53,969 nt of DNA, from the IMG/VR virus record IMGVR_UViG_3300018080_000224, positions 1-53,969 of that record. One strand, written 5' to 3'. The translations under genes were made by a program, and so were the position numbers. The notes beneath the pieces are model-generated. The model was not told the origin of the DNA, did not search any database, and saw only the letters and a list, made by a program, of their open reading frames with translations. Within the stretch, counting starts at the first letter, position 1; every line of letters begins with the position of its first letter. Shown piece by piece: positions 1 through 53,969 of this stretch. Source of the DNA: a virus.

Positions 1-31
1 ATCTTTCATTATTAAAAATGTAGCGAGGTAA
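1..31 (+). CDS. 3' end of an upstream small CDS (partial)
   Basis: An open frame enters from the left edge and stops with TAA at 29-31, giving a tail that reads SFIIKNVAR. It ends 3 bases before the start of the next gene, which is the packing seen in the rest of this + strand cluster. The fragment is too short to identify and could be chance. Confidence 0.25.
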   Translation, partial: SFIIKNVAR

Positions 32-34
32 TTA

Positions 35-496
35 ATGGACGCAACTACTTTTAGATTCTTGACACTGGGAGTATTAATAGGAGTATTTTTTATAGCATAT
101 GTAGTAGCTGAAGCTAAACGTGAGACAGTACAAAAAGAAGTTGACAATCTTAAAAAATTATTGGAAGAAGAGCAAGTTAAGAATTCTACAGTAATTTCTC
201 AGAAAAAGTCAAGTGAAATCAGAATAGGACAAGTAGCAGAGCATCTAATACCATTTCTATCACAATGTAAATATGATCCTAAGTCGATGCATTTTCAAGG
301 AAATCCGATAGATTTTTTAGTATATGATTTAGATCAAGCTGAAATAATATTTTTAGAAGTCAAAACTGGAAAAAGTAAACTGTCGAAAAGGCAGAAGACT
401 ATCAAAAATATAATCAAAGCTGGAAAAGTTTACTATGAAGAAATCCGAGTTAGCCCAAAAGGTGTTCGGGTTCGTAGAGAAAAGAACGAAAAATAG
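35..496 (+). CDS. Membrane-anchored Holliday-junction-resolvase-related nuclease
   Basis: 153 aa. Residues about 8-26 form a hydrophobic membrane segment. A charged coiled-coil stretch follows to about residue 60, then a C-terminal domain. The C-terminal part has the pattern PIDFLVYD, then IIFLEVKTG, which fits the D...ExK core of the PD-(D/E)XK fold. It resembles the family annotated as endonuclease related to archaeal Holliday junction resolvase (PF10107-like), whose members often have the same membrane anchor plus coiled coil. The start has an upstream GAGG. Activity and substrate in the phage are inference. Confidence 0.6.
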   Translation: MDATTFRFLTLGVLIGVFFIAYVVAEAKRETVQKEVDNLKKLLEEEQVKNSTVISQKKSSEIRIGQVAEHLIPFLSQCKYDPKSMHFQGNPIDFLVYDLDQAEIIFLEVKTGKSKLSKRQKTIKNIIKAGKVYYEEIRVSPKGVRVRREKNEK

Positions 497-510
497 ACAT
501 TGGAGCATTT

Positions 511-837
511 ATGGATAAAGTAAAAAAGTTTTTTAGTAGTATGGGTGGAAAAATTGTCTTGATTTTTTCCGTAATATTTTCTATACTTATATATATCCTA
601 GACAAAAAAAATAGGGAAATAGTATCATTCAAGGCTAAGGCTAAGCTAGTGAAGACGGAGCAAGAAGCTAAAGACCTCAAGAGAGAGATCAATGCGGCCT
701 CCAAAGAAAGAGATATGCTAAAGGGAGAAAGAGAGAGTATTAATGAGGCCTTAAATATTCTAAAAACTAAACGTAAACAATTAAAAGAAGAATCAAAAAA
801 CAAATCTAGTAAAGATATTGAAAGCTTCTGGGAATAA
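511..837 (+). CDS. Membrane-anchored coiled-coil protein
   Basis: 108 aa. A short basic N-terminus is followed by one hydrophobic membrane segment (about residues 13-30) and then a long, highly charged Lys/Glu helix predicted to be a coiled coil. A GGAG sits 5 bases before the ATG. The layout of one membrane helix plus a coiled coil is shared with inner-membrane spanins (Rz-like), but it is too general to prove that role, and no lysis gene is adjacent. It follows the membrane-anchored nuclease gene by 14 bases and is probably cotranscribed with it. Confidence 0.5.
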   Translation: MDKVKKFFSSMGGKIVLIFSVIFSILIYILDKKNREIVSFKAKAKLVKTEQEAKDLKREINAASKERDMLKGERESINEALNILKTKRKQLKEESKNKSSKDIESFWE

Positions 838-847
838 AGGACATACA

Positions 848-1135
848 ATGTACGGAAACATAAAAGAGTCAGATTTAGACACTCCATGCTTAATGAACGA
901 CGAAGAAGGTCGATTAATGACAATAAGAGAAAGATTAGATGAGCTTTGTTTAGACGAAGAACTCGAATATGTCGATTATAAATTAACGCAGGGTAGATTT
1001 TCTGAAGAAATTACAATAGGAAAATTTACTGCCTGGACAGAAAGTTATGTTATAATTTATATGTCAGCATTATTTGGAGAAGAGTATTTCATGAAATTAG
1101 ATAGAAATCCTCCTCCAAAAAATATGAGATATTAA
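848..1135 (+). CDS. Hypothetical acidic protein
   Basis: 95 aa and rich in Asp/Glu. I place the start at 848, not at the in-frame ATG at 818, because AAAGGA sits 6-7 bases before 848 and the earlier start would overlap the previous gene. No motif is recognised. It belongs to the run of closely spaced + strand genes. Confidence 0.55.
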   Translation: MYGNIKESDLDTPCLMNDEEGRLMTIRERLDELCLDEELEYVDYKLTQGRFSEEITIGKFTAWTESYVIIYMSALFGEEYFMKLDRNPPPKNMRY

Positions 1136-1170
1136 ACGGCAGTTAGTTTAAATTTTAACTAGGAGTTACT

Positions 1171-1506
1171 TTGTTAACCGCAGCTCAAGCAAGAAGTAAG
1201 GCCAAGGATACAAAATTACAACAAAAGGTCAATTTCGTGGACGAAGTAGTAGAATTGATGGAAAAGATAGATAAATCAGTGGACAAAGCTGCCTCTGAAG
1301 GTAAATTGACGTGTACTGTAAGTTGTATTAAACAATATGGAATTAGAGACAAAAATGGGGTATGGGGTTGGTACTATCCTAATTTTATAATTAACGAAAT
1401 AAAAAAGAGACTAAAAAATTCTGGATATGACGTTAAAATAGAAAGAAAGAAGAAACGAGAATTAGAAGACTATAGCTACAAAGATTTAATCATTTCATGG
1501 AAATAA
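1171..1506 (+). CDS. Hypothetical protein, TTG start
   Basis: 111 aa. The start is TTG with AGGAG 5 bases upstream. The N-terminal half is helical and charged, a central part contains a Trp/Tyr-rich stretch (VWGWYYPNF), and the C-terminus is basic. No family is recognised. The next gene starts 1 base after its stop, which suggests translational coupling. Confidence 0.55.
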   Translation: MLTAAQARSKAKDTKLQQKVNFVDEVVELMEKIDKSVDKAASEGKLTCTVSCIKQYGIRDKNGVWGWYYPNFIINEIKKRLKNSGYDVKIERKKKRELEDYSYKDLIISWK

Positions 1507-1507
1507 T

Positions 1508-1753
1508 ATGAGATATTATGAAATAGCGGATTTTATGCATGAGCAGGGTGATATTACACTACTTGAGAAGAAAATAATTTATAAGCTAAGTAAAGATTAT
1601 GAGGGAGTCAGAGATTTACTGGACATATATATAAAAGAACCAGTAAAAGAACAAATACACACATCTGAATTTATAAGAGAAACGTGTATAGAAATATTAT
1701 TCACTTGGTATACTACATGTAGGGATAAGCATGACAAGAAAAGAAGCAAATAG
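1508..1753 (+). CDS. Hypothetical small protein
   Basis: 81 aa, acidic in the middle and basic at the C-terminus (DKHDKKRSK). It begins directly after the preceding stop and overlaps the next gene by 23 bases, as expected for coupled translation. No recognisable domain. Confidence 0.5.
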   Translation: MRYYEIADFMHEQGDITLLEKKIIYKLSKDYEGVRDLLDIYIKEPVKEQIHTSEFIRETCIEILFTWYTTCRDKHDKKRSK

Positions 1754-1961
1754 AAAAATAGTAAAAATTATTGAAAAAGAGATCGAAAGTCCATTTAATG
1801 AAGATATTAGATTTGGTCAATTGATGAGAAACATAGGAGTAGTATTAGAAGATAGAAATGGTCTTCCTAATGAACCTATTATGTGGTATGATGAGTTTAA
1901 TTTAGAAAGTACAGAATTACTAAAAAGAATTAGAAAAACTATTAAAAAATTGGAGTGGTAA
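1731..1961 (+). CDS. Hypothetical small helical protein
   Basis: 76 aa, mostly charged helices. The start lies inside the 3' end of the preceding gene, with a 23-base overlap. The next ATG follows its TAA by one base. No function can be assigned. Confidence 0.5.
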   Translation: MTRKEANRKIVKIIEKEIESPFNEDIRFGQLMRNIGVVLEDRNGLPNEPIMWYDEFNLESTELLKRIRKTIKKLEW

Positions 1962-1962
1962 T

Positions 1963-2166
1963 ATGTATAGATGTGATATATGCAATACTATAGTTGGACC
2001 TAGCGTTAAAGTTATAAAAAGGGTATCAAAAAAGAGAAATAAAGAGTATGTTAATGAAATAAAAGACAAGAAAGGAAGTAGACGTAAAGTATATAGCGAT
2101 GGATGGGAAATAGCTAAAGAAGTAGCTTTGTGTCATATTTGCGATGGAAAGGATATTCTAGGATGA
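1963..2166 (+). CDS. Small zinc-ribbon protein
   Basis: 67 aa. A CDIC pair near the N-terminus (residues about 4-7) and a CHIC pair near the C-terminus (about 57-60) form a four-cysteine zinc site enclosing a Lys/Arg-rich middle. This suggests a small nucleic-acid- or protein-binding zinc ribbon. Its stop TGA overlaps the ATG of the following lipoprotein gene (ATGA). Confidence 0.55.
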   Translation: MYRCDICNTIVGPSVKVIKRVSKKRNKEYVNEIKDKKGSRRKVYSDGWEIAKEVALCHICDGKDILG

Positions 2167-2459
2167 AATATTTATTTATTATATCACTATTTTTAACAAG
2201 TTGTAGTGGTACATTTGATATTTTTAATTTAAATCCTAGATTTGAGGTTGGAGATTGTATAAAAAAAGTACACGAACCACGAGAATCTTGGGACGTACCA
2301 GACTTTGATACTGGATATAAAATTAAAGAGATTGGAAAACATCATTACAGATTAGTGTGGTGGTATCCAAAAAAATGGAGAAATCATGATGTTGGGTTTG
2401 CTGGTTACACTACTTTTAGTTATATGGACAGTTCACACAAGAAAGTGGAGTGTAAGTAA
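2163..2459 (+). CDS. Small lipoprotein with FExxDCI domain
   Basis: 98 aa. An open frame extends upstream to 2130, but the ATG at 2163 is preferred because it creates a lipoprotein signal peptide: a basic start, a hydrophobic core and the lipobox LTSC with the Cys at residue 14. After cleavage a small domain remains with F-E-x-x-D-C-I near its start and K-V-E-C at its end. The two cysteines could form a disulfide outside the cytoplasm. The gene at 5496 has the same arrangement behind a membrane helix. It overlaps the preceding gene (ATGA). Confidence 0.55.
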   Translation: MKYLFIISLFLTSCSGTFDIFNLNPRFEVGDCIKKVHEPRESWDVPDFDTGYKIKEIGKHHYRLVWWYPKKWRNHDVGFAGYTTFSYMDSSHKKVECK

Positions 2460-3127
2460 TGAAAATATTTGCACTATCAGGATTTAAGTTTTCAGGAAAA
2501 GATACTGTAGCAGATTATTTAGTAAAAAATTACGGGATGATGAAGCATTCTTTTGCTGGACCACTAAAAGATATGGTTTCGGAAACATATAAATTTCATA
2601 GGACATATTTGGATGACCCAACAAAAAAAGAAACTCCATTAACTCAATATCCAGTAGACCCAAAAGATGAGTTTTCTATGATGATATCTGGATTTATGTT
2701 TAAAGAATTTAGAGAAAGAAACGGAAATGTTCCAGAGGATAGAACTAAACTACACAAAAAAGAATTATTTTGGACTCCTAGGGCACTCGCAATTCTAGAA
2801 GGATCAGTAAAAAGGTCGGTAAATTCAAAACATTGGGTATCTTCAGTAATTGATAAAATAGCTTTCAGTAAAGATAAAATTCACGTTATTTCTGATATGA
2901 GGTATAAAAGTGAAATGTCTCAACTCAAAGCTTATTTTGGATCGGCTTTAGTAACTGTTAGAATAGATAGATTTGATACCGTTGATTCTAAAGACCCGAG
3001 CGAGTTTGATTTAGCTAGCACCAAACACAATATTATATTAAATAACAGAGGTACTATAGGAGATTTATATAAAAATATAGACCTTATGTTAGACAGAAGA
3101 AATATAAAAGGACCATTAAATGTCTGA
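2459..3127 (+). CDS. Deoxynucleoside monophosphate kinase (T4 gp1-like)
   Basis: 222 aa. The N-terminus carries a P-loop, GFKFSGKDT (residues 8-16). Downstream are the FAGPLKDM motif, TPRALAILEGS, HWVSSV and VISDMRYKSE, in the order found in phage dNMP kinases such as T4 gp1 (from family knowledge). The enzyme phosphorylates dNMPs to dNDPs to supply phage DNA synthesis. It starts on the last base of the upstream stop and overlaps the next gene by 8 bases. It is the only clear nucleotide-metabolism gene in the window. Confidence 0.8.
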   Translation: MKIFALSGFKFSGKDTVADYLVKNYGMMKHSFAGPLKDMVSETYKFHRTYLDDPTKKETPLTQYPVDPKDEFSMMISGFMFKEFRERNGNVPEDRTKLHKKELFWTPRALAILEGSVKRSVNSKHWVSSVIDKIAFSKDKIHVISDMRYKSEMSQLKAYFGSALVTVRIDRFDTVDSKDPSEFDLASTKHNIILNNRGTIGDLYKNIDLMLDRRNIKGPLNV

Positions 3128-3464
3128 TAATAAAAAAGATAATTTAGATGATATTACAAAAAAAGTTAGAAAAGCTGCTAAGGAAGGTAATGTAACCTTC
3201 GCAACTGACCATATTATTGATATGTATCCAGAAATAGTGAATAGATTATTAGATGATGTGCTACAACATCCAGAAGCTTTTATAAGTGATATGAGCTGTA
3301 TTAATGATTTTTGTTGGGCAAGAGATGATGATGAATATAAAGAAGAATTACTAGAAATAGAAGAACGATTAGAAGCTGTATTTGGAGTAAAGATAGAAGG
3401 GTTCGAATCTATGGAGTTTGGAGAACTCGTACCACTTATAGAATTACGGAGAGGTTCTTATTAA
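3120..3464 (+). CDS. Hypothetical acidic protein
   Basis: 114 aa, strongly acidic and predicted to be helical. No motif is recognised. Its last two codons (TAT TAA) contain the ATT that I propose as the start codon of the secreted protease, and its last codons also hold the GGAGAGG ribosome-binding site of that gene. The two genes are therefore tightly coupled. Confidence 0.55.
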   Translation: MSDNKKDNLDDITKKVRKAAKEGNVTFATDHIIDMYPEIVNRLLDDVLQHPEAFISDMSCINDFCWARDDDEYKEELLEIEERLEAVFGVKIEGFESMEFGELVPLIELRRGSY

Positions 3465-4155
3465 AAGACTACTAATAGTATTATTAATATGTTTTTCAGC
3501 TACTGCTAAAGATAAACTTAAAGTTATGGTGCTTGATACCGGAGCAGATAAGAAAAACACATATATAATGAAACATATACCAAAGGATTACGAATTTCAT
3601 CAAGACGAAAACGGACATGGTACTAGTATTTCTTGGTTTATACTGAAGGACGCTTGCGAAGAAGTGGAACTTTACCCGTGTAAATTCTACGGAGTAAAAT
3701 ACTATATTAATAATATAGAAAGATTGGTAGATTGTTTAGAACATGCTAATATGTTAGATATTGATATCATAAATTTGTCAGGCGGAGGTAGATCGCCTTA
3801 TAAATCTGAAAAAGAGTGGATATCAAAATTCCTAAAAAAAAGAGGAAGACTATTTATAGCCGCTGCTGGAAACAATAATCAAGATTTAGATAAAAATCCA
3901 TATTACCCCGCCAGCTATAGGATTGACGGACTTAGGGTTGTAGGTGCTTTGGACCCAAAAACGAAGAAAAGAGCTTCATATAGTAGCTACGCTGATTGGA
4001 TAGTGTGGGAAATTGGTACTGCTAATTCTTTTGGTTTAAATTATAAAAGTACAATTATTAGCGGAACTTCAGTATCTACTGCTATTTATACTGGAAAGAT
4101 AGTAAAGAGGTGGTGTGAAAAAAGGAGAAAAAATGCCATACATCAAAAAAAATAA
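3460..4155 (+). CDS. Secreted subtilisin-like serine protease (S8), ATT start
   Basis: 231 aa if started at ATT 3460. The first ATG in frame is at 3526, but that would cut off the N-terminus just before the catalytic Asp. From 3460 the protein begins (f)MKRLLIVLLICFSATA, a textbook signal peptide with an A-x-A cleavage site. GGAGAGG (3448-3454) lies 5 bases before ATT, and no ATG, GTG or TTG exists between the upstream in-frame stop (3439) and 3526. The triad is visible: Asp26 (VLDTGAD), His53 (GHGTS) and Ser204 (SGTSVS), with oxyanion Asn138 (AAAGNN). There is no propeptide. The substrate is unknown: a host surface protein, a competing phage or self-processing are all possible. Confidence 0.8.
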   Translation: MKRLLIVLLICFSATAKDKLKVMVLDTGADKKNTYIMKHIPKDYEFHQDENGHGTSISWFILKDACEEVELYPCKFYGVKYYINNIERLVDCLEHANMLDIDIINLSGGGRSPYKSEKEWISKFLKKRGRLFIAAAGNNNQDLDKNPYYPASYRIDGLRVVGALDPKTKKRASYSSYADWIVWEIGTANSFGLNYKSTIISGTSVSTAIYTGKIVKRWCEKRRKNAIHQKK

Positions 4156-4390
4156 ACGTGACGAAATGAAGGGTTTAATCAATGCCCTATCAGACCAAAT
4201 AGGAGGAATGCCTGGAAACTTAAACTACGTAATAACCAAATTAGTTCTAAACTCCATGCCTCAGAAACCTACATATTTTAATTATAATGAAATGGTAGGG
4301 GTGTTGGAGTGCGCTAAGCAGGAATTTTACAGAAGAGCGGCAGTTCCTTATGAGAAAAATAAAATAGACGAAAATGGAGATGTATATTAA
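4133..4390 (+). CDS. DUF6899-like phage protein
   Basis: 85 aa. The start at 4133 is chosen because AAAGGAG lies 5-6 bases upstream. The sequence shows the hallmarks of a widespread small phage family: MPYIKK at the start, LNYVITKL, then VGVLECAKQEFYRR and the end KIDENGDVY. I recognise this as the DUF6899-type family, whose function is unknown. It overlaps the end of the protease gene by 23 bases. Confidence 0.65.
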   Translation: MPYIKKNKRDEMKGLINALSDQIGGMPGNLNYVITKLVLNSMPQKPTYFNYNEMVGVLECAKQEFYRRAAVPYEKNKIDENGDVY

Positions 4391-4486
4391 GTGAAAAACG
4401 TAATAGTATTCACTTTAGGTATAACCTGCTTTTTCGGAACAGGACTATTAATACTTGAAATTGTTAGAAGATTACTAGTACCATAA
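4391..4486 (+). CDS. 31-aa single-pass membrane peptide
   Basis: A short frame starting with GTG directly after the previous stop encodes 31 aa. Residues about 4-24 are hydrophobic (VIVFTLGITCFFGTGLLIL), followed by a basic end (EIVRRLL). It looks like a tiny membrane protein. There is no strong ribosome site of its own, so coupling to the upstream gene is likely. It could be spurious. Confidence 0.4.
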   Translation: MKNVIVFTLGITCFFGTGLLILEIVRRLLVP

Positions 4487-4510
4487 ATAACTACAAAAGG
4501 GAGAATAATA

Positions 4511-4648
4511 ATGCCTAGATTTGATGGAACAGGGCCAAATGGAAAAGGACCAAAAACTGGTAGAGGACTTGGTAATTGTAATAAAAATACTAAAAATGGT
4601 AACGTTAAAAACTCCAAAAAAGCAAAAGGTAAAGTAAAAAAGAAATAG
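4511..4648 (+). CDS. 45-aa Gly-rich and Lys-rich peptide with DUF5320-like signature
   Basis: AGGGAG lies about 8 bases before the ATG. The protein starts MPRFDGTGPNGKGPKTGRG followed by LGNC, then becomes a Lys/Asn tail. The N-terminal pattern DGTGPxGxGPxTGRGxGxC matches the short repeat known from cellular DUF5320-type proteins of anaerobes and archaea. Here it is fused to a basic tail suited to nucleic-acid binding. Function unknown. Confidence 0.55.
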   Translation: MPRFDGTGPNGKGPKTGRGLGNCNKNTKNGNVKNSKKAKGKVKKK

Positions 4649-4656
4649 GTATATTT

Positions 4657-5055
4657 ATGAAAAATGACATGCCGCCTCCTGGCAGAAAGCTTGATAGACT
4701 AATTGCTCAAAAAATATTTGGTTGCCAAGTTAAGATGATACCAGTATTTAGAGATTCAGAGGAATTGGAACCATCTTATTGTTGTACTTGTAAAGATCAA
4801 GCGCACAGGATTCAAAAATCATCTTTCCGTTATCGGGATGAAGATATAAAATTTTATTCTTCGTCAATAGAAGCTGCTTGGGAAATTGTTGATAAACTAG
4901 GAGAACATCCTGGATATTACAGTGTAAGGCTTGCTGGTCACTCAACTTTATACAGATGTGTGTTTGAAGAACAAGGTAAGTTTGAGGCTTTCGGAAAATC
5001 TGCACCTCATGCTATATGCTTGGCAGCCCTAAAAGCAATAGGTTATGAGGAATAA
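4657..5055 (+). CDS. Phage ABA sandwich domain protein
   Basis: 132 aa. The start LDRLIAQKIFGC, the middle YSSSIEAAWEIVDKL and the end SAPHAICLAALKAIGYE match the phage ABA-sandwich family (PF18066-like), a common small phage protein of unknown function. A Cys-rich insert (CCTCKD) lies near residue 42. The following gene begins at the stop. Confidence 0.65.
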   Translation: MKNDMPPPGRKLDRLIAQKIFGCQVKMIPVFRDSEELEPSYCCTCKDQAHRIQKSSFRYRDEDIKFYSSSIEAAWEIVDKLGEHPGYYSVRLAGHSTLYRCVFEEQGKFEAFGKSAPHAICLAALKAIGYEE

Positions 5056-5056
5056 T

Positions 5057-5293
5057 ATGACAGTTTGGGTAGTAGTGCATAGGTTTGAGGATAGTTGTAG
5101 TAAAATAGGTTGGGAAGACATAAAATGTATATGTAGGGATGAAGATACTGCTGTAGCAGAAACTGTAAAATTAATTAGAAAAGAACTATCTGTAGGTAAG
5201 AATAAAAAATTAAAATGGAAACGATTGGGAGAGAACTTGTGGGGAGCTGGTAAAGAATATGAAGTAGAATTAATAGAAATGGAGGTCATATGA
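5057..5293 (+). CDS. Hypothetical small protein
   Basis: 78 aa. ATG 5057 is preferred over the earlier ATG at 5045 because GAGG sits 6 bases before it and the start then follows the previous stop directly. The sequence begins MTVWVVVHRFED and contains a Lys-rich middle (KNKKLKWKR). No family recognised. It overlaps the next gene by 4 bases (ATGA). Confidence 0.5.
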   Translation: MTVWVVVHRFEDSCSKIGWEDIKCICRDEDTAVAETVKLIRKELSVGKNKKLKWKRLGENLWGAGKEYEVELIEMEVI

Positions 5294-5499
5294 TGCATAA
5301 TGATATGGCAATGGCTATCGCTGCTTACGAGGCTGATAATTACGAATTAATCCTCAGAGAAGCTTTAGAAACAAATAATATAGAAATAGTAGAGTTTTGT
5401 AGAATACATATATATCCTAGTTATATAGATGCTGCTCTAGCTGCTGAAATAGATATAGATGTAGAATTAGTGAATATATTTGGAGGACCGTTAGAATGA
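5290..5499 (+). CDS. Hypothetical acidic helical protein
   Basis: 69 aa, rich in Ala, Glu and Ile, with two likely starts (ATG ATG) overlapping the previous stop. GGAGG lies close upstream. No motif recognised. The following gene overlaps its stop by 4 bases. Confidence 0.5.
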   Translation: MMHNDMAMAIAAYEADNYELILREALETNNIEIVEFCRIHIYPSYIDAALAAEIDIDVELVNIFGGPLE

Positions 5500-5822
5500 A
5501 GAAATCAGAAAAAATATTATTAGCAGTACTAGTAGTACTTTTAGCAGTTACAGTGTGGTTCCATTTCCACCCTAAAAATAGTTTTGAACCTAACGACTGT
5601 ATAGCGACTTTAGGTAAGAATCAAAACATATATACATTTTGGGTAGTAGATTATAATAAAGATATAGATAAGTATTTGATGTGGTTTTATAATAAGGAAA
5701 GAATAGAACTTCCGATAGTAATTAATGCTGATATTATAGATAAAACTTCGGAAAAAGTAGATTGCCCTCTATATCTGCAACAAAGAATAGATAAAAAGGA
5801 GCCGAAAAATGTCCAATGGTGA
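5496..5822 (+). CDS. Membrane-anchored FExxDCI-domain protein
   Basis: 108 aa. One N-terminal membrane helix (about residues 7-23) is followed by a periplasm-type domain with F-E-x-x-D-C-I, then a Tyr/Trp-rich core (YLMWFYN) and K-V-D-C near the C-terminus. The same order of motifs is seen in the lipoprotein encoded at 2163, so the two are probably paralogs anchored in different ways. GGAGG precedes the start. Confidence 0.5.
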   Translation: MKKSEKILLAVLVVLLAVTVWFHFHPKNSFEPNDCIATLGKNQNIYTFWVVDYNKDIDKYLMWFYNKERIELPIVINADIIDKTSEKVDCPLYLQQRIDKKEPKNVQW

Positions 5823-6243
5823 TAAATACGGGCACTGGATAGCCACCGGTTCTAGTACAACTACTGGAAATAGTATTACTGTTACGTCTACTCCTAACGG
5901 CAATAATTACCAATATATGACCTGCGACGACGACGGCACAATATTAGTTTACACTACTGACGGTACTGGAGGATTAACGACGTGTTCGAACATGCCTAGA
6001 ACAGAAAATGTCTACCAATCTCCAGATTATGAAGGAGAATCTCTAACAGGTCCAGAAGACAAAATATGTACGAAGTGTAAAGAAACTGTTCCAGACCATA
6101 AAGTAGCCGCTTCATACGGCTACAGAAAAATAGCCAAACACGTATGTCATAAATGTTATATAAAACAACTAGATAAACAATTTGGAATAGAAGAATCAGT
6201 AGATATAGAAGATGTACTATATGGCGAAAAAGAAGAAAATTAG
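5809..6243 (+). CDS. Zinc-ribbon protein with Ser/Thr-rich N-terminus
   Basis: 144 aa. The first 60 residues are rich in Ser, Thr, Gly and Asn and look unstructured or beta-rich. A four-cysteine ribbon follows: CTKC (about 87-90) and CHKC (about 113-116). The C-terminus reads VDIEDVLYGEKEEN. The next gene is a shorter paralog with the same ribbon and ending. The TATGGC that encodes its YG pair also contains the ATG of that paralog. Confidence 0.55.
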   Translation: MSNGDKYGHWIATGSSTTTGNSITVTSTPNGNNYQYMTCDDDGTILVYTTDGTGGLTTCSNMPRTENVYQSPDYEGESLTGPEDKICTKCKETVPDHKVAASYGYRKIAKHVCHKCYIKQLDKQFGIEESVDIEDVLYGEKEEN

Positions 6244-6526
6244 GTCAACTACAGCTAGTTTTAATAATTCTCTTAATAATAATACTAGTATTGGAACTAC
6301 TGAACCAGGAAATTTAACTATTCATACAGATAGTACAGATATTATTATTTATGGAGAAAAAGAAGGGGTGTGCGATTCTTGTAAAGAAATTAAACAGCTA
6401 TCTTTAGGATTTAAGTTTAGTGCTATAGAAAGAAAAATATGTGGTCGTTGTTTGAATATGAAAATAGATAAGATGTTTAAGACGGGAATGGATGTGGATT
6501 TTGAAGAGGTGTTGTATGATGACTAA
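6221..6526 (+). CDS. Zinc-ribbon protein, paralog of the preceding gene
   Basis: 101 aa. I choose ATG 6221, which lies inside the upstream gene's LYG codons, over ATG 6212. A basic start (MAKKKKIRS) and a Ser/Asn/Thr-rich segment precede CDSC and CGRC pairs. The end VDFEEVLYDD parallels VDIEDVLYG of its neighbour. It is the last clear gene of the + strand cluster. Its stop overlaps an ATG that opens only a 20-codon frame. Confidence 0.5.
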   Translation: MAKKKKIRSTTASFNNSLNNNTSIGTTEPGNLTIHTDSTDIIIYGEKEGVCDSCKEIKQLSLGFKFSAIERKICGRCLNMKIDKMFKTGMDVDFEEVLYDD

Positions 6527-6724
6527 AGTTGATTATAGCCCTCATTTGTGCGTGGAGAGTCCTCAGATTGGCTTCTAAGGGCCTTTTAGCTACCAACCTA
6601 TTACCAACTACCTACAAGTCGATCTCAAGCCAATACAGAGCATTTTAGAGGTTTTAGTACTATTTTAGCCTGTAAAAGCTGTAATAGAAATATTATTCGT
6701 TTTTATCACTTTGAAAAAGAATGA
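6527..6724 (+). other. Gap between the + strand cluster and the late-operon terminator; possible gene remnant
   Basis: No convincing gene. One + strand frame is open from 6590 to the TGA at 6722-6724 and encodes a stretch with a Cys pair (ACKSCNRN) and aromatic residues, but it has no start codon or ribosome site. It may be the eroded end of a small zinc-ribbon gene or chance. The stretch otherwise serves as spacer between the two converging transcription units. Confidence 0.3.
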
Positions 6725-6760
6725 ACCCCACCCTGTCCGAGGAGTTAACAGGGTTGGGGT
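6725..6760 (-). terminator. Terminator at the end of the leftward late operon
   Basis: A stem of about 12 bp with one bulged T is formed by ACCCCACCCTGT (6725-6736) and its complement (6748-6760), with an 11-base loop. On the - strand the hairpin is followed by TCATTCTTTTTC, a T-rich tail. It lies downstream of the last leftward gene and can also block transcription arriving from the + strand cluster. Confidence 0.7.
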
Positions 6761-6788
6761 CCACGTTAGCCTCCGAAGAAGCTAAACC

Positions 6789-7001
6789 TTATTTTTTAAG
6801 AGCTTCCAAAAGTTCATTCATTTTTGCTTTAAGCTCGTTGCAGAGGGCCATAGTAGTAGCTGCATCAATTGCATCAATAGTAGATATAGCTTCAACAGCA
6901 CTAGGTTTAGAGGCTCTCGATTGATATACTTTTGCTGGGCTTGAAGTCTTTAAAGACTCACAAGGTTTGTTCTTACAAACTTTTCCTGTTCCAATTGCCA
7001 T
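6789..7001 (-). CDS. Small protein with a tail-fibre-type C-terminal helix
   Basis: 70 aa. ATG 7001 is chosen because GGAG lies 8 bases upstream; the in-frame ATG at 7010 has no site. The second half (EAISTIDAIDAATTMALCNELKAKMNELLEALKK, residues about 37-70) parallels the end of the large tail fibre encoded at 7854. This Ala/Asp-rich run plus amphipathic helix is common at the ends of phage fibres and head fibres. Two CxxxxC-type cysteines are near the N-terminus. It is likely a minor virion protein. Confidence 0.5.
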   Translation of the reverse strand: MAIGTGKVCKNKPCESLKTSSPAKVYQSRASKPSAVEAISTIDAIDAATTMALCNELKAKMNELLEALKK

Positions 7002-7078
7002 AATATACACTCCTTTTTTGACAAATTATTTAAACTAACGGTGATTCCTCCGAAAAGGCCGCAAATCAAATAAAGGGT

Positions 7079-7480
7079 CTATTTTTTATAATATTGAATG
7101 TGAAAATGGAACGCTCCATTTCCAACTTTATGAACTTTGGCAGTCCATTTATAGTAGTTAGAACTATCATACTTATTATTTAAATATGTAGTAATTCTAC
7201 TCCTCTCATCGTCTGTATAAACTCTACTTCTAATATCTAATCCATGCCAAAACTGGTGTGGAGATTTAAAAGGTTTATTCTTATATCTTCCAGAATTTCT
7301 ATACAGATAATCTTGTTCTTTTGGGGTTCTAAAAATCATAGTAAGAATAACATCTTTACTAAGCTCTTTATCTACCCATTTATATAGGTCTAATACAAGC
7401 TTTAGTAGAGGTTTATTATGATGTCTAAGTTCCCGTAATTCGTCTTTTAGCCGCTTTGAATTATTTTTCGCATGTAACAT
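7079..7480 (-). CDS. Putative M15-like peptidase (endolysin candidate)
   Basis: 133 aa. Residues 73-82 read SPHQFWHGLD and residues 123-129 read AFHFHIQ. Together they resemble the H-x(n)-G-x-D and H-x-H zinc-ligand segments of small M15-type (D-Ala-D-Ala carboxypeptidase or VanY-like) cell-wall peptidases. The protein is short for the family. Position at the end of the late operon next to the tail fibre fits a lysis enzyme. A related non-catalytic fold is possible. Confidence 0.45.
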   Translation of the reverse strand: MLHAKNNSKRLKDELRELRHHNKPLLKLVLDLYKWVDKELSKDVILTMIFRTPKEQDYLYRNSGRYKNKPFKSPHQFWHGLDIRSRVYTDDERSRITTYLNNKYDSSNYYKWTAKVHKVGNGAFHFHIQYYKK

Positions 7481-7483
7481 ATA

Positions 7484-7600
7484 TTATTTCTTTTTCTTCT
7501 TCTTCTTTTTGTTTTGACCTTTTACGAGAGGTTTGTGAATCATAACTTTTTTCTTCTTAGGTTTTTTCTTCTTACTTTTCTTAGACTTATTACGCCCCAT
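7484..7600 (-). CDS. Lys-rich 38-aa basic peptide
   Basis: A frame of 38 codons, 21 of them Lys, starts at ATG 7600 and ends 3 bases before the next gene. The sequence runs MGRNKSKKSKKKKPKKKK, then a short hydrophobic middle, then eight Lys. Such a peptide would bind DNA or RNA and may be packaged with the genome. The low-complexity sequence makes this call uncertain, but its exact fit in the gap supports it. Confidence 0.45.
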   Translation of the reverse strand: MGRNKSKKSKKKKPKKKKVMIHKPLVKGQNKKKKKKKK

Positions 7601-7628
7601 TTATAATATGCTTTCGTGATTTATTAGT

Positions 7629-7841
7629 TTAAGAAATATCTTCATCTGAGTTCATCGCAGCTTCAGCTAAAGCCATTAAATCGTCCGCTTTCGTTTGTGC
7701 TTCTGCTAGTGTTATTTCATTGAAGCACTTTTTACTCAAAGATGCATCGTCAGATGATCCCACATCTCCGAAGTAATACGCCTTTACTACATTATCAATG
7801 ACTCTAAGTTCTACTCTACACTCTTTTATTGTTTTTGCCAT
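7629..7841 (-). CDS. Hypothetical small protein downstream of the tail fibre
   Basis: 70 aa, MAKTIKECRVELRV at the start and an Ala/Asp/Glu-rich helix at the end. GGAG precedes the start. It follows the tail fibre gene by 12 bases, a place often used for fibre assembly proteins or minor tail proteins, but nothing in the sequence confirms such a role. Confidence 0.5.
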   Translation of the reverse strand: MAKTIKECRVELRVIDNVVKAYYFGDVGSSDDASLSKKCFNEITLAEAQTKADDLMALAEAAMNSDEDIS

Positions 7842-7853
7842 TATATTCTCCTA

Positions 7854-10800
7854 TTATGTTGCAATAATACCATGTGCTCTTAGTTTCCCAAGTAAGTCAT
7901 TAACTTGAGCCTTAAGTTCATTAATTAGATCTCTTTCCTCTGTGCCGTAGGTTGCATCCGCATCCGCTGTTGCTACACTTGCAACCGCAGCCTGTTGTGT
8001 CGTTAAAACTTGCGTTCCTGCCATTTCAATATTACCTCTGGTAATATTAACATTACCATCAGTGCCTGAATTTGCTGCAGCACCTGGAGTTATATCAATG
8101 TCACCACCATCGTAGTTATTGGTATCAGTACCCTCTGCATCACCAGCTTCAATAGTTAACTTCTTACCAGCGGCATTTAAAACTGTATCGTCTTGCTTGA
8201 TGGATTGATTTGATATTTCTAATCGGTCCCCATCAGGGCAGTTATCAGCTCCAGCATAATATGCCCCTTCAAAATAGGCATTTCTAAAAGCATATAAATT
8301 AGCACCACCTATATCTATAGAACCGCCGCCATAAATAGTTTGGCTAGCTAATGTGTAACCTGGCCCTATTGTAAAATTGCTAGTGAAAGTAGTGCCCGAT
8401 CGATACCCTATTTCAGGGGCATTCGCTATTTGCTTTATTGTCAACCCTTTTGTAGTAGATCCTCCATCATAAAAGGTAGTAGTAGTCGAATTTGCACCTG
8501 ATATAATATCATATCCACGACAGGACATCATAAGACGACTCAACCCACTAGTTGTAGCAGCATATATATTTACGCTACTAGAGGCTAGTGCCCCTGCATA
8601 CCCCGTCGTCCCTGACTTAAGATTAAGATTCCCTCCCAAGACTGCAGCCGTATCTGTTGTGTTTCCTGCCTGAATTGTTATATCATTTCCAGCCCCAGAA
8701 CTTACTGAAGCTTTAGATATACTCCAAGCAGATGTAGTATCTGTATTAACTAAGTCTCCGGTTGTATCTGCAAGGCTGAGAGCACTATCTTGGACATTCT
8801 TTGACCCACCATCTCCTCGAACGATTCTGTTATCTGCAACAACTGCAGAGGAGGATACATCGCCCCAAACCGCTGGAGCAGTCCACTGGGCCTCATTAGA
8901 AGCATTAACCCAAGAAAGTAAATACCCATCTTGTCCGGCACCCAAGGAAACATTAGAAATCGGATTTCCCTGAAGTTCATCCGCATTCCATATAGCCTCA
9001 TCGTTATCAGCTGTTAGATCTGTAATATTAGAGCCGTTATCTCGAAAATATAATTTTGTTGTTCCACCATCATCCGCTACATAGAGACGACCTTTATTGG
9101 CTGCTGGATCACTAGGGCTACCCCACTCCTGCATATCCATATATTCTGAGGTTATAGTAGTTTTGCCATCAACATCAAAAGATGATGAGGCATATACATT
9201 GACTGGGCGGTCCGCTGAAGCGTTACCTATATTACATGCACTGTCAAAAGTCAGATTCTGATAAGATTTAAATTCTGCTGCATCACCTTCAAAAATATAA
9301 GTTTCGAGTCCAGCACTATCAGAACACGTCAATCTAATTTTATTTGCGTAACCGGTGCCAGTATTTTCTTTGGTTATACAGACAAGCTTACCCACCACTT
9401 TGGGTGGATTGACAGCATCAATTTGAACGTTCCAATTTGTTTCACCAAGAGATTCTCCTGAGGAAATATTGCTTGGAGATCCTACAGTGCCTCCACCACG
9501 TATAAAGCTCAAAAAATTATATTGAGAAGAATTATTAAAAGTACTAAGCATGACGCATGCGGGATAGACGGCACCACTTCCGGAAGCAAATATTCCTTGT
9601 GCTAAGGAGGGGATAGGTGCTCCATAAAGAGTTGTCAGCATATTTGCATAAGACTTTGCATCGGGACCCACCAGTATCATAGAGCCGTCTGAAACCTCAA
9701 CATAGCCTTTCGTAGCATTGGAAGTTGATTCTAATAGAAGACTTCCAGCGGAGGCCGTACTACCCCGAACCGCAGGTGTAGCTAACTCATTGGATAGAAA
9801 TGCATCTTTAAACCTAGCTCCAGGACTGCCAAGATCATATGTAGCATCATTCCCTGTTGGAAGTATATCCGAGGTAACTGCATCTGACCACAGATCACCA
9901 CCACCGCCTGCTGCTTCCCAGGTGAGTGTTGGAGCACCTCCATTATAATTGTATCGTAGAAATTCGGCATCATCTCCCGACACAGGAGCCGTAATGGAAA
10001 TACCCCGTAGTTTATCTGCATTCCATTGTGCGGTTCCATTACCTACCTGAGAAGCTGAAACGCTATGGGGATTAGAAGTTGAGGATATATGTGTTTGAAT
10101 ATTAGCATTGATCGGCTCATATAAACCAGCATGATCGCCCCATCCATAGGCGGTATTGTAGTTTGCGATATCAGAATCAGTAAAGTTCTGTGCAGCGATC
10201 TGCATACTAGTTTTAGCGTAGACATTATTTGGCCGAGTATCACTTGCTGCACCAATATCTCCACCACCATCAGTGGTCCACAGAATATCAGTATCATTAA
10301 GTTTAAAATTACCAGAACTACCAAATCTCGCAACTTCACTACTATTGATATTAAATAATAATGGATTAGCTCCTGATTGAGAAATAGATCCGTCAGCTAT
10401 TGTGGTAGTAGCTCCAACATTTACTGAACCAGAAAAGTAAGCATCTTTCCAACGAGCTGAAGAAGAACCTATATCATAAGTAGCATCGTCACCAACTATA
10501 GGAGTAAAATCTTGAAAATTGTCAGCATTAAGATGAAAAGAAAGAGGATCAGCCTCAACTCCGCCGCCACCAACTAAATTGTGTACTGTACCAGAAGTAT
10601 CTTTCCATTTAATTTCATCATCGGCAGTATCTATAAACAAAGATCCATTAACAGCAGTAGCAGCAGCTATAGCAGTCCAAGATCGAACTTCAGTTAAATC
10701 ATATAAATCAAAATTGCCTAAAGGAATATCGGCAGTAGGCGTAGTAGTACCACCTAAAGCTATGGCACTAGCTTGAGCAGCAGTAACTGTATGAGGATTA

Positions 10801-12713
10801 GAGGTAGAACTTAAATGACTATCTATAGTAGCATGAGTATTAGTACCTTTATCAGTTAAAGAGGTATGAGATTTAGTAGTTAAGTCAGCTAAATCTGAAA
10901 CTGTTTTATCAATTTGTGCCCAAGTATAATCATTAGAAGATGAAGTTACGGCTCCAGTTCTAGTATTAAAACTAGTTACTACAGCAGAAGTTGCAGACCA
11001 TTCAGCAGTTTCTGCTCCAGTAACTTTCAATATTTTACCAATATCTGCAACTTCTGCTTTAGGAAGTAGAGCATAAGGTCTTGGTCTGACATCTTCACCA
11101 ACTAAACCACTATTAAGAAGAGTTATTGATCCTCTAGGTAAATGTCTAACAAAATTAATTCCATAATGACTAGTACTAGAAGGTTTAGTTCCAGCATTAT
11201 CCCAATCAACGGTTATAGAACCAGAAGATTCACTATCTTCACAGTAAATACCAGAAACTTGTTCATATAATTGACTACCCATTATATATGTATTTTGATA
11301 ATCAATATAATTTACTATATTAGCATGGATAGAGTTTGAGCCTTCAAATCTACAATCCTTGAATTGCAACTCATTTCCACCTAAACTAGAACCAGCAATT
11401 CCAGTAATTGTTACTGAATAATCAGAAGTTGAAGAGTTAATAGATACACCAACAACCTTAAGGTCCCAAGGTTCTGGATCAGTACTATTGTCTTCTATTC
11501 TTAAAGCAGTTCCTGCGTATTGTATTCTAGTGACCCCTTGACCAAAACCATAAAGATTAATTCCATGATAGTCTAGTAAAACTTGTTCTGAATATTCCCC
11601 AGGACTGACTATAATATTCACTGGATTAGTATAACTAGGAAGTGGAGATAATGATTTAGCTGCGGTTATAGCAGCTCCTATAGTTAAAAATGGATCTAAA
11701 GATGATCCAGAATTAGAATCATTTCCACCCTTACTGACATTTAAAGTTCTTGTTAAATAGTTAGATTTTAATGTTAGATCACTAGTATCAACTATACCAT
11801 GAACAGATGTTGAGGCCAAAATATGACTATCAATAGCAGTATGACTATTACTTCCGATATCTTGAATATTTAAATGGCTTATACTAGATTCAGAATAATG
11901 AATAGAACTATCAGATATGTGACTGTCAATTTGAGAATGAGCATTTGTTCCTATATCAGTTAAATCGCTATGTAATCTACTACTAAATTGTGATAATGCT
12001 CCAGATTGTAATGCCAAATCAGAGGTATCTACTATTCCATGAATAGCAGTAGTGTCAGACTCATGGCTAGTTAGTTGACTTTTATTAATAGCATCATTAG
12101 GATCTGTACCGTCATCTAAATCTGTTAACTTATTAGAATCCCAACTAATGTCTGTAGTAGGAGGCTGAGTATTATCCCTCAGAATGGCACTAGAGGATAC
12201 TGAGGATAATTGATCAAAATTTACAGCGTCGGCAAGATTAGCTCCGTCAGCTAAATTAGTTATCTTATAACTACCCCAAGAAATATTAGCTCTCGGAGGT
12301 CTGTCTCCGTCTCGTCCAATATCATCGCTCCAATCCAGATCGACCCTCTGGACTTCCCAGGTACTTGATTCAGAGGAATAGGCAAGTAGTTTTTGAGCAT
12401 TGTCCGTCCCTTGTAATATGTAAATTACATCCCCATCCATCGGCTCGGAATTAAACCTTTGAAGGTCTTTCTGCACTAGCCAATGCAGAGAATTATCAAC
12501 TACTACAAGTTCATATACTCTATTATTTAAACTAGTATCACTTAAATTAGTAAAAATAACTCTAGTGCCTCTAGTTATAGAAGCACCGTCAATTGTAATT
12601 GTACTACCTGAAGGTAAACTAACTGACGTGTTATCCCAAACAAGGACAGCCGGCCTATTATTAAATTTACCTATATCAGGGTTATTATAAAATCTATGAA
12701 AAATCTTTGCCAT
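7854..12713 (-). CDS. Tail fibre protein
   Basis: 1619 aa from ATG 12713, chosen for the GGAAG 5-6 bases upstream. The N-terminal part has repeats of the type ISWxSxKxTxLxDG. Next come several THxxIDSHLxSxxxPH fibre repeats, a parallel-beta-helix-like segment (residues about 330-560, starting LNVSKGGNDSNSGSS), and repeats of the type ATYDIGSSSARWKDAYFSG that occur in many phage fibres. The C-terminus ends in a coiled helix (ERDLINELKAQVNDLLGKL). It would bind the host receptor, and its repeats are prone to recombination. It is last of the large tail genes. Confidence 0.85.
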   Translation of the reverse strand: MAKIFHRFYNNPDIGKFNNRPAVLVWDNTSVSLPSGSTITIDGASITRGTRVIFTNLSDTSLNNRVYELVVVDNSLHWLVQKDLQRFNSEPMDGDVIYILQGTDNAQKLLAYSSESSTWEVQRVDLDWSDDIGRDGDRPPRANISWGSYKITNLADGANLADAVNFDQLSSVSSSAILRDNTQPPTTDISWDSNKLTDLDDGTDPNDAINKSQLTSHESDTTAIHGIVDTSDLALQSGALSQFSSRLHSDLTDIGTNAHSQIDSHISDSSIHYSESSISHLNIQDIGSNSHTAIDSHILASTSVHGIVDTSDLTLKSNYLTRTLNVSKGGNDSNSGSSLDPFLTIGAAITAAKSLSPLPSYTNPVNIIVSPGEYSEQVLLDYHGINLYGFGQGVTRIQYAGTALRIEDNSTDPEPWDLKVVGVSINSSTSDYSVTITGIAGSSLGGNELQFKDCRFEGSNSIHANIVNYIDYQNTYIMGSQLYEQVSGIYCEDSESSGSITVDWDNAGTKPSSTSHYGINFVRHLPRGSITLLNSGLVGEDVRPRPYALLPKAEVADIGKILKVTGAETAEWSATSAVVTSFNTRTGAVTSSSNDYTWAQIDKTVSDLADLTTKSHTSLTDKGTNTHATIDSHLSSTSNPHTVTAAQASAIALGGTTTPTADIPLGNFDLYDLTEVRSWTAIAAATAVNGSLFIDTADDEIKWKDTSGTVHNLVGGGGVEADPLSFHLNADNFQDFTPIVGDDATYDIGSSSARWKDAYFSGSVNVGATTTIADGSISQSGANPLLFNINSSEVARFGSSGNFKLNDTDILWTTDGGGDIGAASDTRPNNVYAKTSMQIAAQNFTDSDIANYNTAYGWGDHAGLYEPINANIQTHISSTSNPHSVSASQVGNGTAQWNADKLRGISITAPVSGDDAEFLRYNYNGGAPTLTWEAAGGGGDLWSDAVTSDILPTGNDATYDLGSPGARFKDAFLSNELATPAVRGSTASAGSLLLESTSNATKGYVEVSDGSMILVGPDAKSYANMLTTLYGAPIPSLAQGIFASGSGAVYPACVMLSTFNNSSQYNFLSFIRGGGTVGSPSNISSGESLGETNWNVQIDAVNPPKVVGKLVCITKENTGTGYANKIRLTCSDSAGLETYIFEGDAAEFKSYQNLTFDSACNIGNASADRPVNVYASSSFDVDGKTTITSEYMDMQEWGSPSDPAANKGRLYVADDGGTTKLYFRDNGSNITDLTADNDEAIWNADELQGNPISNVSLGAGQDGYLLSWVNASNEAQWTAPAVWGDVSSSAVVADNRIVRGDGGSKNVQDSALSLADTTGDLVNTDTTSAWSISKASVSSGAGNDITIQAGNTTDTAAVLGGNLNLKSGTTGYAGALASSSVNIYAATTSGLSRLMMSCRGYDIISGANSTTTTFYDGGSTTKGLTIKQIANAPEIGYRSGTTFTSNFTIGPGYTLASQTIYGGGSIDIGGANLYAFRNAYFEGAYYAGADNCPDGDRLEISNQSIKQDDTVLNAAGKKLTIEAGDAEGTDTNNYDGGDIDITPGAAANSGTDGNVNITRGNIEMAGTQVLTTQQAAVASVATADADATYGTEERDLINELKAQVNDLLGKLRAHGIIAT

Positions 12714-12768
12714 TTTTTCTTCCTTCAACAATATTTATGATATAAAACTTTTTATTTATTAAATACGT

Positions 12769-15273
12769 TTATGCTGTAAAATCAGTGTCAGCTCTTGGTC
12801 CTACAGCCGTAAAGTGAATAAAGAATGTACCAGTAGTTAGAGAATTCTGATATACTTTAACTATGCAAGCTGAATGATCTACACCATCTAAGTAAGGTAC
12901 ATACCAGTTACCAATTCCATTCCTGTCTGCAGTCAGAGTTACAGTAGCGTAGGTTTTAAAATTTTGATCGTAGTTTATTCGAAAACTAGTTGCTGTAGTA
13001 TTATCAATTATAAAACCATCTCCGTATGCTTTAGTAATTGTAGTAAAATCTCCTGGAGTACCGGACATAACTATCTGAACAATCCCACGAATTACTTTGA
13101 TATTATTATCTGAACCTTCATTTCCAACGACTGCGTTTTTACCGTTTATAGATAATATATTGGCTCCACCTGAATCTAAACTCGTCCAGCTACGTAGTGT
13201 GATTGCTTTTGAAGTTTGCACTGCAATACCAGGATTAAATCCACTCGTATTTGCTCCTGTTATACGTGTCAGTGTATTATCAGCATTCATTACTGCAAGT
13301 GCACCAGAAGTTAGCAAAGTCCCACTAGAATTAGATATAGTGGGGCCGCCAGCAGTAAATTCAATACCGCCAGATCCTATACTTAAATAGTTTCCACTTG
13401 CAGAATTTGATAATAGAACACCACCGGCTAATTGAAGTTGATCACTTACATTTAGCCGATTATTTGCGCTTCTACTCAATATTGGACCATTAAGATCCAA
13501 AAATTGTAACTCATTAGTTAGCAAAAATCGCAGATCAGAAGCTTTTGATAAAATAGGGGGATTTGGATCAACTCCAACTCTTAATTTCTCAGCTTGCAGG
13601 GTCATAGTATTAGGAATTCCATCAGCATTAAAATGTAGTATATTAGTACTATCATCAAAAACTACATCATCGTCCGCACTTAAACCTTGTATTGATCCTA
13701 AAGCTGCAGCATAATCACTCCATATTCCGGCATCTCTTCTAACAAATAAAACGTAAGAATTTTCATTAAAAGGAGCAGAAATATCAGAAAAAGAATCTTT
13801 ATACACTGTAGTAGAGCCATTAACTAGGGCGTCATTTACAGTTAAAGTATCATTAACATTATCAATAGAAGTAATATATGTAATAGTATTAGCGGAATCT
13901 CTTATAACATTGCCAATTCTAATATCAGATAAATCAGGAGATCCGCTCAACGTAATAGTAGTTCCACCACTAGATATATTATAAACTTGATTTCCCTTAT
14001 CTATAGCACCACCTGAAGAATTAAGTTCATATACAATTGCTCCGCCGTCTATAATAACAACTGTATTATTTGATATAGTATTATTATTTCCATAAGGATT
14101 TACTAAAGTAAAATCAGCAGTCCATTGTAATTCTTCTGTATTTGGAGTAGCATCCCAATTAAGAGTACCGGGCATAGTTGCAATAGTTTGTAATTTTTGA
14201 TTAAAAAGATTTTCAAAATCTACTTGTGACTGTGTCGTCTCTCTTAGATCAGATATTCTAGATGCATGAACTATTTCGTCTGTACTATTCCAGTCAATAT
14301 CAGCAGAACTAACAAAAATTTTACCTATAGGATTACCAGTAGATCCTTCGGCATGCAGAATGTCATTTTTCCAAACTTGATACGTAGTTCCATTAGTTAT
14401 TGTTGGATCTAACTGTCCTACTTCTTTATCTAATCGTAATACTATATTAGTTGGAGTAGCATCATTAAATATATCAGTTATATAATATGAATTGCCGACA
14501 CTATCAACTAATCGACCACCTTGAAATCTTTCTTGATCTGAAGAAGAATTTGGGAGTACTCTTCCACCAACTCCTGGGTCGTTTCTCAATACAATTTCTA
14601 CATTTCTACCATCTACTTCTTCTGAACCTGATAGAGGATTAGTACTAATCAAATCCCCCGGTCCACTTCCAGTTGGAGAAATAGTTACAAAATTTACCAA
14701 ATTTTGATCTGAAGTATCATTAGTATAAGGTATAGGAGCTTCATCAATAGATGATGTTGGTACAACATTAAGCTTATATGTTACTCGAACTTTCTGAGCT
14801 GTGGATTCAGTTAAATTAGCATTTTTAATAAATGGATCTTCTACATTAGTAATAACTTCTTCTTCTGCACTAACAACTATAGAATAATTATTAGTTGGAG
14901 TAGTTCCACCATCATTAAAAGTAATTAATTTGCCTTCGCCATTAGGGTCATCAACAATAGTAACTGCAGTAGGAAGTATACCAGAAGTAAGCACATTTCC
15001 TGAAACTAAATGATCCTTTGGTGACTTAATAACAAAAGGAAACCCTTCGTACCAAGCTTCTCCGTATTTTACTACAACTTCAGTAGAAGACCGCATATCA
15101 GCTTTAAAAGCATCACCAACAAATGCATTTCCTATAGTATTTTTAATACTTTTTCGAAAATACTCAAGCATTTGTAATTCTATATCAGTAGCTTCACTGG
15201 CAAGTAAATATTTACCTTCTACATATCTGGATCGTAAATATCGACTAGCTCTAAATGTATTAAACTTTAAAAT
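12769..15273 (-). CDS. Baseplate or tail structural protein, ATT start
   Basis: 834 aa if started at ATT 15273. The first ordinary start is ATG 15171, but 34 in-frame codons upstream encode a protein-like, basic and aromatic sequence (FNTFRASRYLRSRYVEGKY) up to the ATT. GGAGG (15280-15284) lies 6 bases before it. No ATG, GTG or TTG occurs between the upstream stop and 15171. The middle contains the beta module shared with other tail proteins (GTTITLSGSPDLSDI). Between the tail-I-like gene and the fibre, it may link the fibre to the baseplate. Confidence 0.75.
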   Translation of the reverse strand: MLKFNTFRASRYLRSRYVEGKYLLASEATDIELQMLEYFRKSIKNTIGNAFVGDAFKADMRSSTEVVVKYGEAWYEGFPFVIKSPKDHLVSGNVLTSGILPTAVTIVDDPNGEGKLITFNDGGTTPTNNYSIVVSAEEEVITNVEDPFIKNANLTESTAQKVRVTYKLNVVPTSSIDEAPIPYTNDTSDQNLVNFVTISPTGSGPGDLISTNPLSGSEEVDGRNVEIVLRNDPGVGGRVLPNSSSDQERFQGGRLVDSVGNSYYITDIFNDATPTNIVLRLDKEVGQLDPTITNGTTYQVWKNDILHAEGSTGNPIGKIFVSSADIDWNSTDEIVHASRISDLRETTQSQVDFENLFNQKLQTIATMPGTLNWDATPNTEELQWTADFTLVNPYGNNNTISNNTVVIIDGGAIVYELNSSGGAIDKGNQVYNISSGGTTITLSGSPDLSDIRIGNVIRDSANTITYITSIDNVNDTLTVNDALVNGSTTVYKDSFSDISAPFNENSYVLFVRRDAGIWSDYAAALGSIQGLSADDDVVFDDSTNILHFNADGIPNTMTLQAEKLRVGVDPNPPILSKASDLRFLLTNELQFLDLNGPILSRSANNRLNVSDQLQLAGGVLLSNSASGNYLSIGSGGIEFTAGGPTISNSSGTLLTSGALAVMNADNTLTRITGANTSGFNPGIAVQTSKAITLRSWTSLDSGGANILSINGKNAVVGNEGSDNNIKVIRGIVQIVMSGTPGDFTTITKAYGDGFIIDNTTATSFRINYDQNFKTYATVTLTADRNGIGNWYVPYLDGVDHSACIVKVYQNSLTTGTFFIHFTAVGPRADTDFTA

Positions 15274-15297
15274 GGCACACCTCCAGGTTTACACAAA

Positions 15298-17064
15298 TTA
15301 TATAAATATAAACCCTGCTTTTGTTTTAAATGGGATATATAAAGACAACAAATTATTTAAAACTATAAATCTATTAGTATTAAGAGGAGATAATACTACA
15401 TAATTTCCGCCAGCAGTTCTGTTCTTAACTATTCCTCTAACAGTTATTGTAGTGGCAGTATTTGCTATTATCTCAAAAACATCGTTAATTTCAGCCTGAT
15501 TAGGTAACAAAAAATTGCCAACCAAGCTATCAACAGCACCAAAAGTAGCAGTACTGTCTGTTAGTATTGTATTACCTCCAGATAAAACAATACTCTCACT
15601 CTCCCCAACATGAAGAGCAACATTTGGTATATTTATTACAAATTCTTTAAACGTAAAAAATCCAGGTATAACAATCCCAGGAAGAGTAGTAGCAAATCTT
15701 CCGCCCTCTATAAATGGATCAGGCTGCACTAATCTAGTATTAGTACTTCCTAATGTTGGAGAATACCAACGTAATGCGTCTATATTCTTAACATCATCAT
15801 TAATAGCTTCATCAAAATCAGCAGTACCATCAGTAATATCCCAAGTAGTTATAATTTTAATAAATAAAGCTATTCCTTCTTTAGTACCCTTTAATTTCCA
15901 CGCAGACAAAAGATCATTAGCTATTCTTCTTAATGTGTCTATTCCCAATGAATACCCAACAGAAGGAAGTCCAGTCTGCTCAGAAAGGGGAGTTAAAGCT
16001 GAAACAAAAACAGTATGGGTATTTTGAAGTCTATAAGTTTCTACCAGAGCATGTAATTCATTAAATTGAAATCCAAATACTTTCATTAAATCATATAAGT
16101 CGCCAGTAGCATCTAATCTTCTATAAAAAGTAGGCCAGTAATTATATATAGTATTACCAAAATCTTTATCTGCTATATTTAATGCAGATACTTGAGTAGA
16201 ATCTTCACTTTTATAAGTTCCAGATTCTACCTGAGCTACGTTTAAATTTAAATCGTAAGTAAAAGCTGTATAATAATAAAATACATTATCTCTAAGGCCA
16301 CTTCCAGAAGGAGGATTAGTAGTAGCTTCAGACTCTATTTTAAAATTATCAACAAAAGATATAATAGTATCTACATTATTAAAACTATTAAGTATGGACA
16401 TTCCAGCTCCAATAACAGGAATATCTGGAGTAGAACTATTATCATAAAAATAAACAGTATCTTCAGTATTACTTTTTACAATATACCTATTATCATTTCC
16501 ATCCTTAAATATAAGATTAGCTAATTCGTCTGTCTCAAATTTTATTAATTGTATAGTGCCATTAATAACACTAACTAAATCTTTTATATAAAAATTACCA
16601 GCAGTAGTTCTAATATCATTTTCAAAATCAGTAGATTCTCTTATACTTGAGGGGAAATCTGCTAAAACTACATAAGGACCTATAGCAGGAGTTTCATTTT
16701 CTACTAATTTTATTGAGCTAACACTACTTTCTGATATTTTAAAAACATTACTGCTAGAATCTCTAAGTAACCTTCCACCCATATTAATAGGCATATTATT
16801 ACTAGAGTCATTTAGTTCTCCTGCAGAAGATGAATCAGCAGGCTCTACTGGAGCTTCCGTTTTCCAGTTAAGTATCTCAATTCCCCTATTATCACTAACA
16901 GTAGTAGGATAAGCTGTATTCTCTAATTCCATAAGGAAATGAGAAATTGACCTATGGACCAATATATGATCATTAGTATTATTAAAATCCAGAGGTTGAT
17001 CCCAAGTTAAATTAATAGAACCTGGATTTGAAGCTGTAGCTGTAAAGTTTCTAACCAACGCCAC
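15298..17064 (-). CDS. Baseplate protein, tail protein I-like
   Basis: 588 aa with a GTG start sharing one base with the upstream stop. It begins with a fibronectin-III-like segment (NFTATASNPGSINLTWDQP). Residues about 305-430 (WPTFYRRLD, LLSAWKLKGTKEGIALFI) resemble the P2 gpI-type baseplate wedge component that partners baseplate J. A beta module of the type GGRLLRDSSSNVFKI is inserted near residue 95. Directly downstream of baseplate J, it is likely to form the wedge with it. Confidence 0.7.
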   Translation of the reverse strand: MALVRNFTATASNPGSINLTWDQPLDFNNTNDHILVHRSISHFLMELENTAYPTTVSDNRGIEILNWKTEAPVEPADSSSAGELNDSSNNMPINMGGRLLRDSSSNVFKISESSVSSIKLVENETPAIGPYVVLADFPSSIRESTDFENDIRTTAGNFYIKDLVSVINGTIQLIKFETDELANLIFKDGNDNRYIVKSNTEDTVYFYDNSSTPDIPVIGAGMSILNSFNNVDTIISFVDNFKIESEATTNPPSGSGLRDNVFYYYTAFTYDLNLNVAQVESGTYKSEDSTQVSALNIADKDFGNTIYNYWPTFYRRLDATGDLYDLMKVFGFQFNELHALVETYRLQNTHTVFVSALTPLSEQTGLPSVGYSLGIDTLRRIANDLLSAWKLKGTKEGIALFIKIITTWDITDGTADFDEAINDDVKNIDALRWYSPTLGSTNTRLVQPDPFIEGGRFATTLPGIVIPGFFTFKEFVINIPNVALHVGESESIVLSGGNTILTDSTATFGAVDSLVGNFLLPNQAEINDVFEIIANTATTITVRGIVKNRTAGGNYVVLSPLNTNRFIVLNNLLSLYIPFKTKAGFIFI

Positions 17065-20000
17065 TATTCTACCCCACCAAAAATTAGTATATTAACATCG
17101 TCAGTTGATATTTGCGGAACTTCATTTAATCTTAAATTAATTACATCATCAGCTATTCTAGAAGTTCTAAAAGTAAACGTATCCAAAGAACTGTTCGGTT
17201 CGCCACTAACAGTACCCTGACCTGCAGCATTAGCATCAGAAGCAGAAGTAGGGACACCTTCAGATAATCCTAATATAAATGAAACTTCATTAGAATCGTC
17301 ATAATATCTTTTAGATACTATAGCTCCAGTACCTAATTCAGGAGTAAGGTTAGAATCTACAGTTATAGTTTTTGTTCCTTCAACAGTAAATACAGCATCA
17401 GAATCTGGAGATACATAAGTCCAAATAAACCCATCATAACTAGTAAGTCCGCCACTTTCCACAATAGACCCATCACTAGAGTCATTTACAGTATTATTTA
17501 TCGTAAGTCCCGTATCTAATGTAACTTCATCACTAGGATCATCAACTGATAAAATTTTAAATATATTTCCTGCTCCATCTTTAAAAAAATTACCTGCTTC
17601 TGCTGACGATAAGTCAACAACTCCGCCATAAGTTACTACTCCAGTACCTGAAACATAGGAAAAACTCTCTAATCCTGAATTAGAAAACAAGACAGCAGAT
17701 TGGTATGTCGGAGATGAATTATCTATTCCAACTAGAACTCTGTCATTCTGTATAATTCTACTATTATTACCGGCAGTGAAGTTTATTTCATTATCAGAAA
17801 TTACAAGTTCATCCCCAGCATCATCTACAGAGATTATAAGAAATAAATCCCCATCATCATCTTCAAAATAATGTCCAGGTAACACTGTAGATAAGTCTAC
17901 AGTAGAGACGTAAGTTATAACTCCAGTACCAGAATTATAAGTATAATTAACTGTCGGATCTGCCATTATTACTATATTACTAGTTTCTAATCCATCATAT
18001 GTTCCATCACCCTCTAAAGCTATATGATATGGAGATCCTGCAGTAAGTGTTGGAGGAACAGCAAATGTGAATGTAACTTTATCAAATACAGTTCCATCCA
18101 CAGCTATACTATCTATTCCTTTTGAAGCTGTAGCTACGTTTATAACATTAACTGGAACAGAAGTAGCTAATACTGACCCTAAATCTGGAACTCCAGTACC
18201 ATTATCGGATAATACTCTTAAAATTAAACTACCTTGAATATTACCTTCTCTTCTCAAATATAAATTTACAGCAGCATAAGCGCCAGTTTCTGAAACCTTA
18301 AATCCCTGACCGACTTGATTACCGGCTCCACTACCTTCTAGAAGGAAACTAGCACTTTTATTAGAACTCGAATAAAGTTCTAATGGCTGCTGACGGTCAT
18401 CCACCCCTACTACGTTAAAAATTTGTCCACTAGAGTCAATTACTGACCATTCTGAACTAATACCTATAAGATTTGGAGAACTATTTAACTTAATTATAGT
18501 TTCCCCAGAACCACCTATACTGGTGGACAATAAATCTAAACTTTCTCCAAGCACTCCTATATTATCTTGAACTTCAACTATATCAAAAGTATCACCAATA
18601 GTACCTATCTGACTAAACTGAGCACTAACCGAAAATAAAGTATCTTTTGTATTATATTGTACATCAAATATATTTTCGTTAAATACTACCTGATATCCAG
18701 TGAGATTTTTGACTACATCGTAATTTCCAGCTACTACAGCCATTATAGCACTATCATTAATAGCATTAGGTCCAGTAGTAATTGTATTACTCTCGTTAGA
18801 AACTATACTCCATATATTATCAGCAGCATCTATAAAATAGTAATCTCCAGTTGCATATTCATCCTGAATGAGTACCTTACTATTATCTAACACTAGATTA
18901 TCATCAAGAGATACGCAAGTTCCGCTAATTAATGCTAAATCTAAATTATTATCAGTAATACTATTTACAGCAAGATTAGTAGTTGTAGATATTGTTTTTT
19001 TAAAACATTTAAAAGCTTCATACTCCGTTGACCCGTTTCTAATGCTGCCGTGATCATCTGTAGTAGGAGCCGCATCATCTACGCCCAAACCGTCGTCCAA
19101 AGTGAGATTATAATTAATAGTATCTACTCCCAATATCGGCCAATTGGCGTCAGACGTATCTCTAAAGAAATCGCCAGGAGCTACTAAAGCCAAATCTACT
19201 GGGTTAGCATACTGTAAAACACCAGTAACGGAACTATATGAAAATGCTACTCTAGGAGAAGAATTGTTATTAAATAATACTACATTAGGAGTCTCTGATA
19301 ATGCTCCTGAAGCTACATTAAGCCATTCAGACTCACTAACATTATTAAAAATAGTAACATCAGAATTATGGTATGAAGTTAAGTCACTAACAATATCTTC
19401 CGCTATTCTCGGTCTATATGTAAGTTTTTTAATTTCGAATCTAGTAATTCCATCTACATCCTCTATAACGTCCATAATATCTTTTAATAGGACTTGTTTA
19501 GCAAATCCCATCCCAGACCCGTCACTACCGCCAGTATCTAAATCAAAAAAGGATTTTAACGCTGTATTTATAGATTCAACAGTAGTAGACCTACTAATAG
19601 TACTTCCCACAAATATTTCTAATTCAATTATAAAATCTATTCCATAAGCATCAAGAATTGAGTATTGTACAGTAACCATTTTTCTTCTATTAAGAAAATC
19701 TACTAGTTGATTGTATAATACTACATTATCAGTAATACTAGCAATACCAGACCCACTAGGTATTACATACACGTTTAAATCTACGCCTGGATCTTTTTTA
19801 TTTTGTTCCGTACTAGCGTCAAATACTTCATTAAAATTAGCTTTTAATATGTCAGAATAGTCTTGTTCGGCCACTGCTCGTTCTAGAGTTCTAAGGCTAG
19901 CAGGAATAAGCTCTCTAAGCCTATTAATAGATTGTTCATCAGCACCACCAGAAAAATCAGCATTATTAGTAACAGAAGAAACTATTATATTAGAATCAAC

Positions 20001-20855
20001 TAAAGTAGTTAGAGTATCTTTACTAATATTACCAATAGAACCTCCACCATTTCTATAAGTAATGGAAATAGTATCCCCAGACACTAATTTTCTTCCGAAT
20101 TCCCCATCACCGAACATGATATAAGGTATTCCACTATCTCTCTCTTTTAAATCATAAACTCTTCCGCCTCCGCCTATTACATTTCCCAAACTATCAGTAA
20201 TAGCGTCAGTATCTGTACCATTCTGCCAAATAAAAGTATTCACTAATGTATATTCATTACCATTTACTGTTAATACTGGAGAAATTAAACTAGTACTGGA
20301 ATTTGATTGATCAACAATAATATCTTCTTTACTAAGATCAAATTCTTCATTCTGTAAACCTTCTGCCACAAAAGTATCTACTACTTCTTCCCCTTGAATA
20401 ACATTACCATCAATCTCCTGTGCTCCAGATGCAGTAATAGCAGCAGTTAAGTAAAATTCTGCTCCATTAGTAGCGGCAACTTTAAATCCTTTAGGAATCG
20501 TACCTGCGCCTGTAGTAGTAAATGTAGCCACCCCAGAAGCACTCGTATTCGTAGCTGGCACATACCCAAATTGCGCAGCTATGTCTTCCACAGCACTACG
20601 TATAGTTGCTGTTTGTAAATAAGATTGAGTAGCTTGATTATCTAAATAGAAAAATAAAACATCGGATACATAAGCAACAATTTCTAACCAAGTTCTAGAA
20701 AACGAATCAGCGTTAAAATCTGTCCACAATCTATTAGCACTAGTACCAGAACCGTAGTTAACTGTAGCATAGGTGATTAAAGCGTCAACTACACTACTAT
20801 AATCTTTTTCTATATAGTCAATGTCTTGATTTGCTGTTATGATTTCATTGGCCAT
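17064..20855 (-). CDS. Baseplate J (gp6-like) protein with extra beta modules
   Basis: 1263 aa, far larger than standard gpJ (about 300 aa) or T4 gp6 (about 660 aa). Residues 1-500 carry the baseplate-J core, including LWTDFNADSFSRTWLEIVAYVSD split over residues about 43-65 and the motif GDGEFGRKLVSGD. The rest holds at least three copies of a module of the type FSYVSGTGVVTY...VDLSS...FFKDGAGNIFKI. It forms the wedge ring of the baseplate. Confidence 0.8.
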   Translation of the reverse strand: MANEIITANQDIDYIEKDYSSVVDALITYATVNYGSGTSANRLWTDFNADSFSRTWLEIVAYVSDVLFFYLDNQATQSYLQTATIRSAVEDIAAQFGYVPATNTSASGVATFTTTGAGTIPKGFKVAATNGAEFYLTAAITASGAQEIDGNVIQGEEVVDTFVAEGLQNEEFDLSKEDIIVDQSNSSTSLISPVLTVNGNEYTLVNTFIWQNGTDTDAITDSLGNVIGGGGRVYDLKERDSGIPYIMFGDGEFGRKLVSGDTISITYRNGGGSIGNISKDTLTTLVDSNIIVSSVTNNADFSGGADEQSINRLRELIPASLRTLERAVAEQDYSDILKANFNEVFDASTEQNKKDPGVDLNVYVIPSGSGIASITDNVVLYNQLVDFLNRRKMVTVQYSILDAYGIDFIIELEIFVGSTISRSTTVESINTALKSFFDLDTGGSDGSGMGFAKQVLLKDIMDVIEDVDGITRFEIKKLTYRPRIAEDIVSDLTSYHNSDVTIFNNVSESEWLNVASGALSETPNVVLFNNNSSPRVAFSYSSVTGVLQYANPVDLALVAPGDFFRDTSDANWPILGVDTINYNLTLDDGLGVDDAAPTTDDHGSIRNGSTEYEAFKCFKKTISTTTNLAVNSITDNNLDLALISGTCVSLDDNLVLDNSKVLIQDEYATGDYYFIDAADNIWSIVSNESNTITTGPNAINDSAIMAVVAGNYDVVKNLTGYQVVFNENIFDVQYNTKDTLFSVSAQFSQIGTIGDTFDIVEVQDNIGVLGESLDLLSTSIGGSGETIIKLNSSPNLIGISSEWSVIDSSGQIFNVVGVDDRQQPLELYSSSNKSASFLLEGSGAGNQVGQGFKVSETGAYAAVNLYLRREGNIQGSLILRVLSDNGTGVPDLGSVLATSVPVNVINVATASKGIDSIAVDGTVFDKVTFTFAVPPTLTAGSPYHIALEGDGTYDGLETSNIVIMADPTVNYTYNSGTGVITYVSTVDLSTVLPGHYFEDDDGDLFLIISVDDAGDELVISDNEINFTAGNNSRIIQNDRVLVGIDNSSPTYQSAVLFSNSGLESFSYVSGTGVVTYGGVVDLSSAEAGNFFKDGAGNIFKILSVDDPSDEVTLDTGLTINNTVNDSSDGSIVESGGLTSYDGFIWTYVSPDSDAVFTVEGTKTITVDSNLTPELGTGAIVSKRYYDDSNEVSFILGLSEGVPTSASDANAAGQGTVSGEPNSSLDTFTFRTSRIADDVINLRLNEVPQISTDDVNILIFGGVE

Positions 20856-20878
20856 CTATTACTCCTGAATATAGTCAA

Positions 20879-21292
20879 TTAAGCAAAGCTCAAATCTGTT
20901 CCACTTCGAAATGGAAAGACAAGGCTTAGTTTTTCATCAGTTTCATTAACTAAAAACGTTATATTAAATATAATTAAACCAGTATTGAGATTACTACTAG
21001 TATCAACACTAATTAAAGTTATTCTAGGTTCATATTTACTAATAGCAGTTTTAATAGCTTCAATACCAGCAGGTTCTGCATCTAGTTGATTTTCCCACAC
21101 CAACCCCATAAGAGAGCAGCCAAAATCAGGCCTATTTACTCGCTCACCTGGCACAGTTAAAAGTAGCTGTTCTACATCTTGTATAAGAACATCTACTCCA
21201 GATACATGATTAAAGTCTCCATTAATAGGAAACTTAGCATCAGCACCCAATCTTTGCTTTAAAGCATCTTCTTTTGATCTAATTTTAGCCAT
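20879..21292 (-). CDS. Baseplate wedge protein gp25-like (W)
   Basis: 137 aa, the usual size of the gp25/gpW lysozyme-like baseplate family. Diagnostic parts are DVLIQDVEQLLLTVPGERV, RPDFGCSLMGLVWE and IKTAISKYEPRI. It joins the hub to the wedges and starts sheath polymerisation. The order spike, gp25-like and gpJ is the normal myovirus order. Confidence 0.85.
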   Translation of the reverse strand: MAKIRSKEDALKQRLGADAKFPINGDFNHVSGVDVLIQDVEQLLLTVPGERVNRPDFGCSLMGLVWENQLDAEPAGIEAIKTAISKYEPRITLISVDTSSNLNTGLIIFNITFLVNETDEKLSLVFPFRSGTDLSFA

Positions 21293-21297
21293 ATTAT

Positions 21298-21855
21298 TTA
21301 ACTTATAATAACTGTTCCACTACCAGCACCTGGAGCAGCAGCACCAGCTAAAACACCAGTACCAGCGGCCCCAATTTCAGTACAAACTCCAGTAGCTATA
21401 GCTTCAGCAAAATTTTCCCACTGAGGCCCAGTAAATCCAGGAGCTGCAGCAACTATAGCATCTCGCATACTATCTATAGCTCCAGAAAAACTAGAAAAAG
21501 TAGCAGACCCGTTAGTATCTGAAGCTAGCGTAGCTAAAGCAAACTGCGACACAGTAACACTTCCTATGGCATCAGCAAAATTCCGTAACTCAGATCCACC
21601 ATCAGTCCCAAATAAAGTTTTACCAGTATCTACGATAGTTGTAGCAATGTTACTAGAACTTATTCCAATTATCCCAACACCAGCACTAACTCCAACTAAT
21701 ACTGGAGTGGTCACTTGACCAGTTAATCCTATAGATGTAGTAACTATACCAGTTGAAACAGCTAAAGTGAATACAGGTAACATAGGCCCTAAATATCCCA
21801 TTCCAGTTAACTGCGCTGTTAAAGCTACAGTAAATGTTGGTACTAATAAGGGCAT
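21298..21855 (-). CDS. Ala/Gly/Thr-rich hydrophobic tail protein
   Basis: 185 aa, very rich in Ala, Gly, Thr, Ser and Val, with several hydrophobic stretches and few charges. It sits between the spike and gp25-like genes, where many myoviruses have a PAAR-type tip or a small hub component. I do not see the PAAR motif. It could be a hub or spike-tip component or act on the host membrane. Function is not established. Confidence 0.55.
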   Translation of the reverse strand: MPLLVPTFTVALTAQLTGMGYLGPMLPVFTLAVSTGIVTTSIGLTGQVTTPVLVGVSAGVGIIGISSSNIATTIVDTGKTLFGTDGGSELRNFADAIGSVTVSQFALATLASDTNGSATFSSFSGAIDSMRDAIVAAAPGFTGPQWENFAEAIATGVCTEIGAAGTGVLAGAAAPGAGSGTVIIS

Positions 21856-22547
21856 TACTCTGTTTTCACTCCTCCAGATGGAACTAATGGAATTCCAGTT
21901 ATAGGATCATTATTTAACGGAACCGCAGCAACTAATAATCCAGGAGCAGCGGCATTTAATGGTGTTTTTAAAGTAATTGTAGCTGTCGCTTCAATAGTAG
22001 CACTTCCTCCAGCTTCAACATTAGCATCGCCTCCAGACTTAACATTAACATCTCCTGAAGTTTCTATCGTAATTGATCCATCTTCATCAGAAATATGAAT
22101 TTTATTACCACTAGAAGTAGTAATTCTTATTCCTTTATTAGTATCAGATATATCATTAACTTCTGGATTTGAAGTAGGTTCCGCTTCTCCATCATCTAAC
22201 TCTACTAAATGTCCACCAGAAGTATAAAATCCAAAATTTGTAGGTACATCCCTTTTAAAACCTTCAGGTATTTGCGGACTAGAAAAATCGCCCTTTGTAA
22301 CATTTCCCCAAGCAATAAGATATTCCGTATATCCGCAGTCAGCTTCTATATACACCAAATCCCCTACATTGGGAACATCAAAAGTGTTAGGTGCCATTAA
22401 ATATTGAATCCATGAATTATTTTCCACTAACGGGTGATAAACTCGTATTCTTCCCCTTTTCATGGGGTCTCTATTGTCGATAACCTTAGCTTTAGATCTA
22501 CCAACATATTTAATTTTACCAGTATTTAAATCTCTTACGGGAAACAT
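21855..22547 (-). CDS. Baseplate spike protein (gp5/gpV-like)
   Basis: 230 aa. The N-terminal half is an OB-fold-like domain (KVIDNRDPMKRGRIRVYHP, VGDLVYIEADCGY). The C-terminal part is a repetitive Gly/Val/Thr beta-helix stem (ITIETSGDVNVKSGGDANV). This is the domain order of gp5/gpV/VgrG spikes. No lysozyme domain is present. It sits on the hub protein encoded just upstream. Confidence 0.8.
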   Translation of the reverse strand: MFPVRDLNTGKIKYVGRSKAKVIDNRDPMKRGRIRVYHPLVENNSWIQYLMAPNTFDVPNVGDLVYIEADCGYTEYLIAWGNVTKGDFSSPQIPEGFKRDVPTNFGFYTSGGHLVELDDGEAEPTSNPEVNDISDTNKGIRITTSSGNKIHISDEDGSITIETSGDVNVKSGGDANVEAGGSATIEATATITLKTPLNAAAPGLLVAAVPLNNDPITGIPLVPSGGVKTE

Positions 22548-22548
22548 A

Positions 22549-24114
22549 TTAAGTATAACTTATTCCATAAAGTTCGTTTATTAAAGCATGTAGAGGTTTT
22601 TTATCTTTGAATACAGATTTATCTAATTTAAGTTTAATATCAGTTGTACTAGAATCTGAATTATCTGATCCATCAGGTTTTAATTGACCAAAACTAGCTG
22701 CAAAATTAACGCCCATAACTTCCGTAACATAACCATTCATTGTTATAGTGTGTTTAGTAGTCATTATTCTGTATATTCCACTATATCGAACGCCTAATCC
22801 ACCGACAATAATAGGCCCAGGAACTAATAGTGGATAACCTAAAGTAGTCATTCCTAGAGCTAGTATTCTACTTACAGGTTCTGCAATATTTTCAGCTTTT
22901 TCGTCTAAAGTTCCACCTTCGAAAGGAGTTACCTCTAAAAGTCCTGTATGTTTATTTTTGTAATTACTAGCTTGTAAATTTTTATGTTCAAGTATATCGT
23001 CAGGATTCGTATCTATTTTACCTTCACCTATATTCAATTTAATGTTAGTCATATGATCAGAATTTCCCTCTAATGGATTACCGTCTTTATCTAATCCACT
23101 ATTAGAAGCTTCTACTATAGATGATAAATCTACTTTTAAACTAACCCTTTTAATTATACTTCCAGGTGATCTATAATTAAATAATGTAGTACTTCTTAAT
23201 CGTAACTGAGATTCCCAATCTTTTCTAGAAACAAAAACTAATACATCTTTTTCTTTTGTTGGATGAGTTATAATTTTTACTACGGCATTACTAGCATCAG
23301 CTAATTCTTTAAGAAACTGATCTAAACTTTGGCCAGCTTTATGAATCTTATTTCTATGTTCTTCATATCTATCATTAGATAACTTATCACCAACTATATA
23401 GCTAATTCCAGCTTTTTTACAAATATCAATAACTGCTTCTTCAGTAGAAACGTCATCAAAATCATAAATACCAGCTTCTGAATTGATTGTGTGAATTTTT
23501 CTATATTGATTAGCTTCTTTTGGTGATTTTATACCGTACAAAGCTTGAGTACTACAAGTTATATTTAAAGTAGGTTGTGAAGTTTCTGGAAATGTAGAAT
23601 TTATAATAACTATAGGAGCTTCAACTGTTGCCGTTAATTCTGGACTTTCCAAATATCCCCATTTTACCTTTATAAAATTTCTTTGTTCAAATAAAAATCG
23701 TGGAGAGGCTAAATCAGAATCTCTATACCTATCTTCTGGTTCTGTTTCGTATTTTTTATCTTTCTTTTCTTTAGAAGTTAACCAAGTTACTCCACTATCT
23801 CCGCTAAATCTTAAATCTGTTAAAACGCCAGTTCTATTAGTTATGGAACCGCCAACATCACTATCTAAATGATAAACGCCGCCAGCTCCTTCGCTCGAAT
23901 CTCTAGAGGCAGGTTCTCTGGAACCTTCTACAAGAGTGATATTTATAATATCAAAAGTTTCACGCTCTATAGACTGCTGTACTTCTACTTTAGAAACTAA
24001 TTTTAATATATGTCCAGGAAGTTTTACTTTAGCCTTCCTAGTAGGATCACTAATAGTAATTTCAAAGAATGGAGTCTTAAATTTACTATAGAATGTATTA
24101 AAATCAGTAGCCAT
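22549..24114 (-). CDS. Baseplate hub protein (gp27/gpD-like)
   Basis: 521 aa. The start FKTPFFEITISDPTRKAKVKL and the middle STEEAVIDICKKAGISY, SLDQFLKELAD and VFVSRKDW are typical of the phage late control D/gp27 hub family. The trimer would join the tail tube to the spike. A long polar insert (residues about 90-145) is extra compared with compact members. It lies between the LysM-like and spike genes as expected. Confidence 0.75.
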   Translation of the reverse strand: MATDFNTFYSKFKTPFFEITISDPTRKAKVKLPGHILKLVSKVEVQQSIERETFDIINITLVEGSREPASRDSSEGAGGVYHLDSDVGGSITNRTGVLTDLRFSGDSGVTWLTSKEKKDKKYETEPEDRYRDSDLASPRFLFEQRNFIKVKWGYLESPELTATVEAPIVIINSTFPETSQPTLNITCSTQALYGIKSPKEANQYRKIHTINSEAGIYDFDDVSTEEAVIDICKKAGISYIVGDKLSNDRYEEHRNKIHKAGQSLDQFLKELADASNAVVKIITHPTKEKDVLVFVSRKDWESQLRLRSTTLFNYRSPGSIIKRVSLKVDLSSIVEASNSGLDKDGNPLEGNSDHMTNIKLNIGEGKIDTNPDDILEHKNLQASNYKNKHTGLLEVTPFEGGTLDEKAENIAEPVSRILALGMTTLGYPLLVPGPIIVGGLGVRYSGIYRIMTTKHTITMNGYVTEVMGVNFAASFGQLKPDGSDNSDSSTTDIKLKLDKSVFKDKKPLHALINELYGISYT

Positions 24115-24115
24115 A

Positions 24116-24433
24116 TTAAGTTTCTAGTTCTTCGATTTTATCTATAACCCTAGTTAATTCTGGAATTCTCAATACTTGCCCAGAAGCAATATCAGACGTA
24201 GGGTCTTGTATTTCATTAAATTGACAAATCACCCACCATAATTCTGGTATTTGATATACTGCTGCAGCTATTAAGTCTGGCCTTTTTTCCATTACTTGTG
24301 TCACGGTGATAAAAATATCTCCGTCAGATTCCTCTAAGTCTAGTCGTCTAGGGAGTGTTAAAAATTCAACATCAGAACGATTTTTTATAACCACTCCACC
24401 AGTATATCTAGAAAATCTTTTAAAATTTGCCAT
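24116..24433 (-). CDS. LysM-like small baseplate protein (gpX/gp53-like)
   Basis: 105 aa. The segment PELWWVICQFNEIQDP followed by SGQVLRIPEL is the tail-protein-X/LysM-like signature of small hub or wedge components. It follows the tube-initiator gene with a 1-base overlap. Confidence 0.7.
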   Translation of the reverse strand: MANFKRFSRYTGGVVIKNRSDVEFLTLPRRLDLEESDGDIFITVTQVMEKRPDLIAAAVYQIPELWWVICQFNEIQDPTSDIASGQVLRIPELTRVIDKIEELET

Positions 24434-25176
24434 TAGGACACCCTATGAAATCTCAACCTATCAAAAGGTTTAGTAGTATATTGTACTAATTTAAAATTAA
24501 CTATAGCTTCCATTGGTGCTAGATTTGATAACTGCTTTGTTACTCTTATTCTAAGATCAGTCAATATCCAAACATCAGAATCTGGGGATACACTAGCTGC
24601 TACGGGTTCTATATTTATAGCGGAACCTACGTATAATACAATTAATGGAGGACTTTGTTGTAACCTACCAGGATTATTTCCTTCATTATATTTAGGGTAT
24701 AATAATGATCTATAATAGTTAAGGTGTCCAGATATATCCAATGTTCCAGTTTTAGAGCTTTTCGGACTTTTAGGTTTCTGACCTTTGCTTAAATTATTAA
24801 CTCCGAAAAGAGCTGAAGCTAACGTAGATACAACTTGAGTTCCTAAATTTTTACGCCGTTCATCAGATTTTATGTGATCAAACTTAAACACTGAAGTGTC
24901 GTTTGTTACTAATGCCTCAAAAGATACTATTCTAGGGCCTCCAGCCATCCACTGATAAACTGGGTCGCTTTGTCCAGGAATACTATGTTCTGCCCAATTA
25001 GCAGTTTTAGTATCTTCATATGTAGACGGGTTTAGTAAAAAAAATGAGGCATACTGGTCGTAATTTTCTACTAATCCATAGCTATCAACTGTAAATATCC
25101 CTGCCCTCGCTAATTCAGAAGAATTAAGTTCAATATCAGAATTTAAAGATCTTTTATTTTTAGGTCTGATAGGCAT
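24433..25176 (-). CDS. Baseplate tube-initiator-like protein (CIS tube family)
   Basis: 247 aa. FLLNPSTYEDTKTANW followed by a conserved Gly-Pro pair and SFEALV resembles the contractile-injection-system tube or adaptor family (gp48/gp54-like role). It would connect the tail tube to the hub. The position between tape measure and LysM-like gene supports this. Confidence 0.65.
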   Translation of the reverse strand: MPIRPKNKRSLNSDIELNSSELARAGIFTVDSYGLVENYDQYASFFLLNPSTYEDTKTANWAEHSIPGQSDPVYQWMAGGPRIVSFEALVTNDTSVFKFDHIKSDERRKNLGTQVVSTLASALFGVNNLSKGQKPKSPKSSKTGTLDISGHLNYYRSLLYPKYNEGNNPGRLQQSPPLIVLYVGSAINIEPVAASVSPDSDVWILTDLRIRVTKQLSNLAPMEAIVNFKLVQYTTKPFDRLRFHRVS

Positions 25177-25180
25177 TTAA

Positions 25181-26794
25181 CTAATTAGGCCTCTTAGATT
25201 TTAATTGTTCAGTAGCAGTAACATTATCAATATTTGAATTAGATACTTTTATATTCTCTAATAGCTTTGTTTGTTTTTCACTCTCTATTCTTATACCTTC
25301 TAATTGTGTGGCGTAATTCTCCATATTAACACGCTCAGAACCCTTTGTTGTAGGTACAGTTCCTTTTGGCATTTTAAGTTGAGACTTTGGTCCAGGAGCA
25401 ATTTTTCCTTTTTCTTCTATTATTCGTATAGCTTCTGGAGAGGCTCCTTTTGGATATTGCGGCGGAAAAGTTGGCGTTTCTCCAAATTCTCTACCCATTA
25501 GATATTTTCTAGCTGTTTCATTAGGATCACGTCTACCTTGTTTTCTATTTCTATATTCCTTAAGTACTCCTCTACTAGCTAAAGCTATGGCTTGCTCTTT
25601 TCCCTCTGCGTCCAATTTATCCCAAATTTTCGTTTTAACTTGACTAATTCCTTTTTCTATATTTTTAGGATCAGAAAAATGTAATTCTTGAAGTGAATCT
25701 GCCACTTTTTTTATTAATTCCGCTCTATCGAGTTTATCGTACAATCTATCCAAAGATTCTGTAGCTGTCTCAGTATTTGCCGCTAAACTCGCAAATCCAA
25801 GAGACAAAGACATCACAAATCCTAATAACAGCGGCAGTGCTAGGCCTCCTGCAGCTAAAGAAGCAATAGCTATCATAAGTAATTTAAATGTACCCATAAC
25901 TGCTATAACTGCGGCAAAAGATCCTGCTACTACTAATAAAAATTTAGCCAATCCTATTAAGAATGGACTAGTTTTTCTAATATTTTCTAGAAAATCAGCG
26001 AAACTATACGTACCTACGGAAATTTTATCAAATAAAGGTCCTAAAGCTTGAGCTAAAATAGCTCCAATACTCATACCTAACATATCAAAAGATTCTTTTA
26101 ATGATTGTATAATATCAAGTAAGTCTCTATTTCCCTTCTTCTCATTTATTGTAGCTAAAAGTAAAAGTTTCTTTCCTAATATTAGCTTTCTTTGAGTAGA
26201 AACCATTCCACCTAAAATACCAGTTCCGGCTTTTAAAATAGATAGTTCGGCTTGCAAAGCTGGGTTAGTTTTAGCAACTATATTCAAAAAGTTTAAATGA
26301 CTAAGAGCGCCATCTCTTAAAAAGTTAGTGAACCTTTTAATACCCTCTCCAGCTTTAAACCCAGCCATTTTAGATGCAGTACCGGCAGCCGCAATCATAT
26401 TTGCAGTTTCCGATAAAGTTTTAGTCATTCCTAGAGTTTTCATAGTAACAGCAGCTCTCATAGCTTCTACTCTAGGAATAAAATTATCAGTAAACTTCTT
26501 TAATTCGACATATAGTTTTCCGCTAGGAGTTCCAAATACTCTTTCAAATTGATTTGTTATCCTATCTAACTCTGCTCCTTTTTCCATAAGATTCATAGCA
26601 TTAGAGAAACCTTTAGAGAACATACTCATAAAGGCTGTAGCAGAAAACATTACTCTATTAAATTCTTTAAAATCCCTTCCGCCTTGTTTGGCGTTTTTTC
26701 CAAGTTTCTTTAGATGACGACCTACCGCCTTTAAGCCTGCTTTTGCTGCAGCAGCTCCAGAAACTTTTACTAATATTTCTAATAATTTTTTCAT
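25181..26794 (-). CDS. Tape measure protein
   Basis: 537 aa. A basic, helical N-terminus is followed by Ala/Leu/Met-rich helices and a group of long hydrophobic segments (residues about 275-335), then a charged helical C-terminus. This composition, and the position right after the frameshifted chaperone gene with a TAATG overlap, identify the tape measure. It sets tail length. At the usual ratio of about 0.15 nm per residue the tail would be roughly 80 nm, an inference. Confidence 0.8.
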   Translation of the reverse strand: MKKLLEILVKVSGAAAAKAGLKAVGRHLKKLGKNAKQGGRDFKEFNRVMFSATAFMSMFSKGFSNAMNLMEKGAELDRITNQFERVFGTPSGKLYVELKKFTDNFIPRVEAMRAAVTMKTLGMTKTLSETANMIAAAGTASKMAGFKAGEGIKRFTNFLRDGALSHLNFLNIVAKTNPALQAELSILKAGTGILGGMVSTQRKLILGKKLLLLATINEKKGNRDLLDIIQSLKESFDMLGMSIGAILAQALGPLFDKISVGTYSFADFLENIRKTSPFLIGLAKFLLVVAGSFAAVIAVMGTFKLLMIAIASLAAGGLALPLLLGFVMSLSLGFASLAANTETATESLDRLYDKLDRAELIKKVADSLQELHFSDPKNIEKGISQVKTKIWDKLDAEGKEQAIALASRGVLKEYRNRKQGRRDPNETARKYLMGREFGETPTFPPQYPKGASPEAIRIIEEKGKIAPGPKSQLKMPKGTVPTTKGSERVNMENYATQLEGIRIESEKQTKLLENIKVSNSNIDNVTATEQLKSKRPN

Positions 26795-26973
26795 TAATTT
26801 TTATTGATAACTTCGTCTATATAGCATTGCTTCATTTCTTTTCTATATGACCAACGAAGATTGTCTATTTCGCTAGGAGGCCAACCAAACAGTTTACCGA
26901 AAAATAAGTAGTCCTCCAGAAGATCGTTTCGGTGAGTCGTATACTCTAAGTTATTGATCCCCTGGAAGGGTCG
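26794..26973 (-). CDS. Frameshift extension of the tail assembly chaperone
   Basis: A 59-codon frame in the -1 phase continues from the slippery site to TAA at 26794-26796, overlapping the tape measure start (TAATG). It has no ATG, GTG or TTG at its beginning. It encodes a plausible charged, aromatic domain (FFGKLFGWPPSEIDNL then RWSYRKEM). Fused after residue 246 of the upstream protein it gives a 305-aa product, as in the lambda gpG/gpGT arrangement. Confidence 0.75.
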   Translation of the reverse strand, partial: RPFQGINNLEYTTHRNDLLEDYLFFGKLFGWPPSEIDNLRWSYRKEMKQCYIDEVINKN

Positions 26974-27710
26974 AAAAAATCTGGATCAAACGGGTTCAAT
27001 TTGAACTCGAATTCCTGTTTACACTTCTTATTAGTACATTTAACTTGTATATTAGTGTCTATATTGCCCATTAATTTTATATTTTTAGCTTCTTTATTTA
27101 AATAATATATATCAGAAGCTGGAATTTTTTCTATATCTGCATTAGTTATGTTAGTTTTTTCGCCCATTCTACGCATAGATAATTTTAAAAATCCAGTAAT
27201 TAATGAGTCTTTTTTATCCTTTATTAATTTTAAACTCTCTAGAAGTTCTTTTAATCTAAGTGGACCTAATTCAATTTCTATATCCATCTTCGGTAAATGA
27301 ACTACTTTAGGTTCCATCATTTCATCTAAAGATAGTTTATCTACTTCTAATTTACTAAGATCCAATTTCAAATTTTTAATTTCACTACCACATTTATCAC
27401 ATTTCGCTGATAAAAAATATTCTGGACCAAAAGTCTTTTCTCTAATTCTAATTAGAATCACTTCTAAATCTTCTACAGGTAATCTTTGTATGCCAGAAGA
27501 AATTTTACCTTTCCATCTGAGACCTTGCTCATTTTGAAAAGATAATACTAAATCTTCTAATATTTTTTGAACGTGACCTATATTTCCTATTACTAAACTT
27601 TCATCGACTAAGTAATTTTGTTGTTTTCCCTTTAATTCGTCTATTTCAGCATAGTCAAACAGTTCCATACCTGAACTTTCTACAAGTCCATTAGGTAATC
27701 GTATTAACAT
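26946..27710 (-). CDS. Tail assembly chaperone (T4 gp26-like family), zinc site
   Basis: 254 aa for the unshifted product. Two Cys pairs, CDKC and CTNKKC, about 100 residues apart probably bind zinc. The family resembles the T4 gp26-type baseplate/tail proteins often annotated just before tape measures. The T-TTT-TTC site at 26973-26979 near the 3' end allows a -1 shift into the extension. The two products would coat the tape measure during tail assembly. Confidence 0.65.
   Translation of the reverse strand: MLIRLPNGLVESSGMELFDYAEIDELKGKQQNYLVDESLVIGNIGHVQKILEDLVLSFQNEQGLRWKGKISSGIQRLPVEDLEVILIRIREKTFGPEYFLSAKCDKCGSEIKNLKLDLSKLEVDKLSLDEMMEPKVVHLPKMDIEIELGPLRLKELLESLKLIKDKKDSLITGFLKLSMRRMGEKTNITNADIEKIPASDIYYLNKEAKNIKLMGNIDTNIQVKCTNKKCKQEFEFKLNPFDPDFFDPSRGSIT
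26973..26979 (-). promoter_or_regulatory. Programmed -1 frameshift site T TTT TTC
   Basis: On the - strand, codons GAT TTT TTC contain the heptamer T TTT TTC in the reading phase needed for a -1 slip. A short hairpin (CCCT-TCC-AGGG) begins 3-4 bases downstream. After slipping, translation reads CGA CCC TTC and stays open to the tape measure start. Confidence 0.7.
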
Positions 27711-27730
27711 ATAACCTCCTCGATTATTTA

Positions 27731-28285
27731 TTATAAGTTTCTAGTTAAACGTTTTACTATATCAGCAGGACTGAATGGGTTTCTTTCTTGTTCTTGAGAC
27801 TCTACGTCGAACCCTTCATACCTTATAACTAATCTTTCTAAACTCACTGCATCGTCAGCTCCAGAATCAAAATCAGACGCAACTTCATATTCAACAGGCA
27901 CAGCATTATATAAGGTGTAGACTTTAACTACTGTACCATCTCTAGCTAAATGTTTTATAGTTACTGTTGTTCTATAGTCGCTGGTAACATAATTCTCAGA
28001 TTCGCCAAACTCACCCTTAGCATTTAAAGCCGCAAACGGTTTTGATGCCCACCTATGAAAATCTAAATTGCCAGTAACTCCTCTACTTAAAGTTATAGGT
28101 TTATAGGATATACTGTCTATTATTTGTCTAGGATGTAAATGTGCCCCACCTTCAGCATACTCAGTAGTAACTATTTCATACGCAGGAGTACTTACATTAG
28201 TAAATCCAGCTTTTCCACTAAATTCACTAATTTCTATAGACCATCTAAATTTATCTAACGGGTCTTTTAAACTAGGTCTAGCCAT
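27731..28285 (-). CDS. Tail tube protein paralog 3
   Basis: 184 aa. The start MARPSLKDPLDKFRW and the pattern SRGVTGNLDF, YNAVPVEYEVASDFD and ERLVIRYEGF place it in the gp19-like tail tube family. It overlaps the previous gene by one base (TAATG-type junction) and is the third tube-like gene in a row. Confidence 0.75.
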   Translation of the reverse strand: MARPSLKDPLDKFRWSIEISEFSGKAGFTNVSTPAYEIVTTEYAEGGAHLHPRQIIDSISYKPITLSRGVTGNLDFHRWASKPFAALNAKGEFGESENYVTSDYRTTVTIKHLARDGTVVKVYTLYNAVPVEYEVASDFDSGADDAVSLERLVIRYEGFDVESQEQERNPFSPADIVKRLTRNL

Positions 28286-28971
28286 TATAAAATACCACCT
28301 ATAGCGTTTCCTGCATATCCAAGAACATTTTCTGTAGCATCTTTAGCCAACTCTTTCAACAATCCGTCAATACCGCCTTCTAGCTCAAGAAAAAACTCAT
28401 AATTTAATGTTAATTCTTCTATAAGTTTAGTATCTTCACCAGCATCCAAGTTATCTCCGCCTTTATACATAGAGGGATAAGCATTAAAAAGCATCCACTG
28501 TTTAACAGGCTCCCCGTCACGATTATGTACATTTATAATAACTTCTTTTCTAAAATTGTCAGTTTGCAGCGGAGGAGCGTATGTAGTATTAGTAAGCTCT
28601 TGAGCACTTGCTAGTAAAAGTTGGTCATCATGAACTAATCTATACCAATTGTATAAATCTCTAGTACCAGTAACTCCCCTTTTAAGTACTACGGGAGTGT
28701 AAGTAGCTAAGCCTGGTATTCTAGTAAATCTTTGGTTATCCACATTTTCTCTGTATAGCATTTCATTAACAGCTACACTAGGGAGAATTACTTCACTAAA
28801 TCCTGCCCTACTAACTACAGAAAGTAAGTTCTTTCCTTGTTTAGACTGTAGAAGCTTAGGAAAAGCTGCTGCTGTTAAATCCATAGCAGCAGTAGCACTT
28901 ATATCTATAGATACTACTAATATACTAAATCTAAATTTTTCAACTGGATCATATTCAGAAGGTCTTGCCAT
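28285..28971 (-). CDS. Tail tube protein paralog 2
   Basis: 228 aa. It shares MARPSxxDPVEKFRF, KRGVTGTRDLYNWYR and FNAYPSMYKGGDNLDAGED with the neighbouring tube genes, but has a roughly 35-residue insert after the first strand (AAMDLTAAAFPKLLQSKQG). It may be the version used at a special ring, for example nearest the baseplate or the neck. Confidence 0.75.
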   Translation of the reverse strand: MARPSEYDPVEKFRFSILVVSIDISATAAMDLTAAAFPKLLQSKQGKNLLSVVSRAGFSEVILPSVAVNEMLYRENVDNQRFTRIPGLATYTPVVLKRGVTGTRDLYNWYRLVHDDQLLLASAQELTNTTYAPPLQTDNFRKEVIINVHNRDGEPVKQWMLFNAYPSMYKGGDNLDAGEDTKLIEELTLNYEFFLELEGGIDGLLKELAKDATENVLGYAGNAIGGIL

Positions 28972-28984
28972 ATTATCCTAAAGT

Positions 28985-29011
28985 GGGAGGAGACTTTTAA
29001 TATCTCCTCCC
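28985..29011 (-). other. Intergenic stem-loop after the first tube gene
   Basis: A perfect 9-bp stem, GGGAGGAGA with TCTCCTCCC, encloses a 9-base loop between two tube genes. There is no T-run after it, so it is more likely an mRNA-stabilising or processing hairpin than a full terminator. A similar hairpin follows the capsid gene, the other highly expressed gene. Confidence 0.5.
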
Positions 29012-29027
29012 CAATTCTAATTCGTAT

Positions 29028-29612
29028 TTATAAAGATCCACTAACTGCTTTTGACGATAGTCCATCAATAGCCATTTCTTTAAAATCTTCATATCCAATT
29101 GTTAGTGATTCTAGAGCTTTGTCTCCATCTTCACTAGCATCAAGATCAGAACCTGGAACGAAATTTACAGGAAAAGCATTATATAGAACCCAAACTCTAG
29201 CCACATCACCATTTCTGCCATACATTTTAATTGTTAAATCTTTTTTATAACAATTAGCAGCAGCATCTGAGTTTCTAGCACTAACAGAATCACGTCCAAC
29301 GTGACCTGCTGTTGGATTATGTACCGCACTTATCCACTTATAAAATTCATTATTATCGTCTGCAGCAATTACTCCACGACTGAGAACAATATCTTCCATG
29401 CTACTTAAACCAGCAGAAATTTGATTGATATCAGGATCAATACCTTCTCTATACGTGATTTTAGTAGTGGCTCTCTTGGGCATTTGTACATCATGAAAAC
29501 CAAACCTAACAAGTGAGGTAGCTTCAGATGTAGCACTTTCTCCAGTTTCAGCCGTCCATTCTACTCGAAATCTAAATCTTTCTAATGGATCTACTGTTGA
29601 ACATCTTGCCAT
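29028..29612 (-). CDS. Tail tube protein paralog 1 (likely the main tube subunit)
   Basis: 194 aa. MARCSTVDPLERFRFRVEW, SRGVIAADDNNEFYKW and YNAFPVNFVPGSDLDASEDG match the gp19-type tube family. It follows the sheath gene by 16 bases, the usual place of the main tube gene, and ends in a stem-loop. These points suggest it is the abundant subunit. Confidence 0.8.
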   Translation of the reverse strand: MARCSTVDPLERFRFRVEWTAETGESATSEATSLVRFGFHDVQMPKRATTKITYREGIDPDINQISAGLSSMEDIVLSRGVIAADDNNEFYKWISAVHNPTAGHVGRDSVSARNSDAAANCYKKDLTIKMYGRNGDVARVWVLYNAFPVNFVPGSDLDASEDGDKALESLTIGYEDFKEMAIDGLSSKAVSGSL

Positions 29613-29628
29613 AATTATACTCCATTAA

Positions 29629-31089
29629 TTAAGCTGTTGGGATTGGATATTCAAGAGCAATTTCAATAAACCTAACAGCTTTATTAGGTCTAACTTGAAC
29701 TCTAACCCTTAACAACCCTTGGTCTAACTCATCTTGCGTAGGTTCAACACTAACAACTATAAATTGCTGAGCTTCAGGAAGTCCAGCAGGAAATAGATGT
29801 ATATTGTTCCTAAGAAAGGACTCAATAGCCCTTTGTATTTGTTCCTGAGTTTCTGGTGAGAAATTTTCCCACAGAAAACCCCTAAGTCCTCTTTCCAACG
29901 AACCTTTAATATACTGTAATGATCTCATTACTTGAATCAATTGTTCATCAGCAGTGACTGCGGCTCCACCAGCAGTGTAGCCTCCAAAAATAATATTTCC
30001 AGAACCAGGAAAAGATGTAATTCTATTAATCCACGCTAATCTTAGCGGAGCAGCATCAACTCTTTCCGAAAGAATCAAACTAAGGCCAGTAATTCCAGCA
30101 ATACTAGCATACTGAATGCCTGCAGGAGCGTGAGATGGTCCACCAATACCTATATTGGCGTCAATTCTAGCCATAACTCCAGCTACGTGCCCTATAGGGT
30201 CAATAGCTTTAATTGCCCCAGGACTAGCCAAAGAAGATTGGTCGAGAACAACAACATTATTAAAATACCATGCTGCTACTCTAGATGGATTATTAATAAC
30301 GTCATCTTTATAACTTATAGCAGAAGGAATTGAAATATTAACATCGTCGCCTACACCAAAAAATGTACTCGGGTCTGCTGCTACTGTTACTTCATCAGTA
30401 GTATCATTTACTGCGGAAATAACTGATGTATAACTGCCAGCATCGTTAGTGACAACCATACCTGGCGTAACTGCAGATAAATCTGGAGTACCTGACATAG
30501 TTATAACATACGGCCCTGTTCCAGCAACTGACGCATATTTACCGTCTTCTGTAATAAGTTCATTAGAATCAGCTAATCCTATTTCTTCAGGAATAGTCAA
30601 TAATGAAAAGGACGTAGAAAGTGTCGCCCCAAATTCCGCTCTTACTGTTTCCGTGTAATCAATCAATGCGCTTTGAACTAAATAAGCATCTTCCAAAGGT
30701 AGTCCAGGAACACACACTAGTCCTAAAACATCTTGTGCGTCTAAAGCACGTAGTCCTGAACCGTCTGCAGCACTACCTACGTAATCTGCTGCGGTTGGAG
30801 AACTACCAACATTGACAATTATAGCCACATTACCAGTACCAGCGTTGTCAAAAAATCCTTGCACAGCATAATAAGCGTCATTAGCGACCTCATCAACGTC
30901 ACCAAACGTATCTTCAAAATCAGATAGATTGGTTAGTTGAGTCGGCGTATTAACAGGAGCACCAGATTTAGTGGTACTAATTAAAAACGCTGTAACTGCA
31001 GTAGGAACACCAGCAACTTGTACAGTTCCTAATGGAACATCAAATACTTGTACTCGTTCTGGCCCTATATTTGTATTTAAATTGGCCAT
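29629..31089 (-). CDS. Tail sheath protein
   Basis: 486 aa. The N-terminus PERVQVFDVPLGTVQVAGV, the C-terminal SLERGLRGFLWENFSPETQ and the end VRVQVRPNKAVRFIEI are diagnostic for the contractile sheath family. Residues about 185-250 are an inserted copy of the shared beta module (VAGTGPYVITMSGTPDLS), which probably projects from the sheath surface. Confidence 0.85.
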   Translation of the reverse strand: MANLNTNIGPERVQVFDVPLGTVQVAGVPTAVTAFLISTTKSGAPVNTPTQLTNLSDFEDTFGDVDEVANDAYYAVQGFFDNAGTGNVAIIVNVGSSPTAADYVGSAADGSGLRALDAQDVLGLVCVPGLPLEDAYLVQSALIDYTETVRAEFGATLSTSFSLLTIPEEIGLADSNELITEDGKYASVAGTGPYVITMSGTPDLSAVTPGMVVTNDAGSYTSVISAVNDTTDEVTVAADPSTFFGVGDDVNISIPSAISYKDDVINNPSRVAAWYFNNVVVLDQSSLASPGAIKAIDPIGHVAGVMARIDANIGIGGPSHAPAGIQYASIAGITGLSLILSERVDAAPLRLAWINRITSFPGSGNIIFGGYTAGGAAVTADEQLIQVMRSLQYIKGSLERGLRGFLWENFSPETQEQIQRAIESFLRNNIHLFPAGLPEAQQFIVVSVEPTQDELDQGLLRVRVQVRPNKAVRFIEIALEYPIPTA

Positions 31090-31113
31090 ATTTTAATATC
31101 TCCTCATAATTTC

Positions 31114-32553
31114 TTATGGGTCTTCGATTATTACATTGCCCTCAATATCTGCTATAGGCGTAGCTATGTCTTGAATCACGCCACGAATCTCTTCAGCTTC
31201 GAGCTTGTCAATCCATGTCTGCACCCAGAATGTAAATTCATGAATCCAGTATTGAGCGCCTTCTATATCTCTAGTTATATGGTCCACGAAATGGAACATA
31301 AAAACCTTTAAAGTTGCATTACTGACTATCATAGATCTCTTATCTGTAGTATATGTATCAGGTACTGTGTTTGATAGTACCAAAGTGTCAGTAGATTGCT
31401 TTTCTATTATTTTAGCCTCGTGAGGGCTTTCAAAACTTCCAGCCGAGTCTTTACTCGGAGTCACGTCATCTATTATAAAAACACTATCATTTAAATTAAA
31501 ATCACTATTATTAGCAACTTTTATAGTGCTACTTCCACCAGCAGAGACATCTTCAGTTAACAATTCTTCCGCACTCTGTTCACTTCTAACGACAACTGAA
31601 AGTCCCGATCTAGGTGGATTAAACTCTTCCCACATTCTATTAAGAGTATCTACATGATTATCTTTAGTTTTAGAGTCAATTCTAATCAAATAGTATAAAT
31701 CTAATGGAATGCTAAAACTTTTTCTTGACGCCAAACCAGTAGCTTCTTGAGATCCTGCTCTAAGAACTGGCTGCGCTGGGTCCATAACTACATACTTCAC
31801 TGGAGTAGTATCAGCATTTTTAAACACGTTTCCAGGTCTTTTTATGTATCCGCCTGTAGATAAATCTGGTGAACCGCCAGTTATTACAATAGAATGATTT
31901 TCAATATCTGTAGATGTTATTGGAAAAGGATTATTAAGTGAATCATAAAAAACATCAGCAGCTTCTACAGTATTTAAATCAACAGCTTCTTCAAAAGTAA
32001 TAGTACTTGTAGTAGAATCAAATAATAACGTAGGCATACTATCGACTAATGTATCAGATACAGTTACAGTATGAGGTCCAATAGCACTAGGAGTTATTGA
32101 ATCTACTTTGTATACTCCTATATTATTACCCCGTAATAGTTTAATAGTATAAGTATTTAAAATTTTTCTAATATTATATATAGAAGTTTCTAAAGTATTT
32201 CCTGGAGCAGCAATAACAGCATCTGACCCAGATACCATTATTTCATAACCTCGAACAGCATAATCAAGATATTTAGTACATCCACGTCCGTATTGAGATA
32301 CAACTCTTCCAGAAGTTAAATCTTCTCTTGATCTAAGTAGTCGTATAAAAAAGTGAGGATATTGAATATGATTAGCATCAGCACTACTATCATAAAAACT
32401 AGGTTCAACAGGAGTAGTTATAATTTCTCCAGTAAAAGGATCAAAAGTATCTTCCAGCACTACAGTATCAATAGTTCTAGTATCGTGAAATGTGATTCTA
32501 CGAACTTCTCGTGCTAAAGCTTCTTCTATGTCTCTAATTATCCTTCTACTCAT
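31114..32553 (-). CDS. Tail terminator or completion protein (putative)
   Basis: 479 aa. Lies directly before the sheath gene, where tail terminators are encoded. N- and C-terminal parts (FIRLLRSREDL; VFMFHFVDHITRDIEG) flank an inserted beta module with FDSTTSTITFEEAVDL. It is larger than T4 gp15 (about 270 aa), mainly through the inserts. The exact role is inferred from gene order. Confidence 0.5.
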   Translation of the reverse strand: MSRRIIRDIEEALAREVRRITFHDTRTIDTVVLEDTFDPFTGEIITTPVEPSFYDSSADANHIQYPHFFIRLLRSREDLTSGRVVSQYGRGCTKYLDYAVRGYEIMVSGSDAVIAAPGNTLETSIYNIRKILNTYTIKLLRGNNIGVYKVDSITPSAIGPHTVTVSDTLVDSMPTLLFDSTTSTITFEEAVDLNTVEAADVFYDSLNNPFPITSTDIENHSIVITGGSPDLSTGGYIKRPGNVFKNADTTPVKYVVMDPAQPVLRAGSQEATGLASRKSFSIPLDLYYLIRIDSKTKDNHVDTLNRMWEEFNPPRSGLSVVVRSEQSAEELLTEDVSAGGSSTIKVANNSDFNLNDSVFIIDDVTPSKDSAGSFESPHEAKIIEKQSTDTLVLSNTVPDTYTTDKRSMIVSNATLKVFMFHFVDHITRDIEGAQYWIHEFTFWVQTWIDKLEAEEIRGVIQDIATPIADIEGNVIIEDP

Positions 32554-32556
32554 TTA

Positions 32557-33678
32557 CTATTTCCTAAATGAAGAAGTAACTTTCTTAGCTACATTCCTTA
32601 AATCATTATACCATTTACTATAATTGCCGACTTTCCACATCACTATTAATCTGTGTACTGCTGGCCAAAATTCAATATCTCTATTAGATTCTAGAGAATA
32701 AGAAGAAGTTAAACTGTATATAACCTCTCCGCTTTTTTTAATTTCTTTATCTACTCTTAAATTATTTATAAGATGAATAATATTAGATTGAGTAATAATT
32801 TCTGGACCGCCAACAGCTTCAGGATCTACTTTTCTATCACGTATCTTTCTAATCTTATCAATCCAACCTTCAAGACTTTTTCTCAAACTACCAGTTTTAG
32901 CTGATTCTAACATGATAATAGCATTATCATACTGTCCATTTTTTACGTCAGTTATTACTGAGTTCAGATTTATAAAATGAGGAAATACTTCTTCTTCAAG
33001 AACAGCTTGCCTTAACATCCATATGGGCATTTGCCCTTTTTCCTTAGCTGTATTAAACCTATCTTCGTCAGTTACTGCTTTTTTGCCTTTTTGTCCTATA
33101 TGTGCGCAGTGAGCTTTAACATATTTTCTTAAGTCTATTCCTGGATTAAGATAATATGTGAGCCTGTTACTACCATCTATTACAGCAAAAATAGAACTAT
33201 TTATAGAAGTTATAACCTTATTTTTATGCTCTTCAAATGATGAGTCATCCTCAATAGGCTGCTGCATTCTGATTAGCATTGTCTGCTCACCATCTTTATT
33301 CACTTTTTGAAGAGTACTTACAGCTATTATTTCAGCATCTACATCAGCTATTGGAGTACTACCGTCAGTAAGTACATCCGACTCAAATCCTGACAAGTAT
33401 TTAAATACAGCACTCTCTGAAGCTAATATATCGCTCCAATTTTCATTATCACCAATATTTATTGGATTCCCAGGAACTGCTGTTTTTTGACTAAGAATTT
33501 CTTCGTTTACGGTAATTCTGAGTCTGTTTCTTAATTCATTTACATCCTTTTGTATAGGTTCGTCAAGTCCTTTTTGTATTACTTTTTCTTCTACTTCTTT
33601 AGTAAGGCGTCTTATTGCAGCTTCTATATCGTTAGTTCCAGGTTTTAATTTTACTGTTATGTTTAAATTCCTAGCCAT
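32557..33678 (-). CDS. Neck or head-tail connector region protein
   Basis: 373 aa. The N-terminal 60 residues are helical (AAIRRLTKEVEEKVIQKGL), the rest mixed, with an aromatic basic end (YSKWYNDLRNVAKKV). No family recognised. The position between connector and terminator genes suggests a neck protein. Its ATG overlaps the stop of the HNH gene (TAATG), so it survived insertion of the endonuclease gene. Confidence 0.5.
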   Translation of the reverse strand: MARNLNITVKLKPGTNDIEAAIRRLTKEVEEKVIQKGLDEPIQKDVNELRNRLRITVNEEILSQKTAVPGNPINIGDNENWSDILASESAVFKYLSGFESDVLTDGSTPIADVDAEIIAVSTLQKVNKDGEQTMLIRMQQPIEDDSSFEEHKNKVITSINSSIFAVIDGSNRLTYYLNPGIDLRKYVKAHCAHIGQKGKKAVTDEDRFNTAKEKGQMPIWMLRQAVLEEEVFPHFINLNSVITDVKNGQYDNAIIMLESAKTGSLRKSLEGWIDKIRKIRDRKVDPEAVGGPEIITQSNIIHLINNLRVDKEIKKSGEVIYSLTSSYSLESNRDIEFWPAVHRLIVMWKVGNYSKWYNDLRNVAKKVTSSFRK

Positions 33679-34571
33679 TAATCTCTGCCGTAATTTCTAT
33701 GATGCTGTCTATGACAGATGTTACAAAGAGATACTCCATTGTCTATATCATAAAAATAATTATTATTTAGGTCATTTTCAGTTAAATCAGAAATAAATTT
33801 ATTATTAGTTGTACAATAACTATGAATCAAATGCTTTAGAGTAGTAATATGATGAACCTCTAAATCTGTAGTAGAATTACATTTTGTACAACATCTATTA
33901 TCTCGTTCTACAACTGCTGTTCTCCAATCCCAGTAGGATTTTAAATCTCTAACTCTCTCATATATAGATTTAATACCACCTTTCCAGGATGGATTATTTT
34001 TACCGAATTGATTATAACAACGATGGTGTTTATAAATACTATACTTATTCTTTGAAATATTTTTTAAAGTTTTTAAAATGGGAGTTTTTGAACAACTAAA
34101 TTTATCTGCTATTTGATTACACGACATTCCAGATTTATATAGTTGAATTACTTTTTGTTCTTGTTTTTCAGTTAAAAACTTAATTTGGTATTTACTAAGG
34201 ACAGTTTTTGCGTGATGTTGTAATTGTTCTTTAAGTTTAGGGTTATTTTGTACTATTAATTTTTTATCTACTTTTAAACCTAATTTATTAGCTATTTTTT
34301 GAATAGTACAATATTTTTTATTCAACTCTTTAGCACAATACTTACAACCTTTAGTTTCGTAGTTATCTTTTAAAAATTGTATTTCTTCATCATTTAATAT
34401 TTTTATGGTATCTTTATTCCAAGAGCCGTTGGAGCGACCCTTAAAACCCAGCTTCCAAGCTTTCATATAAATAGATTTTTCAGAGGTGTTTAGCATATTA
34501 GCTAATTCTTTAGCAGACATGTTTCCATAATTTTTTGTTAATATTTCAATATTAGAATCTGTCCAAATCAT
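33678..34571 (-). CDS. Free-standing HNH homing endonuclease
   Basis: 297 aa. The N-terminal half has repeated helix-turn-helix-like DNA-binding segments (SAKELANMLNTSEKSIYMKAWKLG split over residues about 18-41, and similar ones at about 75-100 and 145-165). The C-terminus is an HNH domain with CTKC, LEVHHI and CNICHRQHH. It is more AT-rich than its neighbours by eye and lies between two intact genes without intron signals, so it is a free-standing mobile endonuclease gene. Confidence 0.85.
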   Translation of the reverse strand: MIWTDSNIEILTKNYGNMSAKELANMLNTSEKSIYMKAWKLGFKGRSNGSWNKDTIKILNDEEIQFLKDNYETKGCKYCAKELNKKYCTIQKIANKLGLKVDKKLIVQNNPKLKEQLQHHAKTVLSKYQIKFLTEKQEQKVIQLYKSGMSCNQIADKFSCSKTPILKTLKNISKNKYSIYKHHRCYNQFGKNNPSWKGGIKSIYERVRDLKSYWDWRTAVVERDNRCCTKCNSTTDLEVHHITTLKHLIHSYCTTNNKFISDLTENDLNNNYFYDIDNGVSLCNICHRQHHRNYGRD

Positions 34572-34598
34572 TACTTCTCCTCTAAGTAGTTGATATTA

Positions 34599-35354
34599 TT
34601 AACCTCTTCCGATTCCGATAGATTGAAGCTGAGACTCCCTTTTCTCTTGACTTAAAACCCTACTCCATTCACCCTTCCAAAAAGTTATATTTTGATCACT
34701 AACACTACTACCATCTTCACCTCTAGAAGCTAGTAATATACTCCATATAGTATAATATACTACAAATAGTCTATTGTTCTCCGTATTACCTCTAGATTTA
34801 CTTAAATTAAGTTCTTCTCTAAGTTTAGTAGTAGCATTATTAATATGAGTTTGTATCATATTATCCCTAGCTTGTTGATCATTTCTTATAGCTTTTGGTA
34901 GAAATTGGTCAATATTAAATTTAGTAACTCTAACATCAGAAACAGTAGCATAACCGTAATCTCTAATACCTATCTGACCTGCTCCACTTTTAATTGTAAA
35001 ATATTCATCTCCAAAATACTGTGTAATTCCACCAAGTATTCCAGAATATGTAATTATATATTCATCAAGCGGAGTCTGACTACCAGGTATATCCCACTCA
35101 AATTGGTATTCATATTGCTGGCCAGGTACTAGAGTGCCAGTTAATGTAGCTAATACTACTGGAAATGGCTGCACATCCATCAAAAAACTAGGTTCTAAGA
35201 TTTGAGCAGTAGGCTCTGTTCCAGTATCTACTACTGTAGGTCTACCGTCATCCATAAAAATAATCTTAAATGTAGCTGTAGTTCCCCTTAAAAACGTATA
35301 ACCGTCTTTAGTTTCGATTCTAGTTCCTGCTGTTGGACTAATTACTCCTGCCAT
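34599..35354 (-). CDS. Head-tail connector-type structural protein
   Basis: 251 aa. The first 120 residues are beta-rich and Ig-like (TATFKIIFMDDGRPTVV). The C-terminal part is helical and polar (NDQQARDNMIQTHINNATTKL). Gene order suggests a neck or head-completion protein. It ends 27 bases before the HNH gene. Confidence 0.5.
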   Translation of the reverse strand: MAGVISPTAGTRIETKDGYTFLRGTTATFKIIFMDDGRPTVVDTGTEPTAQILEPSFLMDVQPFPVVLATLTGTLVPGQQYEYQFEWDIPGSQTPLDEYIITYSGILGGITQYFGDEYFTIKSGAGQIGIRDYGYATVSDVRVTKFNIDQFLPKAIRNDQQARDNMIQTHINNATTKLREELNLSKSRGNTENNRLFVVYYTIWSILLASRGEDGSSVSDQNITFWKGEWSRVLSQEKRESQLQSIGIGRG

Positions 35355-35358
35355 AAAC

Positions 35359-35676
35359 TTATCCTATAACATAATTTATAAGTACACTTGCTATCGCACT
35401 AAATACCATACCAAGAACACCTGCAACGACACCAACTTTAATCAAAATGCCGTTAGTTTTATTTTCTACCTTACAGAGTCTTCCCCTAAGGTCCCCCACC
35501 ATTTCTTTCGTGCTAGATTCTACTTTATCAATATCATCTTTAACGTCTACAAATTCTATTCTACTAGGTAGATACTTCAGATCATCCTTAATCTCTCCTA
35601 AAAGATCTATAATAGACTCTACTTTTGTTTCGACCCTAACTAGTCTCTCTGAGGTTGGGATGTTGTCTGGTGGCAT
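35359..35676 (-). CDS. XhlA-like protein: coiled coil plus C-terminal membrane helix
   Basis: 105 aa. Residues about 10-75 form a charged coiled coil, followed by a C-terminal membrane helix (VGVVAGVLGMVFSAIASVL). This layout is that of XhlA/hemolysin-type lysis accessory proteins and of some holin-associated proteins. With the small membrane protein and patatin genes upstream it may belong to a lysis cluster. Confidence 0.5.
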   Translation of the reverse strand: MPPDNIPTSERLVRVETKVESIIDLLGEIKDDLKYLPSRIEFVDVKDDIDKVESSTKEMVGDLRGRLCKVENKTNGILIKVGVVAGVLGMVFSAIASVLINYVIG

Positions 35677-35824
35677 TTGATTGTTCCTCTTCTATTTCCT
35701 TACATAATTCTTCTCGAATTATTTTCTGTTCGCTACAGATGTCCTCGGCATGTTTACAAGCTTGGTCTAGCTTTTCTTCTAGACTACTCTTTTGCTTTGT
35801 CTTCTTCAGGCTCTTGTGGTTCAT
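35636..35824 (-). CDS. Small charged coiled-coil protein
   Basis: 62 aa, almost entirely charged helix (EEKLDQACKHAEDICSEQK), with two Cys in heptad spacing. It overlaps both neighbours by 41 bases. Each of the three overlapping frames encodes protein-like sequence, so all three are likely used, but the overlap lowers confidence. Confidence 0.4.
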   Translation of the reverse strand: MNHKSLKKTKQKSSLEEKLDQACKHAEDICSEQKIIREELCKEIEEEQSNATRQHPNLRETS

Positions 35825-35966
35825 TTACAAGTTCCTCACTCATTTGACCCTGAAGAGCACTTTTAATAGTTGCCAAACTAGTCTGAATAACTTGATGTTC
35901 TTGCAAATTACCAGTGTATGCTGCGCATACTTTCTCAATCGTATTTAAGCACTCTTTAAGTTCCAT
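35784..35966 (-). CDS. Small acidic helical protein
   Basis: 60 aa, with a helical N-terminal part and an acidic tail (EPQEPEEDKAKE). GAGGAG lies about 8 bases before the start. It overlaps the next gene by 41 bases. No function assigned. Confidence 0.5.
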   Translation of the reverse strand: MELKECLNTIEKVCAAYTGNLQEHQVIQTSLATIKSALQGQMSEELVNEPQEPEEDKAKE

Positions 35967-35979
35967 TGTATTCTCCTCG

Positions 35980-36153
35980 TTATTGTAGTTTTAACAGTAA
36001 ATCGACTAGATATTTATCTAATCTTAACATTACGACATAAAGACCTGCAGTTAAAATAATATTAAGCCAAATTACCCATTTTATTCTGGATACTTTAGAG
36101 CTTTTTATCCTACTTGTTAGGTCTTTTCTCGGTTTTCGATTTAATTTAGCCAT
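35980..36153 (-). CDS. 57-aa membrane protein (holin-like candidate)
   Basis: Starts with ATG 36153 and ends with TAA at 35980-35982. The N-terminal 25 residues are basic, followed by one hydrophobic segment (WVIWLNIILTAGLYVVML) and a short amphipathic end. The size and layout fit small holin or antiholin proteins, and it lies between a patatin and an XhlA-like gene. A lysis role is inference. Confidence 0.5.
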   Translation of the reverse strand: MAKLNRKPRKDLTSRIKSSKVSRIKWVIWLNIILTAGLYVVMLRLDKYLVDLLLKLQ

Positions 36154-36159
36154 AAAGCC

Positions 36160-36981
36160 TTAATCTAGTTTTATAGGCCCTTCCATTGCTGAAAAGTAAC
36201 CTTGATTTATAGCTTCTCTTATTTTCTTTGGATCAAATTCCAAAGTGTCTATTAATAGTTTTTTAGGGGCATAAACCTCTAAATCTATCTTTTTATACAT
36301 AGGATCGCAGTTTTTTCTTATACAACACCAGATGTCATCAACGTATACTTCATGAGAAATAACATCTATTGTACGCATTCCTATTTTCAAACTCTTAAAT
36401 AATGGAAATTTTGGAAGTTCCCACTCAGCAGGATTGATATCCCAAGGGCTAGCTAATATAATAACTATTTTCTCCGCCCCATTATCAATAGCCTTTTTCA
36501 ATGGTGTGATTTCCCTAACTCCACCATCTACCCATATTTTATCCACAGGAGACATAGCTACTGGTATACAAGCACTAGCTTCTACAGAACTATTAAAATC
36601 ACTTTCGTCACTGTTTCCGTGTACTAATTCTCCAGTTTCTATATTAACTTTAGTAACTGTTGCAGGTATTCTACTTTTACCAGAACAACATGTATCTATA
36701 ATTTTTCTTAAAGGTTTAGTGTTATAAATACCATCTGCTGCCATGAAAAATAGATTTGACCAGTTAAATTTCAATAAATCTGATTTCTTTTTTATATTTT
36801 TCCAAACTACTTCTAAACCAGCAACTCCCTGATAAGCTAGACCAGCAGCATTCAAAGCACCTACAGAAGTTCCGTAAGAGTGTTCGAATTCATAACCCTT
36901 TTCAGCTAATCCTTTTAATACTCCTACTTCAAATGCTCCTTTTGCTCCTCCACCAGACATAACTACATGTACTTTTTTCAT
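36160..36981 (-). CDS. Patatin-like phospholipase
   Basis: 273 aa. All three signature parts are present: the oxyanion loop SGGGAKGAFEVG (residues 9-20), the nucleophile elbow GTSVG with Ser39, and the catalytic DGG with Asp152. Patatins are Ser-Asp acyl hydrolases that cut membrane phospholipids. In the late operon the enzyme could help lysis, or membrane passage if it is packaged. No signal peptide is seen. It appears intact. Confidence 0.8.
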   Translation of the reverse strand: MKKVHVVMSGGGAKGAFEVGVLKGLAEKGYEFEHSYGTSVGALNAAGLAYQGVAGLEVVWKNIKKKSDLLKFNWSNLFFMAADGIYNTKPLRKIIDTCCSGKSRIPATVTKVNIETGELVHGNSDESDFNSSVEASACIPVAMSPVDKIWVDGGVREITPLKKAIDNGAEKIVIILASPWDINPAEWELPKFPLFKSLKIGMRTIDVISHEVYVDDIWCCIRKNCDPMYKKIDLEVYAPKKLLIDTLEFDPKKIREAINQGYFSAMEGPIKLD

Positions 36982-36985
36982 AGTA

Positions 36986-37657
36986 TTATCCCTTAGTGTG
37001 TAATTCGTAATTTATATAGGCCTTTACATCATTTTCTGTACCAATACTTGTATATTTACACCTTAAATATAAACCTATAGGAATCTCTCCAGGAGAAAAG
37101 GATTTGAATTCCATAGTTCTATCTGGATCAATAAAAACTTTTTTAATATATTCTTTAGCTATAAATCCTGCCCCATACCCAAGTATATTATCTACATCTA
37201 CTATTAAAAATACCGCATAGTCTCCGTGTACGGCATTTTTAGTTATTAACTTTCCTCCCCATATATACTTAGACGTAAAAGATTCATCTTGTCCAGTATT
37301 CGGAAAATCAGTATAATTTTCTATTTTAAAATCAATAGAAGTAGTAGAATTTTTAGTAGCAGTAGCATCTTTGGCTACCATTTGCATAGTAAACGTATTA
37401 GCTGGCTCATTTATTACTGATTGTGTTATATTTCCTTTAAGCCAATTATCTCCACTAACTGAATCTAAATCATTTTCACCGTCATTAATAACTAATTTAG
37501 CAGGACTGCTCCATAAATCTTGATTAACTTTATAATCAAGAGACATGGCAGCACGTTCTATTTCAGTTAGTTCTTCAGAATATTCTCCAGCATCAATAGT
37601 AGTATTATACCAAGTATCTTCAGTTTCTTGTGCATTTTTAAGTTTGATTATTCTCAT
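36986..37657 (-). CDS. Virion structural protein (putative)
   Basis: 223 aa, beta-rich. The start (MRIIKLKNAQETEDTWYNTT) resembles small tail or head fibre components. It overlaps the end of the upstream structural gene by 4 bases. Function is inferred only from its place among structural genes. Confidence 0.5.
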   Translation of the reverse strand: MRIIKLKNAQETEDTWYNTTIDAGEYSEELTEIERAAMSLDYKVNQDLWSSPAKLVINDGENDLDSVSGDNWLKGNITQSVINEPANTFTMQMVAKDATATKNSTTSIDFKIENYTDFPNTGQDESFTSKYIWGGKLITKNAVHGDYAVFLIVDVDNILGYGAGFIAKEYIKKVFIDPDRTMEFKSFSPGEIPIGLYLRCKYTSIGTENDVKAYINYELHTKG

Positions 37658-38295
37658 AATGCTTTCCTAGTCCATAAAATAACATTTAAATTCGCAGGTT
37701 TAGGATTACCCACACTAAGCATTTTAACCGCTACTCCATGACCAGATGTTACGTTTAATGCTGGATCTATAAGTTCAATTCCAGACCTACCATTCCAATT
37801 TCCGTTAGCTATAGAAAATGTACGAGTCCACAAAGTAGTAAATATGGTAAGTGTAGGGTCTACAGTTTCAATTCTAAGCGTAAATGGTTGAGCATTATTA
37901 CTATTAGATATACTAATTCCTCTAATAATAGTATTAAACAAAACAACATCAGGAGCATTATTAGATGGTATATTATTTAATGTTAATAAATATTTATTAG
38001 CACTAACAACACCTTGTAGAGCAAATTGGAATTTATCTAAATCATTATCTGCCCAAGACACTGCAGGTACATCAACAGTTACCTTACCTCCACCGTCATT
38101 AGTAACATCTAAATAATCGCCAAAATTTATAATTTTAGTGTCTACTTGAACAGAAATATCATCATCTTCTACATCTACTTGAGATTCTACAATAGCATCT
38201 TGAGCATTATCTGCGACAAACCCATTACCAGTAGTATCAAATGGAGTCTCTTCAGAAACTTGTATTTTTTGATGACCTGCTGGTTTTTTAATCAT
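37654..38295 (-). CDS. Virion structural protein with NAQDAI motif
   Basis: 213 aa from ATG 38295 (an in-frame GTG lies at 38304). NGFVADNAQDAIVES is the short motif common near the N-termini of phage fibre and decoration proteins. The rest is beta-rich. It overlaps the upstream gene end by 8 bases. A virion role is likely, an exact role unknown. Confidence 0.5.
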   Translation of the reverse strand: MIKKPAGHQKIQVSEETPFDTTGNGFVADNAQDAIVESQVDVEDDDISVQVDTKIINFGDYLDVTNDGGGKVTVDVPAVSWADNDLDKFQFALQGVVSANKYLLTLNNIPSNNAPDVVLFNTIIRGISISNSNNAQPFTLRIETVDPTLTIFTTLWTRTFSIANGNWNGRSGIELIDPALNVTSGHGVAVKMLSVGNPKPANLNVILWTRKAL

Positions 38296-38635
38296 TACAC
38301 CCACCCCACAGAATTACTTCATAGTCGGTGCCGTCATCATTAGTATCTAATTTTAAAGTTTGGGTTAATCCTGGTACAAAAATACTTTCTCCGCTCATTA
38401 TTGTTACGTAAGTAGAAGTTCCGTCAATATTAAACTTTATGGCATCATGTATACCATTAGAACTACTTTGATCCCGTACACTAGGAACACTAAGAAAAAA
38501 CCATTGTATAGCTTTACCAGAAGTTAACTGTAAAGATACTGGAGATCCAGCAGTAGTTATAGAGCCGTTAAAATGCTCCGGCTCACTCTGCTTTTCATCT
38601 TGAATTTCTAGATCAAAATCGTTAAATTCAACCAT
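38288..38635 (-). CDS. Small beta-rich virion protein (putative)
   Basis: 115 aa with an acidic N-terminus and a Gly/Ser/Thr-rich beta core (GSPVSLQLTSGKAIQWFFL). This resembles small decoration or head-fibre proteins. It is encoded 3 bases after the upstream gene. Confidence 0.5.
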   Translation of the reverse strand: MVEFNDFDLEIQDEKQSEPEHFNGSITTAGSPVSLQLTSGKAIQWFFLSVPSVRDQSSSNGIHDAIKFNIDGTSTYVTIMSGESIFVPGLTQTLKLDTNDDGTDYEVILWGGCND

Positions 38636-38638
38636 TAT

Positions 38639-39004
38639 TTAGTCCCATGATAACTTTTGAATTTTTTCTGAACTTCTAAACTCAGATACATCTTTTACTG
38701 CTTGTATAAATTTATCATCTACGACGACTGTTACAGTAGATCCCCAATTTACTAAACCTCTTTTAGAGGCTTTAGGATTTGGAATTTCCCCATCAACAGT
38801 TCTATTTTTAAATGATTCTGATATTTGCATTCTTTTAGATGGGCGGACAGAAACCTTAATTACTTTCTTATCGTCTTCATAGGAGCCAATATAGAAATAA
38901 TCTATATGATCTTGAGATAGTTTTCTAGGAGTTTTTACCCAATTAAGCTTGTTAAAAAATTCCTTAAACGCCTCTACATTAAGATTTCCGTCCACTATTA
39001 ACAT
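38639..39004 (-). CDS. Hypothetical structural-cluster protein
   Basis: 121 aa with a basic middle (VRPSKRMQISESFKNR). No family recognised. Short intergenic distances on both sides place it in the same transcript as the structural genes. Confidence 0.5.
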   Translation of the reverse strand: MLIVDGNLNVEAFKEFFNKLNWVKTPRKLSQDHIDYFYIGSYEDDKKVIKVSVRPSKRMQISESFKNRTVDGEIPNPKASKRGLVNWGSTVTVVVDDKFIQAVKDVSEFRSSEKIQKLSWD

Positions 39005-39033
39005 AATTTACCTAAATTAGTAAAATTTATTTA

Positions 39034-39885
39034 TTAAGCAGGTGTTACTCTAATATGCATACTACCAGTACCATTGGCGTCTCCACCGCAAGCACTTCGT
39101 TTTTTGATTTGTAACTTAACTTCTGATCCATCTGCACCAGCTATTTCAATTCTTCCACCTTCAGAAAAATGCTCACTAAGACCTGGTTGAGCGGAACCGT
39201 TAATCGCAGTTTTATAAACTACGAGATTAGCAGGCGTTCCATCGTCCAGCACTATTCTAGCTTGAACGTTTTGATCAGCAGCAAACTGATAACCATAGAT
39301 CCATATTCTTTCATCATTGAGTGTTGCCAAAGTTGCAACATCAACCCATGGTGTAGCCGAAGCAGTAATAGTCTCAAGACAGTCACCTGCAGCAGCAAGG
39401 GCATCAGTTACAGTGTATTGCTCGTCTCCTCTTATAGAGACGGTCCGCAAATACCCTTCGTCGTCAACTTGAAATGGAGCATAGTCCAGATCAGTGTCAA
39501 CCATCGAAGCTTCATCATCCTGCCTTACAGCAAGACTAAAAGAACCAAGATCACCTGAGCTATGTCCCGAATCTTCTGGATATACAAAATCCATATCCAC
39601 ATCAAGATCAGAAACTACTCTTAATCTACCTAGTTCGTCCACTTGCAGTGGAGTATATTCACCGTCAGCGACTCCAGATAATGGTCCATCTGCATCTTGG
39701 CGTACAGCTAACGCACTAACGCCAGCATCTCCCTCGGCCCAACTGTTCGTACCAGCTAACCAACGACCAGATATGATTAATCTACCATAATCGTCTACGA
39801 TCAACTCTAAAGGCTGATCGACACAGGTAAGTTGGGATAGCGGATCTTGTTTCATCCGACTAACTAATAGTCCAAAATCATTCAT
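39034..39885 (-). CDS. Virion structural protein with AVRQD repeats
   Basis: 283 aa. Two copies of a unit with LAVRQDADG...YTPLQVDELGRLRVVS and FSLAVRQDDEA...YAPFQVDDEGYLRTVS are followed by a beta-rich domain. The AVRQD/PLQVD unit is known from structural proteins of large phages. The DNA is visibly richer in GC than its neighbours, which may reflect high expression or a different origin. Confidence 0.65.
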   Translation of the reverse strand: MNDFGLLVSRMKQDPLSQLTCVDQPLELIVDDYGRLIISGRWLAGTNSWAEGDAGVSALAVRQDADGPLSGVADGEYTPLQVDELGRLRVVSDLDVDMDFVYPEDSGHSSGDLGSFSLAVRQDDEASMVDTDLDYAPFQVDDEGYLRTVSIRGDEQYTVTDALAAAGDCLETITASATPWVDVATLATLNDERIWIYGYQFAADQNVQARIVLDDGTPANLVVYKTAINGSAQPGLSEHFSEGGRIEIAGADGSEVKLQIKKRSACGGDANGTGSMHIRVTPA

Positions 39886-39938
39886 TCAGATTTCTCCTAT
39901 CATCTCCTCCTGTTAAACAAAATCTACTCCTCAATAGA

Positions 39939-40187
39939 TTACACACTCTCCTCATTTTCCTCGTTACTAGCCGCTTTATCGGCAGACTTTTTGTTCTCCT
40001 CTGCTACAAGCTTCTCAATCTCTTCTACTGCAGGATATACAACTTTTTCTCTAAATTCTACCAATTTATCCTGAAGTTCGAGAACCTTGCTTTGTAAAAC
40101 CTTTATATCTTCGGTGGGATCATATTTTTCTAGAGTCCCACAAATAACTTGTAAATGCATTCTTTGTTTATCGAATTGTAAAACCAT
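39939..40187 (-). CDS. Small coiled-coil protein
   Basis: 82 aa, a single charged coiled coil (VLQSKVLELQDKLVEF) with an acidic tail. Its ATG shares one base with the upstream stop. It may be a chaperone or minor head protein. Confidence 0.5.
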   Translation of the reverse strand: MVLQFDKQRMHLQVICGTLEKYDPTEDIKVLQSKVLELQDKLVEFREKVVYPAVEEIEKLVAEENKKSADKAASNEENEESV

Positions 40188-40843
40188 TATGTTAAGTACC
40201 CTTCTAATGAAACGAAACTATTATGATTACCAGGCCCACATGAAGGAGTAATAAACCTATCTACTAAAGCTTCAACTGTCAAAGTTTCACTACTTAATAG
40301 AGGTCTATGTTCATCAAACTTGAATACCACATTTCTTTCAAATGGCCCAGATCTCAAAACTTTCTTTATTACACCATTTATTTTTAATGAAAACGTAGCT
40401 GGAGTACTTGCGGTAGCATCAACTCTCACAATTCTAGTACCATTATTTGTAGAAACGTGAGTAAATACTACTACAGGAGCCATAGAAGGTATTACTGTGT
40501 ATTGTTCATCAAATATAGGGTCAGGATGACCACTTATGGCGATATTATCACCATCAGCAGCATCAACTTCTACATTTGCGTCAATAGACCCGTCAGGATT
40601 TATAACTAAAACATTACCTGATATAGGGTCTCCAATATGTACCCCGTCGTCGTAAAAGTCTAGATCTACTTCTACTTGTATATTTTGAGCAGTAATATTA
40701 GCATCTACAGCTAATCTTTGAATACCAGCACTATCAACTACGCAATCAATCGGCAAACCAGTCTTATGGCAAACTAAAACGTTACCTTGAGTAAATCCTC
40801 TCGGAGTACATTGCGAACCTGCTGATTTGTTCTTTGTGCTCAT
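40187..40843 (-). CDS. Head or virion structural protein (putative)
   Basis: 218 aa and beta-rich. It contains QRLAVDANITAQNIQVEVDLD, a start resembling the AVRQD-type units (split: residues about 42-62), and an Ig-like end. It is two genes downstream of the capsid gene and is probably a decoration or fibre component. Confidence 0.5.
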   Translation of the reverse strand: MSTKNKSAGSQCTPRGFTQGNVLVCHKTGLPIDCVVDSAGIQRLAVDANITAQNIQVEVDLDFYDDGVHIGDPISGNVLVINPDGSIDANVEVDAADGDNIAISGHPDPIFDEQYTVIPSMAPVVVFTHVSTNNGTRIVRVDATASTPATFSLKINGVIKKVLRSGPFERNVVFKFDEHRPLLSSETLTVEALVDRFITPSCGPGNHNSFVSLEGYLT

Positions 40844-40864
40844 TAACGCTACCTCGTCCCAAAA

Positions 40865-41443
40865 TTATTTAGATAGCCTTTTAATTATGCTTTCTCTTAA
40901 TTTTTGTTTTTCTTTTTTTGGGATAAACTTTGGAACTTCTACTCCAAAGTCTACTAATTTTGGGTCTTTTAATATATGGAGTTTGCAATATTTACTAGGA
41001 GAAACGTCTAATGCTAAATTCTTGCAAAGTGCTCCAGTAGATTTCCTAAACTGGCACAGCTCTCCCTCAACATGTTGCTCTTCTTGAATTTTTTGTTCTT
41101 CTTGTTCTTTTTGAATTTTATATTCTTCTTGTTCTTCGAGAAATTCATTTAATTGTGTAGTATATTTTACATATACATCTTTTCCAAAAATTGTTTCTAT
41201 ATCTCTAGTTTTTGTAACAAATTTTAAATCTTTCAAAAATAGTAAAGGTTCTGGAGTTCTAAGACTAAGAGCAGAAGTCTTTTTTAACATGTGATGAGCT
41301 TTACTATCTTTAATTACTACTGCATACCCATCTCTAAACTTTATACCACACACATTCCCATTTACGTTCCTTAATTTATGCTGCACTACAACATATTCTA
41401 CAATTTTAGTATCATTTCTAGTTCTTGTTGTCCAATAAGACAT
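40865..41443 (-). CDS. Protein with coiled coil and C-terminal Cys/His zinc motif
   Basis: 192 aa from ATG 41443, preferred because GGGAG lies 5 bases upstream; another ATG is at 41455. A Glu/Gln-rich coiled coil (residues about 100-125) precedes CQFRKSTGALC and CKLH, a likely zinc site. It sits right after the capsid gene and its hairpins. Function unknown. Confidence 0.55.
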   Translation of the reverse strand: MSYWTTRTRNDTKIVEYVVVQHKLRNVNGNVCGIKFRDGYAVVIKDSKAHHMLKKTSALSLRTPEPLLFLKDLKFVTKTRDIETIFGKDVYVKYTTQLNEFLEEQEEYKIQKEQEEQKIQEEQHVEGELCQFRKSTGALCKNLALDVSPSKYCKLHILKDPKLVDFGVEVPKFIPKKEKQKLRESIIKRLSK

Positions 41444-41453
41444 ATAAACTCCC

Positions 41454-41498
41454 ATCGGCTCTTCCGATAAAATATTTAACTATTTCCTCTTGAAATAG
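41454..41498 (-). other. Two stem-loops with AAGAG loops
   Basis: On the - strand, CTATTTC-AAGAG-GAAATAG (41480-41498) and ATCGG-AAGAG-CCGAT (41454-41468) are perfect stems with the same five-base loop. The second covers the first possible start of the next gene. A third stem with the same bases in its loop lies before the portal gene (47081-47097). They may bind a protein that controls translation. Confidence 0.45.
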
Positions 41499-41512
41499 GT
41501 AAGAAATGAAGG

Positions 41513-41544
41513 GTAAGAGAGGAACCTTTCGGTCCCCCTCTTAC
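41513..41544 (-). terminator. 14-bp hairpin with GAAA tetraloop after the capsid gene
   Basis: The stem pairs GTAAGAGGGGGACC with GGTTCCTCTCTTAC through 14 pairs (two G-U) around a GAAA loop, 10 bases after the capsid stop. The following sequence is only moderately T-rich (CCTTCATTTCTT), so it may be a partial terminator or a stabiliser that raises capsid expression relative to downstream genes. Confidence 0.6.
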
Positions 41545-41554
41545 AATTCGGTTA

Positions 41555-42883
41555 TTAGCAACTTAGCGGCAGTACATTCTGCATACGAGCTAAAGCTAGA
41601 CGATTATACAGATCAAAACCGCAATACCATTTCATGCGATATTGATAAGCATTTTCATCTTCTCTAGGTCCAACATACTCTAATTTAAGACCGGCGTTGT
41701 TGGCGGAAGTGAATCCAACGATTCCCTTATATTCGCCCCAGCAACCAGCATAAATTGAGGATGCGTCGTCTCTTTCAGCAAGAATAGCATCTTGTCCGTC
41801 AGTGAAAAGAGCGTCATTAGGAGCAACCCTAGCGACCATTTCATTCTGTTCTGGATCAAAAAATGAACCAGTAGAATCGACGGTAAGAGTATCTGTGCCA
41901 GCACCAGCAGAAACTTCCCAACGATACATAACACCATCTGATCCACGCATAGAGGCGTGAGATGCTCCACCAGTAACTGCTTCAGCAACAGTCAATGCTA
42001 GAGTTGTAGCGTTAGAAGAACCTTTGTCCAATAATTTAGTATCAGTATTACAAAAATCAGCTTTAGAAACAAAATCATTCCTGTAGACAGGAATATCTTG
42101 ATAATAAAGTTGAGGTTTGGCATTGCCAAGACCCTGCTGCTGAATTTGCACTGAATCTGTTCCACCACCTGTATTCCTAAGAAGAACTCTCAGAGTACGA
42201 ATCTCACGAGCATTCATCATAAGAAAATCAGACGAAGCTGCCGTAATACGGTCAATCATGTCATCGAGATCTTCAAGAGTGAAAACCCGACCAGAACGAC
42301 CATTACGAGCACTTGCAGGATCATCTTCTACAAGACTAAGACTCTGCGTAGATGCACCAGCATTAAAAAATGGATGGTTAACATCGTCTGCGTTGCCCTG
42401 CTCAGCGTCCAGAATGGAGGCCATTCCGTTAAACCTATCAGAAATACCGATAGGACCGTTGTTTGCTTGCGCTAGAGGACCGCTGCTTCTACGAGAATTA
42501 ACAATCGCATTCATATAAATACGAGCAATAACTTTCGCTTTGGCGGAAATCTGAACTTGAAGTTGGTCATTTGATTCGCTCAATTGATCTTCAACTTGAC
42601 CGTCCAGAATAATATCAGCAATAATTGCTGAAAGGTTAACGTTGACCGGAACAAATTTTGCCCCAGCCTGATATTTTGACAGATTAAGATTCTGTCCTGG
42701 TGCAGCAAAAGCTGCTTTAGCTAGCTGTGATTCACGAGTAAACGTGTAAGCCAAACCTTCAAAAACCACGAATGGAAGGTGTTTAAACCATTCATCCACG
42801 GATACGATGTCAGCGATGATACCTTCAACGAGAAGGTTATTTGATAATACAGCCGCATCAGTTAATGAAATTACCTGAGCCAT
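41555..42883 (-). CDS. Major capsid protein (HK97-fold type)
   Basis: 442 aa. The N-terminal segment (AAVLSNNLLVEGIIADIVSVD), the middle AKAKVIARIYMNAIVNS and IDRITAASSDFLMMNAREIRTL, and the C-terminus FDLYNRLALARMQNVLPL are typical of capsid proteins of this kind. It follows the scaffold-like gene. The DNA is more GC-rich and regular in codon use than its neighbours, as expected for the most abundant protein. A domain of about 90 residues is inserted at about 300-390. Confidence 0.8.
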   Translation of the reverse strand: MAQVISLTDAAVLSNNLLVEGIIADIVSVDEWFKHLPFVVFEGLAYTFTRESQLAKAAFAAPGQNLNLSKYQAGAKFVPVNVNLSAIIADIILDGQVEDQLSESNDQLQVQISAKAKVIARIYMNAIVNSRRSSGPLAQANNGPIGISDRFNGMASILDAEQGNADDVNHPFFNAGASTQSLSLVEDDPASARNGRSGRVFTLEDLDDMIDRITAASSDFLMMNAREIRTLRVLLRNTGGGTDSVQIQQQGLGNAKPQLYYQDIPVYRNDFVSKADFCNTDTKLLDKGSSNATTLALTVAEAVTGGASHASMRGSDGVMYRWEVSAGAGTDTLTVDSTGSFFDPEQNEMVARVAPNDALFTDGQDAILAERDDASSIYAGCWGEYKGIVGFTSANNAGLKLEYVGPREDENAYQYRMKWYCGFDLYNRLALARMQNVLPLSC

Positions 42884-42894
42884 CTATCAACTCC

Positions 42895-43824
42895 CTATTG
42901 TCTTTTTGCAAAGGCACTATTATCTTTACCAGATTTTATGGCATCAAGAGCGGATCTAATTTTCAGAGCAGGACTCATTTTATCCTTCTCTGCTCTTTCG
43001 GCTTCATCAATAGATTTTTTGTCTCTTCTTGCACCGTCAGTAGCACCAGGAGTGCCGTGATTGACGTGTACAGATTTTTCATCAAAAATACCATTAATTT
43101 TGGCTTCGGATAGTTCTATTAGAGCATCTCTATAGTTACCAGCACCTTTTACCATTAAATTTGCAGCTTGTTGAAATTTCTCTGGAATTGCTTTCAACTC
43201 CTCTTCCAACCTCTGCTTATATACTTCTTCTTGAGCTTCATTGTCAGCTCTGAGTTTTCCAAGCTCTTCTTGCAACTCGCCAAGTTTGTTATCAAAATTT
43301 CTTCTCTGAGTCTCTACCTCAGTTTCTAGTTGTACTACTTTCTTTGATCTATGTTCTAGCCTCTCTTCAAGAGTTCTTTTTTTGTCAGCTTCCGCTTCTT
43401 TTCTATCTTCGAGTTCTTTTTTGGCTTTCCGTAGTTCTTCGTACTCTTGTTCTTTTTCTGTTAATTTACTATCTGCTATTTGTTTAAGTTCATCAATTTT
43501 AGTTGCATATTTTATTCTTGATTGTTTATTTTCTTCTCTGAGTTTCTTAACTTCTTTAAGGGCACTCTCTACGGTCCAAGATGTTTTACTTTCTTCGTCT
43601 TTTTCTTTGTCCTCTTTTGAAACGTCGCTAGAGTTTTTGGAATCAGCATTCGCAGGCTCAGTTTTGGTTGTAGGAACGTCGCCTGTTTTTGCTTTAGAAC
43701 CGCCATCTTTCAAAAGATCTTCTGAAGGTGTATCCTTCAGAGGGTTCGAAGCCGGTTCTGATTTTTTATCAGATCCTTCTGCTGTGCCGTCTTTTTTTTG
43801 ACCAATTTTATCAAGTAGATCCAT
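42895..43824 (-). CDS. Scaffolding-like protein
   Basis: 309 aa. A disordered Ser/Lys/Asp-rich N-terminus (residues 1-85) is followed by a continuous charged coiled coil (90-215) and a basic C-terminus. This is the layout of phage scaffolding proteins, and it lies directly before the capsid gene. I see no protease domain. Confidence 0.7.
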   Translation of the reverse strand: MDLLDKIGQKKDGTAEGSDKKSEPASNPLKDTPSEDLLKDGGSKAKTGDVPTTKTEPANADSKNSSDVSKEDKEKDEESKTSWTVESALKEVKKLREENKQSRIKYATKIDELKQIADSKLTEKEQEYEELRKAKKELEDRKEAEADKKRTLEERLEHRSKKVVQLETEVETQRRNFDNKLGELQEELGKLRADNEAQEEVYKQRLEEELKAIPEKFQQAANLMVKGAGNYRDALIELSEAKINGIFDEKSVHVNHGTPGATDGARRDKKSIDEAERAEKDKMSPALKIRSALDAIKSGKDNSAFAKRQ

Positions 43825-43860
43825 TTTTTACTCCTTCACTAGCTCTTCTAGGTATTGAAG

Positions 43861-44217
43861 CTAATTTAGTTTGTAGCCGTTATCCAGCAAATCTGGATAA
43901 GTACTATTATTTTTTAAGGATTCAGTAAATCCTTTGTTCACCATGTTTTTTTTATACGGATTAGATTGATCTACCTTAGATGTGGCATCTGCCGCATGAA
44001 TTGTAATTTCCTTTATAAGTCCTGGATCAAATGCTGTCAATCTAGGTTCTTCCAGCTTAAAAGGTTTTTGTTTTTCTATACACTCAGCCCACAATTCTGT
44101 AAGCTCGTGCCATTTAGTTTTAATCTCACTAAAATCTGAGGTTTCGCATACGAGCAATGATTCTTGTCTATCCCTAAGTAAGATAAATAATCCATAAGAG
44201 ATTTGTCTATCTTCCAT
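43861..44217 (-). CDS. Hypothetical protein between portal and scaffold
   Basis: 118 aa, with a helical acidic first half (FSEIKTKWHELTELWAECIE) and polar second half. No family recognised. The location suggests a role in head assembly. Confidence 0.5.
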   Translation of the reverse strand: MEDRQISYGLFILLRDRQESLLVCETSDFSEIKTKWHELTELWAECIEKQKPFKLEEPRLTAFDPGLIKEITIHAADATSKVDQSNPYKKNMVNKGFTESLKNNSTYPDLLDNGYKLN

Positions 44218-44231
44218 AATTTTCTCCTCGT

Positions 44232-45998
44232 TTATTTTGCTCTAGGGTCACCATTTTTCTTTTTTTGAACAGAACTTTGTTCTGAATGTTTCGCTTTATT
44301 GTCTACAGATACTTTTCCTTGTGATCCTGGACTACTCTTTGGAGCCATAGTAATAGTTTCATCAGTAGTTGATTTATTAGTAAGTCTTCCAGAAGCGACA
44401 CTACTACCCTCTGCGGCAGAACTTATTCCGCCTTCTACGAGAATTTTAGCAACTTCTACTTCTCTTTTTGCATCTTCTTTTGCTTGTTCTAATTTGTCTT
44501 TTCTTTTTTGTTTAATTTTTTTGTTTATGTCAGTTTCACTGAGATGTGGATAAATTTTTCTATATGATTCCCTATCGCCATAATCTAAAAGTTTACTTTC
44601 AATTACTAGTGTCTCTAACTTTGTTTTTGGATCAACTGGGAAAGACGGTTCTTTGTACGTTACTTCTAATTTGCATCCTTTACTAAACTGTCTTTCTCCG
44701 CCTTTGCTGTGATGAGTATTCCACAATTTTTTAATAACCTGGAATAGTTGTTGTTCCCTTTCTCTGAAGAGTTTAGCTCTTCTGATATTATCTTCCATTA
44801 CTCCGATTTTTTCCATTAAAAGAGCAAAACCAGAACTAGGAAGAGTATCTTTATATTTAGGCCTAAGTCCGTGATTAATTCTTACCATATCAGTAACACC
44901 TTCAATGGTTTTTATTAATCCAGTAATATCAGCCGAAGGGTGAGCAAACTTAAAATCTCCCTTTTCACCAACAGCTATAGCGGTATCTGGGCCAATGCTT
45001 ACTCCCAGAGCATTCGCATCAGCATTCCCATCTCTATTTAGACCCATTCCAGCATCAAATGTCCTAAAATTTCCTCCTGCACCAAAACCGCTTACTCCAC
45101 TTAGTCCGCCAAAAGTAGACTGAGCAGAACCGCCTTTAAGTACATTAGCATCATCAACAGGCCTGCCTTGTCTTAATGACGTAGGCCTTTCAATTCCACT
45201 AACTACTGGGACACCGAATGATTGGAATTTCGCAATATGATTAAGATCCGTGATTCTCATATTTAATGCGTGATTAGCATAAATTAGAGGCTCATTAATT
45301 GGTAAAAAATAATAATGAGCAGGATCTTGGTTAAAAAACGGAATCGCAGGTACTAACCCATATGGATTGTCCCCCTCATAAGCATTGTTTTCTTCGTCAA
45401 CAATTTTATGAGAATTAGGACTCCAGTAAATAGTATTTACTCCTCTTAATTGTCCTGGAGTAGCTACTATATTCTGTCTCTGCTCAATCCCAGCAGCGCC
45501 GTAGTTAGATGGATTAGGAATTTTTCCAGAAAGACTACCACCAGTATAACTAGTACCACCGAATCCAGTAAATTTTGTACCAAATCCTATTAGTAGTTCA
45601 GTTATATAGTATGGAGAAGCCCCGTGTTTGATGTCATAGGTTCCACCATGAAGCATATCAAGTTGAACCATTCCGCCTTCAGTCTGGTTAACTAATTCTC
45701 CACTATCTGGATTAACGAAACTCACTTTAACTAAAACTGTACCAAGCAGTTTAGTCCACCTATCAAGCTTATCCATAAACATGAGATATCTACAATCTTT
45801 TTGTATTTCTTCCCATAGTTCTTGGTCTGCTTTGGATTGTTTTCCGCCGTCATCCACAACCGAATATATGGGATCTTCCCTATATAATATGGATGTCTCG
45901 TCAATGATCTCTTTAGTTAGATTCATTGGGAGGATTTGTTGTTTTTCGGGATTACGAAATTGGCGGACCAAGTCCAACCAAACAAATTCATCTTGACG
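44232..45998 (-). CDS. Portal protein, exon 2
   Basis: 588 codons plus stop. After removal of the intron it joins exon 1 in frame to give a 633-aa portal. Portal features include LYREDPIYSVVDD, YYFLPINEPLIYANHALNMR, and a C-terminal helical part. A Gly-rich stretch (residues about 290-330 of this exon) is a likely loop. The protein forms the dodecameric vertex for DNA packaging. Read without splicing it would begin with TTG or not at all, as there is no ribosome site at its 5' end. Confidence 0.8.
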   Translation of the reverse strand, partial: RQDEFVWLDLVRQFRNPEKQQILPMNLTKEIIDETSILYREDPIYSVVDDGGKQSKADQELWEEIQKDCRYLMFMDKLDRWTKLLGTVLVKVSFVNPDSGELVNQTEGGMVQLDMLHGGTYDIKHGASPYYITELLIGFGTKFTGFGGTSYTGGSLSGKIPNPSNYGAAGIEQRQNIVATPGQLRGVNTIYWSPNSHKIVDEENNAYEGDNPYGLVPAIPFFNQDPAHYYFLPINEPLIYANHALNMRITDLNHIAKFQSFGVPVVSGIERPTSLRQGRPVDDANVLKGGSAQSTFGGLSGVSGFGAGGNFRTFDAGMGLNRDGNADANALGVSIGPDTAIAVGEKGDFKFAHPSADITGLIKTIEGVTDMVRINHGLRPKYKDTLPSSGFALLMEKIGVMEDNIRRAKLFREREQQLFQVIKKLWNTHHSKGGERQFSKGCKLEVTYKEPSFPVDPKTKLETLVIESKLLDYGDRESYRKIYPHLSETDINKKIKQKRKDKLEQAKEDAKREVEVAKILVEGGISSAAEGSSVASGRLTNKSTTDETITMAPKSSPGSQGKVSVDNKAKHSEQSSVQKKKNGDPRAK

Positions 45999-46031
45999 CA
46001 AGTATTTAATATTCTTGGACTATATCTTCAG

Positions 46032-46739
46032 TTAAAATATTAACTGCTTCGCTTTCTCGGTAAGAATATCCATATTATATTTTTCATATAACTCTGGATA
46101 TCTACTATCATATTGTAAATCAATTTTATATAACATATCTGGAATAATATACTTTTTTATAATTTCTCTAAATTTACGAAAATTAGTTGAATTAAATTCT
46201 ATATAATATTTAATTCCACCTGTTTTTATAGAACTATAAATTTTGATATGTATATTCCATTTATCTTTAAAATATTTTTTAATTAGTAAATGTTCTTCAT
46301 ATGTAAATGACATTGACCAAATTCTAGCTCTTCTAGATTTAATTTTAGTCTTATCAAATTTATCTTTTTGTAAACACAGTTGTCCATCATCCATATACCA
46401 AAGTGCTAATCCTAGAGGTGTTAATTTTTTTAGTATTTTTTTAGTAACGATTTTTGTTTTGTTTTTGTAGAATATTTTATGTAATTTTGTAAAATATTTT
46501 AAAGAATTAGTATTTAATTGATAATCGCCCCTTAAAGATTGTTTTAAATTAACTTTAACGGGATGTATTTGTTTTAATATTTTTTCTTTAAACTCTATCA
46601 GTTGTTTTTGTTCTTTACAATGAGAACATTTAAAATATCCGTTGTGTGTTAGTTTTTTTCTAACTATACTAGAATCTCCTAGTAAAGTACCAAAAACAAA
46701 TCCATCTAATTGAGAACTTGATAGAGAATTTATATTCAC
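46032..46739 (-). CDS. LAGLIDADG homing endonuclease inside the intron
   Basis: 235 aa, GTG start with AAAGGGA about 9 bases upstream. Two LAGLIDADG-like helices are visible: FVFGTLLGDSS (residues about 14-24) and LALWYMDDGQL (about 112-122). It ends 3 bases before the S element. It would cut intron-less portal genes at the exon junction and so spread the intron. A promoter in the intron may serve it. Confidence 0.85.
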   Translation of the reverse strand: MNINSLSSSQLDGFVFGTLLGDSSIVRKKLTHNGYFKCSHCKEQKQLIEFKEKILKQIHPVKVNLKQSLRGDYQLNTNSLKYFTKLHKIFYKNKTKIVTKKILKKLTPLGLALWYMDDGQLCLQKDKFDKTKIKSRRARIWSMSFTYEEHLLIKKYFKDKWNIHIKIYSSIKTGGIKYYIEFNSTNFRKFREIIKKYIIPDMLYKIDLQYDSRYPELYEKYNMDILTEKAKQLIF

Positions 46740-46833
46740 TTAAAGGTTTCCCTTTCTAAAAATACGATAATAAACTTACTAGTCTCTGAACCTTCTCATA
46801 ATAATATTATAAGCTTGGCTGCTGATTGTTTAT

Positions 46834-46862
46834 ATTATACCATAAGATTCATTGTTTGTCAA
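46834..46862 (-). promoter_or_regulatory. Consensus sigma70 promoter within the intron
   Basis: TTGACA (46857-46862) and TATAAT (46834-46839) are separated by exactly 17 bases, with TG one base before the -10 (extended -10). It lies between the P and Q elements, in the P5 extension, and points to the endonuclease gene about 90 bases downstream. It is a perfect match to the bacterial housekeeping consensus. Confidence 0.75.
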
Positions 46863-46915
46863 GATATAATACTAAATGTTCCAGCAATTAACGAAGTTTA
46901 AAGAGGGCCGAGTTA

Positions 46916-47050
46916 ACCCTCATAAAAGGCTAAAGCAATCTCCGAAATCCATTGGCGATAATAAATATCCTCATATAAGTAAATCCCAATAGAACTAAGT
47001 CCGCCAAGCCTACTTATAGGATGATTAGATATACCTAAATTAAAAGCCAT
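46916..47050 (-). CDS. Portal protein, exon 1
   Basis: 45 codons from ATG 47050, with AAGGAT about 6 bases upstream. It ends ...ALAFYEG and then runs into the intron, whose first codon in frame is TAA. The text ISRLGGLSSIGIYLYEDIY is a typical portal N-terminus. Joined to exon 2 it reads YEG-RQDEFVWLD without a break. Confidence 0.8.
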
Positions 47051-47080
47051 AATTTATCCTTTTTCTCTCTAGAAATAGGT

Positions 47081-47132
47081 TGTCGTCTCTTCCGACATAG
47101 TTTATAAAGTAAGCGGAGGGACTAAGCCCTCC
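47081..47132 (-). other. Two small stem-loops upstream of the portal gene
   Basis: GGAGGG-CTTAGT-CCCTCC (47115-47132) follows the preceding gene. TGTCG-GAAGAGA-CGACA (47081-47097) lies closer to the portal start and contains the AAGAG loop bases seen after the capsid gene. No T-run follows, so control of mRNA stability or translation is more likely than termination. Confidence 0.4.
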
Positions 47133-47142
47133 ACCTAAAAAC

Positions 47143-47283
47143 TTATTTTTTTTGCTTTTGAAGTTCGTGAGGTTTTGGCATTTCTTGAGGTTTTGGTTGT
47201 CCAACCATACCATCTTTACCAAGTTTAGCACCACGACTTTTATAAGCTTCGTCAGAATTAGAAACTTTTCGTTTGTCTGCCAT
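47143..47283 (-). CDS. 46-aa basic protein
   Basis: ATG 47283 with GGAG upstream; TAA at 47143-47145. The protein starts MADKRKVSNSDEAYKSRG and ends in a Pro/Lys/Gln-rich tail (KPQEMPKPHELQKQKK). It fits the short gap in the operon. Function unknown. Confidence 0.5.
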   Translation of the reverse strand: MADKRKVSNSDEAYKSRGAKLGKDGMVGQPKPQEMPKPHELQKQKK

Positions 47284-47294
47284 TGTTATCTCCT

Positions 47295-47555
47295 TTATTT
47301 TTTACCTTTTTTGAAGCTATGAGAATAATCTTTTGGATCAAGAGTTTTTTTAGGAACTCCCAAAAAATCAGTCTGACTACCTCTCAAACTTTTGGCATCT
47401 TCCATTATTGAGCGAACCGCATCTGCAAATTCAGAACCTGCTCCTCTATTTAATGTTCTTGGCATGTGTTGCTGTCGAGCATCTGATGCAGATTTAGGCT
47501 TCGCTTGATCTCCTTGAGACTTTTGGGAAATACCTTTGTGTTTTAAGTCGGACAT
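47295..47555 (-). CDS. Small polar head-region protein
   Basis: 86 aa, rich in Lys, Ser, Gln and Asp (SDLKHKGISQKSQGDQAKP), probably partly disordered. It overlaps the previous stop by one base. Position between terminase and portal suggests a minor head or packaging protein. Confidence 0.5.
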   Translation of the reverse strand: MSDLKHKGISQKSQGDQAKPKSASDARQQHMPRTLNRGAGSEFADAVRSIMEDAKSLRGSQTDFLGVPKKTLDPKDYSHSFKKGKK

Positions 47556-47782
47556 TATTCTAGTCCCCTTTCAATTAACCAATTAATAGCAAAAACGTTT
47601 AAGCTATTAAGTCTTTCCAGAGGTGTCATCCTTTTATATTTTGGGCTTTCATTGGCTCCTTTGAATTCCTCATACAAAGCCGCATACAGACCATTATATA
47701 CTTCAGTTGTCCTAGCCTCTGGTTTTAACTGTGTCTTGTCGATACAAAACATCCTACTTTTTCGTTTAATAATTTGTTTCAT
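47555..47782 (-). CDS. Small basic head-region protein
   Basis: 75 aa with a basic N-terminus (MKQIIKRKSRMFC) and helical rest (MTPLERLNSLNVFAINWLIE). It is coupled to both neighbours through one-base overlaps. No family recognised. Confidence 0.5.
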   Translation of the reverse strand: MKQIIKRKSRMFCIDKTQLKPEARTTEVYNGLYAALYEEFKGANESPKYKRMTPLERLNSLNVFAINWLIERGLE

Positions 47783-48093
47783 TATCTTGTAGCAATAGAT
47801 AATTTTCCAGAACCACTAGTTCTAGTTACTTTAATCGCCAAAACATTATGCGAGCTATAGCTAGTTAGTGCGTTAGCTGCAAACGCAGTAGAATCTTTCC
47901 AATCTACTCCGTTTATAGAAAATTCAACGTTACCAGCTAAAGTGTCGTTGGACTGAAAAGATACTTTTGAAGCCGACGAGCCTAGACTTATTATTTGCTC
48001 TGTAGTAACAGCATCTAATACTTCAGTAGAAAACTGACTACCTACGCTGACTTTTTGTGTCTTTTTAGCCAACTGTTCTCTTGTAAACGCCAT
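47782..48093 (-). CDS. Small beta-rich virion protein
   Basis: 103 aa from ATG 48093, chosen for AAGGG upstream. The helical start MAFTREQLAKKTQKV is followed by a beta-rich body ending SGSGKLSIATR. It resembles small decoration or head-fibre base proteins, but no family is certain. Confidence 0.5.
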   Translation of the reverse strand: MAFTREQLAKKTQKVSVGSQFSTEVLDAVTTEQIISLGSSASKVSFQSNDTLAGNVEFSINGVDWKDSTAFAANALTSYSSHNVLAIKVTRTSGSGKLSIATR

Positions 48094-48094
48094 A

Positions 48095-50908
48095 TTAAAA
48101 CCCTTTAAATGTTGCAAAAAATTGATTTCTGTCGTGAAATATGTAAACCATTAAATATCTAATAGCATCAATTAAACCTTCATATCCCTCTGGTGTTTCT
48201 TCGTAATCTTCTTTAAGTCCGCCATTTTTTGTTCTTTTGAATCTAGCAGAACTTAAGGCATAGATAGTATTAACGCAATTCTTAGAAACAAAAAACTTAG
48301 GTAAAGTTTCTTGTTCGCCATCAGAGTTTAATTTCGGTTTACCTCTTTCATCAAATTGTGGAAACTGCATCCACAATCTAATCATATTTCCACCTGTTTC
48401 TCTGTCTTGTTTAAGACCCACAGGACTTCTATTTAAAACTTCCTTAAAATCGTCCCAAGCAGCTCTTCCATTTAACTGCCTCTGTTTTCCTGAAATATCA
48501 GCCACAATTTCTGTAAATTTTATGTGATGCCTATATTTCATTTCCTGGCATTGATCTTGCCAAATTTTAAGAGCTGTCCTACTTAATTCTCCCTCTTTAT
48601 CTGCTATCTGCTGAGCTTGCATATATGATGTTGTAGTTTGTGTGAATCTCTCATCAAAAATGATAATATCTTCATTTGAGTTTATTTGTGCAAATATTGT
48701 AGATGCTGGTCTAGCAAAGTTATGATCACATGCTGCGTACACTGGCCCGTTGTCTGGGTGCCAAATATAATCTATTACATTTGGATATAAATTAAGATCT
48801 GTTTTCTTTTCTATAAATCCAGGAAAACAAGAATCAGCAATTGATTCGAAATCAGCTAAATATTCTTGCTTAAACTTTTGAGCTTTACCAGATAATACTG
48901 CTCTTCTATAAGCAGAATCAATTTCTTCCTTTGATTTGTCTGGACTAGAAGCTAATAGTGGATTATCGTAACTAGTTTTTTGAAAAGAACTCCATTCCCT
49001 ACTATCGTTAGTAGTTCCTGTTTCTTCATTAAAAATTATTTGTTCGCTGCCACTTCTTTGAGATTTACCAAGTTGTCCAAATAAAAATAATTTATAAAAA
49101 GTGTTTTTACCACGAGGAGTACTAATAAAAATTGCACTACCTTCTTTATCCATCAGTGTTGGCTGAAGCATTTGAGTCCATATGTCGTCTAACTTAGGCT
49201 CAAGAGCAGCTTCATCAACAATTACTAAATCATTTGCTTCTCCAGCTAACGAATCTGGGTTCTCCATAGATTTGGCTTCTAAAACTGAACCCCAAGGTGT
49301 TTCTAAATAATAATCACCTTTTTGGTTCCTAGCTCTTCCGCCTCCAGGTTTTCCTGGTTTAATTATCCTTAGCTGAGTTACTAATATACTATAAAGTTCT
49401 CTAAATACCTTTTCGCATAGTCCGTAGTCAGGAGCAACTATCCATACTCGCCTATTCATTTGCATCAATACGGCTAGAGCTGCCAACACAACTAAAAAAG
49501 TATTATGTTCTAAACAATCACTTATGTAATTATGATATATAGGAACAGATAACCCAGCAGTTGCTTTTTCTCCAACAAACTCAATAGAAACTATTTCATC
49601 CCAATATCCAGGAATATTTATAATTTTTCGTTCTTCTTTAAATTGCTCAGGAAATTTATCACAATAAAATAAAAGTTTATTCCGACCAGCCGCTCGATCA
49701 GGCCTTACTCTACCTACTAAAGTTTTCTCTTGTTCTCGATAAGAAATTAAACTCTTTAGTTTATTTGCAAACTCATAACAAAATTCTTTAGGTATAGTAT
49801 TAAGTTGAGAATTAAAACTACCTTTAGTATGAGTTAAAACTTCATCAAATTTATCTTCTTTACCTAGTATACCTACTAATTCTACAAATTTTCTTATTTC
49901 TAAATAATTATGTATTTTTAACTGGTAAGCTACATTACCTCTCCAACGTCCTAATTTTAGGATTTTAGTTTCAAAATTACTGACAATTCCCAATCTAGCT
50001 AGTAATCTTTTAACTCCTTGAGTCAATTTAAAAGAAACAGAGCAATATCCTATTTCGTTATTAGAAACCCAACCGTCTGTAGCAAACAGTCTATTTAAAA
50101 ATAGTGCTATTTGGTCATTTGGCGCAGTATAAATATAATTAGGTATAAATTTTGTATGAGAACTTGTACCGGCTAGTCCAGTATCTTCAATAACCTGATA
50201 TATAGAATTATTTATATGTAGATGATAATCTTTTGCTTTATTATTTTCTTGCTGAGTTATTCTATAAGTTCCATCAAGTAATTCTATAAATCTTTTTTCT
50301 ATAATTGGATTAGCTACGGAAAATGAGTAATACTTTTGAGTTAGACACCCATCGCCTAATAAAAGTCCTAAAAGTTCTATATATTTTGAGTTTTTCCTGT
50401 CTTTGCCCCTATGTGGGAGTTGATTAGGAACCAGAACTCTCATTCCAGATTTTAACTCTTCTATGGATTTCCACCCAAAAGAAGTAAATAGTGGATGATT
50501 AGCAGTTCGTAATAATTCCAATCCATACTTAGTTTTTACCTTATATACAGGTTTTATGTTGTTATCTACACAAGTTGCTTTAGTTCTAATTAATTTAAAA
50601 TTTTCATCAACTGAATTAACATAAAATTCTTTTCCTATTAGATTCCCATAAGTTTCTACTGACCCATCAGCTAAAATTAACTCCTCATCTATACATCCGC
50701 ATTTACCAAAACGTCGACCACAAGCTAAAACCTTGAATCTAGCATCATCATTGAGTATATCTATGTGAGCATCATGAAGAGGTTGTATTGTTTTACCTTG
50801 AGTTGTTCTTATATTTTTTTCATTAAGATAATTAGCTAATTCTCGTATATTTAGGTCGTGTATTCTTAGTGGTTTACCTTCTGTATTATTCGTCTTCATC
50901 TTTTCCAT
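48095..50908 (-). CDS. Terminase large subunit, interrupted by an intein
   Basis: 937 aa precursor, 537 aa after splicing. The ATPase has GRRFGK (Walker A, residues 64-69), then the intein (70-469), then TFLVVLAALA. Walker B is VIVDEAA with Asp565-Glu566. The nuclease domain shows ACDHNFARP, VADISGKQR and GLIDAIRYL, with the expected acidic residues. It overlaps the putative small-terminase gene by 23 bases. The enzyme drives and cuts DNA during packaging, and is inactive until the intein removes itself. Confidence 0.9.
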   Translation of the reverse strand: MEKMKTNNTEGKPLRIHDLNIRELANYLNEKNIRTTQGKTIQPLHDAHIDILNDDARFKVLACGRRFGKCGCIDEELILADGSVETYGNLIGKEFYVNSVDENFKLIRTKATCVDNNIKPVYKVKTKYGLELLRTANHPLFTSFGWKSIEELKSGMRVLVPNQLPHRGKDRKNSKYIELLGLLLGDGCLTQKYYSFSVANPIIEKRFIELLDGTYRITQQENNKAKDYHLHINNSIYQVIEDTGLAGTSSHTKFIPNYIYTAPNDQIALFLNRLFATDGWVSNNEIGYCSVSFKLTQGVKRLLARLGIVSNFETKILKLGRWRGNVAYQLKIHNYLEIRKFVELVGILGKEDKFDEVLTHTKGSFNSQLNTIPKEFCYEFANKLKSLISYREQEKTLVGRVRPDRAAGRNKLLFYCDKFPEQFKEERKIINIPGYWDEIVSIEFVGEKATAGLSVPIYHNYISDCLEHNTFLVVLAALAVLMQMNRRVWIVAPDYGLCEKVFRELYSILVTQLRIIKPGKPGGGRARNQKGDYYLETPWGSVLEAKSMENPDSLAGEANDLVIVDEAALEPKLDDIWTQMLQPTLMDKEGSAIFISTPRGKNTFYKLFLFGQLGKSQRSGSEQIIFNEETGTTNDSREWSSFQKTSYDNPLLASSPDKSKEEIDSAYRRAVLSGKAQKFKQEYLADFESIADSCFPGFIEKKTDLNLYPNVIDYIWHPDNGPVYAACDHNFARPASTIFAQINSNEDIIIFDERFTQTTTSYMQAQQIADKEGELSRTALKIWQDQCQEMKYRHHIKFTEIVADISGKQRQLNGRAAWDDFKEVLNRSPVGLKQDRETGGNMIRLWMQFPQFDERGKPKLNSDGEQETLPKFFVSKNCVNTIYALSSARFKRTKNGGLKEDYEETPEGYEGLIDAIRYLMVYIFHDRNQFFATFKGF
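49502..50701 (-). mobile_element. LAGLIDADG intein in the Walker A motif
   Basis: 400 residues. Cys1 follows the Walker A Lys. Block B has T-A-N-H. Two LAGLIDADG motifs are visible, LLGLLLGDG and LFATDGW. The end has VPIYHNYISDC and the final His-Asn, followed by Thr, the +1 residue and also the Thr of the P-loop. All splicing residues are intact. This is a known hot spot for phage terminase inteins. Confidence 0.9.
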
Positions 50909-51437
50909 GTAAAACCTTGTTTATTTCTCTAAACTTCTCAAGGGTTCCGTCTGTGAAATCGACTTTATCAGTATAATCTCCACTAAGAGTGAGCCAAATC
51001 TTTGCAGCAGAAGTATCTCTTTCTACTCCTCTTTTATGCAAAGCATTAATCATTTCCATTCTATTCTCATGAGTAAAAAGTCCAGTTTCCTGAATCTTTT
51101 TCCAAATGGCTTCTCCCCATCCATCTTTTTTCATCCATGCTCTAATAGAAGCTACTTTAGGTATGCTTTCTAGCAGTAATTTTTGTAGTTCTTCTTCTAA
51201 TTTGTATCTTTTCTTTATTTCAAGCTCTAATTCTCTTATTAGCTGCGGTACTCTGGGTAGGACTTCTGGATTAGCTATGGTGTGCGACGCTATGATTTCT
51301 TGTAGAGTTTCTTGGACTAAATCCCATTCTGCGTTCCCACTAAGCTGTTTTACTGCTCTACGTGCTTCTAATTTAATAACAGCATTCTTAGAAGCTTCTT
51401 TATTAACTTTGGTTTTAGTGGAATCTTTATCAGACAT
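50886..51437 (-). CDS. Putative terminase small subunit
   Basis: 183 aa, helical and charged. The end SAAKIWLTLSGDYTDKVDF resembles small terminase or DNA-binding proteins of the phBC6A51 type. It lies directly upstream of TerL, overlapping by 23 bases. It would recognise phage DNA for packaging. The assignment rests on location and this segment. Confidence 0.6.
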   Translation of the reverse strand: MSDKDSTKTKVNKEASKNAVIKLEARRAVKQLSGNAEWDLVQETLQEIIASHTIANPEVLPRVPQLIRELELEIKKRYKLEEELQKLLLESIPKVASIRAWMKKDGWGEAIWKKIQETGLFTHENRMEMINALHKRGVERDTSAAKIWLTLSGDYTDKVDFTDGTLEKFREINKVLHGKDEDE

Positions 51438-51751
51438 TACTTTTTCTTATTTTTTTTAGATTTCTTTTTAGATTCGCATTTTTCGGAACATTCTTCTGGA
51501 CAGTCGTCGTCACACTCTTCGCATTTCTCTTCAATTTCAACAGGTTTAGATGCTACTGGTTTCTCTACTAAAAGTTTATCTGGACTTTGTAAAAAACTTG
51601 TTTTGCACTTTTTGCCCATACACTTTTTAGGCTTTAAATCAGCCCATGAAGCTAGTATAGATGTCTGCCAGCCGCAATCTTTACATTTATAAACTATCCT
51701 TTGATTTTCTTTTATTCCGTATTTATAGCTTTTATCAGCCAAATTCTTCAT
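51437..51751 (-). CDS. Zinc-ribbon protein with Cys-rich acidic tail
   Basis: 104 aa. A ribbon, CKDC and CMGKKC (residues about 23-50), is followed by a second Cys/Glu-rich segment (CEECDDDCPEECSEKC) and a Lys tail. GAGGAG lies 4 bases before the ATG. It is the first gene of the late operon after the terminator hairpin, so it may control or be controlled with it. Function unknown. Confidence 0.55.
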   Translation of the reverse strand: MKNLADKSYKYGIKENQRIVYKCKDCGWQTSILASWADLKPKKCMGKKCKTSFLQSPDKLLVEKPVASKPVEIEEKCEECDDDCPEECSEKCESKKKSKKNKKK

Positions 51752-51774
51752 AAATCTCCTCGTAAGAAAAAGAA

Positions 51775-51810
51775 AAGGGAGGCTCCAAAATGGGTCGAGG
51801 AGCCTCCCTT
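51775..51810 (-). terminator. Intrinsic terminator at the start of the late operon
   Basis: A perfect 12-bp stem (AAGGGAGGCTCC with GGAGCCTCCCTT) and a 12-base loop are followed on the - strand by a T-rich run (TTCTTTTTCTT). It ends transcription from the 52003 gene about 24 bases before the first late gene, so late expression needs either readthrough or antitermination. Confidence 0.75.
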
Positions 51811-52002
51811 CAGAGGGTACTTTTAGGGAAAAGTATAACCATTATTAGTTTAAGCCTTACAGCTTCTTCTAATAATTGATCGGGACGCCGTATAAATATC
51901 TTAATTTTCCTATCCCGAAATTGAAATAATTAAGATATCCATAGGAAACTTGCTAGAGAAACTACATAAATCCTTTGTAGTAGGGTAGGAATTATTGTCA
52001 AT
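51811..52002 (-). promoter_or_regulatory. Non-coding leader with interleaved complementary blocks
   Basis: No gene. Complementary blocks are arranged in interleaved order: 51881-51885 with 51913-51917, 51896-51906 with 51928-51938 (11 bp), and 51906-51913 with 51941-51948 (8 bp). They cannot all pair at once in a simple nested fold, which suggests alternative structures. A 7-bp hairpin is at 51818-51835. Located between the 52003 gene and the terminator. Confidence 0.4.
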
Positions 52003-52293
52003 CTAACAAACGAAACCGTGAATACTGTCTTCAGGCATAATGCCCGTTAACATTGTATTCGGATCAAATACTGTCGCTAGTTGCCCGTGAGAGATTCTGT
52101 ACAGAAGTTTTAACTTCTTTCTAACACACTGTTTTTTAATAATATTAAGTTCTTGTGGTGTTGCGTAGTCTCCATCAGCATCAGGCAAGGCAACTACCTG
52201 TATTTTCCGAGTTTTTGCCACTGTTTCGTAAAAAAGCACCTCAAATTCTATATCTTGTTTGAGGCTCTTTAAATCTTTATATTTAGTAGTCAT
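52003..52293 (-). CDS. Hypothetical protein upstream of the late operon
   Basis: 96 aa. A helical start (YKDLKSLKQDIEFEVLFYE) and a basic middle (IIKKQCVRKKLKLLYRI) suggest binding to nucleic acid or protein. It has its own promoter and its transcript ends at the 51775-51810 terminator, so it is expressed separately and may be a regulator. Confidence 0.5.
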   Translation of the reverse strand: MTTKYKDLKSLKQDIEFEVLFYETVAKTRKIQVVALPDADGDYATPQELNIIKKQCVRKKLKLLYRISHGQLATVFDPNTMLTGIMPEDSIHGFVC

Positions 52294-52306
52294 CGTTCGC
52301 CCCCAC

Positions 52307-52350
52307 TTGACAAAAAACCCTCATAATATATTATGTATATCCTAAGTCAA
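52307..52350. promoter_or_regulatory. Symmetric face-to-face promoter pair with 14-bp palindrome
   Basis: On the - strand, TTGACT (52345-52350), 16 bases and TATTAT (52323-52328) serve the 52003 gene. On the + strand, TTGACA (52307-52312), 16 bases and TATTAT (52329-52334) would give a transcript antisense to the genes on the right. Both -10 boxes are inside the palindrome CATAATATATTATG (52322-52335), which may be an operator. Confidence 0.5.
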
Positions 52351-52397
52351 CTTTTTTCTACTAATTTTTATTGATTTTTTTATAAAAAGATTGGATT

Positions 52398-52679
52398 TTA
52401 TTCTTTGTAGAGAATTTCCCACCATTCATCTGTACTAATTTCTGAAAATTTTGAAAGAAAATTATAACTAAGATCTATACGAATTCCTGTTTCTAAATCA
52501 CTTAATTGATCTATAGGTTTTCCGTTCTTTACTTTTCGGTGGAATAAAAGCACTACTTCATATCCGTCAGGGTCTAAATTCTTTCTTCTAATCAATACTT
52601 TACACACTTTTACTATAGCTTCCTCGCTTGGAGTCCTAATATGCACTAAATCTCCAACTATATAAGGTCTATTAGCCAT
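52398..52679 (-). CDS. WxxILY-family small protein, member 6
   Basis: 93 aa. N-terminal IVGDLVHI is the G-D-x-[VI] motif of the family, and the end is EWWEILYKE. It overlaps the upstream member in ATGGCTAA. The Tyr codon here is TAC, so its motif does not create an ATG, and no family member follows. The beta-rich start suggests an SH3-like barrel; function unknown. Confidence 0.55.
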   Translation of the reverse strand: MANRPYIVGDLVHIRTPSEEAIVKVCKVLIRRKNLDPDGYEVVLLFHRKVKNGKPIDQLSDLETGIRIDLSYNFLSKFSEISTDEWWEILYKE

Positions 52680-52926
52680 ATAAAATGTCCCAAAACTCTG
52701 TTTTTGTTAGCTTTTTTACACTATGGTCGTTGAAATAACCTTTGGAATACAGCATGTCAGTAGAAATATTAACATGTTCATAGTCTAATTCTCTGGGACA
52801 ATACACAATTTTAGTATAAAAACTATCATATTTATTAGTACTATAGTTAAGTAGCTTTAATATTACATGAAATTTATGTTTTTCTGACACAACCTCAACA
52901 TAATCGCCTGGTTTAAATTTAGTCAT
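52672..52926 (-). CDS. WxxILY-family small protein, member 5
   Basis: 84 aa. FKPGDYVEVV at the start and EFWDILYG at the end. Both ends overlap neighbours: its ATG is in the upstream gene's last codons (ATGACTAA) and its own TAT GGC TAA contains the next ATG. There is no separate ribosome site, so translation by re-initiation is likely. Confidence 0.55.
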   Translation of the reverse strand: MTKFKPGDYVEVVSEKHKFHVILKLLNYSTNKYDSFYTKIVYCPRELDYEHVNISTDMLYSKGYFNDHSVKKLTKTEFWDILYG

Positions 52927-53206
52927 ACAGTAATTTTGTCCAATCCCTTTTGTCTTTACTTAACACATCAATTTCACTGTGGTTACTTAAATTATCAAAA
53001 CTTAGGAATGCTAACCTATCATCTGCAATATCATTTTCTATAAAAAATCCTTTATTTACGAGTATTTTAGCCTTAAAATAAGGATTAATTGCCCATTCTG
53101 GCTCAAAACTATAAGTTTCTGTGCCTACTACTTCAACAATTGCCCACGAGGACAAAGTCAGCGTCGAATCTAAACGAATGTAATTGCCGTCTCTAAACCA
53201 ATTCAT
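52919..53206 (-). CDS. WxxILY-family small protein, member 4, leaderless start
   Basis: 95 aa from ATG 53206. A GTG at 53221 is in frame but lies inside the promoter and disrupts the family start; from 53206 the protein reads MNWFRDGNYIRL, like FKPGDYVEV of its neighbours. The -10 box ends 6 bases before the ATG, so the mRNA would begin at or next to the start codon. The end is DWTKLLYD, with TAT GAC TAA overlapping the next gene. Confidence 0.6.
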   Translation of the reverse strand: MNWFRDGNYIRLDSTLTLSSWAIVEVVGTETYSFEPEWAINPYFKAKILVNKGFFIENDIADDRLAFLSFDNLSNHSEIDVLSKDKRDWTKLLYD

Positions 53207-53212
53207 ACTATA

Positions 53213-53241
53213 AGTATACACTATTTATATTTAAATGTCAA
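53213..53241 (-). promoter_or_regulatory. Strong sigma70-type promoter
   Basis: TTGACA (53236-53241), 17 bases, TATACT (53213-53218). It matches the consensus at 11 of 12 positions. It begins 5 bases after the T-run of the upstream terminator and points to the member-4 gene whose ATG lies at the expected transcription start. Confidence 0.75.
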
Positions 53242-53246
53242 GCTTT

Positions 53247-53340
53247 AAAAAAAATCGCCCAGGATAGCTTCTGAACTAACTGCGAAGCCCTAGGCCTGCT
53301 TCGCAAGCCCAGAGGCCGGCACAGGGCCAATAAATGGAAA
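53247..53340 (-). terminator. GC-rich compound terminator with alternative hairpin
   Basis: On the - strand, GCCTAGG (53289-53295) pairs with CCTGGGC (53257-53263) and GCTTC (53284-53288) with GAAGC (53267-53271), followed by eight T (53247-53254). An upstream alternative, GCGAAGC (53298-53304) with GCTTCGC (53282-53288), uses the same bases and would break the terminator. The region from 53281 to 53330 is much richer in GC than the genome around it. Confidence 0.65.
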
Positions 53341-53559
53341 TTAAGGGGTATTGTATTCTCGTCCGTAAAGTATTTGTGCCCATGTGGAAACCTCCTTCAA
53401 CTTCCCAATGGCCTTTGAGCACATCCCTATATCACTTTTACTTTTAATAGTAATAAATTCATAAGGAAAAGCACCTCTTTTATTAAATTTTCTATATATC
53501 ATAACTATTCCCAATTCGTCCTTATAAACCCTACCTATCTTTAACTCTTTAATTTCCAT
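53341..53559 (-). CDS. WxxILY-family small protein, member 3
   Basis: 72 aa, with ELKIGRVYKD at the start and TWAQILYGREYNTP at the end. The Tyr codon is TAC, so no ATG arises and the tail is extended by six residues; a terminator follows. Its own ATG lies in the TATGGA of the upstream gene. Confidence 0.55.
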   Translation of the reverse strand: MEIKELKIGRVYKDELGIVMIYRKFNKRGAFPYEFITIKSKSDIGMCSKAIGKLKEVSTWAQILYGREYNTP

Positions 53560-53785
53560 AAAGAATTTCAGCCCACTCCTTATCTTTTCCTACATAGATT
53601 CCATAACTATCTATAAAATGACAATCAATATCTGCAGTTCTACCAACCATAGAACTTAGACAATACGTTTCCTCTGTTGAAAACCAAGCATTTTCAGTAG
53701 TAATACCACTACCTATAATCCTAACTAAATAATTACTAGAATCCCAACTAATATAAATAATATCACCACTCTTAAACTTAGCCAT
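53549..53785 (-). CDS. WxxILY-family small protein, member 2
   Basis: 78 aa from ATG 53785, which has GGAGG 7 bases upstream. That GGAGG is made by the TGG AGG codons of member 1's C-terminal motif. FKSGDIIYISW at the start, EWAEILYGN at the end; the TATGGA supplies the next ATG. A longer frame from 53815 is less likely. Confidence 0.6.
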   Translation of the reverse strand: MAKFKSGDIIYISWDSSNYLVRIIGSGITTENAWFSTEETYCLSSMVGRTADIDCHFIDSYGIYVGKDKEWAEILYGN

Positions 53786-53936
53786 GCAGTAGCCTCCACA
53801 TCTCGGCTTCCTCACTTTTAGGGTCTAACTGTATAATTTGCTCACACCTCAAAGCACCAGAATCATAACTATTACAACTAGTTATTATTACTATTACTAC
53901 ATCTTTGTGTATTTCGATTATTATTGTCTTATCCAA
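53778..53936 (-). CDS. WxxILY-family small protein, member 1 (short, TTG start)
   Basis: 52 aa. TTG 53936 has AAGGA about 9 bases upstream and lies in the last codons of the gene before (TTGGATAA). The C-terminus is EMWRLLHG, and CAT GGC TAA contains the next gene's ATG. The N-terminal half (IIIEIHKDVVIVIITS) is beta-like but lacks the usual G-D motif, so this member is shortened or diverged. Confidence 0.5.
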   Translation of the reverse strand: MDKTIIIEIHKDVVIVIITSCNSYDSGALRCEQIIQLDPKSEEAEMWRLLHG

Positions 53937-53969
53937 AGTATAGTATCCTTGCTAGTTCTTGGTCTTCTA
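53929..53969 (-). CDS. WxxILY-family member, 3' end only
   Basis: The frame enters at the right edge and reads EDQELARILYFG before TAA. It keeps the hydrophobic [IL]LY-G ending, with Leu or Ala in place of the Trp. Its TTT GGA TAA contains the TTG start of the next gene. It shows that the array continues beyond the window. Confidence 0.45.
   Translation of the reverse strand, partial: EDQELARILYFG

Follow-up and report, generated by a model that had tools for sequence, protein, structure and literature searches.

Seven minus-strand frames at 52398-53969 of the window, by which we mean the whole 53,969-base IMG/VR virus record analysed here, its ends being open, finish in tails resembling W/F-x-x-[IL]-L-Y-G; a preliminary description of this DNA had claimed seven such frames, and all are present in the sequence. 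Only the C-terminal part of member 1 (53929-53967) lies inside the window edge, with the tail ...LARILYFG, i.e. ...EDQELARILYFG, directly before its stop codon. Its TTT-GGA is the source of the TTG start of member 2 (53778-53936, 52 aa), which ends in AEMWRLLHG (53781-53807). Member 3 (53549-53785, 78 aa) carries FKSGDII at its N-terminus and KEWAEILYGN (53552-53581) at its end, and it belongs to one sequence family with L046:2645-2878. Member 4 (53341-53559, 72 aa) has the C-terminal end WAQILYGREYNTP and the tail STWAQILYGREYNTP (53344-53388), in which the Tyr codon is TAC and no overlap follows. Member 5 (52919-53206, 95 aa from its ATG) bears FRDGNYI and ends in RDWTKLLYD (52922-52948), member 6 (52672-52926, 84 aa) bears FKPGDYV and ends in TEFWDILYG (52675-52701), and member 7 (52398-52679, 93 aa) bears YIVGDLV and ends in DEWWEILYKE (52401-52430), again with a TAC codon for Tyr and no overlap. 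At the position of the Trp in the tail motif described earlier, F, M or L also occur. A protein search with member 6 found no relatives, and Pfam and PHROGs searches with the window members and 83 tail proteins gave almost no matches.

The five overlaps within the array are all exact (TTGGATAA, CATGGCTAA, TATGGAAATTAA, TATGACTAA and TATGGCTAA), and each begins at an NTG made of the aromatic codon of the tail and the G that follows, in agreement with the earlier reading that the start of the next gene lies in the tail codons. The first junction uses a Phe codon (TTT-G) and so has a TTG start; junctions of this class are seen again in relatives. The GGAGG previously read in the Trp-Arg codons was also found, as TGG-AGG yields it 7 nt ahead of the next ATG. 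It had been stated further that no member follows where the Tyr codon is TAC. TAC does exclude an overlapping follower, but member 5 follows the TAC-bearing member 4 at 134 nt downstream, without overlap and with a sigma-70-like promoter of its own between members 4 and 5 (TTGACA-17-TATACT, 53213-53241, minus strand), which is a consensus match only, at 11/12 positions.

The window contains markers of a contractile-tailed phage, namely a tail sheath protein (phrog_23), a major head protein (phrog_212) and TerL. Its TerL relatives in IMG/VR showed 58-72% identity, and since the longest of these records reach 97-115 kb, the window is probably about half of a genome. Searches with TerL and the major capsid protein found no close cultured relative, all being below 60% identity and the best among the matches listed lying at 25-30%; scanning non-viral genomes with TerL gave zero matches, including none in a bacterial genome. 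The TerL gene of the window (48095-50908, minus strand) carries an intein-like insertion, its product having 937 aa versus the open frames of 534-550 aa in relatives; the insertion begins with CGCIDEELILADG, finishes with LEHN and splits the Walker A motif as GK|T. A putative LAGLIDADG-type homing endonuclease (46032-46739, minus strand) has an ORF starting with MNINSLSSSQLDGFVFGTLLGD, and a subtilisin-like serine protease is encoded at 3526-4155 on the plus strand (phrog_3677, E=1e-19). Directly upstream of the presumed small terminase (TerS, 50886-51437, minus strand) lie genes on the same strand for a protein of about 96 aa and a CxxC zinc-ribbon protein with KPKxC (52003-52293 and 51437-51751, respectively), and most relatives with sufficient contig reach have similar proteins at the same places.

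On the plus strand, a zinc-ribbon-like protein (5809-6243, CxxC...CxxC) ends in the tail VDIEDVLYGEKEEN (6199-6240; ...DVLYGEKEEN before the stop), and its orthologs at L062:14558-14884 and L049:5987-6502 are tailed as well. The ATG of a second zinc-ribbon-like protein (6221-6526, tail VDFEEVLYDD at 6494-6523) sits within the TAT-G of that tail, an overlap like those in the array. These tails and their overlap indicate that the feature also exists outside the array. Nor are the tails a product of chance: each weight matrix was trained solely on families absent from the tested genome, and a gene was scored against a 99% internal null. For the window, 6 of 69 genes exceeded this null when 0.7 were expected (p=7e-5); other genomes gave 29 versus 1.6 (G009), 29 versus 1.1 (G004) and 15 versus 0.3 (G032), and p ranged from 7e-5 to 2e-32 over the nine genomes tested. 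IMG/VR was also searched for the motif as exact DNA, TGGGANATHYTNTAYGGNTAA; the 20 matches lie in frames no longer than 28 codons and were attributed to chance.

TerL led to 22 loci, in which many small genes upstream of TerS/TerL, on both strands, end in x-[AVI]-[LIM]-[YF]-[GDEK], typically as LYG, wherever the contig extends far enough. Nine records were retrieved in stretches. In the 22 genome groups, with near-identical genomes grouped by hand, several records being fragments and genes called uncurated by one simple script, 183 of 1431 genes had a tail versus 25 expected from random internal cuts of the same proteins. Most of the TerL relatives examined (at least 58% identity) bore it on 8-25% of called genes, for example 25/125 in G004 and 17/69 in G001. 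Tails are scattered genome-wide on both strands and occur throughout the clade, so they are not only a feature of one local array. Fresh in-clade contigs from a wider TerL scan had 12 tailed genes among 137 (1.4 expected). Relatives with a TerL identity of 39-41% had none among 88 genes, more distant TerL outgroups had 5/641 versus 6.4 expected, and no tail excess was detected in T4, SPO1, a Rhizobium phage or the 20 random viral contigs, which were those from the exact-motif scan. The excess within the clade and its absence in TerL relatives at 39-41% identity or beyond indicate that the tail is a derived trait of this phage clade. We did not find a description of such a tail in the open-licence literature.

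The tail is held at the protein level. With tails removed, the carriers fell into 132 sequence families, 27 of them occurring in at least two genome records. In ortholog pairs identity was 30% over the protein body, 92% at the tail Leu and 62% at the aromatic residue, where Y and F alternate. When tails of different families in one genome were compared, synonymous codons agreed at 0.395 versus 0.355 expected, and at 0.29 versus 0.27 for the tail Leu; all six Leu codons occur in the seven window tails. Synonymous codon use near background argues against copying of DNA, and gene conversion of tail DNA was rejected because overall synonymous identity is near expectation. At tail position -2 the synonymous identity was 0.51 versus 0.35 expected, an excess that fits Shine-Dalgarno selection, although shared ancestry could be an alternative. 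The tail Tyr is followed by 0 to about 8 residues.

The tail also differs between lineages. The window version is [DE]-[WF]-x-[ED]-[IV]-L-Y-G, that of G003/G004 and relatives is E-L-x-[KE]-A-[IL]-Y-[EG], and those of G009, G001 and G013 are A-x-[EK]-V-L-[YF]-G, A-x-K-V-L-[YF]-G and [ML]-x-x-L-L-Y-G, respectively. Tails of unrelated families were 36% identical within a genome versus 27.5% between genomes (0/500 permutations), and the adjoining upstream segment used as a control gave 7.4% versus 6.7%. The effect was weaker in families from at least two lineages (52 tails; within-family permutation 76/2000), so ancient lineage-specific duplication could explain part of it; such deep paralogy with conserved tails is the main alternative here. 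Lineage versions shared by unrelated proteins would be expected of a single co-evolving docking partner, as far as the sequences suggest.

We consider it rather probable that this peptide serves as a short linear tag for docking, carried at the C-terminus by dozens of small proteins unrelated to one another. The tag would probably form an amphipathic helix of about ten residues at the very end of the protein, one that ends in [AVIL]-L-[YF]-[GED] and often begins with P-x-[TGS]-[ED]. All tagged proteins of one phage would dock through it to one common partner, either a protein of the phage itself or one of the host that the phage controls, and docking might gather small effectors of various kinds at a single place or machine, by analogy with the T4 capsid targeting sequence (CTS). 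The CTS is N-terminal and is carried by few proteins, which sets the tail system outside the T4 capsid targeting type: all carriers have the shared peptide at the C-terminus, rather than an N-terminal peptide removed by a prohead protease, it is found on as many as about 25% of a contig's called genes, and its codons also serve as the start of the following gene. The likeness is that diverse small phage proteins have nothing in common but a short terminal peptide, here on otherwise unrelated small proteins of 132 families and several folds. Among the T4 internal proteins, which are defence proteins of diverse kinds, only the short CTS is shared (PMC3012670). The CTS sends them to one place, and a common destination for the tailed proteins would be the counterpart by analogy.

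A special case of docking, in which the tagged proteins would attach to the core or portal of the prohead and be injected with the DNA, has these T4 proteins as its closest precedent, and several arrays adjoin TerS/TerL. We nevertheless regard it as unlikely, because the head genes are distant from many of the tagged genes and neither a cleavage motif nor a link to a scaffold was found. The TerS C-terminus, [FY]REIN[KE][IV]LH, is vaguely tail-like, but in 15 of 16 genomes its tail score stays below the 99% null, and it was rejected as a tail. As separate observations, this TerS end is kept across the clade, and its CAT-G is able to provide the TerL start codon in the window and L038.

The tail could instead be the final structural element of a single ancient SH3-like barrel superfamily, now too diverged to be recognised, and be conserved for structure and not for docking. 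The N-termini of the array had suggested one small barrel fold, and most carriers do look like small SH3-like barrels, judging from an N-terminal pattern and one modelled family. The loose, GD-type pattern G-[D/N..]-x-[VIL] occurs in about 190 of 219 tail proteins, and the modelled family (14 sequences) gave an SH3-like barrel of four to five strands (pLDDT 76), with the tail as a helix directly after the last strand. However, this helix is the lowest-confidence part of the model (pLDDT about 50-70), and the same tail is borne by proteins of unrelated folds, so that a barrel does not hold for every carrier: zinc ribbons, found conserved across three distant genomes (their structure model was too poor for use), the protein at L064:17454-18014 with a DUF6011 zinc module (PF19474, E=6e-9), and helical and membrane-type proteins. 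Foldseek matched the barrel model to SH3/KOW folds with a best E of 0.036 in the PDB and 0.0035 among viral models, where the matches are predicted small phage barrels of 52-68 aa that match as barrels, the tail carriers adding the C-terminal helix. The main carriers thus share a predicted SH3-like/KOW-type fold with small barrels such as Streptomyces phage Belfort A0A7T8C5S8, HspQ (5ycq), the eIF5A N-domain and R67 DHFR. At the sequence level the barrel carriers belong to no named family by Pfam, the near-hits of tail proteins (CarD_TRCF_RID, SH3_12 and uL24m) being below curated cut-offs. Since a fold constraint would not predict lineage versions either, we find the structural explanation improbable. 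The DUF6011 carrier runs about 50 aa past the module and ends in the tail, whereas its homolog in Pseudomonas phage tabernarius ends right after the zinc module and is tail-less.

The preliminary description had suggested that the motif may be kept partly because it carries translational coupling, to be tested by whether TAT rather than TAC predicts a following member; this test holds. The start of the next gene and its Shine-Dalgarno sequence within the end of the preceding gene were found for 99 of 235 non-redundant tails, counting following ORFs of at least 40 codons; 61 of the proteins downstream of start-supplying tails carry a tail themselves by the strict pattern. Where a GNN codon follows, tail Tyr was TAT in 95 of 115 cases (83%), while internal Tyr ahead of G was TAT in 53% (p=1.4e-10). 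Of these 95 TAT-G tails, 84 open an ORF of at least 40 codons; internal TATG does so in 29 of 701 instances. No TAT bias was seen for tail Tyr without a following G (68% versus 67%), and TTT-G (as a TTG start) and CAT-G also serve as tail starts. Behind tail genes the prevailing overlaps are those of 8, 11, 14, 17, 20 and 23 nt. Shine-Dalgarno matches are stronger in overlapping tails, partly through synonymous choice: Lys, Glu or Gln codons at position -3 before GNN end in G in 39/46 overlapping tails and 22/42 others, against a background of 17.5%, and these G-ending codons write AAGG/GAGG about 6 nt ahead of the ATG. As in overlapping stop/start coupling, the downstream start lies within the last codons of the upstream gene (PMC12548453). 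The commonest bacterial arrangement is a -4 NTGA overlap (PMC12548453), from which the 8-23 nt tail overlaps differ, since a codon of the conserved peptide holds the start.

If the motif were mainly a translational-coupling cassette, the peptide would be a by-product of placing a Shine-Dalgarno sequence and a start at the gene end. The TAT excess, the ORFs opened by TAT-G tails, the stronger Shine-Dalgarno matches in overlaps and the codon choice at -3 favour this, but more than half of the 235 tails are not overlapped by another gene, 10 of 23 non-TerS families from multiple genomes keep the tail both with and without a start-supplying overlap, and Leu is written with all six of its codons. 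Asn/Asp codons would be equally usable; non-tail overlaps use mostly Asn (63), while tails keep Tyr/Phe. Coupling as the main cause of the motif is therefore already largely refuted, and we hold it to be very unlikely: tails persist without overlap in the same families and on unrelated folds. It stands as a second layer upon the probable docking tag. As Tyr/Phe/His-Gly is written TAT/TTT/CAT-G, the peptide holds an NTG, used as the next gene's start in about half of the cases, and synonymous choice at -3 puts an AGG-type Shine-Dalgarno sequence about 6 nt upstream, so that neighbouring tagged genes are packed with 8-23 nt overlaps and are probably translationally coupled. The suggested growth of the array by duplication of a gene-plus-junction unit was contradicted, as none of 96 adjacent tail pairs belongs to one family (phmmer E<1e-3).

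A C-terminal degron making early phage proteins short-lived, for which the Lon signal at the SulA C-terminus is the comparison, would suit a hydrophobic-aromatic C-terminus on many small, probably early proteins, but it is highly improbable, as the tails, unlike end-specific degrons, have 0 to about 8 often charged residues behind them and lineage versions would require a changing protease.

As a tentative extension of the docking tag, one hub protein per lineage may read the lineage-specific peptide, acquisition of the tag may admit any small protein, and the tag codons may start the next gene; tagged genes would then be added one after another, with new functions plugged in by tag acquisition. 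Large phages have many small genes without an assigned function and with no handle for grouping them, and a ten-residue peptide here brings as many as a quarter of a contig's called genes into one system, with one partner as its direct prediction. If the reading is true, one short stretch of DNA would act as protein motif, ribosome-binding site and start codon at about a hundred junctions, an unusual case in which such dual coding lets two layers of selection be separated.

The densest array seen was in G004 (L068/L069), where about 20 tail-bearing small barrels lie on one strand as a lineage-specific expansion that includes paralogous groups of 7, 7 and 5. In L089, used only as a fresh test contig, a TerL relative with 67% identity lies at 164-1181, and the first four tail genes follow close behind.
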